DNA from: Polynucleobacter sp. UK-Kesae-W10
GTDB taxonomy: Bacteria > Pseudomonadota > Gammaproteobacteria > Burkholderiales > Burkholderiaceae
Reading direction: 5' to 3'
NCBI RefSeq assembly: GCF_018881575.1
Contig: NZ_JACVQB010000003.1
Location: 1 to 64,000 of the forward strand
DNA: 64,000 nt
Shown here: positions 1 through 64,000 of the stretch, piece by piece
Layout: each line of letters starts with the position of its first letter
Numbering within the stretch: the first letter of the stretch is position 1
Notes under the pieces: model-generated
What the model saw: the letters and a program-made list of their open reading frames with translations, nothing else
What the model was told of the DNA's origin: nothing
Database searches by the model: none
Translations under genes and position numbers: made by a program

Positions 1-1
1 A

Positions 2-127
2 GCCGAATTACTCCGCCAAGCGATGCTCAACCAGATTGATCAAGGCGGTATGAGTGAGGGCGGGAGTATGAAATACGCCTATGCTCACCCCTTGTTCTGG
101 GCTCCCTTCGTGGTTGTAGGGGATTGA
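2..127 (+). CDS. CHAT-domain protein, C-terminal fragment
   Basis: This is an open reading frame entering from the left edge and ending at a TGA at 125-127; about 41 codons are visible. The end reads HPLFWAPFVVVGD, a tail typical of CHAT (caspase HetF-associated with TPRs) peptidase-like domains. The catalytic His and Cys regions lie outside the window, so activity cannot be judged. CHAT proteins are often TPR-fused and are predicted cysteine peptidases or scaffolds. The assignment rests on this short tail only. Confidence 0.6.
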   Translation, partial: AELLRQAMLNQIDQGGMSEGGSMKYAYAHPLFWAPFVVVGD

Positions 128-244
128 TTTGGTAGACAGATCTCAATAAATTAATTCAATCGCCAGAAAATCTATAAATATTAAATATAAAAGTTGTTTT
201 CGATTGTTCTAGGACATTCCGCTAATAAGGAATAGCATTGCGGC
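128..244 (+). promoter_or_regulatory. AT-rich leader of the winged-helix gene with a small inverted repeat
   Basis: This gap is clearly more AT-rich than its neighbours. It contains the inverted repeat ATTCC (216-220) / GGAAT (229-233) a few bases before the ATG at 245. Because the next gene encodes a winged-helix DNA-binding protein, an autoregulatory operator is possible, but no convincing -35/-10 pair was identified. Confidence 0.25.
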
Positions 245-586
245 ATGTCAAAAAATTTGTCAGATTACCTGCATTACGCGCAGTCGGTTCACAAGGTAAA
301 TGATCGATACAAGATCGTTGACTGCAAGGAACTGCTAGTTCTAGAGGCGGTATTAGGCGCCTACATAAACCAGGAAGAGTTTGCCGTCCTGGATTTAATT
401 TTGCAAAAGAAAATTGCCTCTCAAGCAACCTTGCATTCTGTAATGAAAGGCTTAATTGCTAAAAAGCTGATCAAAACTGAGACCAGCAAAACAGATGGTC
501 GCCGTAAGCATGTACTGCCGACGAAGCTCGGTCTTAATTGGCTTGGTGATCACGCTGATTTATTAACCAATATACGTAAAAAGTAA
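245..586 (+). CDS. Winged-helix (MarR-like) transcriptional regulator
   Basis: A 113-residue protein with a winged-helix layout. A helical N-terminus is followed by a helix-turn-helix-like stretch around residues 55-78 (SQATLHSVMKGLIAKKLIK). A charged wing TSKTDGRRKHVLPT then matches the MarR pattern of D-x-R-x-K followed by a PT-x-x-G helix start. It is shorter than typical MarR proteins (about 140-150 residues), lacking most of the C-terminal dimerisation helix. Its TAA stop overlaps the ATG of the next gene (TAATG at 584-588), indicating translational coupling. Ligand and target are unknown. The DNA-binding fold is fairly sure, the exact family less so. Confidence 0.6.
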   Translation: MSKNLSDYLHYAQSVHKVNDRYKIVDCKELLVLEAVLGAYINQEEFAVLDLILQKKIASQATLHSVMKGLIAKKLIKTETSKTDGRRKHVLPTKLGLNWLGDHADLLTNIRKK

Positions 587-897
587 TGCCAAAGCAGTTT
601 TATGTTGGCATGCTGTTGATTTTGGTAGGGTTCTTCACCCAATCCTTTTCCTATGCTCAATCCGCCAAAGGCGAAGGTGTAACTTGCTACAAAGAGGCCA
701 TCAAAGAACCCTCTGTGTTTTATGGCAATGCGGGGGATGTCTTTACGCTCTTTGATAACACGACGTGGAAAGTTATTTCAGGCGGTCAGTACGAATACGT
801 ACCATCACGCTACAAAGACGTTTTGATTTGCCCAACGGTTGAAAAGTTAATCATCGGCAATCGCGCACTGGCGATTTCTAAATCAAGCACGCATTAA
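586..897 (+). CDS. Small secreted protein of unknown function
   Basis: A 103-residue protein not recognised by family. Residues 1-25 look like a Sec signal peptide: Lys3, a hydrophobic core MLLILVGFF, and a likely cleavage after SYAQS or nearby. The mature part of about 78 residues has two Cys (near 34 and 82) that could form a disulfide in the periplasm, and aromatic-rich beta-like segments such as TTWKVISGGQYEYVPSRYK. The start overlaps the stop of the upstream winged-helix gene, so the two are co-expressed. The 3' end overlaps the convergent thiE end by 15 bp. Confidence 0.6.
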   Translation: MPKQFYVGMLLILVGFFTQSFSYAQSAKGEGVTCYKEAIKEPSVFYGNAGDVFTLFDNTTWKVISGGQYEYVPSRYKDVLICPTVEKLIIGNRALAISKSSTH

Positions 898-1809
898 TTC
901 TTGTAAGTGCTGTACGGCTGTCTTAGGATCTTTTGCTTGAGTAATGGCCCTAACGACAGCTACAGAACCAACGCCACTTTTTGCTACTGCATGAATGCTA
1001 TCTTGATCAATGCCACCTATGGCAACCAAGGGGTAGTGACTCATGAGCTTGGCGTATTGATAGAGTCTTCCTAGGCCCTGAGGGGCTGTAGGCATCTTCT
1101 TTAAATTGGTTGGAAAAACCGCCCCCATTGCAATATAGCTTGGGCAAAAACGATCGGCGTAGGCTAATTCAGCATAACCATGGGTGCTCAGCCCCAATCT
1201 AAGGCCCGCTTCACGGATGCGATCCATATCGGCAGTGGCAATATCTTCTTGGCCCAAATGAACGCCATAGGCCTCTGCATCGATAGCCTCCTCCCAGTAA
1301 TCATTAATAAAGAGGAGGGTCTTGCTACCTTCCGTTGCTTTGACAGACTCTTTAATTTGTTTACGGATTTTGTAGCGATCTTCCGATTTGAAGCGTAGTT
1401 GCACGGTCGGAATTTCTGCTTCGACCATACGCTTTACCCAGTCTGCGTCAGGCATTACGCCATAGAGGCCCAAACGCTTTGGACATTCTTTAAACGCTTT
1501 GGGATTCATATTGCGCGTCCACGGCAGTAAATCAAAATGCTCTGGTCGGCTAGGCCATTTAAAAGGATTAAAGCCGCCATCTTGCAAGGCCATCCGTGAC
1601 CAAGCTTTCCCTAATGTTTTGGCATCCGCTTCAATAAAGCCCATTTCAATCGCAGCCAATGCACCCGCCAATTCATAATGATCAGCAGCTGCCTCGTTAT
1701 CAATCCGAGGAGGCGGTGAACTCATTGAGAATGTCGGCAAGGGAATGCACAAGTCATCATTGCGGTGGGCTGCAATAATTTGATCGGCAAGGTCGCGAAT
1801 CAGACTCAT
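883..1809 (-). CDS. thiE: Thiamine-phosphate synthase with N-terminal extension
   Basis: ThiE joins the pyrimidine (HMP-PP) and thiazole phosphate to give thiamin monophosphate. Residues from about 110 onward form the TIM-barrel enzyme. Visible motifs are QLRFK, LFINDYW, GVHLGQED, GLSTHG, the phosphate loop YIAMGAVFPT, and PLVAIGGI near the end. The protein is 308 residues against about 210 for ordinary ThiE. The extra N-terminal 105-110 residues (Pro-rich, then helical) match no domain I recognise; longer ThiE proteins occur in betaproteobacteria. It is the last gene of the thiC operon, 45 bp after thiG, so it should be under the TPP riboswitch. Confidence 0.9.
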   Translation of the reverse strand: MSLIRDLADQIIAAHRNDDLCIPLPTFSMSSPPPRIDNEAAADHYELAGALAAIEMGFIEADAKTLGKAWSRMALQDGGFNPFKWPSRPEHFDLLPWTRNMNPKAFKECPKRLGLYGVMPDADWVKRMVEAEIPTVQLRFKSEDRYKIRKQIKESVKATEGSKTLLFINDYWEEAIDAEAYGVHLGQEDIATADMDRIREAGLRLGLSTHGYAELAYADRFCPSYIAMGAVFPTNLKKMPTAPQGLGRLYQYAKLMSHYPLVAIGGIDQDSIHAVAKSGVGSVAVVRAITQAKDPKTAVQHLQELMRA

Positions 1810-1854
1810 TTAATTGGTTTCATATTTTTTGATCTAGACATAGCTTAGTGCAAC

Positions 1855-2673
1855 TTAAGCTTGATGCCAAAAAGGGGTGCCCACTAATGGGGTGCTTGCC
1901 TGCGCAGATTCCTGAGGTTTCATGGCGCCAGAGAGATAAGCAGTACGGCCAGCGTCGACCGCCATTGCAAAAGATCGTGCCATGGCAATGGGGTCGTTTG
2001 CTAAAGCTACAGCAGTATTAAGTAGGACTCCATCAAAGCCCCATTCCATTACGCTGCAAGCATGAGAAGGTAAACCCAGGCCGGCATCCACAATGAGAGG
2101 CACTTTTATGCGATCACGCAATAATTTCATGGCGTAGGGATTGAGCGGACCTTGGCCTGTGCCAATGGGGGCGGCCCAGGGCATGATGGCTTGGCAACCT
2201 ACATCTACTAGACGCTGACACAAAATCAGATCCTCTGTGCAATATGGGAGAACTTTAAATCCATCTCGAATGAGCGTTTGCGCAGTCTCTACTAGGCGTA
2301 GCGTATCTGGTTGTAATGTGTAGTCATCGCCAATGAGTTCTAACTTAATCCAATCGCTTTCAAAAACCTCGCGCGCCATTTGAGCTGTGGTGATGACTTC
2401 TTGGGGGCTATGACATCCCGCTGTATTGGGCAGGACGGGTACTGCCATCTTCTTTAAAAGATCCCAAAAACCGCTATGTGCTTCAGTGGTGCTTGTGCCC
2501 TGGCGCCGCAAACTTACGGTGATCATGGCGGGTTTAGCCAGTTCCACTGCATTCTCAAGAACTTGTGGCGATGGGTAGCGTGAGGTACCCAAAAGTAAGC
2601 GGCTCGGAAAGCTCTCGCCATACAAGATTAATGGGTCAGCGTTATTCAAGTTGCTTGGTAAAGGAGCAGTCAT
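1855..2673 (-). CDS. thiG: Thiazole synthase
   Basis: ThiG builds the thiazole phosphate carboxylate from deoxyxylulose 5-phosphate, dehydroglycine and sulfur carried by ThiS. It is a 272-residue TIM barrel. The Schiff-base lysine is Lys110 in WIKLELIGD, and the N-terminal LLLGTSRYPS and TVSLRRQ segments are characteristic. The C-terminal phosphate-binding part contains PLIVDAGLGLPSHA and GVLLNTAVA. The gene follows thiS by 17 bp in the thi operon. Because ThiO is encoded here, dehydroglycine should come from glycine oxidation rather than from tyrosine through ThiH. Confidence 0.95.
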   Translation of the reverse strand: MTAPLPSNLNNADPLILYGESFPSRLLLGTSRYPSPQVLENAVELAKPAMITVSLRRQGTSTTEAHSGFWDLLKKMAVPVLPNTAGCHSPQEVITTAQMAREVFESDWIKLELIGDDYTLQPDTLRLVETAQTLIRDGFKVLPYCTEDLILCQRLVDVGCQAIMPWAAPIGTGQGPLNPYAMKLLRDRIKVPLIVDAGLGLPSHACSVMEWGFDGVLLNTAVALANDPIAMARSFAMAVDAGRTAYLSGAMKPQESAQASTPLVGTPFWHQA

Positions 2674-2690
2674 AGATTTTGGATGCAGGA

Positions 2691-2888
2691 TTAACCGCCA
2701 GTAACGGGAGCGATTACTTCAATCTGATCATTCTCTTTTAAAGGATGTTGAGCGTATTTTGTCTTTGGAACAAAATGCAAGTTCACAGCAACTGCGTATG
2801 GAGGCTTCGCATCAATTGCCATGAGCGCATCAGAAACCATGCTCTGGTTTGGTAGCTCATATTCAATTTGATTAACGATTACGCGCAT
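2691..2888 (-). CDS. thiS: Sulfur carrier protein
   Basis: A 65-residue ubiquitin-fold carrier ending in VTGG; the terminal Gly-Gly is adenylated and converted to a thiocarboxylate that donates sulfur to ThiG. Length and the conserved VAVNLHFVPK strand fit the family. Its start overlaps the thiO end by 10 bp. No thiF adenylyltransferase is seen in the window, so activation must depend on a gene elsewhere. Confidence 0.93.
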   Translation of the reverse strand: MRVIVNQIEYELPNQSMVSDALMAIDAKPPYAVAVNLHFVPKTKYAQHPLKENDQIEVIAPVTGG

Positions 2889-4027
2889 AGACTTGTTTCG
2901 AAGCTATTGTTATTCATACTGGAGATCGTTAAACCCAATTCCAGTGCGGTATTACTTTGCCCTTGCTCTAAAAGCTCTAGCGCAGAATCTAATACTGCTG
3001 GAGAAATCATAAAGCCGTGGCGATAGAGGCCATTGATTAAGATCAAATCGGCCAACCCTTTGTCTTTATTCACCCGAATTTCAGGAAGATTATTTTTCAG
3101 GGTGGGGCGGCATTGTGTAGCCATTTCTAAAATACGGGCTTCTGCAAAGCCACTATGTACGGTATAGACGGCGCTCAAGAGCTCCATAGCGGAGCGCACA
3201 CTCATCTCAGAGGTATCGTCTGATTCAATTTCCGTCGCGCCAACAACATAGACATCATTTTCTTTGGGTGCAATGTAGATTGGGTAACGCGGGTGAATCA
3301 AGCGCGTTGGTCTACGCAATTTGACTTCTGGTGCATATAGGCGAATTACTTCACCACGGACGCCGCGCAAAGTATTGGGGTGATCATTCCAATGCGCTTT
3401 GGCACCATTACCGCGACAATCAATCACCGCATCATATCCACTGGTGTGACGCAACTGCTCCGGATCGACTGCGTGATCCCAATGACACAGCACTTTTAAG
3501 TGGCGACACTCATTTAGTAAGGCAGCGAGTAATTGGCGATTATCCAATTGCCCCTCATGCGGTAAAAACAAGCCCTGCATAAAGCGATCAGCAACACCGG
3601 GTTCTAGATGGCGAAGTTCTTGGTCGGAGAGTTTTTGCGGCAGTGTCAGCAAAGAGTTGTGCAGGCAATTTTTTTCAAGGTGCTTTGTAAATCGCTCAGC
3701 TTCGCTTGCATCCTGGCGGTGCCACAAGATTAAAGTGCCATCCTGTTGAAAAAATACAGGAGTAGAGAGTTTGCCAAGCAATTCTTTCCAGCGCGGCAAA
3801 CTGTGGATACCCATACGCACTACCGAATCTTCGGTGATTGTGGATTCTGCTAAGGGCGCAAGCATAGCAGCGGCGATGCGAGCGGCCGAACCGCTGGCAT
3901 CTGCTGGCCCACGATCAAAAAGGTCGACCCGTGCTCCACGCTGCGCGAGTGCCACTGCCAGTAACCGACCCATTAGGCCGGCACCGACAATGGCGTACTT
4001 GCGTTGCGAGAAGAAGGATTGACCCAT
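2879..4027 (-). CDS. thiO: Glycine oxidase (FAD-dependent)
   Basis: A 382-residue DAO-family flavoenzyme that oxidises glycine to dehydroglycine for thiazole synthesis. The Rossmann GxGxxG (YAIVGAGLMGRLLA) is at the N-terminus, followed by the acidic strand end DLFDRG. The FAD/substrate domain includes RGVRGEVIRLYAPE and, near the C-terminus, INGLYRHGFMISP, which matches the ThiO signature G-x-x-R-H-G. The gene lies between thiC (17 bp upstream) and thiS (overlapping). Confidence 0.92.
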   Translation of the reverse strand: MGQSFFSQRKYAIVGAGLMGRLLAVALAQRGARVDLFDRGPADASGSAARIAAAMLAPLAESTITEDSVVRMGIHSLPRWKELLGKLSTPVFFQQDGTLILWHRQDASEAERFTKHLEKNCLHNSLLTLPQKLSDQELRHLEPGVADRFMQGLFLPHEGQLDNRQLLAALLNECRHLKVLCHWDHAVDPEQLRHTSGYDAVIDCRGNGAKAHWNDHPNTLRGVRGEVIRLYAPEVKLRRPTRLIHPRYPIYIAPKENDVYVVGATEIESDDTSEMSVRSAMELLSAVYTVHSGFAEARILEMATQCRPTLKNNLPEIRVNKDKGLADLILINGLYRHGFMISPAVLDSALELLEQGQSNTALELGLTISSMNNNSFETSLCA

Positions 4028-4044
4028 TGCGCTTTCTCTAAAAA

Positions 4045-6013
<1,969 letters not shown>

Positions 6014-6031
6014 GAAACCGGGTGTCGGTCT

Positions 6032-6122
6032 GATGTAACTCCCCACGCCAGCATTACCTGGATCGGGTTCTAGGGTCTTTCTCAGCGCCTCTATGCAAAT
6101 TCTGCATTCGAGGGCACCCCTG
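6032..6122 (-). promoter_or_regulatory. TPP (THI-box) riboswitch
   Basis: Read on the minus strand, this has the conserved THI-box core in order: GGGGTGCCC, GCTGAGAAAGACCC, AACCCGATCCAGGTAAT, GCTGGCGTGGGGAGT. These are the P1/P2 strand, the CUGAGA pyrimidine-sensing loop and the P4/P5 pyrophosphate-sensing helix of the TPP aptamer. It sits about 45 nt before thiC, the standard place in Gram-negatives. TPP binding should repress the thiC-thiO-thiS-thiG-thiE operon. Confidence 0.95.
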
Positions 6123-6216
6123 TTTCATCCTTAGGACAGATTTAACCACGAATCGGTGGTTTGGCACATGATGCCGATCAAGACCGCTTAAAGGGCTAGC
6201 TCAGCGGTCAGTAAGC

Positions 6217-7080
6217 CTACTTATTGCGTCGCAATATGAAGTCGGCTGTCACAAAGGCAGCATCGCTCGTAAATTCATCTGCCAGGATGCGGGCTGCAGC
6301 TTCGGCATAGGAAACCTCGATAAAACCGCTCACTTCACCATCATGGTTGGTGGGAATGAAGTTGTGAGGCAGCTCTAAATCGTAAATAAATAATTGCTCA
6401 TCATGAAAGCCGCGACCGGGAACGGGTCGACGCATATGAATGCGTCCAACAGGTTCGATTTCACTCGCAATTTGCTCTGGCACCCCAGCTTCTTCCCAGA
6501 GTTCACGTCGTGCACATACCCACGGCGTTTCATCAGCTCCAATACCGCCGGCTGCAATGTTGTCAAGCTTGCCAGGATCGGTTGATTTAGATTCGCTGCG
6601 TCTTCCTAACCAAATGCGCTGCTCATGGCTATAGCCATTGATGTGCGTTGCCATGCTGCGAAAACCAAAGGTACGAAATGCGGCGCGTTCTAGGCGAAAG
6701 TATTGATGACCATTTTGATCTACCCAAGCAAAGTCTTCGTTGCGCCAACCGGGAATGAATCCTCCAATACGTATGCGATCTGCCAACTGGTGCAAGCTTG
6801 CCGAGAGTGCACGGGGTTTTGCGTTCGCAATATGGAGTTGATCATGCGTTAAGGAAATCAGCGGGATGGATTCCTTTTTTAAGGAGTCTTGTAAGAAGGG
6901 AATGAAGTCTGGACTGAGATAGCCAATGATTTGCGCATCAGAGCCTCCCTTGGAGAAATAAATCGGCAGGTAATCGGCAGGTGCGGGCCTAGCCGCGTTT
7001 TGAAGCATTTCCTCTAGGGCTGCAATCGTGCTGGTCGATAAAGATGTCATTGCTGCAAGTGTAAGGGAACTTACCGCCAT
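6217..7080 (-). CDS. DUF4743/Nudix hydrolase, probable thiamin-diphosphate damage clearance
   Basis: A 287-residue protein. Residues 20-125 match the DUF4743 N-terminal region found with Tnr3-type Nudix enzymes. Residues 178-200 form a perfect Nudix box (G-x5-E-x7-REL-x-EE-x-G-V: GGIGADE, then RRELWEEAGV). Characterised relatives, such as the Nudix part of yeast thiamin pyrophosphokinase, hydrolyse oxidised toxic forms of thiamin diphosphate to monophosphates. The position immediately upstream of the TPP riboswitch and thi operon, same strand, supports this role. An alternative start is Met11; neither start has a clear Shine-Dalgarno. Substrate is inferred. Confidence 0.8.
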   Translation of the reverse strand: MAVSSLTLAAMTSLSTSTIAALEEMLQNAARPAPADYLPIYFSKGGSDAQIIGYLSPDFIPFLQDSLKKESIPLISLTHDQLHIANAKPRALSASLHQLADRIRIGGFIPGWRNEDFAWVDQNGHQYFRLERAAFRTFGFRSMATHINGYSHEQRIWLGRRSESKSTDPGKLDNIAAGGIGADETPWVCARRELWEEAGVPEQIASEIEPVGRIHMRRPVPGRGFHDEQLFIYDLELPHNFIPTNHDGEVSGFIEVSYAEAAARILADEFTSDAAFVTADFILRRNK

Positions 7081-7227
7081 TGGTGATAGTTAAAAGGGCC
7101 CCAATACCACAAATTATTCAAAAACTTAGTAAGAAAATGCAGATGGATATATCGGATTTCTTGCACAGAAATTAAGCACGCCAGGTCAGTCTATACAAAT
7201 CCACGACTTACGAAAACTTTTGCCGAT

Positions 7228-7250
7228 TTATCCACATAGCCTGTGGATAA
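7228..7250. promoter_or_regulatory. Inverted pair of perfect DnaA boxes
   Basis: TTATCCACA at 7228-7236 and its exact reverse complement TGTGGATAA at 7242-7250, separated by TAGCC. Both 9-mers fit the consensus DnaA box TTATNCACA. The pair is intergenic, 15 bp past the 3' end of tRNA-Arg, so as RNA it could also form a 9-bp hairpin, but no U-tract follows. Around it the 185-bp gap holds no gene. Function (DnaA titration, replication control or tRNA 3' processing) is unproven. Confidence 0.5.
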
Positions 7251-7265
7251 GTTCGCCAATCAAAG

Positions 7266-7340
7266 TGGTCCCGCCGACAGGAATCGAACCTGTATCCCAC
7301 GCTTAGGAGGCATGTGCACTATCCATTGTGCTACGGCGAG
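7266..7340 (-). tRNA. tRNA-Arg (anticodon CCT)
   Basis: On the minus strand the 7-bp acceptor CTCGCCG/CGGCGGG (one U-G pair) closes a full cloverleaf. The D arm is GCAC...GTGC, the anticodon stem CATGC/GCGTG has loop CTCCTAA giving anticodon CCT, and the T arm contains GGTTCGATTCC. The discriminator is A and the 3' CCA is encoded (7266-7268). It reads the AGG codon. Confidence 0.95.
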
Positions 7341-7381
7341 TATCAATAGTTAAATGTGTTAGGAAACTATGTGACAAGCAT

Positions 7382-7537
7382 TTATTGCCAACCACACAGC
7401 GCCCAAACTTGATTGGTAATAGCCACCATCATATCGGGTGCGTAATACGCTGAAAAAATCAACAGCAAAGCAAATGCAGCAAAGCCATAAGCAATGAGTT
7501 TCCAGAATGAGATATTGCGTGACTTAGTCTTGGACAT
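7382..7537 (-). CDS. 51-residue membrane protein
   Basis: A small open frame beginning MSKTKSRNISFWK, 2 bp after the stop of the MFS gene. A basic N-terminus (Lys/Arg-rich, first 13 residues) is followed by one hydrophobic span of about 20 residues (LIAYGFAAFALLLIFSAYY) and an aromatic tail ending WALCGWQ. This is the shape of a single-pass inner-membrane microprotein with N-terminus inside. The frame can be opened upstream into the MFS gene, but that part has the look of an out-of-frame shadow. No function is assigned. Confidence 0.45.
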   Translation of the reverse strand: MSKTKSRNISFWKLIAYGFAAFALLLIFSAYYAPDMMVAITNQVWALCGWQ

Positions 7538-7539
7538 TT

Positions 7540-8772
7540 TTAAGCATTGGCAACACGATGAATGGCGCGCTCTTTTACAGGAAGATTGACCAAGCAGGCA
7601 AATACACCTAATGCAATCGCAATTTGCCAAACAATTAAATAGGACCCAGTGTGATCATACAAGTAGCCACCCAAAAAAGCGCCACAGAAACTGCCCAGTT
7701 GATGCGAGAAGAAGATGAGGCCGGACAACATGGTTAGGTATTTGACGCCAAAGATTTGCGCCACGATGCCGTTAGTCAATGGAATCGTAGAGAGCCATAA
7801 AAAGCCCATGATTGCTGCAAAGATGTAAGTGCTAGTTGGACTTAGCGGCAGCAAAACAAAGGCGGTAATCGCAACCGAGCGTCCTAGGTAGATCGCAGAG
7901 AGCAGGTAGCGTTTCGGTAAGCGTTGCCCTAGCATGCCTGCACTATAGGTGCCAAAAATATTAAATAAGCCAATTAAGGCTAGGGCGGTTGTAGCAACGG
8001 CTGGCGCTCCCACAGCGGGATAGATTGCGGAGAGATCTTTGAGATAGGGTGCTAAATGCACCGCGATAAATACCACCTGAAAGCCGCACACAAAATATCC
8101 CAGCGTCAAAAAGCGAAAGCTAGGATTGCTGATTGCTTCCTTGAGGGCTTCTTTAATTGTTTGATCGCCTAAGGTGTGATTGTATACAAAATTTTTCTCC
8201 CGCAACATAAACGCAGTCGGGATCATCAAGCTCGCCATCAGGCCTAAGAGTAGTAATGCATCTTGTGCGCCAAAGCTACTAAGTAATCCCTGTTCAGTAG
8301 GGATCATTAAAAATTGACCAAAGGATCCTGCCGCCGCCGCAATTCCCATTGCCCATACTCGTTTATCAGCCGGCACATTGCGCCCTAGGATTCCGTACAC
8401 CACGCTATAGGTGGTAGCGGTTTGCGCTAAGCCGATGAGTAAACCGCCGGCTAAGGTGAAATTGAGGGCATCTGTAGAAACTGCCATGCCGGCCAATCCC
8501 AGCGCATAGAGTGCGCCACCGGCAACCATGATTTTGAATGCACCATAGCGATCCGCTAATGCGCCAGTGATCGGTTGCACTGCACCCCAAATCAGATTTT
8601 GCAAGGCAATGGTGAGGGCAAAGGTTTCTCGTCCCCAGCCATTTGCCATTGTGATTGGCAGGTTAAATAAGCCAAAACCATGTCGAATACCCATGGAGAG
8701 GGTTACCATTAGTCCGCCAAAAATCAGCACTTGCTGCATAGAGAGTGAAGCCTTTGGGGCGGCGGAGTTCAT
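7540..8772 (-). CDS. Major facilitator superfamily transporter
   Basis: A 410-residue, probably 12-TM permease. The first half contains GALADRYGAFKIM, the loop 2-3 MFS signature (GxLADRxG). The C-terminal half contains GMLGQRLPKRYLL, the repeated loop 8-9 motif. Its start codon overlaps the stop of the upstream CoA-transferase gene (TAATG on the minus strand), so the two are coupled. By analogy with oxalate/formate-type antiporter families and the CoA-transferase partner it may import an organic acid, but the substrate cannot be read from the sequence. Confidence 0.85.
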   Translation of the reverse strand: MNSAAPKASLSMQQVLIFGGLMVTLSMGIRHGFGLFNLPITMANGWGRETFALTIALQNLIWGAVQPITGALADRYGAFKIMVAGGALYALGLAGMAVSTDALNFTLAGGLLIGLAQTATTYSVVYGILGRNVPADKRVWAMGIAAAAGSFGQFLMIPTEQGLLSSFGAQDALLLLGLMASLMIPTAFMLREKNFVYNHTLGDQTIKEALKEAISNPSFRFLTLGYFVCGFQVVFIAVHLAPYLKDLSAIYPAVGAPAVATTALALIGLFNIFGTYSAGMLGQRLPKRYLLSAIYLGRSVAITAFVLLPLSPTSTYIFAAIMGFLWLSTIPLTNGIVAQIFGVKYLTMLSGLIFFSHQLGSFCGAFLGGYLYDHTGSYLIVWQIAIALGVFACLVNLPVKERAIHRVANA

Positions 8773-9992
8773 TAGACAATTCCTTTCTGACGCAGGCTTG
8801 CGATCGCAGCAGGATCGAGTTTGAGTTGCTCTTGCAAAATTTCATCTGTGTGTTGACCCAACATCGGAGGGGGCATCCGAATTTCGGTTGGGGTTTTAGA
8901 TAACTTCATCGGGCTGGCAACGAGTTTCATGCTGCCAGTGCCGGGATGAGCAATATCTTGTTCAATCTTTCTTGAAATTACTTGTTCGTTCTCAAACACT
9001 TCTTTGAAGTTATTGATCGGACCGCAGGGTACCTTGGCTTGCTCTAATAAAGAGATCCATTTGGCCTTGGTTTTCTTGCGCGTCATGGCTTCTAGTAGTG
9101 GAACTAACTCATGGCGATGCTGAACACGCAGGGGGTTGCTGCTGTAGCGAGGATTATCTGCAAGATGCTCTTCACCCCCAGCGCTGACAAAATGGCGAAA
9201 TTGACCGTCATTGCCTGCCGCAACAATGATCCAGCCATCAGATGTAGGAAAGGTTTGATAGGGAACGATGGTGGAGGACGCGTTACCCAAGCGACGGGGT
9301 ACCTCTCCGGAGCTGAGGTAGGCGCTAGCAACATTGGCCATCACCGCAATTTGTGTATCGAGCAAGGACATATCAATATATTGACCTTCGCCAGTCTGAT
9401 CTCGGTGGACGACTGCTGCCAAGATCGCGGTTGAGGCATACATGCCAGTAAAAATATCGGCAATGGCGACACCTGCTTTTTGCGGGCTGCTGCCATCCAC
9501 CCCATCGGCTTCGCCGGTCACACTCATAAAGCCACCCATTCCTTGAACGATGAAGTCATATCCTGGGCGGTGAGCATAAGGACCTGTTTGACCGAATCCG
9601 GTGATGGAGCAATAAATTAAATCAGGCTTGAATTGAGCCAGGCTAGCGTAATCGAGACCATATTTGGCCAGGTCACCCACCTTATAGTTTTCTAGAACAA
9701 TGTCGGATTCGGCTGCCAGCTGGCGAATGATGTCTTGACCCTCTGGCTTGCTGATATCGACAGTAATTGAGCGTTTATTGCGGTTGATGCAAATAAAATA
9801 GGCAGATTCAGCGGTTTCTTGACCCTGGGCATCTTTTACAAAGGGAGGGCCCCAATGGCGGGTATCGTCCCCAGCGCCCGGGCGCTCCACTTTAATCACG
9901 TCTGCGCCTAAATCCGCCAGATTTTGCGCACACCAAGGACCCGCAAGCACACGGCTGAGGTCTAAAACACGAATATGACTTAAGGCTCCCAT
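8772..9992 (-). CDS. CaiB/BaiF (class III) CoA-transferase
   Basis: A 406-residue family III CoA-transferase moving CoA between carboxylic acids. The N-terminus IRVLDLSRVLAGPWCAQ and LADLGADVIKVERP are diagnostic. The catalytic Asp is expected in QYIDMSLLDTQ. The ADIFTGMYAS segment and a C-terminal dimer-interlocking region are present, and the length is normal. Substrate (formyl-, succinyl-, other) cannot be told. The gene is followed by an overlapping MFS gene. The start has no Shine-Dalgarno; a -10-like CAAAAT (9999-10004, minus) ends 6 nt before the ATG, so the message may be leaderless. Confidence 0.88.
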   Translation of the reverse strand: MGALSHIRVLDLSRVLAGPWCAQNLADLGADVIKVERPGAGDDTRHWGPPFVKDAQGQETAESAYFICINRNKRSITVDISKPEGQDIIRQLAAESDIVLENYKVGDLAKYGLDYASLAQFKPDLIYCSITGFGQTGPYAHRPGYDFIVQGMGGFMSVTGEADGVDGSSPQKAGVAIADIFTGMYASTAILAAVVHRDQTGEGQYIDMSLLDTQIAVMANVASAYLSSGEVPRRLGNASSTIVPYQTFPTSDGWIIVAAGNDGQFRHFVSAGGEEHLADNPRYSSNPLRVQHRHELVPLLEAMTRKKTKAKWISLLEQAKVPCGPINNFKEVFENEQVISRKIEQDIAHPGTGSMKLVASPMKLSKTPTEIRMPPPMLGQHTDEILQEQLKLDPAAIASLRQKGIV

Positions 9993-9998
9993 GACCTA

Positions 9999-10004
9999 AT
10001 TTTG
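9999..10004 (-). promoter_or_regulatory. -10-like hexamer abutting CoA-transferase start
   Basis: CAAAAT on the minus strand (4/6 to TATAAT) with 6 nt to the ATG at 9992, so transcription would start at or next to the start codon. It is the weakest member of the recurrent set and no good -35 was found. Confidence 0.3.
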
Positions 10005-10057
10005 GCATGGATGGCAGGGGATTTCAGGAAAAGTTCGGTCTTGCGTCCAGACATGAC

Positions 10058-10063
10058 TACAAT
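10058..10063 (+). promoter_or_regulatory. -10 element of parE
   Basis: TACAAT (5/6 to TATAAT) lies 8 nt before the parE ATG at 10072. The predicted transcript start is near 10070, leaving a 5' UTR of about 0-2 nt, and no Shine-Dalgarno precedes the ATG. The -35 region is weak. Confidence 0.45.
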
Positions 10064-10071
10064 TTGCGCGC

Positions 10072-12060
10072 ATGGCTACCCGTAAAACTTCCGAATACAG
10101 CGAATCATCGATTCAGGTCCTCAAAGGGCTAGAACCAGTCCGTCAACGGCCTGGAATGTACACCCGCACCGATAACCCCTTACACATCATTCAAGAGGTT
10201 CTGGATAACGCCTCTGATGAAGCGCTAGGCGGTTTTGGCAAGCAAATTATTGTGACTTTGCACACAGACGGCAGTGTGAGTGTGGAAGATGATGGCCGCG
10301 GCATTCCGGTTGGCATGCACCCCACTGAAAAATTACCCGTTGTAGAAATCGTCTTTACACAGTTGCACGCTGGGGGCAAGTTTGAAAAAGGTACTGGCGG
10401 TGCGTACGCCTTCTCGGGCGGTTTGCATGGTGTTGGTGTTTCGGTTACCAATGCGTTGTCTAAGCGTTTGGAAGTCACGGTATGGCGTGATGGGCAAGTA
10501 TCTACGCTGACATTTGCTGACGGTAAGGTAATTGAAAAACTCAAATCAAAACCTTCCTCTAAAGACGATAAATCTCATGGTACGCGTGTGCGTGCTTGGC
10601 CGGATGCAAAGTATTTTGATAGTTCTGCAATCCCCATGGCAGACCTCATTCGCCTCTTGAGATCAAAAGCAGTTCTTCTGCCTGGCGTTAAAGTCACGCT
10701 CATACAAGAAAAATCGGGCGACAGCCAAACTTGGCAATACGCACAAGGCTTACGCGGTTACCTCAATGAGGCGATTGCCCAAGCTGGACATGGCCCAGAA
10801 GTAATACCTCCGTTTGAGGGCGAGCAATACGCAACCGGTACGGGGGAGGATGATTCCTTCGCCGAGGGTGAGGGTGCAGCCTGGGTAGTGTGCTGGACTG
10901 AAGATGGTGCGCCTGTCCGCGAGAGTTATGTGAACTTGATTCCAACACCTGCTGGCGGTACGCATGAAAGCGGTCTTCGTGAAGGCCTATTTAATGCAGT
11001 CAAAGGCTTTATTGAGATGCACGCTTTGCAACCCAAGGGTGTGAAGTTGATGCCGGAAGACGTCTTTGCGCGCGCCTCATTTATTTTGTCAGCCAAAGTA
11101 TTAGATCCGCAATTCCAGGGCCAGATTAAAGAGCGTTTGAATTCACGTGATGCAGTGCGCTTGGTATCAGGCTATGCAAAATCTGCATTAGAGCTCTGGC
11201 TGAATCAGCACGTGGACTACGGTCGTAAGTTGGCGGACTTGGTCATTAAACAAGCGCAAGCAAGAACCCGTGCCGGCCAAAAAGTTGAAAAGAAAAAGTC
11301 TTCTGGCGTTGCTGTATTACCGGGCAAGCTAACCGATTGTGAAAGTGAAGATATCGCACAAAACGAGATTTTCTTAGTGGAGGGTGATTCTGCAGGCGGA
11401 TCAGCCAAGATGGGTCGGAATAAGGAATATCAAGCGATCTTGCCCTTACGCGGTAAGGTGCTGAACACTTGGGAAGCAGAGCGGGATCGCCTCTTTGCCA
11501 ACAATGAAGTGCACGACATTGCAGTAGCCATTGGAGTCGATCCACATGGCCCCAATGACAATCCTGATTTATCGAATCTACGCTATGGCAAGGTTTGCAT
11601 CTTGTCCGATGCGGACGTCGATGGCGCGCATATTCAGGTATTGCTGCTGACTTTGTTCTATAAGCATTTCCCGAAATTGATTGAGCTTGGGCATGTTCAT
11701 ATTTCTCGCCCACCACTCTTTAGGGTTGATGCTCCTGCACGAGGCAAGAAGCCAGCGCAAAAAATCTATGCACTAGACGCTAGCGAACTACAAGCGATCG
11801 AAGACAAGTTGCGTAAAGATGGAGTCAAAGACTCTGCATGGCAGATTTCCCGCTTTAAGGGCTTGGGCGAGATGAGTGCAGAGCAATTATGGGATACCAC
11901 CCTCAATCCAGATACCCGCCGCTTATTGCCAGTAACGTTGGGTTCCTGGACTGAGGATGAAACCTTTAAAACCATGGATATGTTGATGGGTAAATCAGAG
12001 TCAGGTGCGCGTCGTGATTGGCTGGAAGAACGCGGTAACGAAGTAGAGGCAGATATCTAA
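10072..12060 (+). CDS. parE: DNA topoisomerase IV subunit B
   Basis: The ATPase subunit of topoisomerase IV, which decatenates daughter chromosomes. The 662-residue protein has the GHKL ATPase signatures ([35 protein letters not shown]) and the transducer domain. The TOPRIM domain shows [26 protein letters not shown] and DADVDGAHI. It lacks the insert typical of GyrB. Its stop overlaps the parC start (TAATG at 12058-12062), which would balance subunit synthesis. Confidence 0.95.
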
Positions 12061-14522
12061 TGGCTACGAAAAAAACTCCTGAAAAAAATACTGCAGCAGA
12101 GCAGGCTGATTTATTTTCAAACGCTGTTCAAGAGATGGACATTGTGGAAGTGGCAGAGGCGCCTGTAAAACCAGCTGTTGGCTCCAGTGGCAATGGTCCG
12201 AAAGATCCCCATGATCCCAAGACGATGGATCTAAACGAGGACAATAAAGACAGCTTAACGCTCGCGGTATACGCTGAACGCGCCTATTTGGACTACGCGA
12301 TTAGCGTAGTGAAGGGGCGTGCGTTACCTGAAGTAGCTGATGGTCAAAAGCCAGTACAGCGTCGCATCCTCTTCTCGATGAACGAAATGGGCTTACGCGC
12401 AGATGCTAAGCCCGTAAAGAGCGCTCGCGTTGTTGGTGATGTTCTTGGTAAGTTCCATCCGCATGGCGATCAATCGGCCTACGATGCACTGGTGCGCTTG
12501 GCACAAAGCTTCTCCCTGCGCTACCCATTAATTGATGGTCAAGGTAACTTTGGTTCTCGCGACGGTGATGGCGCAGCAGCGATGCGTTATACCGAGGCCC
12601 GTTTAACCAAGATTGCTGGCTTGCTCTTAAGTGAAATTGATGAGGGTACAGTTGATTTTGCGCCGAACTATGACGGTTCATTTCAAGAGCCTAAATTATT
12701 ACCAGCGCGCTTACCATTCGTTTTATTGAATGGCGCCTCTGGCATTGCTGTCGGTATGGCTACCGAAATCCCTTCGCATAATTTACGTGAAGTAGCTTCA
12801 GCTGCCATTGCGTTAATGAAGTCTCCCAAGCTTTCTACAGCAGAATTACTGGAGATCATGCCGGGCCCTGACTATCCTGGTGGTGGCCAGATTATTTCTT
12901 CTACAGCAGAAATTGCCCAGATTTATGAAACGGGTCGCGGCAGTTTAAAAGTCCGTGCTCGCTGGTCAGTAGAGGAGTTGGCGCGTGGACAGTGGCAGGT
13001 TGTGGTCAACGAATTGCCACCCTCAGCTTCCTCACAGCGCGTATTGCAAGAGATTGAAGAGATTACTAATCCTAAGGTGAAGGTTGGCAAGAAGACCTTA
13101 ACGCCAGAACAAAATAATCTTAAATCCACTATCTTGAATGTCTTAGATGGCGTGCGCGACGAATCGAGTAAAGATGCAGCAGTACGTTTAGTCTTTGAGC
13201 CCAAGAGTAAGAATATTGATGTCAATGAGTTCGTTAACTTACTGTTAGCGCATACCTCATTGGAGTCCAATGCGCCAATGAATTTGGTGATGATTGGCAA
13301 TGATGGTCGCCCGCGTCAAAAGGGTCTGAAAGAGATTATTTCTGAATGGATTGAGTTCAGAGTCAATACTGTGACTCGCCGTACACAATTCCGTTTAGGT
13401 AAAGTGAAAGACCGGATGCATATATTAGAAGGGCGCCTAACAGTCCTTCTCAATATTGATAAGGTGATTAAGATCATTCGCAATAGCGATGAGCCTAAAG
13501 CAGACTTAATTAAAGAATTTAAGCTGACCGACCGTCAAGCCGAGGACATTCTGGACATACGTTTGCGTCAGTTAGCCCGTCTTGAAGGTATTAAGATTGA
13601 GCAAGAGCTCAAGAACCTGAAGACTGAACGCGATGATCTAGAAGGCCTCTTGCAAAGCGATGCAGTCTTGCGTAAGCGCATCGTTAAAGAAATCGAAGCG
13701 GATATTAAAGACTTTGGTGATGATCGTCGTACCCTCATTCAGGAAGACAAGCGCGCCATTGCTGAAACAAAAGTGATTGATGAACCTGTAACCGTGATTG
13801 TTTCGCAAAAGGGTTGGGTCCGTGTCCGTCAAGGTCACGAGCATGATGCAACCCAATTTAGCTTTAAGGCGGGCGATGCACTCTATGCCACCTTTGAGGT
13901 AAGGACGGTGGACGTGATACAGGGCTTTGGTAGCGATGGCCGTGTCTACACCGTGCCAGTGAGCGAGTTGCCCGGTGCTCGCGGTGATGGCTCGCCCTTA
14001 ACCAGTTTTGTGAATCTGGCAGCTGGCTCGCAAATGGTCGCTTACTACGCTGGTCAACCGGATGATTTGGTCTTACTCTCCACTAAAGCGGGTTTCGGCT
14101 TCTTAGCAAATGTCTCGGATATGAGTACGCGCAACAAGGCTGGTAAATCCTTCATCAGTGTTGATGCAAAACATTCTGGTGATGCACCATTAGGTGCGGC
14201 AAAAGTGCAGACAGGAATGAAACAAGTGGCTTGCTTGTCTGAAGCCTCTAAGTTATTGGTCTTCCCATTAGATGAGCTCAAGCGCCTGCCTACAGGAGGC
14301 AAAGGCGTGATTTTGATGGGCTTAGACGATAAAGAATCCTTAGCATCGGCTATTGCGGTTGGTCCTAATGGCGCTACTTATTCAGGCGCAGGTCGTGCCG
14401 GTAAGCCTACAGAATTGAGCTTAGATGCCAAAACCCTGAAGTCATTTGCAGGTAATCGTGCGCGCAAAGGACACTTTGTTGAGCCGCGGCTCAAAGACGG
14501 CAAGCTCAAGGCAAACTCGTAA
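12060..14522 (+). CDS. parC: DNA topoisomerase IV subunit A
   Basis: The 820-residue breakage-rejoining subunit. After a low-complexity N-terminal extension of about 70 residues comes the winged-helix/tower core. The catalytic tyrosine is Tyr177 in [10 protein letters not shown]. The region equivalent to the quinolone-resistance segment reads [12 protein letters not shown], so the position of E. coli ParC Ser80 is Gln and that of Glu84 is Asp. The C-terminal beta-pinwheel is short and degenerate, as expected of ParC rather than GyrA. It is coupled to parE by a start/stop overlap. Confidence 0.93.
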
Positions 14523-14531
14523 GATTGCGAA

Positions 14532-15491
14532 CTAAGTCTTCTTCGGTACGGTAATTCCGTACTTCACGGCAATCACCTCCGCCAGAATCGAAATTGCGAT
14601 CTCTGGTGGGGTGAGTGCCCCAATCGCAAGGCCCACTGGGCCGTGCAATCGCTCAACCTCTTCTTGGGTAACATCAAACTCGAGTAAGCGTTCTTTGCGA
14701 GCTTGAGTATTTTTTCTGCTGCCTAAGGCGCCCACATAGAACGCTGAAGACTTTAAGGCTTCCATCAGAGCCATATCATCCAACTTTGGGTCATGGGTAA
14801 GGGCAACAATAGCGGTGTGAGGATCAACACCAAGTTCTAGAAGCGCATCATCAGGCATGCCTTTGATGAAAGTTACATCATCGCGATGTAAGCCTTCAGC
14901 ATATTCCTCTCGTGGGTCAATCACAATCACTTCAAAATCAGAAGCCAACGCAAAATCGGCTGTGTAGAGCGATAGCTGACCAGCACCAATGATGATCATG
15001 CGCCAGCGTGGGCCATAGGTTGTGCACATCTGTTGATCATTACAAGCAAATTCATCATTGCGATTGCCCGGAGTTAGGGTGGATTTACCGTCAGCAATAT
15101 TGACGGTACGTCTGGTAATTTGGTGAGAGGAGATTGCCGTCAGCAGCGATTCCAAAATAGCTAGCTCAGGCCTAGGTTCAACCAGTAAACGTAGGGTGCC
15201 ACCACAGGGGAGACCAAAGCGCGCCGCCTCTTCCTGACTAACACCATAGACCACCATTTCAGGGGTATTGCGAGTCAGAATTTCTGTTTGTACACGACTA
15301 ATTAAATCGTCTTCAACGCAACCACCCGATACCGAGCCGGCTACCTGGCCATCTTGACGAATGGCGAGCCAAGAACCAACAGGGCGGGGCGCTGATCCCC
15401 AGGTTTGAGCTACAGTAGCAATCGCAACAGGATGTCCAGCTTTAAGCCAGCTCACTGCCGATTGAAGAACGCTTAGATCGGTGCTATTCAT
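14532..15491 (-). CDS. XdhC/CoxI-family molybdoenzyme maturation factor
   Basis: A 319-residue member of the XdhC/CoxI family, which binds molybdenum cofactor, promotes its sulfuration and hands it to xanthine dehydrogenase/CO dehydrogenase-type hydroxylases. The N-terminal domain has TWGSAPRPVGSWLAI and GSVSGGCVEDDLI. The C-terminal Rossmann domain begins MIIIGAGQLS and contains VIDPREEYAEG, then YVGALGSRKNTQARKERL. It ends 9 bp after the convergent parC. It is divergent from the mocA-like gene, and the pair is a common accessory module. No hydroxylase subunits are in the window. Confidence 0.87.
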   Translation of the reverse strand: MNSTDLSVLQSAVSWLKAGHPVAIATVAQTWGSAPRPVGSWLAIRQDGQVAGSVSGGCVEDDLISRVQTEILTRNTPEMVVYGVSQEEAARFGLPCGGTLRLLVEPRPELAILESLLTAISSHQITRRTVNIADGKSTLTPGNRNDEFACNDQQMCTTYGPRWRMIIIGAGQLSLYTADFALASDFEVIVIDPREEYAEGLHRDDVTFIKGMPDDALLELGVDPHTAIVALTHDPKLDDMALMEALKSSAFYVGALGSRKNTQARKERLLEFDVTQEEVERLHGPVGLAIGALTPPEIAISILAEVIAVKYGITVPKKT

Positions 15492-15524
15492 GCGGTGTCT
15501 TTATCTATTATTTCAATTCTTATT

Positions 15525-15530
15525 TATTAT
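15525..15530 (+). promoter_or_regulatory. -10 element of mocA-like gene
   Basis: TATTAT (5/6 to consensus) ends 7 nt before the ATG at 15538, placing the likely transcript start one base before the start codon. This supports 15538 as the real start and a leaderless message. The -35 is poor. Confidence 0.4.
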
Positions 15531-15537
15531 CACTCTA

Positions 15538-16200
15538 ATGACATTAGCAAGTGCATCCGCCCAACCCGTGAGTACCGAAATCCTCCGTTTAGCCGTGTTG
15601 TTATTGGCTGCCGGCGAAGGCAGCCGCATGGGAGGTTTTCCTAAGGCCTTGCTAATGAAAGATGGCAAAAGCCTCTTAGAGCACTTTTGCCTGACCATGA
15701 AGACGCTTGAACCAGTGGAATTGGTGATTGTGACGGGGTATCACCATCAAGCCATTGAAGCCGAGGTGATGGGGCAAAGCGGGGCAATAGGATTGCCAGT
15801 GAAGATCGTGCGCAATACAAACCCGGAACGAGGTCAAGCCTCTTCAGTGCGTTTGGGTTTGGAGTCTTTACAAAGTGATTTCAATGTGTTGGCGGTGGCA
15901 TTGTGTGATCAACCCAATATGGCAATGGCGGAGTGGACAGCATTGCTATCGCAATTTGCGCAATGCAAATTCAAGGAGGCGATTGTGCTTCCTCAAGTCC
16001 AGGGACAACGCGGTAACCCAGTTTTGTTTTCGAAGGCCGTAATAGATGCGATTAGGGCAATACCGGCAATGGTGTGCCGACCTTATATGGACCAGCATCC
16101 CGAGTTGGTTCGATTATTTGAGACAGTTAATACAGCATATGTAATGGATGCCGATACTGAGGCCGACATCCAAAAGCTCGGGGTCACCAAATCTCGCTGA
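15538..16200 (+). CDS. MobA-like nucleotidyltransferase (MocA-type)
   Basis: A nucleotidyltransferase of the MobA/MocA group, predicted to add CMP (or another nucleotide) to molybdopterin for xanthine-dehydrogenase-family enzymes. Near the N-terminus VLLLAAGEGSRMGGFPKALL is the nucleotide-binding signature, and VALCDQPNM holds the metal-binding acidic residue. An earlier GTG at 15481 or ATG at 15490 would add hydrophobic residues overlapping the divergent xdhC-like gene. I prefer ATG 15538 because it puts the motif about 19 residues in and follows a -10 element. That gives 220 residues. Its partner is the divergent XdhC gene. Confidence 0.82.
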   Translation: MTLASASAQPVSTEILRLAVLLLAAGEGSRMGGFPKALLMKDGKSLLEHFCLTMKTLEPVELVIVTGYHHQAIEAEVMGQSGAIGLPVKIVRNTNPERGQASSVRLGLESLQSDFNVLAVALCDQPNMAMAEWTALLSQFAQCKFKEAIVLPQVQGQRGNPVLFSKAVIDAIRAIPAMVCRPYMDQHPELVRLFETVNTAYVMDADTEADIQKLGVTKSR

Positions 16201-16201
16201 T

Positions 16202-16657
16202 TTAAATCTCGGCGATCAATTCGATTTCAACGCAAGCACCCAAGGGAATCTGCGCAACGCCAAAAGCGCTACGAGCATGCTTACCGGCATCGCCAAACAC
16301 CTCAAACAGCAGTTCAGAGCAGCCATTGATTACGAGATGTTGCTCTGTAAATTCGTTTGTAGAGTTCACAAGACCCATGACTTTGACGATACGCTTCACT
16401 TTATCAAGGGATCCTAAGTGATTTTGCAATGTTGCCAGCAAATCAATGGCAATTGAGCGTGCAGCTGCTTTGCCTGTATCGGTATCCATATTTAAACCCA
16501 ACTTACCTGCCCAAGGTTTGCCATCACGCTTTGCAATATGACCCGATAAAAAAACGGTATTCCCCGTCGTGGCTGCCATGACATAGGCTGCAGCAGGAGG
16601 ACCTGCAGGAGGCAAGTCAATTCCAAGGGTTTTTAAACGGTCGTTGATAGAGCTCAT
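16202..16657 (-). CDS. RidA/YjgF family protein
   Basis: A 151-residue member of the YjgF/YER057c/UK114 family, in which RidA enzymes hydrolyse reactive enamine/imine intermediates. The start MSSINDRLKTLGIDLPP is typical of the long RidA-like subgroup (about 150 residues, distinct from RidA proper at about 128). Other landmarks are VFLSGHIAKRDG, LNHLGSLDKV and ARSAFGVAQIPLGACVEIE. The RidA-type catalytic Arg seems to correspond to the Arg in ARSAFG. Upstream in-frame ATG codons give an untypical N-terminus, so I chose 16657. It ends 1 bp from the convergent mocA-like gene. Confidence 0.85.
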   Translation of the reverse strand: MSSINDRLKTLGIDLPPAGPPAAAYVMAATTGNTVFLSGHIAKRDGKPWAGKLGLNMDTDTGKAAARSIAIDLLATLQNHLGSLDKVKRIVKVMGLVNSTNEFTEQHLVINGCSELLFEVFGDAGKHARSAFGVAQIPLGACVEIELIAEI

Positions 16658-16703
16658 AGGGTGCTTTGATGAATGGTTAAATGAATCAGTAATCTTACCT
16701 AAT

Positions 16704-17879
16704 TTACTTAGATAGTTGCCGCATAGCACTTTCCAGGCCGTTCAGAGTAACGGGATACATGCGATCTTTCATGAGATTTTTCATAATGTCGATCGATTGG
16801 CGATATTCCCAAATCGATTCAGGTTCGGGATTGAGCCAAGCAAAGTGGGGGAAGTGATCAATCAGTCGATTGATCCAGACTGCGCCAGCCTCTTTATTGT
16901 TGTATTCGACAGATCCATTAGGACTTAAGATTTCGTAGGGCGACATAGTGGCATCACCAACAAAAATCAACTTGTAATCAGGGCCATACTTGTTGATGAT
17001 GTCTTGAGTCGCAGTCACTTGGTCGCGTCTTCGACGATTGCTTTGCCACAAATGTTCATAGACACAGTTATGAAAATAATAGTGCTCTAAATGTTTGAAT
17101 TCTGCTTTGGCAGCCGAAAATAATTCAGCAATACGCTGAATATGATCATCCATAGAACCGCCTACATCCATGAGGAGCAAAACCTTGACTTGATTATGAC
17201 GCTCAGGCCGCATTTTGATATCGAGCATGCCCGCATTAGCAGCTGTAGAGTGGATGGTCTTATCGAGATCTAATTCGAGCACAGATCCCTCGCGGGCAAA
17301 GCGGCGCAAACGCCTCAGTGCCACTTTGATGTTGCGAGTGCCAAGCGCTAGGTCGCTGTCATAGTCTTTAAATTCTCGCGCCTCCCAAACTTTAATTGCG
17401 GTTCGATTACCGGCGCTTTCACCGCCAATGCGGATGCCTTCGGGGTGGTAGCCGCTATGACCAAATGGGGATGAGCCACCAGCGCCAATCCATTTGTTGC
17501 CGCCACCATGCCATTCTTTTTGTTCTTTGAGGAGCTCTTCAAGGCGTTTTTGGAGGGCCTCAAGACCACCTAATTTTTGTAGGGCTGCTTTCTCTTCGTC
17601 GGTTAATACTCGCTGTAACTTTTTCTCCAGCCAGTCCATGGGGATATCTGGGGAGAGAGCAATGATTTGCTCTACTCCTTTAAAGTAGGCGCCAAATACT
17701 TGATCAAAGCGATCAAAGTGCTGCTCATCTTTTACCAAAGTCATGCGCGAGAGTTGATAAAACTGATCAATCGATGGATTGATGACGCCTGATTTAAGTG
17801 CTTCCAATAAAGTTAAAAATTCCCTCACAGAAACAGGCACCTTAGCCTCTTTCAGGTTGAGAAAGAATTGAATGAGCAT
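16704..17879 (-). CDS. CoxE-like VWA-domain protein
   Basis: A 391-residue CoxE-type protein with an alpha-helical N-terminal half and a C-terminal von Willebrand A domain. The metal-ion-dependent adhesion site reads LLLMDVGGSMD; the canonical DxSxS is thus D-V-G-G-S, losing the first Ser. A later acidic loop is FVGDATMSP. CoxE and its MoxR-type ATPase partner act as a chaperone pair that inserts metal cofactors into large enzymes, as for CO dehydrogenase. It follows the MoxR gene by 17 bp, so the two are an operon. Confidence 0.85.
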   Translation of the reverse strand: MLIQFFLNLKEAKVPVSVREFLTLLEALKSGVINPSIDQFYQLSRMTLVKDEQHFDRFDQVFGAYFKGVEQIIALSPDIPMDWLEKKLQRVLTDEEKAALQKLGGLEALQKRLEELLKEQKEWHGGGNKWIGAGGSSPFGHSGYHPEGIRIGGESAGNRTAIKVWEAREFKDYDSDLALGTRNIKVALRRLRRFAREGSVLELDLDKTIHSTAANAGMLDIKMRPERHNQVKVLLLMDVGGSMDDHIQRIAELFSAAKAEFKHLEHYYFHNCVYEHLWQSNRRRRDQVTATQDIINKYGPDYKLIFVGDATMSPYEILSPNGSVEYNNKEAGAVWINRLIDHFPHFAWLNPEPESIWEYRQSIDIMKNLMKDRMYPVTLNGLESAMRQLSK

Positions 17880-17896
17880 AAATTGTTTAGCGGTAC

Positions 17897-18775
17897 TTAA
17901 CGATGGTTGCGATTCATCATCACCAAACGTTCAAACAAGTGAATATCTTGTTCGTTTTTGAGTAGGGCACCATGTAATGGCGGCACCACAATCTTGTCGT
18001 CTTGGCTATACAGCGCCTCAGGAGGGATGTCCTCAGCTAACAAGAGTTTGAGCCAGTCAATGAGCTCGGAAGTGGAGGGCTTCTTCTTTAAGCCTGGAAG
18101 CGAACGGATTTGATAGAAGGCCTTGAGGGCGGCCTCGAGAAGATCTTGTTTGATGTTGGGGTGATGTACATCGACAATGCTTTGCATCGTTTGCGCATCT
18201 GGGAAGGTGATGTAATGAAAGAAGCAACGACGCAAAAAGGCATCCGGTAATTCTTTTTCATTATTCGACGTAATGATAACCAAGGGGCGATGCTTGGCTT
18301 TAATCAGTTCACGTGTTTCATATACATAGAATTCCATGCGATCAATTTCACGCAAAAGATCATTGGGAAATTCAATATCCGCTTTATCAATTTCATCAAT
18401 TAATAAGACTGTCGGTTCATCAGCTTGGAATGCTTGCCATAGAACCCCTTTAACAATGTAGTTGCGAATATCTTTGACTTTTTCATCGCCCAACTGGGAA
18501 TCGCGCAATCGACTGACTGCGTCATACTCATACAAACCTTGCTGGGCTTTTGTGGTGGATTTAATGTGCCACTGTAAGAGGGGTCGACCAAGTGCTGCAG
18601 CCACTTCTTCGGCCAACATGGTTTTTCCAGTGCCCGGTTCGCCTTTAATTAGCAGTGGTCGCTCTAAGGCGAGCGCAGCATTAACCGCCAATTTAAGGTC
18701 ATCTGTGGCTACGTAGCTTTGACTGCCGTCAAAGCGTTTTTGGGACTGTTGGGATGGCTTGGTCATTATTGGCAT
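17897..18775 (-). CDS. MoxR-family AAA+ ATPase
   Basis: A 292-residue AAA+ protein of the MoxR group (CoxD-like). Walker A is GEPGTGKTM, Walker B is VLLIDEIDKAD, sensor 1 is VIITSNNEKELPDAF followed by LRRCFFHY with the arginine finger. It should drive ATP-dependent maturation together with the adjacent VWA protein. The start could also be the Met three codons in (MTKPSQ). An upstream -10-like TATACT about 30 nt before the ATG gives it a conventional leader. Confidence 0.88.
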   Translation of the reverse strand: MPIMTKPSQQSQKRFDGSQSYVATDDLKLAVNAALALERPLLIKGEPGTGKTMLAEEVAAALGRPLLQWHIKSTTKAQQGLYEYDAVSRLRDSQLGDEKVKDIRNYIVKGVLWQAFQADEPTVLLIDEIDKADIEFPNDLLREIDRMEFYVYETRELIKAKHRPLVIITSNNEKELPDAFLRRCFFHYITFPDAQTMQSIVDVHHPNIKQDLLEAALKAFYQIRSLPGLKKKPSTSELIDWLKLLLAEDIPPEALYSQDDKIVVPPLHGALLKNEQDIHLFERLVMMNRNHR

Positions 18776-18894
18776 TCAAAAGGGCTTTTAGGGGACGTTT
18801 AAGTATAGGTAAATAGCGCCAATTTTTCAGTATTTATACTGATTTTGCCCCTCAGAATGGTGAAGCAGGCTGCTCTCCGCTATACTCTTGCAAA

Positions 18895-18908
18895 TTGATC
18901 TAAATCAA
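18895..18908. promoter_or_regulatory. FNR/ANR-type box
   Basis: TTGATCTAAATCAA is a perfect match to the FNR consensus TTGAT-N4-ATCAA. It is centred 27 bp before the first cytochrome ATG. A -10-like TATACT lies upstream at 18881-18886, so the box would fall at about +9. Class II activation (box at -41.5) would need a start inside the gene, so repression under low oxygen is the more likely use. Confidence 0.6.
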
Positions 18909-18928
18909 ACTCATTAATAGCGATTTTT

Positions 18929-19294
18929 ATGAAAAAACTCTCAATTCTTCCTCGATTGCTTATCTGTGCTGGTTTGGCATTTGCGGGCTTTGCAGCTCAG
19001 GCTGATGAAGTTAAAGGCAACGCTGCTGCAGGTAATGGCAAAGTTTGGCTTTGCACCGGCTGCCATTCCATTCCCGACTACCGTGCAGACTATCCATTGG
19101 TATATCGAGTGCCTATGTTGGGCGGTCAAAATGCTGCCTATATCGCTACTGCTTTGTCTGAATATAAGAAGGGCGAAAGAAAGCATCCAACAATGCGTTC
19201 AATTGCTGCCAGCTTGTCTGACCAAGATATGGCTGATATTGGCGAATACTATGCTGCGCAAACTGCCAGCTCACCTAACAACCCATTGAAGTGA
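18929..19294 (+). CDS. Periplasmic c-type cytochrome
   Basis: A 121-residue protein with a Sec signal peptide (MKKLS..., cleavage near AAQADE) and one haem-binding CxxCH (CTGCHS). The later Met in YRVPMLGGQN or HPTMRSIA could be the axial ligand. It resembles class I cytochromes of the c553/c4-half type that shuttle electrons to a terminal oxidase. It forms a two-gene unit with a second cytochrome 13 bp downstream. The FNR box upstream suggests control by oxygen. Confidence 0.88.
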   Translation: MKKLSILPRLLICAGLAFAGFAAQADEVKGNAAAGNGKVWLCTGCHSIPDYRADYPLVYRVPMLGGQNAAYIATALSEYKKGERKHPTMRSIAASLSDQDMADIGEYYAAQTASSPNNPLK

Positions 19295-19307
19295 TAAAGG
19301 CACGTTT

Positions 19308-19661
19308 ATGAAATTTGCACTAATTACAGCAGCTTTGTTATCTACGATTGGCCTAGTCAATGTAGCCAATGCCGCTAGCGTTGATAAAGGTCAGGCTTTG
19401 GTAGAGAAGGCTAACTGCGCCTCTTGCCATGGCGCTGGTTTGAATGCCCCCATCATGCCTGCTTACCCTAAATTGGCTGGCCAATATCCTGATTATCTCT
19501 ACTACGCATTGAAGGCCTACAAGGTCGGCAATGGCAATGCTCAGTATGGCCGCAACAATGCCGTTATGGGCTCGCAAGTTCAAGCTTTCTCCGATGCAGA
19601 CTTGCATGACATTGCTGCTTATGTTTCTTCATTGCCTGGAAACTTCGTTATCAAGAAGTAA
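19308..19661 (+). CDS. Periplasmic c-type cytochrome (second of pair)
   Basis: A 117-residue class I cytochrome c. The signal peptide ends near VANAASVDK, and the single haem motif is CASCHG. A C-terminal helix DLHDIAAYVSSLPG is typical of the fold, and candidate Met ligands are in APIMPAYP and AVMGSQ. The first gene of the pair and this one are of similar length but distinct sequence, so they may work like the two halves of a dihaem c4. A strong terminator follows directly. Confidence 0.88.
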   Translation: MKFALITAALLSTIGLVNVANAASVDKGQALVEKANCASCHGAGLNAPIMPAYPKLAGQYPDYLYYALKAYKVGNGNAQYGRNNAVMGSQVQAFSDADLHDIAAYVSSLPGNFVIKK

Positions 19662-19689
19662 TCGCCAGTTACCCGGTAGTACAAAATAA

Positions 19690-19724
19690 AAAGGCTTAGA
19701 AGATTCTTCTAAGCCTTTATTTTT
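19690..19724 (+). terminator. Intrinsic terminator after the cytochrome pair
   Basis: A 12-bp perfect stem, AAAGGCTTAGAA (19690-19701) with TTCTAAGCCTTT (19707-19718) around a 5-nt loop, followed by a T-rich tract. The A/T flanks make it potentially bidirectional, also serving the convergent GntR gene. Confidence 0.88.
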
Positions 19725-19738
19725 ATTAGTTTTTTGAC

Positions 19739-20377
19739 TTAACGTACCGCTTCTAAACCCCGCGCCAAGTGTTTTTTCATGGAAGCCTCTGCTGCTGTGG
19801 CATCCCGCTTTAGCAGAGCATTGAGTATTTCGCGATGCTCCACCAGGGAAGCTTGAAGTCGACCAGTGCTGGTGAGAGAGTCACGGCGGTGTAGTTTTAA
19901 CACTTTACGCAGATCGGCAATGACGCCATTCATCCAGCGATTTCCAGCAATTTCCTGAATTAATTCATGAAATTTGCCATTAGTTTCAAAAAATTGCTCT
20001 AAATCTCGATCTGCAGCAGCCTTTTCTAGTCGGTGGTGCAGGTGATCCAAGAGGTTGAGTTCATCTTCCGTTGCTTTAATGGCAGTTTCTCTTGCTGCTT
20101 CACCTTCGAGCAAAGAAAGGATGGTAAAGATCTGCTCTAGATCTTTTCTGGCGACTTCGGTGACGTAGGCGCCACGCCGCATCTTCATCGTTATCAGGCC
20201 CTCAGAGGCCAAAACCTTGATTGCTTCACGCATGGGGGTGCGACTAATGCCAAATTGCTCAGCTAGTCTTTGCTCGTCCAGCCAGCTTCCTGGGGCTAGC
20301 TGCTTGCTAAAGATCTGCTCCCGCAAGCGATCCGCTACGTCTTCGTATAAAGGGCGATTATTCAGTTTTGTATTCAT
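19739..20377 (-). CDS. GntR-family (FCD) transcriptional regulator
   Basis: A 212-residue regulator. The N-terminal GntR winged helix covers residues 5-70 (LYEDVADRLREQI, then GISRTPMREAIKVLASEGL). The C-terminal FCD all-helical effector domain has the usual metal/ligand positions spread over ETNGKFHELI and LVEHREILNAL. I start at ATG 20377 (MNTKLNN); the longer frame would need TTG at 20417-20419. A 22-bp perfect palindrome covers the start codon. Divergent from the methylmalonyl-CoA mutase operon, it is the obvious candidate regulator of propionyl-CoA metabolism. Confidence 0.88.
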   Translation of the reverse strand: MNTKLNNRPLYEDVADRLREQIFSKQLAPGSWLDEQRLAEQFGISRTPMREAIKVLASEGLITMKMRRGAYVTEVARKDLEQIFTILSLLEGEAARETAIKATEDELNLLDHLHHRLEKAAADRDLEQFFETNGKFHELIQEIAGNRWMNGVIADLRKVLKLHRRDSLTSTGRLQASLVEHREILNALLKRDATAAEASMKKHLARGLEAVR

Positions 20378-20390
20378 AATTATGAATACA
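20369..20390. promoter_or_regulatory. 22-bp perfect palindrome, probable GntR operator
   Basis: Half site TGTATTCATAA followed immediately by its reverse complement TTATGAATACA. It overlaps the GntR start codon (20375-20377) and lies 83 bp before the mutase start. Dyad symmetry of this length next to an FCD regulator is the expected form of its own operator. Confidence 0.6.
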
Positions 20391-20472
20391 TGATATCTAG
20401 ACAAAAGACAAATAGTCAAGCAGAATTAGCAAATATTGATGCAACGCGGTAAGCCTAACCAGGGAGTGTTTT

Positions 20473-22656
20473 GTGAGTTCAGAAAAGAAAAGTTCATCCA
20501 CAGATTGGCCAACGTTTCCAGAGGTAAATGTTGATGCCTGGAAAAAGTCAGCTCAAAAGTCTGCCCCTAATGGCGACGTGGATAAGTTGGGTTGGAATAC
20601 CCCCGACGGAATTCAACTCAAAGCGTTGTATACATCCTCAGATACTGAAGGTCTGAAATACACCGATACATTGCCGGGATTCGAGCCATTTGTACGTGGA
20701 CCTCAGGCCACCATGTATTCCGTTCGCCCTTGGACGATTCGCCAATACGCTGGTTTCTCTACCGCAGAAGAATCGAATGCGTTTTATCGCAAGGCCTTAG
20801 ATGCGGGTGGTCAAGGTGTATCCGTGGCATTCGATTTGGCAACACATCGTGGTTATGACTCTGATCATCCACGCGTAACTGGCGACGTTGGTAAAGCAGG
20901 TGTTGCGATTGACTCAGTCGAAGATATGAAGATTTTGTTCGACGGCATCCCTCTAGACAAGGTATCCGTTTCAATGACGATGAACGGTGCAGTACTACCG
21001 GTATTGGCTGGCTATATTGTGGCCGGTGAAGAGCAGGGGGTGAAGCAGGAGCTTTTATCAGGAACTATTCAGAACGATATTCTGAAAGAGTTCATGGTGA
21101 GAAATACCTACATTTATCCGCCAGAGCCATCCATGCGCATTATTGGTGACATTATTGAGTACACCGCTAAGCACATGCCTAAATTTAACTCGATCTCGAT
21201 CTCGGGTTACCACATGCAAGAAGCTGGTGCTAACCAGGTTTTGGAATTGGCTTTTACTTTGGCTGATGGTAAAGAGTATGTAAAAACTGCTCTTGCTAAG
21301 GGCTTGGATGTGGATGGTTTTGCTGGTCGCCTGTCATTCTTCTTTGCAATTGGCATGAACTTTTATTTAGAGGTCGCAAAGCTGCGTGCCGCGCGATTAT
21401 TGTGGTGGCGCATTATGAAGTCCTTCGAACCAAAAAATCCGAAGTCTTTAATGTTGCGCACGCACTGCCAGACTTCAGGTTGGTCTTTGACTGAGCAAGA
21501 TCCCTACAACAACGTTGTTCGAACCACTGTAGAAGCAATGGCCGCTGTTTTTGGTGGCACTCAATCACTTCATACCAACTCTTTGGATGAGGCAATTGCA
21601 TTGCCGTCGGAGTTCTCTAGCCGCATTGCACGTAATACCCAGTTAATTCTTCAAGAGGAGACTCATATCACTAGCGTGATTGATCCTTGGGCTGGTTCCT
21701 ACATGATGGAAAACCTGACGCAAGAGATGGCTGATAAAGCTTGGGAAATTATTCAGGAAGTGGATGCCATGGGTGGCATGACGAAGGCGGTTGAGAGTGG
21801 TTGGGCAAAACTCAAAATCGAAGCCGCTGCTGCTGAAAAGCAAGCCAAGATTGACTCAGGTTCAGACGTCATTGTTGGTGTTAATAAATACAAGCTTGGC
21901 AAAGAGGATTTGGTCGATGTCTTGATGATTGATAACGACAAAGTGCGTGAGGGCCAAGTTGCGCGCTTAAAAGACATTAAAGCAAAGCGTGATGGTAAAA
22001 AAGTAGAGGCTGCATTAGAGGCTTTGACTAAGGCTGCAGAAGATCACTCCGGAAATTTATTGGAGTTGGCAGTAAATGCAATTCGTTTGCGCGCCACAGT
22101 TGGTGAAGTATCTGATGCATTGGAAAAAGTTTACGGGCGCCATCGCGCCGATACGCAAAAGGTGACCGGAGTGTACGCAGCTGCTTATGACTCAGCCGAA
22201 GGCTGGGCAAAACTACAAACAGAAATTGCCGACTTTGCTAAAGACTTTGGACGTCGCCCACGTGTGATGATTGCCAAGCTTGGTCAAGACGGCCATGATC
22301 GTGGAGCCAAGGTGGTTGCCACAGCATATGCTGACTTAGGTTTTGACGTGGACATTGGACCGCTATTTCAAACTCCCGAAGAGTGCGCTCGTCAAGCAAT
22401 TGAGAACGACGTACATGCCTTAGGTATTTCTACGTTGGCGGCAGGTCACAAAACATTAGTGCCAGCCATCATCGCTGAATTGAAGAAACAGGGCTCAGAC
22501 GACATCATTGTGTTCGTTGGTGGCGTGATTCCAAGACAAGACTATGAATTCCTTTATGAAGCAGGGGTCAAGGGTATTTATGGACCGGGTACGCCAATCC
22601 CAGCTTCGGCTAAGGATGTGCTCGAGCAAATTCGTAAGTCCGTTAAACCAATTTAA
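20473..22656 (+). CDS. scpA: Methylmalonyl-CoA mutase (single chain)
   Basis: A B12-dependent enzyme isomerising methylmalonyl-CoA to succinyl-CoA. The 727-residue homodimer-type chain has an N-terminal TIM-barrel substrate domain ([24 protein letters not shown]) and a C-terminal cobalamin domain. The cobalt-ligand motif DxHxxG is GQDGHDRG, with His608. It starts with GTG at 20473. First gene of the plus-strand operon mutase-meaB-pccB-pccA-epimerase. Confidence 0.95.
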
Positions 22657-22668
22657 ACCGAGTCATTG

Positions 22669-23697
22669 ATGATGCTCGAAGCAGCAGATCAGGCTTTGGT
22701 GAGCGATCTCACCGATGCACCATCGCTCAAGCAGCGACGTGCATTGGCAAAGGTCATCACCTTGCTGGAATCTACGCGTCTTGATCATCGTAAACGCGCT
22801 GACGATGTACTGAATACTTTGCTTCCTAAGACCGGGAAGTCCTTTCGTTTGGGTATCTCTGGGGTGCCTGGTGTTGGTAAGTCCACTCTGATTGAAACCC
22901 TGGGTCTCTATTTAATTGAAAAAGGCCATCGTGTTGCTGTTTTAGCGATTGATCCTTCTTCTAGTTTGTCGGGTGGCTCCATTCTTGGGGATAAAACCCG
23001 TATGGAGCGCTTATCTGTTTTGGAAAATGCATTTATCCGCCCAAGCCCCTCATCGCTGACTTTAGGTGGTGTAGCTGAAAAAACCCGTGAAGCCATGTTG
23101 GTGGCTGAGGCCGCTGGATTTGACATCATCATTGTTGAGACCGTCGGTGTTGGTCAGAGCGAAATCGCTGTAGCTGGTATGACCGATATGTTTTTGCTCT
23201 TGCAATTGCCCAATGCAGGCGATGATCTACAAGCAATCAAAAAAGGCGTAATGGAAATTGCGGATCTGATTGTCATCAATAAAGTGGATCTGGATCCGGA
23301 TGCGGCAATGCGTGCTCAGCTATTCATTACCAGCTCATTACGACTTTTGGGCTTTCAAGGCAATCCTGACCATGCTTCTCATGATGTTGATTTTTGGCAC
23401 CCCACAGTACTCACACTAAGCGCATTAGAAGGTAGAGGCGTGCCTGAGTTATGGGAAAAAATAACCCATTTCGAAAAGCTGCAAAGGGCAAATGGCAAGT
23501 TTGATGCGCGTCGCAAGCAGCAGTCTGGCGCGTGGATGTGGGACCGTATTGATGCAGGATTAAAGAATGCGTTTCGCAGTAATGAAGCTGTGCAAGCGCT
23601 TCTACCAAGTTTAGTGGCACAAGTAAATCAAGGAACCGTGGCGCCTTCAGTAGCAGCAAGACGTCTATTGGAGTCCATGGGACATGAATTTTTCTAA
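22669..23697 (+). CDS. meaB: MeaB/ArgK GTPase, mutase chaperone
   Basis: A G3E-family GTPase that protects and reloads methylmalonyl-CoA mutase with adenosylcobalamin. Walker A is GVPGVGKSTLIE, the switch/Walker B region is IIVETVGVGQSE, and the guanine motif is VINKVDLD (NKxD). ATG codons at 22669 and 22672 follow a TTG at 22666; I use 22669, giving 342 residues. The gene is 12 bp after the mutase, matching the usual pairing of the two proteins. Confidence 0.93.
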   Translation: MMLEAADQALVSDLTDAPSLKQRRALAKVITLLESTRLDHRKRADDVLNTLLPKTGKSFRLGISGVPGVGKSTLIETLGLYLIEKGHRVAVLAIDPSSSLSGGSILGDKTRMERLSVLENAFIRPSPSSLTLGGVAEKTREAMLVAEAAGFDIIIVETVGVGQSEIAVAGMTDMFLLLQLPNAGDDLQAIKKGVMEIADLIVINKVDLDPDAAMRAQLFITSSLRLLGFQGNPDHASHDVDFWHPTVLTLSALEGRGVPELWEKITHFEKLQRANGKFDARRKQQSGAWMWDRIDAGLKNAFRSNEAVQALLPSLVAQVNQGTVAPSVAARRLLESMGHEFF

Positions 23698-23707
23698 GGA
23701 GTAGGTA

Positions 23708-25240
23708 ATGAAGGAAATCATTCAACAACTGGAAGCAAAGCGCGAGCTAGCCCGTTTGGGTGGCGGCCAAAAGCGTATTCAAGCGCAACATGCAAAGGGT
23801 AAATTGACTGCCCGCGAGCGTATAGAACTACTGCTTGATGCTGGCACTTTTGAAGAGTGGGATATGTTTGTCGAGCACCGTTGTCATGACTTTGGCATGG
23901 GCGACCAAACCGTTCCTGGCGATGGCGTGGTCACTGGATACGGAATGATTAATGGCCGCTTGGTATTTGTTTTCTCACAAGACTTCACAGTTCTGGGTGG
24001 CTCCTTATCTGAAGCGCATGCAGAAAAGATTTGCAAGATCATGGATCAAGCGCTCAAAGTCGGTGCGCCAGTGATTGGTTTGAATGACTCCGGTGGTGCA
24101 CGTATTCAAGAAGGCGTTGCTTCCTTGGGTGGTTATGCAGAGATATTCCAGCGTAACGTCACGGCTTCTGGCGTGATTCCACAAATTTCCCTAATCATGG
24201 GCCCATCCGCAGGTGGCGCGGTGTATTCCCCAGCCTTAACGGATTTCATCTTCATGGTGAAAGACAGTTCTTACATGTTCGTTACTGGTCCTGAAGTCGT
24301 TAAAACAGTGACTCATGAGGATGTCACCTCTGAAGAGTTGGGTGGTGCGGTCACGCACTCCACCGTTTCGGGCGTTTGTGATTTAGCGTTTGAAAACGAT
24401 GTAGATGCCATTATGATGTTGCGTCGTTTTTTCAATTACTTGCCACTCTCTAATCGCGAAAAGCCGCCTTTGATTAAGGGCGCCAACCGCACAGAAGAAC
24501 CCGATTTTTCTTTGGATACTTTGGTTCCATCTAATCCAAATCAACCATATGACATGAAAGAGTTGATTGAGAAGATTGTCGATGATGGTGAATTCTTTGA
24601 GTTGCAGCCAGACTATGCCAAAAATATTGTGATTGGCTTTGCCCGGATGGAAGGTCGCTCTATTGGCATCGTAGCTAATCAGCCACTGGTTTTGGCGGGC
24701 TGTTTGGATATTAAGGCCTCCATTAAAGCTGCGCGTTTTGTTCGCTTCTGCGATGCCTTCAATATTCCGGTAGTCACTCTCGTTGACGTTCCAGGCTTTA
24801 TGCCTGGTACTGCGCAGGAATACGGCGGCATCATTAAACATGGTGCCAAATTGCTATACGCCTATGCAGACTGCACAGTACCTAAGGTAACCCTAATTAC
24901 CCGCAAAGCGTATGGTGGTGCTTATGACGTGATGGCGTCTAAGCATTTGCGTGGCGACGTGAATTTTGCTTGGCCTTCTGCTGAAATTGCGGTGATGGGT
25001 CCTAAAGGGGCGGTTGAAATTATCTTCCGTGAAGAAAAGTCGGATCCAGAAAAAATTACCGCTCGTGAAGCTGAATACAAGTCTAAATTTGCAAACCCCT
25101 TTGTTGCAGGCCGTCGTGGCTATATTGATGACGTGATTCTCCCGCACGAAACCCGCAAGCGTATTGCGCGTTCATTGGCAATGCTCAAAGATAAAGATTT
25201 AAAAAATCCTGCGCGTAAACACGGCAATATTCCTCTGTAA
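23708..25240 (+). CDS. pccB: Propionyl-CoA carboxylase beta subunit (carboxyltransferase)
   Basis: A 510-residue carboxyltransferase that moves CO2 from carboxybiotin to propionyl-CoA. It is a two-lobe crotonase fold: lobe one with [14 protein letters not shown] and [13 protein letters not shown], lobe two with [17 protein letters not shown] and AYGGAYDVM. The oxyanion-type Gly-Gly pairs are intact. It sits with the biotin subunit and mutase, which favours propionyl-CoA over acetyl-CoA as substrate. A clear GGAGTAGGTA Shine-Dalgarno region precedes the ATG. Confidence 0.92.
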
Positions 25241-25255
25241 AGGCGCTGACACATT

Positions 25256-27292
25256 ATGACTACGAAAATGTTTAAGAAAATTTTGATTGCTAACCGCGGC
25301 GAGATTGCTTGCCGTGTAATGAAAACTGCCCAGAAGATGGGTATTAAGACAGTCGCCGTTTATTCAGAGGCGGATAAAGAAGCGCGTCATGTGCAAATGG
25401 CTGACGAGGCGATTTGTATTGGACCTGCACCTTCTCGTGAATCCTACCTGGTAATGGATCGCATTATTCAGGCCTGCAAAGATACCGGCGCCCAAGCAGT
25501 GCATCCTGGTTACGGATTCTTGTCTGAGAATGAGCAATTCGCTAAGCGTTGCGAAGAGGAAGGAATTGTCTTTATTGGCCCTAAGCATCAATCTATTGCT
25601 GCGATGGGTGACAAAATTGCTTCTAAGAAGTTGGCTTTAGAGGCTAAGGTCAACACTATTCCGGGATATAACGAAGCGATTGACACCAATGAAGAGGCGG
25701 TGAAAATTGCTCAGGGTATTGGTTACCCAGTCATGATCAAGGCATCTGCCGGCGGTGGCGGCAAAGGCTTGCGCGTCGCATTTAATGATAAAGAAGCTGC
25801 TGAAGGTTTTGCTGCATGTAAGACCGAGGCAATGAATAGCTTTGGCGATGACCGCATCTTCATTGAGAAGTTTGTCGAAGGCCCTCGCCATATTGAAATT
25901 CAGGTCTTGGGTGATTCCCATGGCAATGTGGTCTACCTAAATGAGCGTGATTGCTCCATTCAGCGTCGTCACCAAAAAGTGATTGAAGAAGCTCCATCTC
26001 CTTTTATTGATCCTGCGACCCGAAAAGCGATGGGCGAACAGGCTGTTGCACTTGCCAAAGCGGTGAATTATCAGTCTGCTGGTACTGTTGAATTTGTGGT
26101 GGGTAAAGACAAGTCTTTCTACTTCTTGGAAATGAATACCCGCCTACAAGTTGAGCATCCTGTCACTGAGAGCATTACTGGCTTGGATTTAGTTGAGCAA
26201 ATGATTCGGATTGCTGCTGGTGAAAAGCTGGCATTTAAGCAAGAAGATGTGAAGTTGGATGGCTGGTCTATGGAGTGCCGTATCAATGCGGATGACCCGT
26301 TCCGCAACTTCCTGCCTTCAACTGGACGTTTGGTGAAATACCGTCCTCCAGAGTCTGTGAATGGGGTGCGTGTAGATACGGGCGTATACGAGGGCGGAGA
26401 AATCCCTATGTATTACGACTCGATGATTGCGAAGTTGATTGTGCATGGTAAAGATCGCAGCGAAGCGATCGACAAGATGCGCGCCGCTTTGAATGACTTT
26501 GTCATTCGTGGCATTCATTCCAATATTCCTTTCCAGGCCGCATTGTTACAGCATCCGCGCTTTGTGAACGGTGATTTCACTACTGGGTTTATTGCAGAAG
26601 AGTATCCAGAGGGCTTCAAGAAAGATTCTGTACAGCCTGCTGATTCAAAGCGTCTGGCTGCGTTAGCTGCATTTATGCGCTATCGCTACCTTGAGCATAT
26701 CAAGATGATTGATGGTCAATTGGCCGGCCATGAGATGGTGATTGCAAAGAAATTTGTTGTAGTCACTGGTAAGAAATGCGGCTCCATGGCAGACCCATGC
26801 GAAGAGCCAGTGCGTATCGAGTTGAAGGATGGAATTTATTCCGTCTATATTGATGATGCAGATGGCGTAAGTCGTTACGATATCGTCAGCAACTGGCGTC
26901 CGGGTCAGCTGACATTGCACGCTACGATTAATGGCACTAGCAAAATCACCGCCCAGGTCGAAAGAAAAGGCGTGAAATTTTACCTAGTCCTTGATGGCGC
27001 GCACTATGAGTGCATGGTGCTAAGTCCTTTAGGTGCGGAGATGCAACGGCGTATGCCAGTGAAGTTGCCGCCAGATACCTCTAAGTTAGTCATGTCACCG
27101 ATGCCAGGTTTGTTAACCAAGATTGCCGTCAAAGTCGGTGAAGCGGTAACAGCCGGTCAGAAATTGGCCTCTATTGAGGCAATGAAAATGGAGAATACTA
27201 TTTCTGCCGCCCAAGATGGTGTTGTTGCTGAAATCTGCGCCAAAGAGGGTGATAGCTTGGCAGTTGATCAGTTGATTATTCGTTTTGAATAG
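25256..27292 (+). CDS. pccA: Propionyl-CoA carboxylase alpha subunit (biotin carboxylase/carrier)
   Basis: The ATP-dependent biotin carboxylase and biotin carrier in one chain of 678 residues. The N-terminal biotin carboxylase domain shows [14 protein letters not shown], the glycine-rich ATP loop [12 protein letters not shown], and [15 protein letters not shown] middle linker (BT) domain follows, and the carrier at the end has the biotinylated Lys644 in EAMKMENT. It is 15 bp downstream of pccB. A second start, four codons in, is possible. Confidence 0.94.
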
Positions 27293-27308
27293 GAAGGTGA
27301 TTCAGTAC

Positions 27309-27776
27309 ATGACAGCTAAGCCATTCAAAATTCTCGGCATACAGCAAATTGCTATTGGCGGGGAAAATAAGGATCGCCTCAAGAAGCTTTGGGTTGATAT
27401 GTTGGGTTTCGAATACAAGAGCACTTTTGTTTCTGAGCGTGAAAACGTAGATGAAGATATTTGCGCGATTGGCTCTGGTGCGCATGAGATTGAGGTTGAT
27501 CTCATGCAGCCTTTTGATATCGAAAAAAAGCCTGCAGTTCATCAAACCCCCTTGAACCATATCGGTTTGTGGGTGGATGATCTGCCTAAAGCGGTGGAAT
27601 GGCTATCCGCAAATGGCTTGCGTTTTGCCCCTGGGGGTATTCGTAAGGGGGCTGCTGGCTATGACATTACCTTTGTGCATCCTAAGGGTAATGATGAGTT
27701 CCCGATCAGCGGGGAGGGCGTTCTCATTGAGCTCGTTCAAGCGCCTCCTGAGGTCATTGCGGAATTGCGTTCATAA
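27309..27776 (+). CDS. VOC-family protein, probable methylmalonyl-CoA epimerase
   Basis: A 155-residue vicinal-oxygen-chelate protein. Paired beta-alpha-beta modules are visible: [15 protein letters not shown], then [18 protein letters not shown], ending VLIELVQAP. Methylmalonyl-CoA epimerase converts the S to the R isomer between the carboxylase and mutase, exactly the step missing from this operon. The NHIGLWVDD and LIELVQ metal positions fit, but the first ligand, His in the usual D-H-I-A-I, is Gln13 here. The start at 27309 has a good AGGAAGGTGA Shine-Dalgarno inside the pccA stop region. Activity is therefore probable but not certain. Confidence 0.7.
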
Positions 27777-27794
27777 TTTAGTTTTTACTAAATT
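27775..27794 (+). other. Weak A/T hairpin between operons
   Basis: AATTTAGT and ACTAAATT (8 bp) around TTTT, beginning in the stop codon of the epimerase-like gene and ending 12 bp before tsaB. The stem has only two G-C pairs and no T-tract, so it is at best a weak attenuator or processing site. Confidence 0.25.
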
Positions 27795-27806
27795 AAAGAG
27801 CTTGAA

Positions 27807-28544
27807 TTGACGCGTCTATTAGCCATCGACACTTCTTCTGCGTGGTGTTCGGTGGCTTTATCTTTGGGTGAGGAAGCCCCCCGGATTCGACATGAGTCAG
27901 TGTCGGCTGGCGCTAGCCAACTATTGCTCCCGTGGATCAATGATTTGCTCACACAAGCAAACTTGCGCTTAGAAAACCTGGATGCTATCGCCGTCGGTAT
28001 TGGGCCAGGTGCCTTTACTGGCGTGCGCTTGGGTATTGCGGCCGCGCAAGGGTTAGCAATTGCTTCCAAGCTGCCAGTTTTGCCAGTAGCAAGTCTAGAT
28101 GCAATTGCTGCCCAAGTGATCCATTCGCCAAGATTCTTGCAGCTACAAGCAAAGCACTTTGTGATTGCTATTGATGCTCGCATGGATGAGGTTTACTGGG
28201 CTAAATATGCCTATGATGCTAACAATCCTTCTAGTGCAACACGGCTAGGTCAGATTTATCTGTGTAAACCTGAGCAAATAGACCTCTCTGGCGCTCAATA
28301 TATAGCCGGAAGCGCAATCAAAGCCTATGGCACACGTTTATTTGCCCAAGAGGATATTTCGATTGATGCTCAAGATGCCGATTTGGGAATATCTGCTTCG
28401 GGAATTTTGTCTTGTGCCAAACAGATGTTCAAACATCATTTGGCAGTAGATGTTCACCGCCTTGAACCGTTATACGTCCGGGATAAAGTAGCGTTAACCA
28501 CAGACGAGCGAAATGCGCTGTTTAATAAAGGCGCCACATCATGA
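27807..28544 (+). CDS. tsaB: tRNA threonylcarbamoyladenosine biosynthesis protein TsaB
   Basis: TsaB is the dimerisation partner of TsaD in making t6A37 of ANN-reading tRNAs. The 245-residue protein begins MTRLLAIDTSSAWCSVAL, an ASKHA-fold N-terminus, and carries AIAVGIGPGAFTGVRLGIAAAQGLA, the family's most conserved stretch. The start must be TTG at 27807: the motif begins 5 residues later and no ATG or GTG lies in frame upstream. It overlaps rimI by 4 bp, the common tsaB-rimI pair. Confidence 0.92.
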   Translation: MTRLLAIDTSSAWCSVALSLGEEAPRIRHESVSAGASQLLLPWINDLLTQANLRLENLDAIAVGIGPGAFTGVRLGIAAAQGLAIASKLPVLPVASLDAIAAQVIHSPRFLQLQAKHFVIAIDARMDEVYWAKYAYDANNPSSATRLGQIYLCKPEQIDLSGAQYIAGSAIKAYGTRLFAQEDISIDAQDADLGISASGILSCAKQMFKHHLAVDVHRLEPLYVRDKVALTTDERNALFNKGATS

Positions 28545-29068
28545 ATGCCTCTGAAGGTAGGGCTGAACTCTCTTTCATGCCAATGCAGGTTGCCGACCTA
28601 GATGCGGTTCTAGCGATTGAGTCCATCTCTCACCTTCACCCTTGGACTAGGGGTAATTTTTCAGATTCATTGTCAGCAGGCCATTGGGCATATTGCATTC
28701 GACCTCAAGCAGATCAAGGCGCCCTTCAACCAGGTTCTTATTTGGACCCGCAGGTACTCTGGGCATACTGCATCTTGTTTCCAGCGGTGGATGAGTTGCA
28801 CCTCCTCAACATTACGGTTTCACCCAAATTGCGCCAATTCGGATTGGGTTCACGCATGATGGCGGCCATCGAAGGGGTGGCAGCACAACAGCAAATGCCC
28901 CGCATTATTTTGGAGGTAAGACCCTCTAATACCCCTGCAATCGCTTTATATCAAAAGCTGGGTTACGAGCAAATTGGCTTACGGAAAAACTACTATCCTG
29001 TTAACCCTCAATCGGGCATTCGCGAAGATGCCATCGTGATGGCCAAATCGATTAAGCTAGAGGCATGA
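28541..29068 (+). CDS. rimI: Ribosomal protein S18 alanine N-acetyltransferase
   Basis: A 175-residue GNAT enzyme acetylating the N-terminus of ribosomal protein S18. The acetyl-CoA loop is VSPKLRQFGLGSRMM (the Q/R-x-x-G-x-G/A type), and LEVRPSNTPAIALYQKLGYEQIG is the classic RimI C-terminal motif. The N-terminus has HPWTRGNFSDSL. Start and stop overlap both neighbours by 4 bp (ATGA), so tsaB, rimI and the next gene are one translation-coupled unit. Confidence 0.92.
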   Translation: MNASEGRAELSFMPMQVADLDAVLAIESISHLHPWTRGNFSDSLSAGHWAYCIRPQADQGALQPGSYLDPQVLWAYCILFPAVDELHLLNITVSPKLRQFGLGSRMMAAIEGVAAQQQMPRIILEVRPSNTPAIALYQKLGYEQIGLRKNYYPVNPQSGIREDAIVMAKSIKLEA

Positions 29069-29592
29069 GCAATACACATTCAAGCTTCTTGAAAGAGATG
29101 GGGATCACCGAGTGGACGTCTCGCGATGCGGTGCCCACATCAAGCGTGACCGTGATAGAGGCTTCTCCTGTCAATACAGAGCCTTCAGAACCTCGGGAGC
29201 CCATCTCGCGAGGGCAATGGTGGTTCTTTGGATCGCAGCCCCAGGGTGAGGCGCAAATTCTGTTCCAAAATATCATCCGTGTTCTAGGTCTCTCTAGCCA
29301 TGACTGGTCTTGGAAAAGTGCTAATGAGGATTTATCCAAACTTTCACTTCCGGATAGCGGGCTGCCAGTTGTAGCTTTTGCTTTTGGTGGGTCGGTAGCT
29401 CAAAAAATTACCGGTGAGCGTGATCCTCTTCCTCAGCTACGCGAAACCATTCTTGCCTTAAATACCAATGGCGATGAAGAAATTCCGGTTGTCGCTACGT
29501 TTGATTTGGCTGCATTAGCAAGCAGGACCAAAGATAAAGCCTTGCTTTGGCAAGATCTCCTGCTGGCAAAATCTGTACTGCAAAACAGTTAA
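29065..29592 (+). CDS. Degenerate family 4 uracil-DNA glycosylase-like protein
   Basis: A 175-residue protein in the place where related bacteria often carry a family 4 uracil-DNA glycosylase. Three blocks align by eye to that enzyme: QWWFFGSQPQGEAQ to the RWLFVGEAPG block, LPVVAFAFGGSVAQKI to the LIVALGRFAAQSL block, and IPVVATFDLAALASRTKD to the PVIVTYHPAYLLR block. The catalytic GEAPG, the HPAYLL histidine and the four cluster cysteines are all absent; the protein appears to contain no Cys. It is open end to end and ATGA-coupled to rimI, so it is probably a maintained pseudoenzyme with a non-catalytic role, or a gene in decay. Confidence 0.6.
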   Translation: MSNTHSSFLKEMGITEWTSRDAVPTSSVTVIEASPVNTEPSEPREPISRGQWWFFGSQPQGEAQILFQNIIRVLGLSSHDWSWKSANEDLSKLSLPDSGLPVVAFAFGGSVAQKITGERDPLPQLRETILALNTNGDEEIPVVATFDLAALASRTKDKALLWQDLLLAKSVLQNS

Positions 29593-29646
29593 TTGTTTGA
29601 TTGTCTGATAGGCCCTAAAGCCCTGTTTTAATGGGCTAAACAGCTT

Positions 29647-30966
29647 TCAATGCTTGTGCTCACCAATCAAGTGCATGGAGTCATATTCAGCTTGATTGCG
29701 CTCATGTCGTTTAATCACAAGCCACATGATGATGCTAACTGCCACACCAAAGCCAATGATTACCGCTTGAATGGGTGCATCTAACCAGATCAATAATGAA
29801 TAGACCATGAGCATGACTAATACAGAAATATTCTCATTGAAGTTTTGTACTGCAATCGAGTGACCAGCAGACATTAGAACGTGACCGCGATGTTGCAGCA
29901 ATGCATTCATCGGAACAACAAAATAGCCAGCTAGCCAACCCACCAAAACCAATAAGAAATAGGCTGGCAATAGATTGAGTGAAATCTGAAACTTGCCAAT
30001 CGATAGGATAGAAGTATCAGGCAGCATGTCAGAGTTATAGACTGCCATCACACACACCACTAAGCCCATGGCAATGCCATAAGGCAGGACATTGAGCGAC
30101 TTTCGCAAGGGTACGCGCCAAGCAGCCCAGACGGCGCCACCGGCCACACCTACTGCAGAGATGGCTTGCAAAATAGCACCTTGAGACAGATTCATATGTA
30201 AGGCAACCTGAGCCCACTTAATCACAATAAATTGCAAAGTGGCTCCCGCTCCCCAGAACAACGTGGTTACCGCTAAAGAGATCTGACCTAAGCGGTCATC
30301 CCACAGGGTTTTAAAGCAAATCGCAAAGTCTTTTATGAGTGCAATCGGGTTTGTTTTTTGGGAAACGTAGCGCGCGCCCGTATCTGGAATCTTCAGGTTG
30401 ATCAGCGCGGCAACAACATAAATCATCATGATGATGAGAATGGCTGATTCTGCGGGTGTATCAATCCCGGTAGTGATGTTAGGAACGTCCAAAGCAAGCA
30501 AGGTTTGAGAAACCGTTGTACTAATGAGTACACCACCTAAAACCGTTCCCAAAATAATGGAGCTGACGGTTAAACCCTCAATCCAGCCATTGGCAGCTAC
30601 CAATTTCTCGGGCGGGAGTAATTCAGTAAGAATGCCGTATTTAGCAGGTGAATACGCAGCCGCACCCAGTCCAACAATGGCATAAGACAGGAGAGGGTGG
30701 CCGCCCACAAGCATAGCCACACAGCCTACAAATTTAATCGTATTGGTAATAAACATGACATTGCCCTTGGGGCGGGAATCTGCGAAAGCACCGACAAAGG
30801 CAGCCAGCAGAACATAGGACAATACGAAGAATAATTTGAGTAAAGGAGTCATCCAGGCCGGAGCATTGAGCTGGACCAGGAGGGCAATTGCTGCTATGAG
30901 CAGGGCGTTATCAGCAAGCGACGAAAAAAATTGCGCCGCCATAATGATGTAAAAACTACGGTTCAT
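29647..30966 (-). CDS. lplT: Lysophospholipid transporter (MFS, LplT-type)
   Basis: A 439-residue, 12-TM MFS permease of the LplT group, which flips lysophospholipids inward for re-acylation. The N-terminus MNRSFYIIMAAQFFSSLADNALLIAAIALL and LLAAFVGAFADSRPKGNVMFITN are characteristic. GHVLMSAGHSIAVQNFNEN near the C-terminus is the LplT-type signature. The acyltransferase partner (aas) is not here. The ATG lacks a Shine-Dalgarno; TAGATT (minus, 30973-30978) ends 6 nt upstream. Confidence 0.85.
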   Translation of the reverse strand: MNRSFYIIMAAQFFSSLADNALLIAAIALLVQLNAPAWMTPLLKLFFVLSYVLLAAFVGAFADSRPKGNVMFITNTIKFVGCVAMLVGGHPLLSYAIVGLGAAAYSPAKYGILTELLPPEKLVAANGWIEGLTVSSIILGTVLGGVLISTTVSQTLLALDVPNITTGIDTPAESAILIIMMIYVVAALINLKIPDTGARYVSQKTNPIALIKDFAICFKTLWDDRLGQISLAVTTLFWGAGATLQFIVIKWAQVALHMNLSQGAILQAISAVGVAGGAVWAAWRVPLRKSLNVLPYGIAMGLVVCVMAVYNSDMLPDTSILSIGKFQISLNLLPAYFLLVLVGWLAGYFVVPMNALLQHRGHVLMSAGHSIAVQNFNENISVLVMLMVYSLLIWLDAPIQAVIIGFGVAVSIIMWLVIKRHERNQAEYDSMHLIGEHKH

Positions 30967-30972
30967 TCGTAC

Positions 30973-30978
30973 AATCTA
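30973..30978 (-). promoter_or_regulatory. -10-like hexamer abutting lplT start
   Basis: TAGATT on the minus strand (4/6 to TATAAT), 6 nt before the ATG at 30966; predicted transcription starts at the A of the ATG. Part of the recurrent leaderless pattern. Confidence 0.35.
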
Positions 30979-31016
30979 GTCATTACTGCAATTAAAACAT
31001 GAAAGGAGGGGTGGAT

Positions 31017-32138
31017 ATGGGTGCTTCAGCTAGTGGCTTGATTAATAGACCAATTTTGGCATCTATTCATACACAGGCCTTTCAGCATAACTTAAACCGG
31101 GTGCGGGAGCTCGCTCCAGAGTCCAAAATCTGGGCTGTCATTAAGGCACGCGCCTACGGCCATTGTTTTGATGCTGCCCTAAAAGGCCTTACTGCCACCG
31201 ATGGTTTTGCCTTATTGGACATTCAAGATGCCGTTTGGCTCAGGGAGCATGGATGGCAGGGTCGCATTTTGCTCTTAGAGGGGTTTTTTCATGAGAATGA
31301 GCTCGATCTTGCCCAAGAACTGCATTGTGATTTAGTGGTGCATTGTGACGCTCAGCTCGAATGGCTGGAGCACTATGCAGAAAAAGGGCATTCTCCCTTT
31401 AACCTATTTTTAAAAATGAATACCGGCATGAATCGATTAGGATTCAAGCCATCCGCCTATCGCACTGCATTTCATCGCTTGCATGCTTGCGGCTATCGGA
31501 TGCACCACATGACCCATTTTGCAAATGCAGATCAGATTGGTCAACAGCCAACGGTAGATAGTCAGGTCGAGTTATTTAATCAAACGATTGATGGTCTAGA
31601 GGGGCCAACTTCCTTGGCCAATTCAGCAGCCATTCTTTGGCATCGCAATACGTTAGGTGATTGGGTTCGCCCTGGCATCATGCTTTATGGCGCCTCTCCA
31701 ACGGGTTTATTTTCTGATATTGAACATGCACATTTGCAGGCAGTGATGCAGCTGCATAGCGAAATTATTGATATTCAAGAGCTCGAGAAGGGTGATCGTA
31801 TTGGTTATGGTGGGCGCTATGAAGCGGCTGAGCCGATGCGGGTGGGTATTGTGGCTTGCGGTTATGCCGATGGATATCCACGTCATGCTAAGGATGGCAC
31901 GCCGGTATGGGTGGGTGATGCGATTGGCAATGGCGGCGCCATTTGCCCCATCGTCGGAAGAGTTTCGATGGATATGTTGACGGTGGATTTGCGCAATGTT
32001 CCGGGAGCAAAAATTGGTAGTGTTGTTGAGCTCTGGGGCGATCGGGTGCCAGTAGATGTAGTTGCGCAAAGTAGTGACACGATTGGCTACGAATTACTTT
32101 GTGCGGTTGCGCCGCGTGTGCCAGTTGCTATTAAGTAG
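31017..32138 (+). CDS. alr: Alanine racemase
   Basis: A PLP enzyme making D-alanine for peptidoglycan. The PLP lysine motif reads AVIKARAYGH (usually AVVKANAYGH). The second catalytic residue is Tyr in DRIGYGGRYEA, and the C-terminal beta domain carries GRVSMDMLTVDL. I start at ATG 31017 rather than 30999, because a strong Shine-Dalgarno AAAGGAGG (31002-31009) lies 7 nt before 31017 and inside the longer frame. That yields 373 residues, normal length. Confidence 0.94.
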   Translation: MGASASGLINRPILASIHTQAFQHNLNRVRELAPESKIWAVIKARAYGHCFDAALKGLTATDGFALLDIQDAVWLREHGWQGRILLLEGFFHENELDLAQELHCDLVVHCDAQLEWLEHYAEKGHSPFNLFLKMNTGMNRLGFKPSAYRTAFHRLHACGYRMHHMTHFANADQIGQQPTVDSQVELFNQTIDGLEGPTSLANSAAILWHRNTLGDWVRPGIMLYGASPTGLFSDIEHAHLQAVMQLHSEIIDIQELEKGDRIGYGGRYEAAEPMRVGIVACGYADGYPRHAKDGTPVWVGDAIGNGGAICPIVGRVSMDMLTVDLRNVPGAKIGSVVELWGDRVPVDVVAQSSDTIGYELLCAVAPRVPVAIK

Positions 32139-32188
32139 GGTACTCACTTGCAAAAAGATGCGATCACCACTTTGGTGATGTCCAAATA

Positions 32189-32216
32189 AAAAATCCTCTA
32201 GCAGTAGAGGATTTTT
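32189..32216. terminator. Bidirectional intrinsic terminator between alr and bamD
   Basis: Twelve-bp stem AAAAATCCTCTA (32189-32200) / TAGAGGATTTTT (32205-32216) with GCAG loop. A-tract on one side and T-tract on the other allow it to end both the plus-strand alr and the convergent bamD messages. A smaller hairpin, ATCACCA-CTT-TGGTGAT, lies just upstream (about 32163-32179). Confidence 0.88.
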
Positions 32217-32244
32217 TATTGGTAAAACAATCTTCAGTAAGGTA

Positions 32245-33129
32245 TTACTTATTCCAGATCTGCCACCATCTACGCTCTTTTTGCACACGCTGTCCAGTTT
32301 CCAGCATTGGGCTATCCGGGAAGTTCAGTTTAAATACCCGTGCAGTGTCATTACTCAATTGAGTCATGCCCAATTTTTCATAAGACTTCGTCAGAATGTA
32401 GAGCGCTTCTTCTACGGCAGGGGCACGGTCGTAGTCCCGAATCACGAGCTGAGCACGATTGGCTGCAGCCAGGTAAGCGCCGCGTTGATAGTAGAAGCGC
32501 GCCACAATTACATCCGCTTCAGCCAGCGAGTTCACGATATAGCGCATCCGATCCAAAGAATCAGGGGCGTATTTACTGTCGGGGAAACGTTCAACAACAA
32601 CCTTAAATGATTCGAACGCCTCTTTTGCAGCCTTAGGGTCACGCTCACTCAGGTCTTGACCGGTAAATTTACCCAGCCAACCCAAATCGTCATTAAAGGT
32701 AATTAGGCCTTTGAGGTAATAGGCGTAATCTAAAGTAGGACTGCCTTGATGTAACTTAATAAAGCGGTCGATAGCCACCAATGCTTGTGCTTGTTCTTGT
32801 GCTTTCCAATAACAGTAAGCCGCATTAATTTGCGCCTGCTGTGAATAAGGTCCAAAAGGAAAGCGGGCCTCGAGTTTGTCAAAGTATTTGCCGCACTTGG
32901 CATAGTCGGCATCATTGAGTTTGTCAGTCGCTTCAGAGTACAGCTTCGATTCTGACCAAATATCGGTGTCGTCTTTTTGACCATCACTACCCGCGCAGCC
33001 GGATAACAGTAGGGCGCTCACAAAGGCAATGATTAGCGCAGATGTACCCAAGCTAAAGAGGGAAAATCGCCTTTGGGCCGCAGATGACCCAGTAAGCCTT
33101 AAACTGGCGTCTGATATTACGTCGGACAT
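32245..33129 (-). CDS. bamD: Outer-membrane assembly lipoprotein BamD
   Basis: An essential BAM-complex lipoprotein folding beta-barrel proteins. The lipobox LLSGC puts the lipidated Cys at residue 45 when starting at ATG 33129, after an unusually long charged N-region containing Arg-Arg. The mature part is a TPR-repeat protein: YSEATDKLNDADYAKCGKYFD, RFPFGPYSQQAQI, YYLKGLITFN, SKYAPDSLDRM and GAYLAAANRAQLV are the expected BamD blocks. Starts at 33156 and 33129 are both possible; the former would overlap the rluD start by 7 bp. Confidence 0.93.
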   Translation of the reverse strand: MSDVISDASLRLTGSSAAQRRFSLFSLGTSALIIAFVSALLLSGCAGSDGQKDDTDIWSESKLYSEATDKLNDADYAKCGKYFDKLEARFPFGPYSQQAQINAAYCYWKAQEQAQALVAIDRFIKLHQGSPTLDYAYYLKGLITFNDDLGWLGKFTGQDLSERDPKAAKEAFESFKVVVERFPDSKYAPDSLDRMRYIVNSLAEADVIVARFYYQRGAYLAAANRAQLVIRDYDRAPAVEEALYILTKSYEKLGMTQLSNDTARVFKLNFPDSPMLETGQRVQKERRWWQIWNK

Positions 33130-33149
33130 AACTGAAAGGCTCTTTAAGC

Positions 33150-34196
33150 GTGGCATTGCCGCAAACTCCTGATTCGAATCCCATTGATTATATCGATGAA
33201 GAGGATTTCATCTCCCTGGATATACCCATGGAGATGGCCGGCGAACGTCTGGACAAGGTGCTGGCTGGGTCTTTGCCGGATTATTCCCGAAATAGGCTCA
33301 AAACCTGGGTTGAAGCTGGTGCTGTCATGGTGGATGGCAAGGTGACCAAGGCGCGCTATCTATTAAGGGGTGGTGAGAGTATTAAGGTATTTCCTCAGGA
33401 AATGCCGGAGCAATTTGCTTTTAGTCCTGAAAACATCCCTTTGGATGTGGTTTATGAGGACGATTCGATCATTGTGATCAATAAGCCCCCTGGATTGGTG
33501 GTGCATCCAGCTGCCGGCAATTGGTCTGGCACCTTACTAAATGGACTGCTATTTCGTTACCCAGAGCTCAAATCACTGCCGCGCGCTGGCATAGTGCATC
33601 GCCTTGATAAAGATACTTCTGGGTTGATGGTAGTTGCTCGAACTGCACAAGCTCAGACTGCCTTAGTGCGACAACTTCAAGAAAGAACAGTCGGTAGACG
33701 TTATTTAGCTTGGGTATGGGGAAATGCGCCAAGCCAGGGAAAAGTGCTGGCATCTGTGGGACGTGATCAACGCGATCGACTCAAAATGGCAGCTGGCTCG
33801 CCTCAGGGAAAGCCGGCTGCTACGGTCTTTCGACGTTTGGCTAAGGGTGAGTTTTTAGAGTCACCCGTTGCCTTACTGGAGTGTCGACTGGAGACAGGTC
33901 GCACGCATCAGATTCGCGTCCATCTCGAATCCCTCGGATTTCCTTTGTTGGGTGATCCGGTGTATCGCAAAAAAACCCCTGGTGCTGCCAAGACCTTGCC
34001 GTTTGAGCGCCAAGCTTTACATGCCTTTGCATTAAGTTTGCAGCACCCAGTGCATCATGAGCTAGTGAGCTGGTTTCGCTTGCCACCCACAGATTTAATG
34101 ACGCTAATTCCCCAGCTAGGGATGACGGAATCTGACCTTCCGCAAGAGGCTGCCACATTGGCCTCAATTCATCACGAGATTCCCGCATCTTCATGA
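33150..34196 (+). CDS. rluD: 23S rRNA pseudouridine synthase RluD
   Basis: Makes pseudouridines 1911/1915/1917 in helix 69 of 23S rRNA. An S4 RNA-binding domain covers about residues 25-95 (RLDKVLAGSLPDYSRNRLKTW). The RluA-type catalytic motif is IVHRLDKDTSGLMVVAR with the nucleophilic Asp. Later signatures are GRTHQIRVHLESLGFPLLGDPVY and ERQALHAFALSLQHP. It begins with GTG at 33150; the next ATG would cut into the N-terminal region. Length 348, coupled to pgeF by ATGA. Confidence 0.93.
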   Translation: MALPQTPDSNPIDYIDEEDFISLDIPMEMAGERLDKVLAGSLPDYSRNRLKTWVEAGAVMVDGKVTKARYLLRGGESIKVFPQEMPEQFAFSPENIPLDVVYEDDSIIVINKPPGLVVHPAAGNWSGTLLNGLLFRYPELKSLPRAGIVHRLDKDTSGLMVVARTAQAQTALVRQLQERTVGRRYLAWVWGNAPSQGKVLASVGRDQRDRLKMAAGSPQGKPAATVFRRLAKGEFLESPVALLECRLETGRTHQIRVHLESLGFPLLGDPVYRKKTPGAAKTLPFERQALHAFALSLQHPVHHELVSWFRLPPTDLMTLIPQLGMTESDLPQEAATLASIHHEIPASS

Positions 34197-34948
34197 GTGA
34201 TATAGAGCAGGGGTTTATCGTGCCCCAGTGGCCCGTAGTTACTGCAGTGCAATCGCTGGTGAGCACTCGTCTTGGTGGTGTCAGCCCAAGTCCCTATGCA
34301 TCCTTGAATTTGGGCGATCATGTGGGTGATGACCCTCGCAATGTCAAAATCAATCGTGCGCATATTCGCAGTCAACTACCTGCTGAGCCGATTTGGTTGC
34401 AGCAAGTTCACGGCACCAAAGTCAGCACACCTCAAATGCGAATTGCGGAGGCTGACGCTAGCGTTAGTAATATTCCCCATGATGTATTGGTCATCATGAC
34501 CGCTGATTGCTTACCCGTTCTTTTTGCGAATCGTTTTGGCACTGTGATTGGGGCAGCCCATGCTGGCTGGAGGGGTTTATGTGCTGGCGTATTAGAAAAC
34601 ACGATTGCCGAAATGAGAAAGCTAACGTCGCAGTCTCCCGCAGATGAAATTCTCGCGTGGCTGGGTCCAGCTATAGGCCCAACTGCATTTGAGGTTGGTC
34701 AGGATGTTGTTGATGCTTTTCATGCTCATCCAGTAGCAGTAAAACCAAACGCATTTATTGCGATCGATCAAAAGCCAGGAAAGTATTTGGCCAACATCTA
34801 TTTGCTTGCCAGATCACGACTTGAGGCCAGTGGTGTGACAGCAATTTATGGCGGTGACTTTTGTACTGTGTCTCAGTCTGAACAATTTTTCTCTTATCGT
34901 CGTGATGGCGTAACTGGTAGATTTGCTAGCTTCATTTGGATTGACTGA
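34193..34948 (+). CDS. pgeF: Purine nucleoside phosphorylase-type PgeF (laccase-domain) protein
   Basis: A 251-residue multicopper-like 'laccase domain' (YfiH) protein. Members act on peptidoglycan edit (PgeF) and some as purine nucleoside phosphorylase/deaminase. The zinc ligands are in IMTADCLPVLF (Cys) and GAAHAGWRGL (His), with a further His expected C-terminally. WLGPAIGPTAFEVGQDV is typical. The start overlaps the rluD stop, a pairing common in proteobacteria. Confidence 0.88.
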   Translation: MSDIEQGFIVPQWPVVTAVQSLVSTRLGGVSPSPYASLNLGDHVGDDPRNVKINRAHIRSQLPAEPIWLQQVHGTKVSTPQMRIAEADASVSNIPHDVLVIMTADCLPVLFANRFGTVIGAAHAGWRGLCAGVLENTIAEMRKLTSQSPADEILAWLGPAIGPTAFEVGQDVVDAFHAHPVAVKPNAFIAIDQKPGKYLANIYLLARSRLEASGVTAIYGGDFCTVSQSEQFFSYRRDGVTGRFASFIWID

Positions 34949-35078
34949 CCCAACAGTTAGATTTATTCATCTAATTAGTGAGGGTTACTACTAGCTTATT
35001 CCTCAGGCTAGGGTTATTGCGTATAACTCTATGGGTCTTATGGATGGAGAATGTCTTTACTTAATTCAAGAGACTACT

Positions 35079-36701
35079 ATGTTTGCAGGCATGAATCCCG
35101 GTGCAACGCCTTCTTTGGCGCCACACCATATGGCATTAATTCCGCAGGAACGCTTGGCAGAAATTCAGAAAGAATATTTTACCGAGCTCGCGCACATTGC
35201 CACTAATCCAGAAGCGATTGAAGTGAAAGATCGTCGCTTTGCAGGTAAGGCCTGGCATTCCTCTTGGAGCAAAGTGATTGCGGCCACCTATTTACTCAAT
35301 TCAAAGCATCTGATGTCGCTTGCAAAAGCGGTTGAAACTGACGAAAAATCACGTCAAAAGATTTTGTTCACAACAGAGCAAATGATTGATGCTTTGTCCC
35401 CATCTAATTTTATTGCTACCAATCCAGAAGTATTAGAAAACATTATTAGTACCCAAGGTCAATCCATTCAAAAAGGGATTGTGAATTTATTGGGGGATAT
35501 GAAAAAAGGGAAAGTCTCGATAACCGATGAGAGCGCCTTTGAAGTAGGTAAGAACATCGCCACCACTGAAGGTCATGTCGTTTTTCGGAATGAATTGTTT
35601 GAGTTGATTCAATACACGCCATTAACTGAAACGGTATTTGAGCGTCCATATCTGATGGTGCCACCATGTATCAACAAGTATTACATCCTCGATTTGCAGC
35701 CGGATAATTCCGTGGTGCGTCATATGGTTGCTCAAGGACACACCGTATTTTTGGTGTCCTGGAAAAATCCCGATGCTGCGATGGCGCAAGTCAGCTGGGA
35801 AGATTACGTCGGTAAAGGTGTGATTAAAGCCATTGAGGTAGTTAAAGATATTAGCGAGTCTAAGAAGATTAATATTCTGGGCTTTTGCGTAGGCGGAACC
35901 CTCACCACATCGGCATTAGCTGTATTAGCCGCAAGGGATGAACATCCTGCTGCAAGCCTTACGCTCTTTACCACTTTGCTGGACTTCTCCAATACCGGTG
36001 TCTTAGATGTCTTTATTGATGAGGGCATGGTCGAGATGCGCGAGAACACCATCGGCGGTAAGGGTGGCTCTTACGGCATGATGTCCGGCCTGGACTTGGG
36101 CAATACGTTTTCATTCTTACGCCCCAATGATTTAGTTTGGAACTATGTTGTAGAGAATTACCTCAAAGGAAATTCTCCGCCGCCATTTGATTTGCTGTAT
36201 TGGAATGGGGATTCAACCAACTTGCCGGGCAATATGTATTGCTGGTATTTGCGTCATACCTATTTGCAAAATGACTTGGTCAAGCCGGGCAAGCTCACTA
36301 TTTGTGGCGAGAAAATTGATCTGGGAAAAATTAAATGCCCTGCCTATTTATATGCTTCGCATGAGGATCATATTGTTCCTTGGCAGTCTGCTTACGAATC
36401 GACACACATCCTCAAGGGTAAGAATCGCTTTGTATTAGGCGCTTCGGGTCATATTGCTGGTGTAATTAATCCACCCGCTAAAAATAAACGCTATTACTTT
36501 GAAAATAATGCCATCGCCCCAACAGCAGAAGAGTGGCTAGAGGGTGCGAAACAAATTCCAGGTAGTTGGTGGCCCAACTACACCAAATGGCTTGAGCAAT
36601 TTGGCGGTGAACAAAAGCCAGCGAGCAAGACTTTTGGTAACGCTAAATACAAACAGCTGGAGGCTGCTCCAGGCGTGTACGTCAAAGAAAAAGCAGCATA
36701 A
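35079..36701 (+). CDS. phaC: Polyhydroxyalkanoate synthase, class I
   Basis: Polymerises 3-hydroxyacyl-CoA (mainly 3-hydroxybutyryl-CoA) into PHA granules. The alpha/beta-hydrolase core carries the lipase-like box GFCVGGT with catalytic Cys270, the Asp in SHEDHIVPW and the His in GASGHIAGVINPP. VPPCINKYYILDLQPDNS is typical of class I synthases. I start at 35079 (MFAGMNP), preceded by AAGAGAC. An earlier ATG at 35031 adds 16 untypical residues. Length about 540, slightly shorter than the 589 of Cupriavidus. It heads the pha cluster. Confidence 0.95.
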   Translation: MFAGMNPGATPSLAPHHMALIPQERLAEIQKEYFTELAHIATNPEAIEVKDRRFAGKAWHSSWSKVIAATYLLNSKHLMSLAKAVETDEKSRQKILFTTEQMIDALSPSNFIATNPEVLENIISTQGQSIQKGIVNLLGDMKKGKVSITDESAFEVGKNIATTEGHVVFRNELFELIQYTPLTETVFERPYLMVPPCINKYYILDLQPDNSVVRHMVAQGHTVFLVSWKNPDAAMAQVSWEDYVGKGVIKAIEVVKDISESKKINILGFCVGGTLTTSALAVLAARDEHPAASLTLFTTLLDFSNTGVLDVFIDEGMVEMRENTIGGKGGSYGMMSGLDLGNTFSFLRPNDLVWNYVVENYLKGNSPPPFDLLYWNGDSTNLPGNMYCWYLRHTYLQNDLVKPGKLTICGEKIDLGKIKCPAYLYASHEDHIVPWQSAYESTHILKGKNRFVLGASGHIAGVINPPAKNKRYYFENNAIAPTAEEWLEGAKQIPGSWWPNYTKWLEQFGGEQKPASKTFGNAKYKQLEAAPGVYVKEKAA

Positions 36702-36743
36702 ACAGATCAACAATTAACGCAGCTCATTAACAAGGGGAAAGTG

Positions 36744-37484
36744 ATGTCTCAAAAAGTCGCATACGTAACTGGTGGTATGGGTGGTATCGGTACCGCTATT
36801 TGCCAACGCTTGGCAAAAGATGGATTTAAGGTGATTGCCGGCTGTGGTCCAAATTCACCACGTAAAGATCGCTGGATTGCAGAGCAAAAAGCCCTTGGTT
36901 ATGACTTCATTGCCTCCGAAGGCAACGTTTCTGACTGGGACAGCACTGTCGCTGCCTTTGAAAAGGTAAAAGCGGAAGTCGGCCGTGTCGACGTCTTGGT
37001 AAACAATGCTGGTATTACGCGTGACAGCGTATTCCGCAAGATGACCCCTGATGCTTGGAAGGCTGTGATCGACACCAACCTAAATTCTTTGTTCAACGTT
37101 ACCAAACAAGTGATTGATGGCATGGTTGACAACAACTGGGGCCGCATCATCAATATCTCCTCTGTAAATGGACAAAAAGGCCAGTTTGGTCAGGCTAATT
37201 ACTCCACCGCTAAAGCGGGTTTACATGGCTTCACTATGGCCTTGGCTCAAGAAGTAGCTACTAAGGGTGTTACTGTCAATACGGTTTCTCCTGGCTACAT
37301 CGGCACCGATATGGTTAAGGCTATTCGTGAAGATGTTTTGGAGAAGATTGTTGCTGGTATTCCAGTCAAACGTTTGGGTACTCCAGATGAAATCGCTTCG
37401 ATTTGCTGCTGGATTGCATCCGAGGATGGTGGATACGCTACCGGGGCAGACTTCTCCCTCAATGGCGGTATTCACACTGGCTAA
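36744..37484 (+). CDS. phaB: Acetoacetyl-CoA reductase
   Basis: An SDR enzyme reducing acetoacetyl-CoA to (R)-3-hydroxybutyryl-CoA with NADPH. TGGMGGIGTAI is the cofactor loop (TGxxxGxG), NNAGITRD follows, and the catalytic Ser-Tyr-Lys is in ISSVNGQKGQFGQANYSTAKAG. The ATG at 36744 is preceded by AAGGGGAAAG; a GTG lies just before it at 36741. The length, 246, equals PhaB of Cupriavidus. Confidence 0.95.
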   Translation: MSQKVAYVTGGMGGIGTAICQRLAKDGFKVIAGCGPNSPRKDRWIAEQKALGYDFIASEGNVSDWDSTVAAFEKVKAEVGRVDVLVNNAGITRDSVFRKMTPDAWKAVIDTNLNSLFNVTKQVIDGMVDNNWGRIINISSVNGQKGQFGQANYSTAKAGLHGFTMALAQEVATKGVTVNTVSPGYIGTDMVKAIREDVLEKIVAGIPVKRLGTPDEIASICCWIASEDGGYATGADFSLNGGIHTG

Positions 37485-37594
37485 TTTGGCCAAAAATGCA
37501 GTATTGATGGGGCGCAACTCGGCTTATTTACCTTTTGGTCAAACTAGGGATAAACTATGCCGATGTTGCGTTGCAGTAAATAGTAAGGAAAACC

Positions 37595-38155
37595 ATGGCT
37601 ACCCGTACCAAAAAAGCTGGTGAAGATCGGCTCATTAAGAAGTATCCCAATCGCCGTCTCTACGACACTCAGACAAGCACTTATGTGACTTTGTCCGACA
37701 TCAAAAATTTAGTGATGAACAACGAGAGTTTTAAAGTTGTTGACGCCAAAACTGATGAAGATTTAACGCGCAATATTTTGTTGCAAATTATTTTGGAAGA
37801 AGAGGCTGGTGGTGCACCAGTATTTTCTACTCAGATGCTTTCCCAAATTATTCGCTTTTATGGAAATTCCATGCAAGGTTTGATGGGAAATTACCTTGAA
37901 AAGACCATGCAGTCTTTTGTGGATATTCACAATAAACTCGGTGATCAAACTAAAGGTCTTGGTGCTGGCAGCACTCCAGAAGCTTGGTCACAGATGCTCA
38001 ACCTCCAAAACCCACTGATGCAAAATCTGATGGGTAACTATATGGATCAGAGCAAAGACTTGTTTGTCAAAATGCAAGAGCAGATGCAGGGCTCACACAA
38101 TATGTTTGGTGGTTTTCCATTTACACCACAGCCTAACAAAACTGAAAAAGAATAG
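37595..38155 (+). CDS. phaR: PHA synthesis repressor PhaR
   Basis: A 186-residue DNA- and granule-binding autoregulator. The N-terminal PHB/PHA accumulation domain begins [22 protein letters not shown] and continues through [21 protein letters not shown]. The C-terminal part is Gln/Met/Asn-rich and suits granule binding. In related bacteria it represses the phasin gene until PHA forms. Good AAGGA Shine-Dalgarno. Its stop is 2 bp from rimO. Confidence 0.92.
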
Positions 38156-38157
38156 TT

Positions 38158-39516
38158 GTGGCTGGAAAAATTGGTTTTGTATCCTTGGGTTGCCCTAAGG
38201 CGCTGGTAGATTCTGAACTTATCCTCACGCAACTGAGTGCAGAGGGCTATGAGACCGCTAAGGATTATTCTGGCGCCGATCTTGTAGTCGTCAATACCTG
38301 TGGTTTTATTGACTCTGCAGTAGAAGAGAGTCTTTCGGCTATTGGTGAGGCCTTAGCCGAAAACGGTAAAGTCATTGTGACTGGCTGTTTGGGGGCTCGA
38401 AAGAATGCCGATGGAAGCGATTTAATTCAAAGCATTCACCCGAAAGTCTTGGCTGTTACAGGGCCACATGCTACTGATGAGGTCATGCAGGCCATTCATT
38501 TGCACTTACCAAAACCTCATGATCCGTTTACAGATTTAGTGCCGCCCACTGGTGTGAAGTTAACGCCAAAGCATTATGCTTATCTCAAAATTTCGGAAGG
38601 GTGCAACCATCGTTGTACTTTCTGCATCATCCCCAATCTAAGGGGTGACTTAGTCTCGCGTCCTATTGGTGAAGTGTTGCTAGAGGCAAAGCGCTTATTC
38701 GAGTCTGGCGTCAAAGAATTATTAGTGGTTTCGCAAGATACCAGTGCTTATGGTGTTGACATTCAATACCGCACCGGATTTTGGGATGGTAAGCCCGTGA
38801 AGACGCGAATGTTTGATCTCGTAAATGCCCTCAATCAAATTGCTCGCGAACATCAGGCCTGGGTGAGGCTGCATTACGTCTATCCCTATCCCCATGTTGA
38901 CGATATCTTGCCCTTGATGGCTGAATTTTCAGAACATGGTTATGGCGTATTACCGTACTTGGATATTCCGCTGCAACACGCTCATCCCGATGTGCTTAAA
39001 AGAATGAAGCGACCCGCCAGTGGTGAGAAAAATTTAGAGCGTATTTTGGCTTGGCGTACAGCTTGTCCTGATCTGGTCATTCGCAGCACATTTATTGCCG
39101 GCTTTCCCGGCGAGACCGAAGAAGAATTTGAGTATTTATTGAATTTCTTGGATGAGGCGCAAATTGACCGCGCCGGTTGTTTTGCCTATTCCCCAGTTGA
39201 GGGGGCTTTAGCCAATGCGTTACCCAGCCCAGTACCCGATGTAATCCGTGAAGAACGTCGGGCCCGTTTTATGGAAAAAGCGGAAGAAATTTCCATCAAT
39301 CGCCTTGCTAAAAAGGTCGGTAAGCGTATTCAGGTATTAATTGACCGGGTAGATGAATCCGGTGGAATTGGTCGAACCATAGGTGATGCCCCTGAAATTG
39401 ATGGTTTGGTAAGGGTTTTGCCACCTAGCAAACCCTCTAAACGCTATCGAACCGGTGAAATCATTCGGGTTAGCGTTATTGGCTCCCAAGGGCATGACCT
39501 AATAGCCGAAACTTGA
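38158..39516 (+). CDS. rimO: Ribosomal protein S12 methylthiotransferase RimO
   Basis: A radical-SAM enzyme methylthiolating Asp88 of ribosomal protein S12. UPF0004 domain: [12 protein letters not shown] with the first cluster Cys, [21 protein letters not shown]. The radical SAM cluster is CNHRCTFC, followed by [15 protein letters not shown]-terminal TRAM domain closes the 452 residues. It starts with GTG at 38158, 2 bp after phaR, so it is probably transcribed with the pha genes. Confidence 0.93.
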
Positions 39517-39597
39517 CGATTGTTATAAAAAGATAGTCTGAATTACTGATTTAGTACAAATTAAGCCTAATTTTTAGGCCAAGCTAAGGGGATTGAT

Positions 39598-40782
39598 ATG
39601 AGTCGTGATGTCGTTGTCTTAAGTGCAGTACGTTCCGCAATTGGCGCCTTCAATGGCTCGCTCAGCAGCTTTGAGCCTTCCGAATTGGGTGGCATTGTCA
39701 TGAAAGAGGCGGTAACACGCTCCGGTGTTGATCCTGCGCTCATTAATTATGTAACTGTTGGAAACACTATTCCAACAGATAGCCGTTATGCCTACGTTGC
39801 TCGTGTTGCTGCTATTCAGGCAGGTTTGCCAATGGAGTCTGTGGCAATGGCATTAAATCGCTTATGCAGCTCCGGCTTGCAAGCTATCGTGACAACTGCT
39901 CAGCAAATTATGTTGGGTGATTGTGACTACGGTGTTGGTGGTGGTGTAGAGGTTATGTCACGCGGTATGTATGGTTCACCCGCAATGCGTAGTGGTGCTC
40001 GTATGGGCGATACGAAGATGCTTGATTTGATGGTGGCGGTCTTAACGGATCCATTTGGCGTAGGCCATATGGGTGTTACTGCAGAAAACCTCGTTGAAAA
40101 GTGGAAATTAACTCGTGATGAGCAGGACGCTTTAGCGGTTGAGTCACATCGCCGTGCTACAAATGCAATCAAAGAAGGTCGCTTTAAGTCACAGATCGTG
40201 CCAATTACGATTAAGACTCGCAAAGGCGACATCGTGTTTGATACTGATGAGCATGTGAAGCCAGACACCACTATGGAAACATTGGCCAAGATGAAGGCGG
40301 TGTTTAAGAAAGAGGGCGGTTCTGTTACTGCCGGTAATGCATCTGGCATTAATGATGGCGCGGCATTCTTTGTTTTGGCTGATGCTGAAACAGCCAAGAA
40401 AGCAGGGCATAAACCGATTGCGCGTTTAGTGTCTTACGCTGTTGCTGGTGTACCAAACCACATCATGGGTGAGGGTCCTATTCCTGCAACTAAACTTGCG
40501 CTTGAGCGTGCTGGTTTGAAGTTGGATCAAATGGACGTGATCGAATCCAATGAAGCCTTTGCGGCACAAGCCTTGGCGGTTACTAAAGGCCTGGGTTTAG
40601 ATCCGGCTAAGACTAACGTTAACGGCGGTGCTATCGCTTTAGGGCATCCAATTGGTTGCTCAGGTGCGGCGATTGCTACTAAAGCCATTCATGAGTTGCA
40701 ACGTGTGCAAGGTAAATACGCCTTGGTCACCATGTGTATCGGTGGCGGACAGGGTATTGCTACGATTTTCGAGCGCCTGTAA
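39598..40782 (+). CDS. bktB: Beta-ketothiolase (BktB-like acetyl-CoA C-acetyltransferase)
   Basis: A 394-residue thiolase condensing acyl-CoAs to beta-ketoacyl-CoA for PHA, or running in reverse in beta-oxidation. Catalytic Cys90 is in NRLCSSGLQAI, His in GHPIGCSG, and the proton-donor Cys in MCIGGGQG. The blocks GVTAENLVEKW, VTAGNASGIND and ESNEAFAAQA are close to BktB of Cupriavidus, which accepts C5 substrates. Shine-Dalgarno AAGGGG precedes the ATG. It lies 81 bp after rimO, with a short hairpin GCCTAA-TTT-TTAGGC in the gap. Confidence 0.88.
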   Translation: MSRDVVVLSAVRSAIGAFNGSLSSFEPSELGGIVMKEAVTRSGVDPALINYVTVGNTIPTDSRYAYVARVAAIQAGLPMESVAMALNRLCSSGLQAIVTTAQQIMLGDCDYGVGGGVEVMSRGMYGSPAMRSGARMGDTKMLDLMVAVLTDPFGVGHMGVTAENLVEKWKLTRDEQDALAVESHRRATNAIKEGRFKSQIVPITIKTRKGDIVFDTDEHVKPDTTMETLAKMKAVFKKEGGSVTAGNASGINDGAAFFVLADAETAKKAGHKPIARLVSYAVAGVPNHIMGEGPIPATKLALERAGLKLDQMDVIESNEAFAAQALAVTKGLGLDPAKTNVNGGAIALGHPIGCSGAAIATKAIHELQRVQGKYALVTMCIGGGQGIATIFERL

Positions 40783-40794
40783 TCGAGTTACCTG

Positions 40795-40827
40795 CTAATC
40801 GCGCAAGTGAAAAACTTAAGCGATTAG
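40795..40827. other. Compound hairpin between thiolase and serB
   Basis: Outer arms CTAATCGC (40795-40802) and GCGATTAG (40820-40827) enclose inner arms AAGT/ACTT around GAAAA. It overlaps the serB stop and follows the thiolase stop by 12 bp. No T-tract follows in either direction, so it is not a classical intrinsic terminator. Confidence 0.4.
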
Positions 40828-41706
40828 TAGTAAAGCAGCATCTAAGCCGACGTGGTCAAAAGCCGCATCGGCTTTTTCTTTGACTACCGGTTTAGCGCGA
40901 TAGGCAACAGAGATGCCTGATCCATTCATCATGATGAGATCATTAGCGCCATCACCCATGGTGATGGCGTTTTCTTTGGAGCAAGCGAGTAGGCGACAAG
41001 CTTCATCTAGGTGAGCTGCTTTTGCAGACCCATCCACAATATCTCCCAAAACTTTGCCAGTAAGCTTGCCATTAATAATTTCTAGAGTATTGGCCTGGGT
41101 TTGTTTAAAGCCTAATTGTGCGCGTAATTTCTCGGTAAAGAACGTAAAACCACCAGACACCAGCAGCGTATAAAGGCCGCGTTGATTTGCGCCTGCAAGC
41201 AGTTCTATCGCACCAGGATTAGGGCGTAAACGCTCGCGATACACCGCCTCAAGAGCATCGGCATGAACTCCCTCTAGGAGCGCTACTCGTCTACGCAAGC
41301 TCTCTTTGAAATCTTGAATCTCACCCCGCATTGTTGCCTCGGTAATTTGGGCTACTGCAGATTTTTTACCAGTAAAGTCAGCAATCTCATCAATGCACTC
41401 AATATTAATCAGGGTGGAGTCCATATCCATTGCCAATACTCGGATGTCGCCTGGCATCAGATTGGGCTTGATGAAGCACAAATCGGTTTGGTATTGACCG
41501 GCAATGGCGCGTAGCGATTCTCTTTGTGCAACAGGTATGGGCTGTTTAGTCTCCCAGCGCTCAGAAAAGTAGCTGCCATTAGATTGCTGTAAACCCAGTG
41601 TATGTAGGGCGAGATCAAAGCCAAGCGCATGGTTTTTAAGCTCGAATACGAGCTTTTCAGAAATTGGCTGACGCGAAATGGCGACAAGTGTTGGATGATC
41701 AGACAT
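40816..41706 (-). CDS. serB: Phosphoserine phosphatase
   Basis: The last step of serine synthesis. The HAD nucleophile motif is MDMDSTLINIECIDEIAD (DxDST). Motif II Ser is in LVSGGFTFFTEKL and motif IV is MGDGANDLIMM. An N-terminal ACT-like region covers about the first 95 residues. Length 296, similar to E. coli SerB. The ATG at 41706 lacks a Shine-Dalgarno and is preceded 6 nt away by TATCAT. Confidence 0.93.
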   Translation of the reverse strand: MSDHPTLVAISRQPISEKLVFELKNHALGFDLALHTLGLQQSNGSYFSERWETKQPIPVAQRESLRAIAGQYQTDLCFIKPNLMPGDIRVLAMDMDSTLINIECIDEIADFTGKKSAVAQITEATMRGEIQDFKESLRRRVALLEGVHADALEAVYRERLRPNPGAIELLAGANQRGLYTLLVSGGFTFFTEKLRAQLGFKQTQANTLEIINGKLTGKVLGDIVDGSAKAAHLDEACRLLACSKENAITMGDGANDLIMMNGSGISVAYRAKPVVKEKADAAFDHVGLDAALLLIA

Positions 41707-41712
41707 GGCTAA

Positions 41713-41718
41713 ATGATA
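41713..41718 (-). promoter_or_regulatory. -10 element of serB
   Basis: TATCAT on the minus strand (5/6 to consensus) ends 6 nt before the serB ATG, so the message would begin at the A of AUG. It sits in the 20-bp gap after mfd. Confidence 0.42.
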
Positions 41719-41726
41719 GTGGATGC

Positions 41727-44700
41727 TTAGCCTGCTTTGGCGCTACTGAGTACGGCAGACTCATTCAGACGTCGTAAAACTTGGCGAATAGCGTCTAAGC
41801 GCTGCTCTAGTTTCTCGAATTCACGGTCTTTTTGGGGCAATACCTTTAGCTTATCCTGGCCATTGAGTTGAATGTATTTTGAAGACTGAATCAATTGAAT
41901 GATCTTCATAGGGTCAATCGGGGGGTTAGGGATAAACTGAATCTGGATTGAGCTCGGAGTAGCGTCAATTTTCTTAATTCCAAAACCTGTCATTTCCAGT
42001 CGCAGACGGTGGGTTTCATAAAATGATTTTGCTTGATCGGGAAGATCGCCAAATCGGTCAACTAGTTCCTCACGCAAACCCATTAATTCTGAAAAGTCGT
42101 TACAGCCAGCAAAGCGTTTGTAAAGAGAGAGGCGCTCATGCACGTCTGGGCAATAGTCCTCCGGTAGTAAGGCTGGCACTCCCAAATTGACATCTGTTGT
42201 CGCTTGCAGGGGTGATAGTAGGTCGGGCTCTTTACCACTACGTAATGATTTGACGGCGCGATTTAACATTTCGGTATAGAGCTGAAAACCAATCTCATGA
42301 ATTTCACCGGATTGTTTATCGCCCAATACCTCGCCGGCACCACGAATTTCCAAGTCATGCATGGCAAGATAGAAGCCAGAGCCCAATTCTTCCATAGCTT
42401 GGATAGCATTTAATCGAAGTTGTGCTTGCTTACTCAATGCCTCTGGATCAGGTACTAACAAATACGCATAAGCCTGGTGATGCGATCTTCCTACGCGACC
42501 ACGCAGCTGATGTAATTGCGCCAAGCCGAACTTATCAGCACGATGCATGATGATGGTGTTTGCAGTAGGTACGTCGATACCAGTTTCAATAATGGTTGTA
42601 CACAAGAGGATATTCGTGCGCTGCGTAACGAATTCACGCATGACTGATTCCAGTTCGCGCTCATGCATCTGGCCATGCGCAACACTAATGCGCGCCTCTG
42701 GAATAAGTTCTTGGAGCGCATGCTTGCGGTTCTCAATGGTCTCAACTTCATTGTGCAAGAAGTAAACCTGACCACCGCGCTTGATTTCGCGTAAAACTGC
42801 CTCACGAATAACGCCATCGCCTTCGCGGCGCACAAAGGTTTTAATCGCCAGACGCTTCTGAGGTGCAGTGGCAATAATCGAGAACTCACGTAGTCCCTCC
42901 ATAGCCATGCCTAAGGTACGCGGTATCGGCGTGGCGGTTAGCGTCAAAATATCTACCTCAGCACGCAAGGCCTTGAGCGCATCCTTTTGGCGCACCCCGA
43001 AACGATGTTCTTCATCAACAATGACCAAGCCTAAATTAGCGAATTGGGTTTCTTTTGAGAGTAACTTATGAGTGCCAATGATGATGTCTGCATCGCCTTT
43101 AGCAATTGCTTCAAGCGCTGCATTAATTTCTTTGGTGGTTTTAAAGCGCGATAACTCAACAATCCGGACGGGCCAATCAGCAAAGCGATCTTTCCAGGTA
43201 GCTACGTGTTGCTCTGCCAGGAGGGTGGTTGGCGCCAAGATGGCAACTTGCTTGCCGCCCATAACCGCTACAAAGCTAGCGCGTAGAGCGACTTCTGTTT
43301 TTCCAAAACCGACATCACCACATACAAGGCGATCCATAGGTGTGCCACTTGTCATGTCACCTATAACAGCCGCAATAGCATTGGCTTGATCAGGTGTCTC
43401 CTCAAATCCAAAGCTTTCGGCAAACGCGGCATAGTCATGGGCAGAAAATTCAAAGGCATGACCCTTGCGGATGGCTCTGGCTGCGTAAAGACCCAATAAC
43501 TCGGCAGCAGTATCGCGAATTTGTTGAGCCGCTTTTCGTTTGGCTTTATCCCATTGTCCGGAGCCCAATTGATGCAAAGGGGCTGAATCTGGGTCTGAGC
43601 CGGCATAACGGGTCACCATTTGTAACTGCTGGACGGGTACGTATAAAGTTGCTTGACCGGCGTATTGCAGATGCAAAAATTCCTCAAAGATGGGTGCCTC
43701 TTTGGGGGGTGCAAGGTTTAGCAATACGAGACCCTGATAACGACCAATACCATGTTCTGCGTGCACAACTGGGTCACCAATTTTCAGCTCCGATAGATCC
43801 TTGAACAACATGTCCGGATCTGCATTTTCAGAACCTTTACTCTTGCGTCGTTGACGCGCAGTCGAGGTAAATAATTCGGCCTCAGTCAGTACCAGTAGAT
43901 TTTCGGCTTGCCATAAAAAGCCATTAAAAAGTGGCGCAGTGACTAGGCCAAATAATTCGCCGCCCTTAATAAAGTCTGCGATGCTCTCAAAGCCTTCGGG
44001 CTTCAGTGGGTAGAGTGGTTTGCCATCCTGACCAGCTACTGCATTGCTTTCATCGAGCAGTTGGCGAATAGATTCTTTACGACCCGCGCTGTCACTGCAT
44101 ATTAAAACGCGTAAATTTTCTTGTGCAACTACTTTCCGTAAGCGAGCCAGCGGATCATGATCTCGTCTATGTACGGCAATATCGGGAACCTGTGCAAACT
44201 GTTTTGCTTCATCCGGTTCATTTTCTAAGACGAGTCTTGCATAAGGCTTGGCCGTAGAAAAAAATTCATCTACGTCTAGGAACAATTCCTTTGGCGGAAG
44301 AATGGGTCTATCTAAATCATGCTTTAAGAATTCATAACGGGAGAGGGTGTCTTTCCAAAATCCACGAATCGATTCCTCAACATTACCAATGCTAACTAGC
44401 CAAACTGGATCGCCTGATCTTGGAAAGTAATCAAATACATTGGATTGCTCTGCAAAGAAGAGTGGGAGATACGACTCTATGCCCGCGCTGGGTATAGCTA
44501 GGTTCGCATCCTTGTAAATAGAACAGCGAGTAGGGTCTCCTTCAAATACCTCGCGCCAGCGACCTCTAAAGGCGGTACGGGCTTCATCATTAAATGGAAA
44601 TTCATGACCCGGTAGCAAGCGGACTTCTTTGACAGGGTACAGACTGCGTTGAGTATCGGGATCAAAAGCCCGAATTTGTTCAATTTCATCGCCGAATAAA

Positions 44701-45269
44701 TCTAAGCGATAGGGCAAATTAGAGCCCATAGGGAATAAGTCAATCAAGCCGCCTCGAATGCTGTATTCACCCGGACGCATCACTGCACTTACCGGGTCAT
44801 AACCCGCTTGTTGCAATTGCAGACGCAGTGCTGCCTCATTGAGTTTATCGCCCTGTCGAAAGAAAAAGGTGTGGCCTGATAAAAACTGCGGGGGCCCAAG
44901 TCTTTGTAAAGCTGTAGTGACGGGGACCAAGACAATATCGCAGCTACCATTTAATAGCTCGTATAGAGTAGCTAAACGTTCCGAGACAAGATCTTGGTGC
45001 GGTGAAAAATGGTCGTACGGCAGGATTTCCCAATCCGGCAAGAGGCGTACCTTGAGTTTGGGTGCAAAGGCAGGGATTTCTTCTGCCAACCTCTGGGCTT
45101 CTTGTGCTTGTGCACAAAAGACCACCATGACTGAGAAATCATTGCGAAAGCGTAAGGCGGATTGCGCTAATAAGGCGGCATCTGCTGATCCGACTAGCCC
45201 CGAGAAGGTAAAGCGCTGCCCAGCCCGCGGCGCGGGTATAGGGGGTGCTAGATTTAATGCATCAGACAT
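41727..45269 (-). CDS. mfd: Transcription-repair coupling factor
   Basis: Mfd removes RNA polymerase stalled at lesions and recruits UvrA. The 1180-residue protein has an N-terminal UvrB-like module, the polymerase-interacting CarD-like domain (IGDPVVHAEHGIGRYQGLV), and a RecG-like motor with Walker A VCGDVGFGKTEVAL and DEEH box VIVDEEHRFGV. The translocation motif region has QLHQLRGRVGRSHHQAYAYLL. The C-terminal autoinhibitory domain ends the chain. It is divergent from ispD across 23 bp. Confidence 0.95.
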   Translation of the reverse strand: MSDALNLAPPIPAPRAGQRFTFSGLVGSADAALLAQSALRFRNDFSVMVVFCAQAQEAQRLAEEIPAFAPKLKVRLLPDWEILPYDHFSPHQDLVSERLATLYELLNGSCDIVLVPVTTALQRLGPPQFLSGHTFFFRQGDKLNEAALRLQLQQAGYDPVSAVMRPGEYSIRGGLIDLFPMGSNLPYRLDLFGDEIEQIRAFDPDTQRSLYPVKEVRLLPGHEFPFNDEARTAFRGRWREVFEGDPTRCSIYKDANLAIPSAGIESYLPLFFAEQSNVFDYFPRSGDPVWLVSIGNVEESIRGFWKDTLSRYEFLKHDLDRPILPPKELFLDVDEFFSTAKPYARLVLENEPDEAKQFAQVPDIAVHRRDHDPLARLRKVVAQENLRVLICSDSAGRKESIRQLLDESNAVAGQDGKPLYPLKPEGFESIADFIKGGELFGLVTAPLFNGFLWQAENLLVLTEAELFTSTARQRRKSKGSENADPDMLFKDLSELKIGDPVVHAEHGIGRYQGLVLLNLAPPKEAPIFEEFLHLQYAGQATLYVPVQQLQMVTRYAGSDPDSAPLHQLGSGQWDKAKRKAAQQIRDTAAELLGLYAARAIRKGHAFEFSAHDYAAFAESFGFEETPDQANAIAAVIGDMTSGTPMDRLVCGDVGFGKTEVALRASFVAVMGGKQVAILAPTTLLAEQHVATWKDRFADWPVRIVELSRFKTTKEINAALEAIAKGDADIIIGTHKLLSKETQFANLGLVIVDEEHRFGVRQKDALKALRAEVDILTLTATPIPRTLGMAMEGLREFSIIATAPQKRLAIKTFVRREGDGVIREAVLREIKRGGQVYFLHNEVETIENRKHALQELIPEARISVAHGQMHERELESVMREFVTQRTNILLCTTIIETGIDVPTANTIIMHRADKFGLAQLHQLRGRVGRSHHQAYAYLLVPDPEALSKQAQLRLNAIQAMEELGSGFYLAMHDLEIRGAGEVLGDKQSGEIHEIGFQLYTEMLNRAVKSLRSGKEPDLLSPLQATTDVNLGVPALLPEDYCPDVHERLSLYKRFAGCNDFSELMGLREELVDRFGDLPDQAKSFYETHRLRLEMTGFGIKKIDATPSSIQIQFIPNPPIDPMKIIQLIQSSKYIQLNGQDKLKVLPQKDREFEKLEQRLDAIRQVLRRLNESAVLSSAKAG

Positions 45270-45292
45270 CTGGGCTCATTATAGAATCAGGC
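45270..45292. promoter_or_regulatory. Overlapping divergent promoter of mfd and ispD
   Basis: The entire gap between the two start codons. On the minus strand TATAAT (45278-45283) ends 8 nt before the mfd ATG. On the plus strand TAGAAT (45282-45287, 5/6) ends 5 nt before the ispD ATG, with TATAGA (45280-45285) as an alternative. Neither gene has a Shine-Dalgarno. Their -10 elements overlap, so polymerase could occupy only one direction at a time. Confidence 0.5.
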
Positions 45293-46039
45293 ATGAACTC
45301 TGGAAACCAAGTGCCGCTTCAGTGCCATGCCTTATTACCCACTGCAGGTACAGGATCCCGTCTGGGTGGGGATCTGCCTAAGCAGTTTCAGCAACTGGCA
45401 GGCAAACCGATGCTGGCTTATGCGCTCGAAGCCTTCATTCAATCCCCGCAGATTGCCTCTATTTGGATTGGCGTTTCTCCGGGGTTTATTGATAACCCCA
45501 TTTTGAACAGCTTATGTAGGGCTGATAAGCCGATTCATTTCTTGCCTACTGGCGGTCCCACTCGCCAAGAAACCGTGCGAAATACCCTTGATGCCATGAT
45601 TAAGGCGGGCATTGCTATTGATGATTGGGTCTTGGTGCACGATGCTGCAAGACCGGGCATTACGCCGTCATTAATTAGTAAGTTGATAGCAGCAGTGCAG
45701 GGTTCAAGTGCTGGCGGCTTATTGGCAATGCCATTAGCTGATACCCTCAAGCAAGCAGATTTAGATTCTGCGATTGCAGGCAATTTGCCGCATGCAGAAA
45801 AAACGATTCCTCGTGAGCATCTGTGGCAGGCACAAACCCCACAGATGTTTGGATTGAAAAAATTACACAGCGCTTTAGAGGAGGCTATTAGGCAAGAAGC
45901 GGATGTGACAGATGAGGCCAGTGCAATGGAGTTGACTGGGGTTAAGCCATTGTTAATCGAAGGCGCCACTCGCAACTTCAAAGTCACTCATCCGGCTGAC
46001 TGGGAGTTGATGCAATTGCTCCTGCAACCTCGTAATTGA
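45293..46039 (+). CDS. ispD: 2-C-methyl-D-erythritol 4-phosphate cytidylyltransferase
   Basis: A MEP-pathway enzyme adding CMP to methylerythritol phosphate. CHALLPTAGTGSRLGGDLPKQF is the CTP loop, GGPTRQETVRNTLDAM and LVHDAARPGI are the conserved family blocks. I start at 45293 (MNSGNQ); the longer frame from 45245 would run into the divergent mfd gene. Length 248. ispF follows 15 bp later, the normal arrangement. Confidence 0.92.
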   Translation: MNSGNQVPLQCHALLPTAGTGSRLGGDLPKQFQQLAGKPMLAYALEAFIQSPQIASIWIGVSPGFIDNPILNSLCRADKPIHFLPTGGPTRQETVRNTLDAMIKAGIAIDDWVLVHDAARPGITPSLISKLIAAVQGSSAGGLLAMPLADTLKQADLDSAIAGNLPHAEKTIPREHLWQAQTPQMFGLKKLHSALEEAIRQEADVTDEASAMELTGVKPLLIEGATRNFKVTHPADWELMQLLLQPRN

Positions 46040-46054
46040 TAGTAAAGACAGAAT

Positions 46055-46558
46055 ATGACTCAAAGCAATCCCCACATTCCGCAATTTCGAATAGGCCAAG
46101 GCTATGATGTGCATGCCTTAGTGGCTGATAGAAAATTGATTCTGGGGGGTGTTCATATAGCCTCTGATAAGGGCTTGTTAGGACACTCCGATGCCGATGC
46201 TTTGTTGCATGCTTTAACTGATGCCTTGCTTGGTGCAGCAGGCTTAAATGATATTGGCCAGTTATTTCCAGATACCGATCCTCAATTTAAAGATATGGAT
46301 AGCAGAATATTGCTCCGAGCGGCTTTGCAGAAAGTCCAGGCCGCTGGATTCCATATTGGCAATGTAGACGCAACGATCATTTGCCAAAAGCCAAAATTGG
46401 CACCTTTTTTACCGGAGATGGTTCGTAATATTGCAGCAGATTTAGCGGTTACTCCGAGTCATGTCAATTTGAAGGCTAAAACCAATGAAGCGCTCGGTCA
46501 TTTGGGGCGGGGTGAAGGTATTGCTGTGCATGCAGTTGCACTAATCTATAAAGCTTAA
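46055..46558 (+). CDS. ispF: 2-C-methyl-D-erythritol 2,4-cyclodiphosphate synthase
   Basis: Closes the cyclic diphosphate in isoprenoid precursor synthesis. The metal site is [10 protein letters not shown] (Asp, His), with [26 protein letters not shown] giving the third ligand and the substrate loop. The end [14 protein letters not shown] is diagnostic. Length 167, normal. Same operon as ispD. Confidence 0.95.
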
Positions 46559-46575
46559 ATTATCCAGGAGTCAAA

Positions 46576-47166
46576 ATGAGTCAGGCACTTAGTCAAGAAG
46601 TCTTAAAGCAATTATTTATTGATGCTCGCACACATAATGCATGGCAAGACAAATCGGTGAGCGATGAACAGCTTAAACAGATTTACGATCTTTTTAAATA
46701 TGCACCCACCTCTGTTAACTGCAATCCCGCGCGGATTGTTTTTGTCAAAAGTTCGACAGAAAAAGAGCGTTTAGTGGCTTGCGTGAGTCCTGGCAACGCA
46801 GATAAAACAAGAAGTGCTCCGGTAACGGCGATCGTGGGGATGGATTTGGATTTTTATGAGCAGCTCCCCAAGTTATTCCCCCATGTCGATGCAAGAAGTT
46901 GGTTTGTGGGCAAGGAGGACTTTATCCAATCCACGGCCTTTAGGAACTCTAGCTTGCAAGGAGCCTATTTAATCTTGGCGGTGAGGGCGCTTGGCCTCGA
47001 TTGTGGCGCTATGAGCGGTTTTGATGCCGACAAGGTAAATGAGGAGTTTTTCCCAAATGGACGGGTAAAAGCCAACTTTTTGATCAATATTGGCTATGGT
47101 GATAGCTCCAGCCTATTGCCACGTCAACCCCGCCCATCCTTTGATGAGGCTTGCACGATCCTCTAG
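46576..47166 (+). CDS. RutE/HadB-like nitroreductase family protein
   Basis: A 196-residue FMN flavoprotein similar to malonic-semialdehyde reductase RutE. Landmarks are [33 protein letters not shown] (FMN loop), [29 protein letters not shown] and FLINIGYGD. RutE reduces malonic semialdehyde from uracil breakdown to 3-hydroxypropionate; no other rut gene is present, so it may act on another aldehyde or nitro compound. Confidence 0.82.
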
Positions 47167-47234
47167 AGCCCTAAGCATTGTAGAATTATGGTCTTTAGAG
47201 TGAAGTCTTAGCTTGGCAGTGTTTGCGGATATTC

Positions 47235-47321
47235 GCGAGGATGGCGAAATTGGTAGACGCACCAGGTTTAGGTCCTGACGCCAGAAATGGTGTGGGGGTT
47301 CGAGTCCCCCTCCTCGCACCA
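47235..47321 (+). tRNA. tRNA-Leu (anticodon TAG)
   Basis: Acceptor GCGAGGA/TCCTCGC, long variable arm typical of class II tRNA, anticodon loop TTTAGGT giving TAG, T arm GGGGGTTCGAGTCCCCC. A discriminator A and encoded CCA (47319-47321) are present. It reads CUA, and other CUN by wobble. Confidence 0.95.
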
Positions 47322-47378
47322 CAAGATTGCTACTTGGCTTGGACTTCACATTTCCAGATCTTCAATTAAGAGACGAGA

Positions 47379-48716
47379 ATGGCTGTGCAGATAGAAAATT
47401 TAGGTTCGTTAGACCGCAAAATGACTTTGGAATTCGCTCGTGCCGATTTGGCAAAAGCGCGTGAAACGCGTTTGGCTCAAGTTGGTAAGACCATGAAAGT
47501 AGCAGGCTTTCGTCCAGGAAAAGTTCCAAAGAGCATGGTTGAAAAGCAATACGGCATGCAAGTGGATTACGAACTGCAATTTGATAAAGCTTCTGAACTC
47601 TTTTATGAGCTGAGCCAAAAAGAGGGCGTCAAATTAGCTGGGCAGCCACGTCTCGAGCCAAAGAGTGAGCTCGATGCCGACAAAATCGTATTCGATGCTT
47701 TTTTTGAAGTATTGCCAGAAGTCAAAATTGGTGACTTTAGTAAAGCTGAAGTAACAAAGTACACAACTGAGATTGGTGAAGCAGAAATTGACCGTGCAAT
47801 TGATGTATTGCGCAAGCAGCAAGTGCATTACCATCCACGTGGCCAGGCTGGCGCGCATGGTGACGGCGGCTCTAATCTTGCTGCCCAAACGGGTGACCAG
47901 GTGGTAATCGATTTCGTGGGCAAGTTAGATGGCGTTGAATTTGCTGGCGGTAAGGCTGATAACTTTGAATTCGTATTGGGCGAGGGCCGTATGTTGCCTG
48001 AGTTTGAAGCAGCTACCTTAGGCCTCAAAGCGGGTGAAAGCAAGACTTTCCCATTGTCATTCCCGGCTGATTACCATGGCAAAGATGTTGCTGGTAAGAC
48101 AGCAGAATTTACGGTTACCGTGAAGTCTGTTAACTGGGCGCATTTACCTGCAGTAGATGATGCCTTCGCATTATCTTTAGGCGTTACTGAAGGTGGCGTT
48201 GCCAAGATGCGTGAAGAAGTGAAGCAGAATTTAGATCGCGAAGTGAAGCGTCGTATTACTTCCTTGTTGAAAAATGAAGTGATGGATAAGTTAAATGCAT
48301 TGTGCGAACTTGAAGTACCAAAATCTTTGGTGGCTTCTGAGCAAGAGCGTTTAGTAGAGGGTGCGCGTCAAGATTTAATGCAACGTGGTGTGCCTAACGC
48401 AAAGGACGCGCCAATTCCTCCAGAGATTTTTGCTGAACAGGCTCTCAAGCGCGTTCGCCTTGGTTTGATCTTGGGTGATCTCGTTAAGAAAAACAATTTG
48501 GCTGCTACCGCCGACCAAATTAAAGCTGAGATTGATGAGCAGGCTGCTACTTACGAAGATCCAAAAGAGGTAGTGCGCTGGTATTACAGCAACCCAGGCC
48601 GATTGAAAGATATTGAGAATTTGGTCTTGGAAGACAATGTGATCAAGCATTTCACTTCCTTAGCCAAGGTGAGTGATAAGCCGATCAGCTTTGAAGAGTT
48701 AAGCAAGCTAAACTAA
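47379..48716 (+). CDS. tig: Trigger factor
   Basis: A ribosome-bound chaperone. N-terminal ribosome-docking domain with FRPGKVPKSMVEKQYG (the GFRxGKxP signature). The FKBP-type PPIase domain, about residues 165-250, starts GDQVVIDFVGKLDGVEF and has LPEFEAATLGLKAGE. The C-terminal helical cradle follows. Length 445 is typical. It begins the tig-clpP-clpX-lon block. Confidence 0.95.
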   Translation: MAVQIENLGSLDRKMTLEFARADLAKARETRLAQVGKTMKVAGFRPGKVPKSMVEKQYGMQVDYELQFDKASELFYELSQKEGVKLAGQPRLEPKSELDADKIVFDAFFEVLPEVKIGDFSKAEVTKYTTEIGEAEIDRAIDVLRKQQVHYHPRGQAGAHGDGGSNLAAQTGDQVVIDFVGKLDGVEFAGGKADNFEFVLGEGRMLPEFEAATLGLKAGESKTFPLSFPADYHGKDVAGKTAEFTVTVKSVNWAHLPAVDDAFALSLGVTEGGVAKMREEVKQNLDREVKRRITSLLKNEVMDKLNALCELEVPKSLVASEQERLVEGARQDLMQRGVPNAKDAPIPPEIFAEQALKRVRLGLILGDLVKKNNLAATADQIKAEIDEQAATYEDPKEVVRWYYSNPGRLKDIENLVLEDNVIKHFTSLAKVSDKPISFEELSKLN

Positions 48717-48749
48717 GACGTCCATTCATTATTTATAAAAGGTCTTGAT

Positions 48750-49379
48750 ATGAACCACTACCAATTTCAATCCGAAGATTTAGAACCTAAAGGTTTGGGT
48801 TTGGTTCCTATGGTGATTGAGACCTCAGGACGTGGTGAGCGCGCCTATGATATTTACTCGCGCTTATTAAGGGAGCGCGTTGTATTTCTCGTGGGCGAAG
48901 TCAATGACCAAACGGCTAATCTGGTGATTGCCCAGCTCTTGTTCCTAGAGAGCGAAAACCCAGATAAAGATATTTCTTTGTATATCAACTCTCCAGGTGG
49001 CTCTGTTTCAGCTGGTTTGGCGATCTACGACACTATGCAGTTCATCAAACCCCATGTCAGCACATTGTGCATGGGTATGGCTGCTAGCATGGGTGCCTTC
49101 CTCTTGTGCGCAGGTGAAAAGGGTAAGCGTTATGCGTTGCCGAATTCCCGTGTCATGATTCATCAACCCCTTGGTGGTGCTCGTGGCCAGGCGTCTGACA
49201 TTGAAATACAAGCACGTGAAATTCTTTACTTGCGTGAACGTCTGAATAAGATTTTGGCTGATCGTACTGGCCAGTCTATTGAGACGATTGCGAAAGATAC
49301 TGACCGTGATAACTTTATGTCTGCAGAGCAGGCTAAAGAGTACGGCTTAATTGACAAGGTTATTGAAAAGCGTCCTTAA
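48750..49379 (+). CDS. clpP: ATP-dependent Clp protease proteolytic subunit
   Basis: A serine protease barrel that partners ClpX. Ser is in [13 protein letters not shown], His in [16 protein letters not shown], and Asp in the downstream strand ([18 protein letters not shown] region). N-terminal propeptide [10 protein letters not shown]... precedes [23 protein letters not shown]. Length 209. AAAAGG Shine-Dalgarno. Confidence 0.96.
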
Positions 49380-49415
49380 TGCTTTTTTCCAATAGATAGA
49401 TATCGAGCGAATACT

Positions 49416-50777
49416 TTGACCGACACTACCAGCACCAATTCCACAGATAAAGTTTTGCATTGTTCTTTTTGTGGAAAAAGTCAGCATGAAGTCAAAAAGC
49501 TGATAGCTGGACCATCCGTCTTTATTTGCGATGAGTGTATTGATCTCTGTACCGACATTATTCAAGAAGAAATCGCCAAGCTTCCTAAGGAAGAGGGCGA
49601 CGATTCTTTGCCTACACCTCACCAGATTCGTGAAAATCTCGATCAATATGTGATTGGTCAGGATCACGCCAAGAAAACCTTGGCAGTTGCGGTTTATAAC
49701 CACTATAAGCGTTTGCAGTATTTGCCAAAACCCAAAAAAGAGAAGTTGGATAAGGATGGCAAGCCTGTAGAGGCGGCTGATAAGAAAGATTCTAAGACCC
49801 CTGCTAAGGCCATTGTGGATGGTGTGGAGTTGGCTAAAAGTAATATCTTGCTCATTGGCCCAACTGGTTCAGGCAAAACACTGTTAGCGCAAACGCTAGC
49901 TCGCATGCTTGACGTTCCATTTGTCATGGCTGATGCGACGACTTTGACAGAAGCTGGCTATGTTGGTGAAGACGTTGAAAATATTATTCAAAAGCTTTTG
50001 CAGGCTTGTGATTACAACGTTGAAAAAGCGCAGCGTGGCATTGTTTATATCGATGAGATTGATAAGATCTCTCGCAAATCAGATAACCCATCTATTACGC
50101 GTGATGTTTCTGGCGAAGGTGTTCAGCAGGCTTTGCTGAAACTAGTTGAAGGCACTATGGCGTCGGTGCCACCACAGGGTGGACGCAAGCATCCAAACCA
50201 AGACTTCTTACAAGTTGATACCACGAATATTTTGTTTATTTGTGGTGGTGCATTTGATGGTCTTGAAAAAGTGATACAACAACGCACCGCTAAAACAGGT
50301 ATTGGTTTTAATGCATCTGTTCCTGGTAAAGATGATCGTGGCGTAAGTGATTTGTTGATTGAGGTTGAACCCGAGGATTTGATTAAGTTTGGTTTAATTC
50401 CGGAGTTAATTGGTCGCTTACCTGTTGTTGCTACTTTGGCGCAACTTGATGAAGAGGCTTTGATTCAAATTTTGACTGAGCCTAAGAATGCTTTAGTAAA
50501 GCAATACCAGGCTTTACTGACCATGGAAGGCTCAGAGCTTGAAGTGCGCCGTGAAGCCCTCTCAGCGATTGCCAAGAAGGCGATTGCTCGTAAAACGGGT
50601 GCGCGTGGTCTTCGATCCATTCTTGAGGGCTCGTTGATGGACGTAATGTATGACCTTCCATCTCTCAAAAACGTGCAAAAGGTCGTTATTGACGAGGCGA
50701 GCATTGCGGAGGGTGGTAAGCCCTTATTGGTCTACAAACAAGATCTAGATCAGTCCGATTTGAGCAAAAAAGCCTAA
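49416..50777 (+). CDS. clpX: ATP-dependent Clp protease ATP-binding subunit ClpX
   Basis: A hexameric AAA+ unfoldase. The N-terminal C4 zinc finger is CSFCGKSQ...[10 protein letters not shown]. Walker A is [13 protein letters not shown], Walker B is [10 protein letters not shown], and the pore loop is near [10 protein letters not shown]. An insert [15 protein letters not shown] precedes the AAA+ core. The start must be TTG at 49416, 16 residues before the first zinc Cys; no ATG is in frame upstream. Length 453, a little longer than E. coli. Confidence 0.95.
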
Positions 50778-50801
50778 TTTCTTAGGGTTTTTGCTATTTT
50801 T

Positions 50802-50824
50802 GGGGCATTTTTGCCCCTTTTTTA
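50802..50824 (+). terminator. Intrinsic terminator after clpX
   Basis: GGGGCA (50802-50807), TTTT loop, TGCCCC (50812-50817), then a run of T. It separates clpX from lon, so lon has its own promoter. Confidence 0.82.
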
Positions 50825-50835
50825 CCCTTTTTCCC

Positions 50836-50864
50836 CTTGAATTTCACAAAGTGCTACCCATATA
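50836..50864 (+). promoter_or_regulatory. Sigma-32-type heat-shock promoter of lon
   Basis: CTTGAA (50836-50841) and CCCATATA (50857-50864) separated by 15 nt match the sigma-32 consensus CTTGAA-N(13-17)-CCCCATnT. Located between the clpX terminator and lon, with about 100 nt of leader. Family knowledge: lon is a classic heat-shock gene. Confidence 0.65.
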
Positions 50865-50966
50865 GGTAGTATGCTACTCAAGAATAAGGTCGCTATTTAG
50901 TGGTTATGCATTTGCAGGTCACTAGATAAGACGCTTGAGAATTGATTACTTTGGAGGATTTGCCCT

Positions 50967-53399
50967 ATGCCTGGCCACTTATTACTACCCTCTGAGCCGA
51001 TTCAACTACCGTTACTTCCCCTGCGGGATGTCGTTGTATTTCCCCACATGGTGATCCCATTGTTTGTGGGACGTCCTAAATCGATTAAAGCGCTCGAAGC
51101 TGCCATGGAAACTGGCAAGAATGTTCTTTTGGTCGCTCAAAAGACGGCGGCTAAAGATGAGCCTGGAATTGAAGACCTGTATGAGGTAGGTTGCATTGCA
51201 AATATCTTGCAAATGCTCAAACTTCCTGATGGCACTGTGAAGGTGCTTGTTGAAGGTGTGCAACGTGCAGAGGTGAGTCAAATTGAAGATGCGCTCGGTT
51301 ACTTCAATTGTGAAGCAACGCCGACAGCAATGAATGCAATCGATGCACATGAAACAGAAGCCTTACGTCGCGCCATCATGGCACAGTTTGATCAATACGT
51401 AAAACTGAATAAAAAAGTACCCCAAGAAATTCTGTCTTCCTTAGGCGGCATTGATGACCCGAGCCGTTTGGCGGACACCATCTGCGCACATCTGCCAGTT
51501 AAGCTGGAGCAAAAGCAACGCTTGTTAGAGATGACGGATGTTGTCCAACGCTTAGAAAGCCTCTTGGCTGATCTCGAGAGTGAGATCGATATTTTGCAAG
51601 TTGAGAAAAGAATCCGCGGCCGTGTTAAACGCCAAATGGAAAAGAGCCAACGCGAGTACTACCTCAATGAGCAAGTAAAAGCCATTCAGAAGGAATTGGG
51701 CGAAGGAGAAGAGGGCGCTGACCTGGAGGAATTGGAAAAGCGTATCAAAGCTGCCCGTATGCCAAAAGAGGCTTTAAAAAAGGCCGAGTCTGAGCTCAAA
51801 AAACTGAAGCTGATGTCACCCATGTCTGCTGAGGCAACCGTGATTCGTAACTTTATTGATACCTTGGTCAATCTTCCCTGGAAGAAAAAGACCAAAATCA
51901 ATAACGATCTTACCAACGCTGAAAAGGTGTTGGATGAAGATCACTATGGTTTAGATAAGGTTAAAGAACGTATTTTGGAGTACCTCGCTGTGCAACAGCG
52001 AGTAGATCGCGTCAAGGCGCCCATTTTGTGTTTAGTGGGTCCTCCTGGAGTTGGTAAGACTTCCTTGGGTCAATCGATTGCTCGCGCAACTAATCGTAAA
52101 TTTGTGCGTATGGCCTTAGGAGGCGTACGTGATGAATCCGAAATTCGCGGTCATCGCCGTACTTATATTGGGTCTATGCCTGGCAAGATCCTGACTAGCT
52201 TAACTAAAGTTGGTGTCCGTAATCCATTATTCCTGTTGGATGAGGTAGATAAGATGGGCATGGATTTCCGGGGCGATCCTGCTAGTGCATTACTGGAGGT
52301 TTTGGACCCAGAGCAAAACCATACTTTCCAAGATCACTATGTAGAAGTGGACTTCGATCTCTCTGATGTGATGTTCGTTGCCACCTCAAATTCGTTGAAT
52401 ATTCCTGGCCCGCTATTGGACCGCCTCGAAATTATTCGCTTGGCTGGCTACACCGAAGATGAGAAGACTAGCATCGCGGTAAATTATTTGATTCCCAAAC
52501 AAATCAAGAACAATGGTTTGAAGAAGGACGAGCTCAAGATTGAGGATAGCGCCGTTCGAAATATGATTCGCTACTACACCCGAGAAGCTGGCGTGCGCTC
52601 TCTCGAACGAGAAATCAGCAAGATCTGCCGCAAAGTAGTCAAGCTTTTGCTCTTGAAAAAAGAGGCTGCCCCTGTAGTTGTCAATGCAGACAATTTAGAG
52701 AAGTTCCTATCTGTTCGCATGTACGACTTTGGTTTGGCTGGCAAAGAAAATCAAGTTGGTCAGGTGACTGGTTTGGCTTGGACTGAAGTGGGTGGAGATT
52801 TGCTCACGATTGAAGCGGCTGTTATGCCTGGTAAGGGTGTGATTACTCGTACCGGTTCGATTGGCGACGTGATGAAAGAATCCGTTGAAGCCGCTCGCAC
52901 CGTGGTTCGATCCAGGGCAAAGCGCCTAGGGATTGCTGATGAGTCTTTTGAGAAGAAAGATATTCATATTCACTTCCCGGATGGTGCAACTCCAAAGGAT
53001 GGTCCCTCAGCAGGTATTGCAATCACTACTGCATTGGTTTCCGTATTCACTGGTATTCCAATTCGTTCCGATGTTGCTATGACTGGTGAGATTACCTTGC
53101 GTGGTGAAGTGCTTCCGATCGGCGGTTTAAAAGAAAAGCTCTTGGCAGCGCATCGTGGCGGCATTAAGTTAGCTTTGATACCAGAGGAAAATGTGAAGGA
53201 TTTGATTGATATTCCTGACAACGTCAAGAATGCCATTGAGATTATTCCGGTTCGCTGGATTGATAAGGTGCTTGAACTTGCTCTTGAACGTATGCCTGAA
53301 GCCTTGCCTGAGCCTACGCCTGAGGAGTTGGCCAAAAAGGCTGCTGAAGCAAGCAAAGCCACGGGCAGCGCCCCTTCTGGGGACGTGCTAAAGCACTAA
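50967..53399 (+). CDS. lon: ATP-dependent protease La
   Basis: A single-chain AAA+ protease. N-terminal substrate domain LPLLPLRDVVVFPHMVIPLFVGR is followed by coiled-coil residues around 200-260. Walker A is GPPGVGKTSLGQ, Walker B is PLFLLDEVDKM. The Ser-Lys dyad lies in DGATPKDGPSAGIAI and the Lys of the GGLKEKLLAA block. Length 810. Shine-Dalgarno TGGAGGA precedes the ATG. A low-complexity Pro/Ala-rich tail ends the chain. Confidence 0.96.
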   Translation: MPGHLLLPSEPIQLPLLPLRDVVVFPHMVIPLFVGRPKSIKALEAAMETGKNVLLVAQKTAAKDEPGIEDLYEVGCIANILQMLKLPDGTVKVLVEGVQRAEVSQIEDALGYFNCEATPTAMNAIDAHETEALRRAIMAQFDQYVKLNKKVPQEILSSLGGIDDPSRLADTICAHLPVKLEQKQRLLEMTDVVQRLESLLADLESEIDILQVEKRIRGRVKRQMEKSQREYYLNEQVKAIQKELGEGEEGADLEELEKRIKAARMPKEALKKAESELKKLKLMSPMSAEATVIRNFIDTLVNLPWKKKTKINNDLTNAEKVLDEDHYGLDKVKERILEYLAVQQRVDRVKAPILCLVGPPGVGKTSLGQSIARATNRKFVRMALGGVRDESEIRGHRRTYIGSMPGKILTSLTKVGVRNPLFLLDEVDKMGMDFRGDPASALLEVLDPEQNHTFQDHYVEVDFDLSDVMFVATSNSLNIPGPLLDRLEIIRLAGYTEDEKTSIAVNYLIPKQIKNNGLKKDELKIEDSAVRNMIRYYTREAGVRSLEREISKICRKVVKLLLLKKEAAPVVVNADNLEKFLSVRMYDFGLAGKENQVGQVTGLAWTEVGGDLLTIEAAVMPGKGVITRTGSIGDVMKESVEAARTVVRSRAKRLGIADESFEKKDIHIHFPDGATPKDGPSAGIAITTALVSVFTGIPIRSDVAMTGEITLRGEVLPIGGLKEKLLAAHRGGIKLALIPEENVKDLIDIPDNVKNAIEIIPVRWIDKVLELALERMPEALPEPTPEELAKKAAEASKATGSAPSGDVLKH

Positions 53400-53514
53400 T
53401 TCCTCAGGGTAAAAGTTGTCATTCCGTTGAATTTGCCTAGCAAAATAGGGCAGATTTAACGGAATTGATGCCCGATTTCCATGCTTAGGTTACAATCTCA
53501 GCTGTAATATTTTG

Positions 53515-53590
53515 GGGCGCTTAGCTCAGTTGGTAGAGCGTCTGCCTTACACGCAGAATGTCGGGAGTTCGAGCCTCTCAGCGCCCACCA
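53515..53590 (+). tRNA. tRNA-Val (anticodon TAC)
   Basis: Acceptor GGGCGCT/AGCGCCC, D arm TAGCTCAGTTGGTAGAGCG, anticodon stem TCTGC/GCAGA with loop CTTACAC giving TAC, T arm GGAGTTCGAGCCTC. Discriminator A and encoded CCA. It lies between lon and the PpiD-like gene. Confidence 0.95.
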
Positions 53591-53702
53591 AAATGTTTAC
53601 ATCTTCTAGCCTTTTCTTGGCTTTCCATTCCCAAAGTCTTTGTGCCTAGTAAACTAGCGTCATTCCACGCAATTTTATTTTTAATTACTAGCGAACCTAT
53701 TC

Positions 53703-55166
53703 ATGTTTGATACCGTACGTAAGCATCAAAAAATACTTCAGCTTGTACTGATGTTATTCATTGTTCCATCCTTTGTGATGTTTGGTATTTCAAGCTATTC
53801 CGGTTTTCTGGATAAAGAAACTGACCTGATCAAAGTGAACGGCAAGCCAATTACCGCTCAAGAAGTTGATACGGCAGCCAAGCGCCAGGCCGAACGTGTG
53901 GGCGGTAGTCTGCAAATCGCCCAAAGCTTGCAATTTCGTCAAGCGATTCTGAATGAGTTACTGCAGCAGCGTATTTTAGGTTTTGCTGTAGTTAATCTAC
54001 GCCTTCAAGTGGGTAAAGAAGCTCTCATTAAAAGTTTGCAGAATATTCCACAGATTCGCGCGATGTATCGTCAAGATGGAAGTTTTGATGACGCACGCTT
54101 TAAACAATTGCTAGCCAACAATGGCATCAATGAAGAGCAGTTTTATGCCAGTCAGGCTTTTGATTTAAAAATTGGCCAGCTAGTAAACTCAGTAGCGCGC
54201 ACTGAAATCGGTACGCCAAAGCTTGCTGAGATCGTGTCAACCCTGTATGAAACAGAACGTCAGGTACAAGCAATGTCCTTTGATGCCAAAGACTTCCTTG
54301 GCAAGGTGAATCCAAGCCAGGAAGAGCTACAGGCTTTTTACAATGCAAATACCAAACTCTTTGAGAGTCCGGAATATGTTGATGTCGAATATATTGTGTT
54401 GAAAGCAGATCCCAAAGAAGATGCCAAGTCTTTTAGCGATAAAGCAGATCAATTTGCTAATTTGACCTATGACCAGTCTGACAGCCTCAAGCCTGCGGCT
54501 GACAAATTAAAGCTTAATGTACAAACCCAAAAGGGTTTGACTCGCTCTGGCCCAATGGGTGTCTCTAAAGATCACCCTTTAGCAAGCCCTAAAGTAGTTC
54601 AGTCACTTTTTGGTGATGAGGCGCTAAAGAACAAGCGAAATATTGAAGCAGTGCAAACCGCTCCTGGTGTTTTTGTATCGGCTCGGGTTATTACCTTTCA
54701 CCCCGCGCAAATCATGCCTTACAAAGAGGTTGCCTCGGAAGTGAAACGTCAAGTTAGTCAACGCGCAGCAGAAAAGCTAGCGGTAGCTGCAGCAGCAGAG
54801 CGATTTGCTGTTTTACAGAAGGACCCTAAAGTTTCCAGCGGATTTGCTGCCCCTATCTGGGTGTCTCGCAACAAGCCCGCTAATTTAATTGGCCCAGCCC
54901 TTGATGATGTGATGTCTATTAATTCAGATCAGTTGCCGGCAGTCGTTTCAGTGAGCAATCCTGGAGTTGGTACTACCTTGTATCGCGTGGATCAAGTGCG
55001 TCAGCCTGCTGGTGTGGATACAAAGATTCATAAAGCACAAGCGCAGCAAATCCAAGCCTTAAATGCTCAAGCTGAATTTGCCAGCTTTATGGGTTACTGG
55101 CGTGATGCTGCCGCAGTCAAAGTCATCAACCCATTAAAGCCACTCTCAAGTGGGGTCGGCAGTTAA
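53703..55166 (+). CDS. PpiD-like periplasmic chaperone lacking the parvulin domain
   Basis: An inner-membrane-anchored SurA_N_3/PpiD-family protein of 487 residues. One TM helix (about 11-30), then the N-terminal chaperone domain (IKVNGKPITAQEVDTAAKR, LNELLQQRILGFAV, FDDARFKQLLANNGINEEQF). Around residues 205-234 it reads VNPSQEELQAFYNANTKLF, EYIVLKAD as in full-length PpiD. It then jumps to FANLTYDQSDSLKPAADKL, which in ordinary PpiD (about 620-640 residues) follows the parvulin PPIase domain. The PPIase domain appears cleanly missing, about 150 residues, with the frame intact. It probably acts as a pure holdase chaperone. Confidence 0.78.
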   Translation: MFDTVRKHQKILQLVLMLFIVPSFVMFGISSYSGFLDKETDLIKVNGKPITAQEVDTAAKRQAERVGGSLQIAQSLQFRQAILNELLQQRILGFAVVNLRLQVGKEALIKSLQNIPQIRAMYRQDGSFDDARFKQLLANNGINEEQFYASQAFDLKIGQLVNSVARTEIGTPKLAEIVSTLYETERQVQAMSFDAKDFLGKVNPSQEELQAFYNANTKLFESPEYVDVEYIVLKADPKEDAKSFSDKADQFANLTYDQSDSLKPAADKLKLNVQTQKGLTRSGPMGVSKDHPLASPKVVQSLFGDEALKNKRNIEAVQTAPGVFVSARVITFHPAQIMPYKEVASEVKRQVSQRAAEKLAVAAAAERFAVLQKDPKVSSGFAAPIWVSRNKPANLIGPALDDVMSINSDQLPAVVSVSNPGVGTTLYRVDQVRQPAGVDTKIHKAQAQQIQALNAQAEFASFMGYWRDAAAVKVINPLKPLSSGVGS

Positions 55167-55807
55167 TTCACTTGCTGCGAACGTTGCAGGAGCGATTGAT
55201 ATGGGGCCATTGAGCCCCATACGTTTTTAAAGAGAATAATTTGTGCCGCTTCATTCGGGTGAATGTTGTCTGCCTGAAAAAGCGATTTGTTATTAACTAT
55301 TCCGGCCATAAAAAAGGGTAGCAGAGTAACACCTTCTTGTTTTGCAAGCATTGGATAAAGATCTTTAAATTGGCTTGTGTAGCTCTGTCCATAGTTTGGC
55401 GGGATTTGCATTCCGAAGAGTAGTACCTTTGATCCTGATTGTTTACACATCAAAATCATTTTGCGTAAATTTTGCTGTGTTTGTTCTATGGAAAGCCCGC
55501 GCAAGGCATCATTGGCGCCCAGCTCTAGTAAGACAATTCCAGGCCTTTTGCTCTCTAAAAGAGCAGGCAGTCGGGTTGCCCCTCCAGCGGTAGTTTCACC
55601 GCTGATGCTAGCGTTAAATATGGTCCAGGGGCTTGATTGTTTTTTAAGCTGGTCCTCCAGTAGCTTTACCCAGCCTGTACCGCGAGTGATGCCGTATTCA
55701 GCTGACAAGCTGTCGCCCATGACCAATATGACCGGATTTGCATGCGCTGCTGTGATAAAGGAAATTAACAGGCAAAATAAGCCTGCTATTAGGGTATTTT
55801 TAATCAT
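55163..55807 (-). CDS. tesA: Periplasmic GDSL-type esterase/acyl-CoA thioesterase I (TesA-like)
   Basis: A SGNH-hydrolase with signal peptide (MIKNTLIAGLFCLLISF..., cleavage near AAHANP). The blocks are VILVMGDSLSAEYGI (nucleophile Ser), GETTAGG (Gly), LLELGANDALRG (Asn) and the C-terminal DNIHPNEA (Asp, His). Other ATG codons at 55816 and 55834 are possible; I chose 55807 because it gives a compact signal peptide. Length 214. The stop overlaps the PpiD-like gene end by 4 bp. The divergent YbbA-type ATPase is the same neighbour as in E. coli. Confidence 0.88.
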   Translation of the reverse strand: MIKNTLIAGLFCLLISFITAAHANPVILVMGDSLSAEYGITRGTGWVKLLEDQLKKQSSPWTIFNASISGETTAGGATRLPALLESKRPGIVLLELGANDALRGLSIEQTQQNLRKMILMCKQSGSKVLLFGMQIPPNYGQSYTSQFKDLYPMLAKQEGVTLLPFFMAGIVNNKSLFQADNIHPNEAAQIILFKNVWGSMAPYQSLLQRSQQVN

Positions 55808-55836
55808 GTAAGGCATGTAAGCACTTTGATTCATCT

Positions 55837-56511
55837 ATGAGTATTCCAGCAACCGTTCTCAGCGCAAACCATCTTAGTAAAAACGTTCAGACTAACGATG
55901 GCACTTTATCCATTTTGCACGACATTCATTTTGAATTGGCGCGGGGAGAGAGTGTGGCTATTACAGGAGCCTCTGGATCTGGTAAAAGCACTTTACTGAG
56001 CCTTTTAGCCGGTTTAGATGTTCCCAGCTCTGGTTATGTCTGTTTGATGGATCAGAACCTCAGTGATTTAAATGAAGATGGGCGGGCTCAATTACGCGGT
56101 TCCCATGTTGGGTTTGTCTTTCAATCTTTCCAGTTGCTGCCGCATTTAACTGCTCTTGAAAATGTGATGCTCCCGGCCGAAATGCGAGGATTACCCAAGG
56201 TTAAAGAGCAGGCTCAAGTTTGGCTGGAAAAAGTGGGCCTTCAGGGGCGTCTAAACCACTTCCCAAAGACCCTTTCTGGCGGAGAGCAGCAGCGTGTCGC
56301 TCTGGCAAGGGCCTTTATTACCCAGCCCGACATCCTGTTTGCGGATGAGCCTACGGGCAGCCTAGATGAGTCAAGTGGGGATAGGGTGATTGAGCTACTT
56401 TTTGAGCTCAATCTAGCCAGCAAATCGACCCTAGTCTTGGTCACCCATGACCCAGCCTTGGCTAGCCGGTGCCAGCGCCAGATACGGCTGCAAGGTGGAC
56501 GCTTGCTGTAG
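55837..56511 (+). CDS. YbbA/LolD-type ABC transporter ATP-binding protein
   Basis: A 224-residue ABC ATPase of the MacB/LolD class. Walker A GASGSGKST, Q-loop GFVFQSFQLLP, signature LSGGEQQRVALARA, Walker B ILFADEPTGSLDE, H-loop LVTHD. In E. coli ybbA is divergent from tesA and followed by the permease ybbP; here the permease is not adjacent, purL comes next. The ATPase must therefore pair with an unlinked permease or have another role. Confidence 0.87.
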   Translation: MSIPATVLSANHLSKNVQTNDGTLSILHDIHFELARGESVAITGASGSGKSTLLSLLAGLDVPSSGYVCLMDQNLSDLNEDGRAQLRGSHVGFVFQSFQLLPHLTALENVMLPAEMRGLPKVKEQAQVWLEKVGLQGRLNHFPKTLSGGEQQRVALARAFITQPDILFADEPTGSLDESSGDRVIELLFELNLASKSTLVLVTHDPALASRCQRQIRLQGGRLL

Positions 56512-56520
56512 GCAAAACCT

Positions 56521-56526
56521 TATAAT
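56521..56526 (+). promoter_or_regulatory. -10 element of purL
   Basis: A consensus TATAAT ends exactly 6 nt before the purL ATG (56533), so the predicted +1 is the A of the start codon. No Shine-Dalgarno at a usable distance. This is the strongest example of the leaderless pattern in the window. Confidence 0.55.
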
Positions 56527-56532
56527 CTAGGG

Positions 56533-59500
56533 ATGTCTTTCTTCCACTTTTTGCCTGGCGCTGACGCGCTTTCCCTGTTCCGTCAACAGCGACTTTTAGC
56601 ATCCTTATCGGCCCAAGGAATTGAGCTGGAGTCGATTGAGGCGCAATATCTTCATTTTATTTGGTCGGAGTCTGAGCTCAGTGCTGACGATCAAACGGTC
56701 CTGGCCAGCCTGCTGACCTATGGCCAACCATTCCAGTCCAAAATCAGCCAGGGAAAATCTTGGTTTGCTATTGGCAAGAGTGGCTCAAGCGAAGTGCAGG
56801 GCGCTGTCGTCATTCCACGTCTAGGCACAGTATCGCCTTGGGCAAGTAAGGCAACAGACATTGCTAAACAATGCGGCCTGAATGTGCTGCGTATAGAGCG
56901 TGGTGTGCAGTTTGCATGGAAGTCTAACAAAACCTTAAATGCAGATCAGGTTCAATTGGTTCTGGCGGCAGTGCATGATCGCATGACTGAAGCGGTGATT
57001 GAATCTGTTGAGGCGGCAAATGCGCTCTATCAAACTTTGGACGATCGTCCTCTAAAGCGCATTCCCGTTCTTACCGAAGGTAAGGCTGCCTTAGATAAAG
57101 CCAACCAAGAGCTTGGTTTAGCGCTGTCAGATGACGAAGTGACTTATCTTGCAGAAAACTTCATTCGCTTAGGGCGTAATCCTAGCGACGTGGAGCTCAT
57201 TATGTTCGCGCAAGCAAATAGTGAGCATTGTCGCCATAAGATTTTTAATTCCAGCTGGACAATTGATGGTGATGATCAAGAGCGCTCATTATTTGCCATG
57301 ATCCGCAATACCCATCAGTTGCAACCAGAAGGAACCATCGTTGCTTACTCTGATAACTCTGCAGTGATGGTTGGCTGCGAGTCTGAAACTTGGGTGCCTC
57401 GGGGTGCTGAGCATCAATATCAAAAAGATACCCGTTTGGTTCACACCTTAATGAAGGTAGAGACCCATAATCACCCCACGGCAATCGCTCCTTTTCCTGG
57501 TGCCTCTACTGGCGCTGGTGGCGAGATTCGTGATGAAGGCGCAACAGGTATTGGTGGTAAGCCAAAGGCGGGCTTGACTGGTTTCTCTGTTTCAAATCTG
57601 AATATCCCTGGAACTAATCTTCCGTGGGAAAGTGAGCAGTATGGCAAGCCGGAGCGTATTGCGACGCCACTGCAAATTATGATTGATGGCCCCTTAGGCG
57701 GTGCAGCATTTAATAATGAATTTGGACGTCCTATTCTCGGTGGCTACTTCCGAGTCTTTGAGCAAACTTTAGACGGTACGCGTCGCGGTTATCACAAGCC
57801 GATCATGATTGCGGGTGGCATTGGAAGTATTGATTCAATTCACACTGAGAAAAAACAAATTCAATCCGGACATCTTCTGATTCAGCTTGGTGGTCCAGGT
57901 ATGCGTATTGGTATGGGCGGCGCTACAGGTAGCTCCGTAGCAACTGGTACCAATACAGCCGATTTAGATTTTGACTCTGTTCAGCGTGGCAACCCAGAGA
58001 TGGAGCGTCGCGCGCAGGAAGTGATTAATGCTTGCCGTGCATTAGGTGAAAACAATCCTATCGTTTCGATTCATGATGTAGGCGCGGGCGGTTTATCGAA
58101 TGCATTCCCTGAATTGGCAGATGGCGCTGGTCTTGGGGCTAGCTTTAAGCTCCGCAATGTTCCGCTTGAAGAAAGCGGTATGAGTCCTGCAGAAATTTGG
58201 TGTAATGAGTCACAAGAGCGTTATGTACTGGCAATTGAAGCGAAGGATCTCGATTTATTCAAATCCTTCTGCGAGCGTGAGCGTTGTCCTTTTGCTGTAG
58301 TTGGTGAGGCTACTGCTGAACGTCAATTGCAGCTATTGGATTCTAAGCAAGCTCCTGGATCAGATCCGGCGCTGCCGATCGACATGCCGATGGAAGTATT
58401 GCTAGGCAAACCACCACGCATGCACCGAGACGTTAAAAGGGTTACTCAATCTTTTACTGAATTAGATGTAACGGATGCAGATCTTGCTCAATCGATTGCT
58501 TGGGTATTGCAACAACCAACGGTTGCTAGCAAATCCTTCCTCATTACGATTGGTGATAGAACTGTTGGCGGACTGAATGCCCGAGATCAATTTGTGGGGC
58601 CTTGGCAAGTTTCTGTAGCGGACTGCGCGGTTACTCTGATGGACTACAAGGGTTACCGTGGCGAAGTCATGACCATGGGTGAACGAACTCCATTGGCCGT
58701 GATTGATGCGCCTGCAGCAGCGCGAATGGCTGTTGGTGAGGCTATTACCAATTTGTTGGCAGCAGATATTCGTCAACTGCAAGACGTCAAACTTTCGGCG
58801 AACTGGATGGCGGCCTGCGGTGCTCCGGGTGAAGATGCCAAGTTATATGATTCTGTCAAAGCAGTTGGCATGGAGCTATGTCCAGCTCTAGGCATCTCTA
58901 TCCCGGTTGGCAAAGATTCCTTGTCCATGGCTACTGAGTGGAAGGATGGAGATCAGGCGAAAAAGGTTGTCGCTCCCGTGTCGCTCATTATTTCTGCCTT
59001 TGCTGCTGTCCAAGACGTACGCAAAACCAATACCCCTTTGCTCCAACTCAAAAATACAGACGGCTCCTCTCTAGAGACTGAGCTCATCCTGATTGATTTA
59101 GGTCGCGGCAAGAATCGTATGGCCGGCAGTATCTTGGCACAGGTACTCAGCCAATCTGGCAAAGCTGCTCCCGATTTAGATCATCCGGATGATCTCAAGG
59201 CCTTAGCATCGGTAATGATTCAGTTGCGACAAGAGGGCAAGGTGCTTGCTTATCATGACCGCTCAGATGGCGGCTTGTTGGCTTGTGTAGCTGAAATGGC
59301 CTTTGCCTCGCATACTGGGATATCGATTAATGTCGACATGATTGCAGTGGATGTTGGTCAAGAACCAGATCATGGGGATGCCAAGAACTGGGCTCAACAA
59401 GTTTCAGGTCGTCGCCACGAGCAAACTATGCGCGCGTTATTTAATGAAGAGCTGGGTGCTGTCATTCAGATTCGTCGCTCTGAACGTGATGCCGTATTTG

Positions 59501-60579
59501 CGTTATTGCGTCAATTTGGATTGAGTGCTTATAGTCATGTAATTGGTAAGCCTAACACTAATGGTCGCATCGAGATTTGGCGCGACGCTAAAAATATCTT
59601 TGCAGAGCCACGTGAGGTGCTGCAGAAGATGTGGACCAATACAAGCTATCAAATTGCCCGTTTACGCGACAACCCGGTATGCGCTGATTCGGAGTTTGCC
59701 TTATTAGATGTCTTGTCCGATCCCGGCATGACACCAAAGCTAAGCTTTAATCCAGCCGAAGATATTGCTGCTCCATTCATTAACAAAAACGTAAGACCCA
59801 AAGTTGCAATCTTGCGCGAACAGGGTGTGAACTCCCATGTAGAAATGGCTTATGCGATAAATTGGGCTGGGTTTGATAGTTATGACGTGCATATGTCTGA
59901 CTTATTAAACGGCAAAGCGAAATTGGCAGACTTCCGTGGTTTGATTGCTTGTGGCGGATTTAGCTACGGCGACGTCCTCGGGGCAGGTGAGGGCTGGGCG
60001 AAGACGATTCTGTTTAATCAACAGTTGCGTGATCAATTCTCCAGCTACTTTGCCCGACAAGATAGCTTTGCGCTGGGTGTATGTAATGGTTGTCAAATGA
60101 TGAGTAACTTATCAACTATTATTCCTGGTGCAGAAGCTTGGCCAAAATTTACACGCAATCAATCAGAGCAATATGAAGCCCGTTTAGTCATGGCCGAAGT
60201 TTTGGCCTCACCTTCGATCTTCACTCAAGGCATGGAAGGAAGTCAATTGCCGATTGCGATTGCTCATGGCGAAGGATTTGCTAATTTCAGTCAGCAGGGT
60301 GACCTGTTGAAGATTGATCAGCAGGGCTTAGCCGCATTGCGTTTTGTAGATCACCAAGGCAATCCAACAGAAGTTTATCCAATGAATCCAAATGGATCTC
60401 CGGGTGGGTTGACTGGTGTCACTACGCCTGACGGTCGCTTTACGGTGATGATGCCGCATCCAGAGCGCGTATTCCGTGCCGCGCAAATGAGCTGGTGCCC
60501 ACCTGAGTGGTTGAATACGCCGGATGGCGCAAGTCCGTGGATGCGATTATTCCGTAATGCTCGTGTGTGGGCTAAATAA
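56533..60579 (+). CDS. purL: Phosphoribosylformylglycinamidine synthase
   Basis: A purine-synthesis step converting FGAR to FGAM with ATP and glutamine. The 1348-residue large-type PurL has an N-terminal domain, two AIRS-like repeats ([33 protein letters not shown] is in the first), and a C-terminal glutaminase domain with the nucleophile Cys in [10 protein letters not shown], then HGEGFANF. It runs alone, flanked by a -10-only promoter and, 3 bp after the stop, the spermidine-synthase-like gene. Confidence 0.95.
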
Positions 60580-60582
60580 TCC

Positions 60583-61347
60583 GTGTTTGCAATGGAGCCG
60601 GTAACGTTTTCTGAGAGTGGTGGCATTCGCTATCTTCATTTTGGTAGCGAGCTTATCCAAGGCGCAATGCGTATTCGCGATCCAGATGAGATATACCTAG
60701 AGTACAACCAGCAAATGATGGCCTGGCTACTATTTTTAGAAACCAAGCCAGGTATGAAAATTGCACAATTGGGCTTGGGTACTGGCGCATTGGCTAAATT
60801 TCATCATCGCTATTGCCCAGCAGTCAAAACGACTGTTGTAGAACTTAATCCAGCAGTGATTGTTGCTGCCAGATCCATGTTCTTTATGCCAGATGACGAC
60901 CGTAGATTGGAAACCTTGCAGGCTGATGCCAAGGCCTTTGTTCGGGATCGTAAAAACAAAGCGCAATTCGATGCAGTCCAAGTAGATTTATATGATGCGA
61001 TATGTGATGGGCCAGTTGCTAGCTCATTAGACTTCTACAAAGGTTGTTACGACATCTTGAAAGGCCCTGGTGTCATGACGGTGAACTTATTTTCACGTCA
61101 CAAAAGTTTTGATGTGAACTTAATGAACATCTGCGAAGCCTTTGATAATCGCGTGCTGTTATTTCCCGAATCTCACGATTGCAATGTAGTTGCTATTGCC
61201 TTTAAAGGCCCAAAGCTGGAAGCCGAATGGAAAGATGTATCCAAGCGTGCAAAACTTATACTCGAAAAAACAGGCCTACCTACAAACAAATGGGTCTCTG
61301 GTATCAGCCGAGAAAATGCCAGACAAGAAGATAAGCTGTCGATTTAA
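60583..61347 (+). CDS. Spermidine synthase-like (SpeE-family) protein
   Basis: A 254-residue Rossmann-fold protein resembling spermidine synthase. The nucleotide loop reads IAQLGLGTGALAKFHHRY where SpeE has VLVIGGGDGG, so the Gly-Gly-Gly-Asp/Glu motif is missing. VVELNPAVI carries the acidic strand end, and DAVQVDLYDAICDGP the active-site region, reduced. It starts at GTG 60583 or, giving a shorter N-terminus, ATG 60592. It may be an aminopropyl- or methyltransferase-like protein, or catalytically inactive; the substrate is unknown. Confidence 0.7.
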   Translation: MFAMEPVTFSESGGIRYLHFGSELIQGAMRIRDPDEIYLEYNQQMMAWLLFLETKPGMKIAQLGLGTGALAKFHHRYCPAVKTTVVELNPAVIVAARSMFFMPDDDRRLETLQADAKAFVRDRKNKAQFDAVQVDLYDAICDGPVASSLDFYKGCYDILKGPGVMTVNLFSRHKSFDVNLMNICEAFDNRVLLFPESHDCNVVAIAFKGPKLEAEWKDVSKRAKLILEKTGLPTNKWVSGISRENARQEDKLSI

Positions 61348-61363
61348 TAATGGGCAGCAAAAG

Positions 61364-61396
61364 AAAAAGGCGATCATTTGATCGCCTTTTTTATTT
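61364..61396. terminator. Intrinsic terminator between SpeE-like gene and acnB
   Basis: Arms AAAAAGGCGATCA (61364-61376) and TGATCGCCTTTTT (61379-61391), then TTTATT. The A/T flanks allow use by both the plus-strand gene and the convergent acnB. Confidence 0.85.
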
Positions 61397-61425
61397 CCCC
61401 AGAGTAATTCTGGGAAGTGCCTCGA

Positions 61426-64000
61426 TTACACAGTTACGGTATCGGCTACGTCGCTAAATGACTTGAGCTTATCAAAACTCATGTATTTGTAAACCTCACC
61501 AGATTTGGCTTCAAGGGCTTTCACTTGCTCCAAGTATTCGCTAGGAGTTGGTAAACGTCCGAGAAGTGCTGCTACAGAGGCTAATTCAGCTGAGGCTAAA
61601 TAGACTCGTGTATCAATACCAAGACGGTTAGGGAAGTTACGTGTAGATGTCGACACCGCTGTGGAACCTTTGCGGATCTGCGCTTGGTTGCCCATGCACA
61701 GTGAGCAACCAGGACTTTCCATGCGCGCACCAGCTGCACCCAACATACCGTAGTAGCCTTCTTCCATCAAAATCATGGCATCCATCTTCGTTGGAGGGGC
61801 TACCCATAAACGGGTTGGCATGTCTTTCTTGCCTTGCAATACCTGACCTGCAGCGCGGAAGTGGCCAATATTAGTCATGCATGAACCAATAAAGACTTCA
61901 TCAATCTTGTCGCCAGCAACTTCAGACAAAACTTTGACGTCATCTGGATCGTTCGGGCATGCCAGAATCGGCTCTTTGATTTCATCGATATTGATTTCAA
62001 TGATCTCTGCATAGTCTGCATTCGCATCCGCTTTCAACAGCTGAGGATTTGCAATCCATGCTTCCATAGCCTTGATACGGCGACCTAAAGTGCGCTTATC
62101 TTCATAGCCATTAGCAATCATCCACTTCATCAAAGTGATATTCGATTGCATGTACTCAATGATTGGCTCTTTGTTGAGGTGAACTGTACAGCCGCCAGCG
62201 GAGCGTTCTGCAGATGCATCAGACAATTCAAATGCCTGCTCAACCTTCAGATCAGGCAGACCTTCAATTTCCAAAATACGGCCAGAGAAAATATTTTTCT
62301 TGCCTTGCTTCTCAACAGTAAGCAACCCTTTTTTAATTGCGTACAAAGGAATGGCGTTTACTAAGTCACGCAAAGTGATGCCAGGCTGCATCTTGCCCTT
62401 AAAGCGAACCAATACAGACTCAGGCATATCTAAAGGCATTACACCAGTCGCTGCCGCAAAAGCAACCAAGCCTGAACCAGCGGGAAATGAGATGCCGATT
62501 GGGAAGCGAGTATGACTATCGCCCCCAGTGCCGCATGTATCAGGCAATAGCAAGCGGTTTAACCAGCTATGGATAACGCCATCACCTGGACGCAGGGCTA
62601 CACCGCCACGATTGGTCATAAACGGTGGTAATTCGTGCTGTGTACGGATATCAACTGGTTTTGGATATGCAGAGGTGTGGCAGAAAGATTGCATTACCAA
62701 ATCAGCAGAGAAGCCCAAGCATGCTAAGTCTTTCAACTCGTCACGTGTCATTGGACCAGTAGTATCTTGTGAGCCAACTGTTGTCATGCGAGGCTCGCAG
62801 TAGGTGCCTGGGCGAACGCCTTGGCCCTCTGGCAAACCACAGGCGCGACCAACAATTTTTTGGGCCAAGCTAAAGCCTTTTTTGTTGTCAGGTGGGCTCA
62901 CTGGCAGACGGAATTCAGTAGAAGCTGGTAAACCTAAGGCAGCACGCGCTTTGGCTGTAAGGCCACGACCAACGATCAATGGAATACGGCCACCGGCACG
63001 TACTTCGTCCAGGATTACTGGAGATTTCAGTGAGAAGCTGGCAATCTCTGTGCCGTTCTTAAATACTTTACCTTCATATGGGCGCAGCTCAATTTCATCG
63101 CCCATATTCATCTGGGAAACATCTAACTCAATTGGCAATGCACCGGAGTCTTCCATGGTGTTAAAGAAAATCGGAGCGATATTGCCACCAAGGCAGACCC
63201 CACCAAAACGTTTGTTAGGAACAAACGGAATATCTTGACCAGTCCACCAGAGAACAGAGTTTGTAGCAGATTTACGTGATGAGCCGGTACCAACAACGTC
63301 ACCAACGTAAGCAATCTGATTGCCTTTTTTCTGCAGGGCGGCAATTTGTTTCATTGGGCCGCGCACACCAGATTCATCTGGCTCAATCCCTGGGCGTGGG
63401 TTCTTGAGCATGATCGTTGCATGCAAAGGGATATCGGGACGGCTCCAAGCGTCTGGGGCTGGAGATAGATCATCCGTATTGGTTTCGCCAGTCACTTTAA
63501 AAACTGTTAACTTCATGCTTTCTGGGACGGCAGGGCGGCTAGTGAACCACTCGGCATCAGCCCAGCTTTGCATTACTGCCTTGGCATTGGCATTACCTTT
63601 TTCTGCAAGCTCTTGAACATCATTGAAGTAGTCAAACATCAAGAGTGTTTTCTTTAATGCTGCTGCTGCTGCAGCGCCACACTCGGCATCAGCTAAAAGC
63701 TCAACCAAGGGTTTGATGTTGTAGCCACCAAGCATGGTGCCTAATAATTCGGTTGCCTTAATGCGGGAGATCAAAGGTGATTTTTCTGTACCCTTGGCAA
63801 TAGCATCTAAAAATTCTGCTTTTACCTTAGCAGCATCATCCACTCCGGCTGGTACGCGATGAGTAATTAACTCTAATAGTTCCGCCTCTTTACCTGCTGG
63901 TGGGCTTTTGAGCAACTTCACCAGTTCTGCGGTTTGATCCTTGGTTAAGGGGAGGGCTGGAATACCGAGAGCTGCACGTTCAGCAACTTGCGCGTTATAG
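61426..64000 (-). CDS. acnB: Aconitate hydratase B (5' end outside the window)
   Basis: A TCA-cycle enzyme interconverting citrate and isocitrate. About 857 codons are visible; the frame stays open through 64000, reading [22 protein letters not shown] at the N-terminal side, so only a handful of residues are missing. The cluster cysteines lie in [10 protein letters not shown] and [10 protein letters not shown] (minus-strand order), and [18 protein letters not shown] is the AcnB active-site block. It is transcribed convergently to the SpeE-like gene. Confidence 0.95.

Follow-up and report, generated by a model that had tools for sequence, protein, structure and literature searches.

The gene analysed here lies in a 64,000-nucleotide stretch of DNA from Polynucleobacter sp. 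UK-Kesae-W10, the whole of which we call the window, in the order tig-clpP-clpX-lon-(tRNA-Val)-ppiD, compared with lon-hupB-ppiD in E. coli K-12 (Table 1). A Pfam search identified SurA-like N-terminal domains in the encoded protein, namely PF13624 (residues 1–160, 101.9 bits) and PF13623, and the NCBIfam model for PpiD, PRK10788.1, gave a partial match only, with its best stretch at residues 2–247 and 100 bits against a cut-off of 493. On the basis of these N-terminal domains, the partial NCBIfam match, the locus and the best fold match, which is to the PpiD–YfgM complex (see below), the open reading frame was assigned as a PpiD orthologue. The confirmed PpiD features include the SurA-like N-terminal domain behind an N-terminal membrane helix, the position after lon, and a second domain, a third domain and a C-terminal helix that are homologous to those of full-length PpiD. 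Since neither PF00639 nor PF13616 is found and PRK10788.1 scores far under its cut-off, the window protein is an orthologous variant of PpiD and not a full member by domain content.

Table 1 Features of the ppiD locus in the window, with residue numbers of the PpiD protein
Feature	Position	Strand	Remarks
tig, clpP, clpX (syntenic block upstream)	47379..50777	+	
lon	50967..53399	+	PRK10787.1, 1273.5 bits
tRNA-Val(tac)	53515..53590	+	between lon and ppiD, the site of hupB in E. coli K-12
ppiD orthologue without canonical parvulin domain	53703..55166	+	487 aa plus stop
N-terminal transmembrane helix, residues 9–33	53727..53801	+	AF2 helix, partly of low confidence; topology presumed from the PpiD family
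NC (SurA_N-like) domain, N-terminal part, residues 38–184	53814..54254	+	PF13624; AF2; name from the available text of PMC9643414
"Second" domain, N-terminal part, residues 185–224	54255..54374	+	AF2 against full-length model; borders read by eye
"Third" domain, residues 225–333, uninterrupted; apparently parvulin-like fold, without canonical PPIase motifs	54375..54701	+	PF13145; VIA-align; post-parvulin similarity
Junction, residues 237–250	54411..54452	+	14 aa (165 in Massilia L188, including the parvulin domain); alignments
"Second" domain, C-terminal part, residues 334–437	54702..55013	+	AF2
C-terminal helix, residues 440–477	55020..55133	+	AF2 helix 440–469

The sequence-only reading had proposed that the parvulin domain is precisely missing between two conserved blocks, and the residue numbers that it gave are correct, EYIVLKAD occupying residues 229–236 and FANLTYDQ starting at residue 251. 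Relative to full-length relatives, a single large gap lies between VEYIVLKAD and FANLTYDQ, with both flanks aligning well, and the stretch between the blocks is 14 residues long in the window protein versus 164 to 168 residues in the five full-length relatives for which it was determined. The absence of the domain was borne out in an alignment of 32 members (A3), where PF00639 and PF13616 matched all six full-length PpiDs (including Massilia L188) and none of the 26 short ones; in the window protein neither family was found up to an E-value of 1. "Precisely" is nevertheless an overstatement, because the ~150 residues that are gone comprise two tethering helices besides the parvulin core. When the AlphaFold2 (AF2) model of the window protein is set against that of L188, neither the helix before the core nor the beginning of the long helix behind it is present, and strand 225–234 runs directly into helix 241–257. 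The motifs SHIL and GYHI, which we take to be the parvulin histidine motifs, served for a motif comparison; the histidine motifs of an active parvulin are absent from the window protein, and the strands of the third domain that were read as corresponding carry VEYIVL and GVFVSARV.

A consistent picture comes from sequence matches within the family. In its own genus the window protein matches as a single piece, and among the matches listed from other genera of the family it matches in two pieces (~1–237 and 240–483), which fall mostly within frames of ~640–690 aa, the exceptions being the short genera g21 and g22. Residues from ~240 to ~483 align downstream of the parvulin domain of the full-length genes, with ~30–42% identity over the matches listed and 35 to 42% among the family matches listed.

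An HMM match to a parvulin family inside residues 230–380 had been named as the finding that would count against a deletion, and formally there is one, as PF13145 (Rotamase_2) matches residues 204–343 with 38.7 bits (cut-off 27.0). The matched region, however, is the flanking third domain. The loss is not overturned by this match, because residues 221–338 resemble the segment that follows the parvulin domain in 10/10 full-length relatives (scores 168 to 253, z 26 to 46), and not the parvulin domain of the same relatives (scores 27 to 32, z -0.3 to 1.1). These data bear directly on the alternative that the parvulin domain is still there in degenerate form, with residues 225–340 representing the old PPIase domain and another segment having been lost. 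The PF13145 match and the parvulin-like fold of the third domain speak for it, and so does BLASTP, which pairs window residues 230–351 with residues 235–375 of E. coli PpiD, parvulin region included; taken alone, this BLASTP alignment is misleading. Given the post-parvulin similarity in all ten relatives, the alignment of residues from ~240 onward after the parvulin domain of full-length genes among the matches listed, and an hhalign probability of 0.1 between the profiles of the third domain and the canonical parvulin, this reading is largely refuted and we regard it as very unlikely. In a full-length PpiD with the parvulin domain masked, a weak PF13145 match appears at 207–344 (19.7 bits, under the cut-off), and in six unmasked full-length PpiDs the best PF13145 match (~247–383) is the canonical domain. 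In several short forms PF13145 is absent or under the cut-off.

The third domain itself seems to be parvulin-like in its predicted fold. VIA-align superposes window residues 222–335 on 8sot (Z 7.5, 3.3 Å, 103 residues) and residues 220–333 on Par14 3ui4 (Z 7.2, 3.1 Å, 90 residues), Z values of 7.2 to 7.6 being, according to the tool's note, in a common range where chance is possible. Since hhalign finds no kinship between the two profiles, what points to a common origin of the third domain and the canonical parvulin is the fold together with the PF13145 match.

The AF2 model of the window protein has a mean pLDDT of 84.5 (86.1 for the full-length relative), and save for the missing block the order of elements is nearly alike in the models of the window protein and L188. 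Its pTM is only 0.51, and therefore the arrangement of the domains is unsure. In both Foldseek (E 4.1e-10) and VIA-align (Z 12.4 over 409 residues, rmsd 11.6) the best PDB match is 8zht_A, from the PpiD–YfgM complex, which differs in being a chain of 663 residues with 11 to 14% sequence identity to the window protein. A phmmer search of the window protein against PDB sequences returned one row at chance level, and a profile built from 16 short PpiDs retrieved SurA without any PpiD chain.

To what extent the short form is a property of the genus was assessed in 186 Polynucleobacter genomes, 177 of which have a match, including all 144 good genomes; the nine without a match are incomplete. Sequences from genomes of this genus are identical to named Polynucleobacter records, as with L010 and L181 or L014 and L159, which identifies the genus. 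Read by eye, the junction is crossed in one piece in 175 of the 177 matches, and the other two stop at contig edges. The genus members have the same length, so that the length is no assembly error, which had been a reservation of the sequence-only reading. That the short form is an artefact of assembly, frameshifting or annotation, or that the gene is decaying, has a negligible probability in our view: no support for it was found, the same form recurs across many separate assemblies, a sizeable share of which consist of one contig, and also in named isolates, the frame in the window has no internal stop, and the median dN/dS is 0.043. This value (range 0.023 to 0.103) was obtained from 46 sequences of 487 aa, for 40 pairs with dS of 0.05 to 1.2, which are not independent: the set contains four pairs of identical sequences, probably genomes present in both of two collections, and although these four pairs are not among the 40, their copies are. 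By region, dN/dS is 0.030 in the NC domain, 0.046 in the third domain and 0.075 in the second. The short form is thus under strong purifying selection throughout the genus. The genus-wide occurrence, this selection, the retention of the membrane helix, N-terminal domain and C-terminal helix, and the presence of a YfgM gene all support the earlier proposal of a natural deletion in a lineage where the isomerase is dispensable. We infer that the isomerase may indeed be dispensable here, in a genome that encodes other parvulins.

The initial reading undersold the case, since a tree of the flanking regions indicates that the same loss recurs in other lineages. Several other Burkholderiales lack the same block: family f18 (uncultured MAGs), the four related MAG loci L126–L129 (three of them labelled Rhodocyclaceae), the sampled genomes of g21 and g22, which belong to the same family as Polynucleobacter, and G487 (f44), two congeners of which, G571 and G808, retain the block. 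Beyond the Burkholderiales but still in the class, short forms were found among the matches listed at L224/L225, L226, L228, L232, L237, L238/L239 and L249/L250, with a congener of L228 (L230) keeping the domain; these come from the best rows of one search and from hand-picked genomes. None of these ten short forms has PF00639 or PF13616 at an E-value of 0.01. By eye, two types of edges can be distinguished: in some proteins (e.g., L088, L224, L228 and L232) the core only is gone, and in Polynucleobacter, f18, L126–L129 and L238/L239 the core and the tethering helices are both gone.

Trees were built from the flanks only, excluding rows that end at contig ends (L051, L065, L087 and L190). The first, with 56 hand-picked rows, requires five changes between the two forms, three of them forced by well-supported (starred) branches; the second, with 62 hand-picked members of the class, requires ten, at least six of which are forced by well-supported branches, and 9 to 11 are needed in its bootstrap trees. 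In tests of groups that were named after the tree had been seen, a single clade of all short rows was rejected (p 3e-7), a clade of Polynucleobacter with g21/g22 was weakly rejected (p 0.037), and a clade of Polynucleobacter with f18 was not rejected at 5% (AU test, p 0.051). We infer that the direction of change was loss and not gain, because the full form is widespread; the change counts are silent on direction. One ancestral loss common to Polynucleobacter and f18, which would be compatible with the explanation that we favour, is suggested by their nearly identical break points and by the AU test. However, the two belong to different families by their assigned codes, f18 joins full-length rows with supports of 96/94 (56-row tree) and 86/92 (62-row tree), and the clade of all short rows is rejected as above; we thus consider a shared loss rather unlikely. 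As the domain is gone genus-wide and was lost independently in several lineages, PpiD probably works without it.

Several small genomes were noted in this sampling. Short PpiDs occur in genomes of 1.0 to 2.1 Mb (L249 and L250 of f96, L238 and L239 of f79, and L237 of f76). Genome reduction was considered as a rule for the loss and discarded, given that the small genomes G596, G682 and G010 (1.2 to 1.3 Mb) keep the domain. The PpiD at L094 (G811, a genome of 0.8 Mb) is of full length, with a degenerate-looking parvulin region that scores 20.0 bits for PF00639, under the cut-off; here the domain may be in the course of being lost.

Genomes were also inspected for partner proteins and other parvulins. 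The YfgM family (PF09976) is present in 38/38 genomes examined, the copy in the window's genome being at G000:C1:920204-920806. A check for SurA, which the sequence-only reading had called for, showed that this genome encodes a SurA with two parvulin domains. Besides SurA it has three stand-alone parvulins, with frames of 277, 283 and 285 aa. These could be taken to suggest that the parvulin domain left ppiD by domain fission and survives elsewhere in the genome as a stand-alone protein. In the parvulin tree, however, 17 PpiD parvulin domains cluster together (support 91/87, not starred; recovered in 88% of bootstrap trees) in a group that holds 0/7 Polynucleobacter parvulin domains in the tree (all five of G000 and two of G274), and the 277-aa parvulin falls with stand-alone parvulins from genera with a full-length PpiD. 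Because none of the Polynucleobacter parvulins in the tree is placed among the PpiD domains, the domain has probably disappeared and not relocated, and we hold fission to be highly improbable. Two of the stand-alone parvulins, L003 (G000:C1:614003) and L004 (G000:C3:225675), do not have the usual histidine motifs (SDIAV and SQIVL instead) and may, judging from these motifs, be inactive.

Overall, the window protein is very probably a working PpiD holdase at the Sec exit, whose parvulin domain was deleted in frame before the genus radiated and which would need no isomerase. It would be a single-span inner-membrane protein whose periplasmic NC domain, along with the nested second and third domains, would serve together with YfgM to hold emerging chains. 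The canonical parvulin domain, which in other PpiDs interrupts the third domain and is flanked there by two tethering helices, would have been removed, and the third domain would have closed into one uninterrupted parvulin-like fold devoid of PPIase motifs. Binding of YfgM and SecYEG and holding of emerging chains are expected as in E. coli PpiD, without isomerase activity, and isomerisation would be left to SurA, with its two parvulin domains, and to the stand-alone parvulins. The chaperone activity, the Sec and YfgM binding and the lack of isomerase activity that we propose for the short PpiD are predictions. E. coli PpiD (NP_414975.1) shares with the window protein the locus after lon, the membrane helix, the SurA_N-like NC domain, the second and third domains and the C-terminal helix, with ~23% identity in the best local alignment, but it has a parvulin domain, which the model of PMC9643414 (available text) puts between F261 and K360. 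According to the same text, the YfgM contact of E. coli PpiD lies in the NC domain, including its C-terminal helix, and the SecG contact is at F122. The regions for both contacts have counterparts in the window protein, its C-terminal helix being the counterpart of the part of the NC domain that touches YfgM in E. coli (role from the available text of PMC9643414).

The best reading is that the window protein may be viewed as the natural counterpart of the engineered E. coli PpiD-deltaParv, likewise a PpiD minus its parvulin domain (PMC2956729, Matern et al. 2010, available text), with the difference that the latter was made in the laboratory and the natural form is genus-wide and also without the two tethering helices. 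In the available text of that study, PpiD-deltaParv is functional in vivo and protects citrate synthase from aggregation in vitro about twice as well as intact PpiD, and it is present at lower levels and shows slightly poorer complementation in one assay. In the full-length PpiDs of Burkholderiales, both parvulin histidine patterns are found in 18/22 rows and the second in 22/22, unlike in E. coli PpiD. The parvulin domain of the E. coli protein is reportedly inactive, and its role is said to have been disputed since. As the full-length relatives mostly keep the histidine motifs, the missing domain was possibly active, and its removal may be less neutral than the E. coli work suggests. For C. 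jejuni, PpiD is described as active in the available text of PMC5368265.

In sum, a known chaperone has genuinely and repeatedly lost a domain, which does more to support an existing view of PpiD than to overturn one. A literature search, with most subscription journals outside its scope, returned no report of a natural PpiD without the parvulin domain. Lineages without the domain, in which the rest of the protein is under strong selection, indicate, without recourse to any constructed strain, that the part kept is the chaperone. From the break points it can be read which linkers are removable, and the short form offers a smaller subject for structural work on the PpiD–YfgM–Sec complex.

SurA, a soluble periplasmic protein, differs from the window protein in having two parvulin domains in this genome and no membrane anchor. 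The two share the SurA_N-like chaperone module, and in the engineered core SurA N-Ct the parvulins were unneeded in the assay cited in the available text of PMC2956729. SurA with at least one PF00639 match is present in 31 of 32 short-PpiD genomes examined (20/20 and 11/12), the exception being G041, which has a short PpiD and a SurA frame without a PF00639 match. In these counts G608 and G041 were scored as short by frame length and the absence of PF00639 (G608 also by Pfam), and G185 was excluded, its 518-aa frame being SurA with no PpiD seen. A mirror image of Polynucleobacter is found in genus g18 of the same family (L217 at G018:C1:1503500-1508500, and L263–L265), where the SurA frames have 235, 235 and 239 aa and the only PF00639 match per genome sits in a full PpiD (3/3); no Rotamase family was found in the one g18 SurA frame tested. 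The neighbours of the short SurA in L217 are presumably lptD and pdxA-rsmA. We tentatively suggest, as a possible though doubtful generalisation, that the nested ("Russian doll") PpiD carries its parvulin as an optional module that has been excised repeatedly, and that in the PpiD/SurA pair either member can do without its isomerase, though seldom both together, a pattern seen in hand-chosen genomes and without a statistic, in which many full-PpiD genomes keep the SurA parvulins and which G041 breaks. If true, the PpiD/SurA pair would make the role of isomerase domains in periplasmic chaperones testable by natural experiment.

Two further arrangements were observed. G531 (f44) has its sole PF00639 match within the frame of a full-length PpiD (623 aa, C1:1069742). 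In g21 and g22 (L218, L219 and L220), the SurA frames have 326–359 aa and one parvulin match instead of two, alongside a parvulin-less PpiD.
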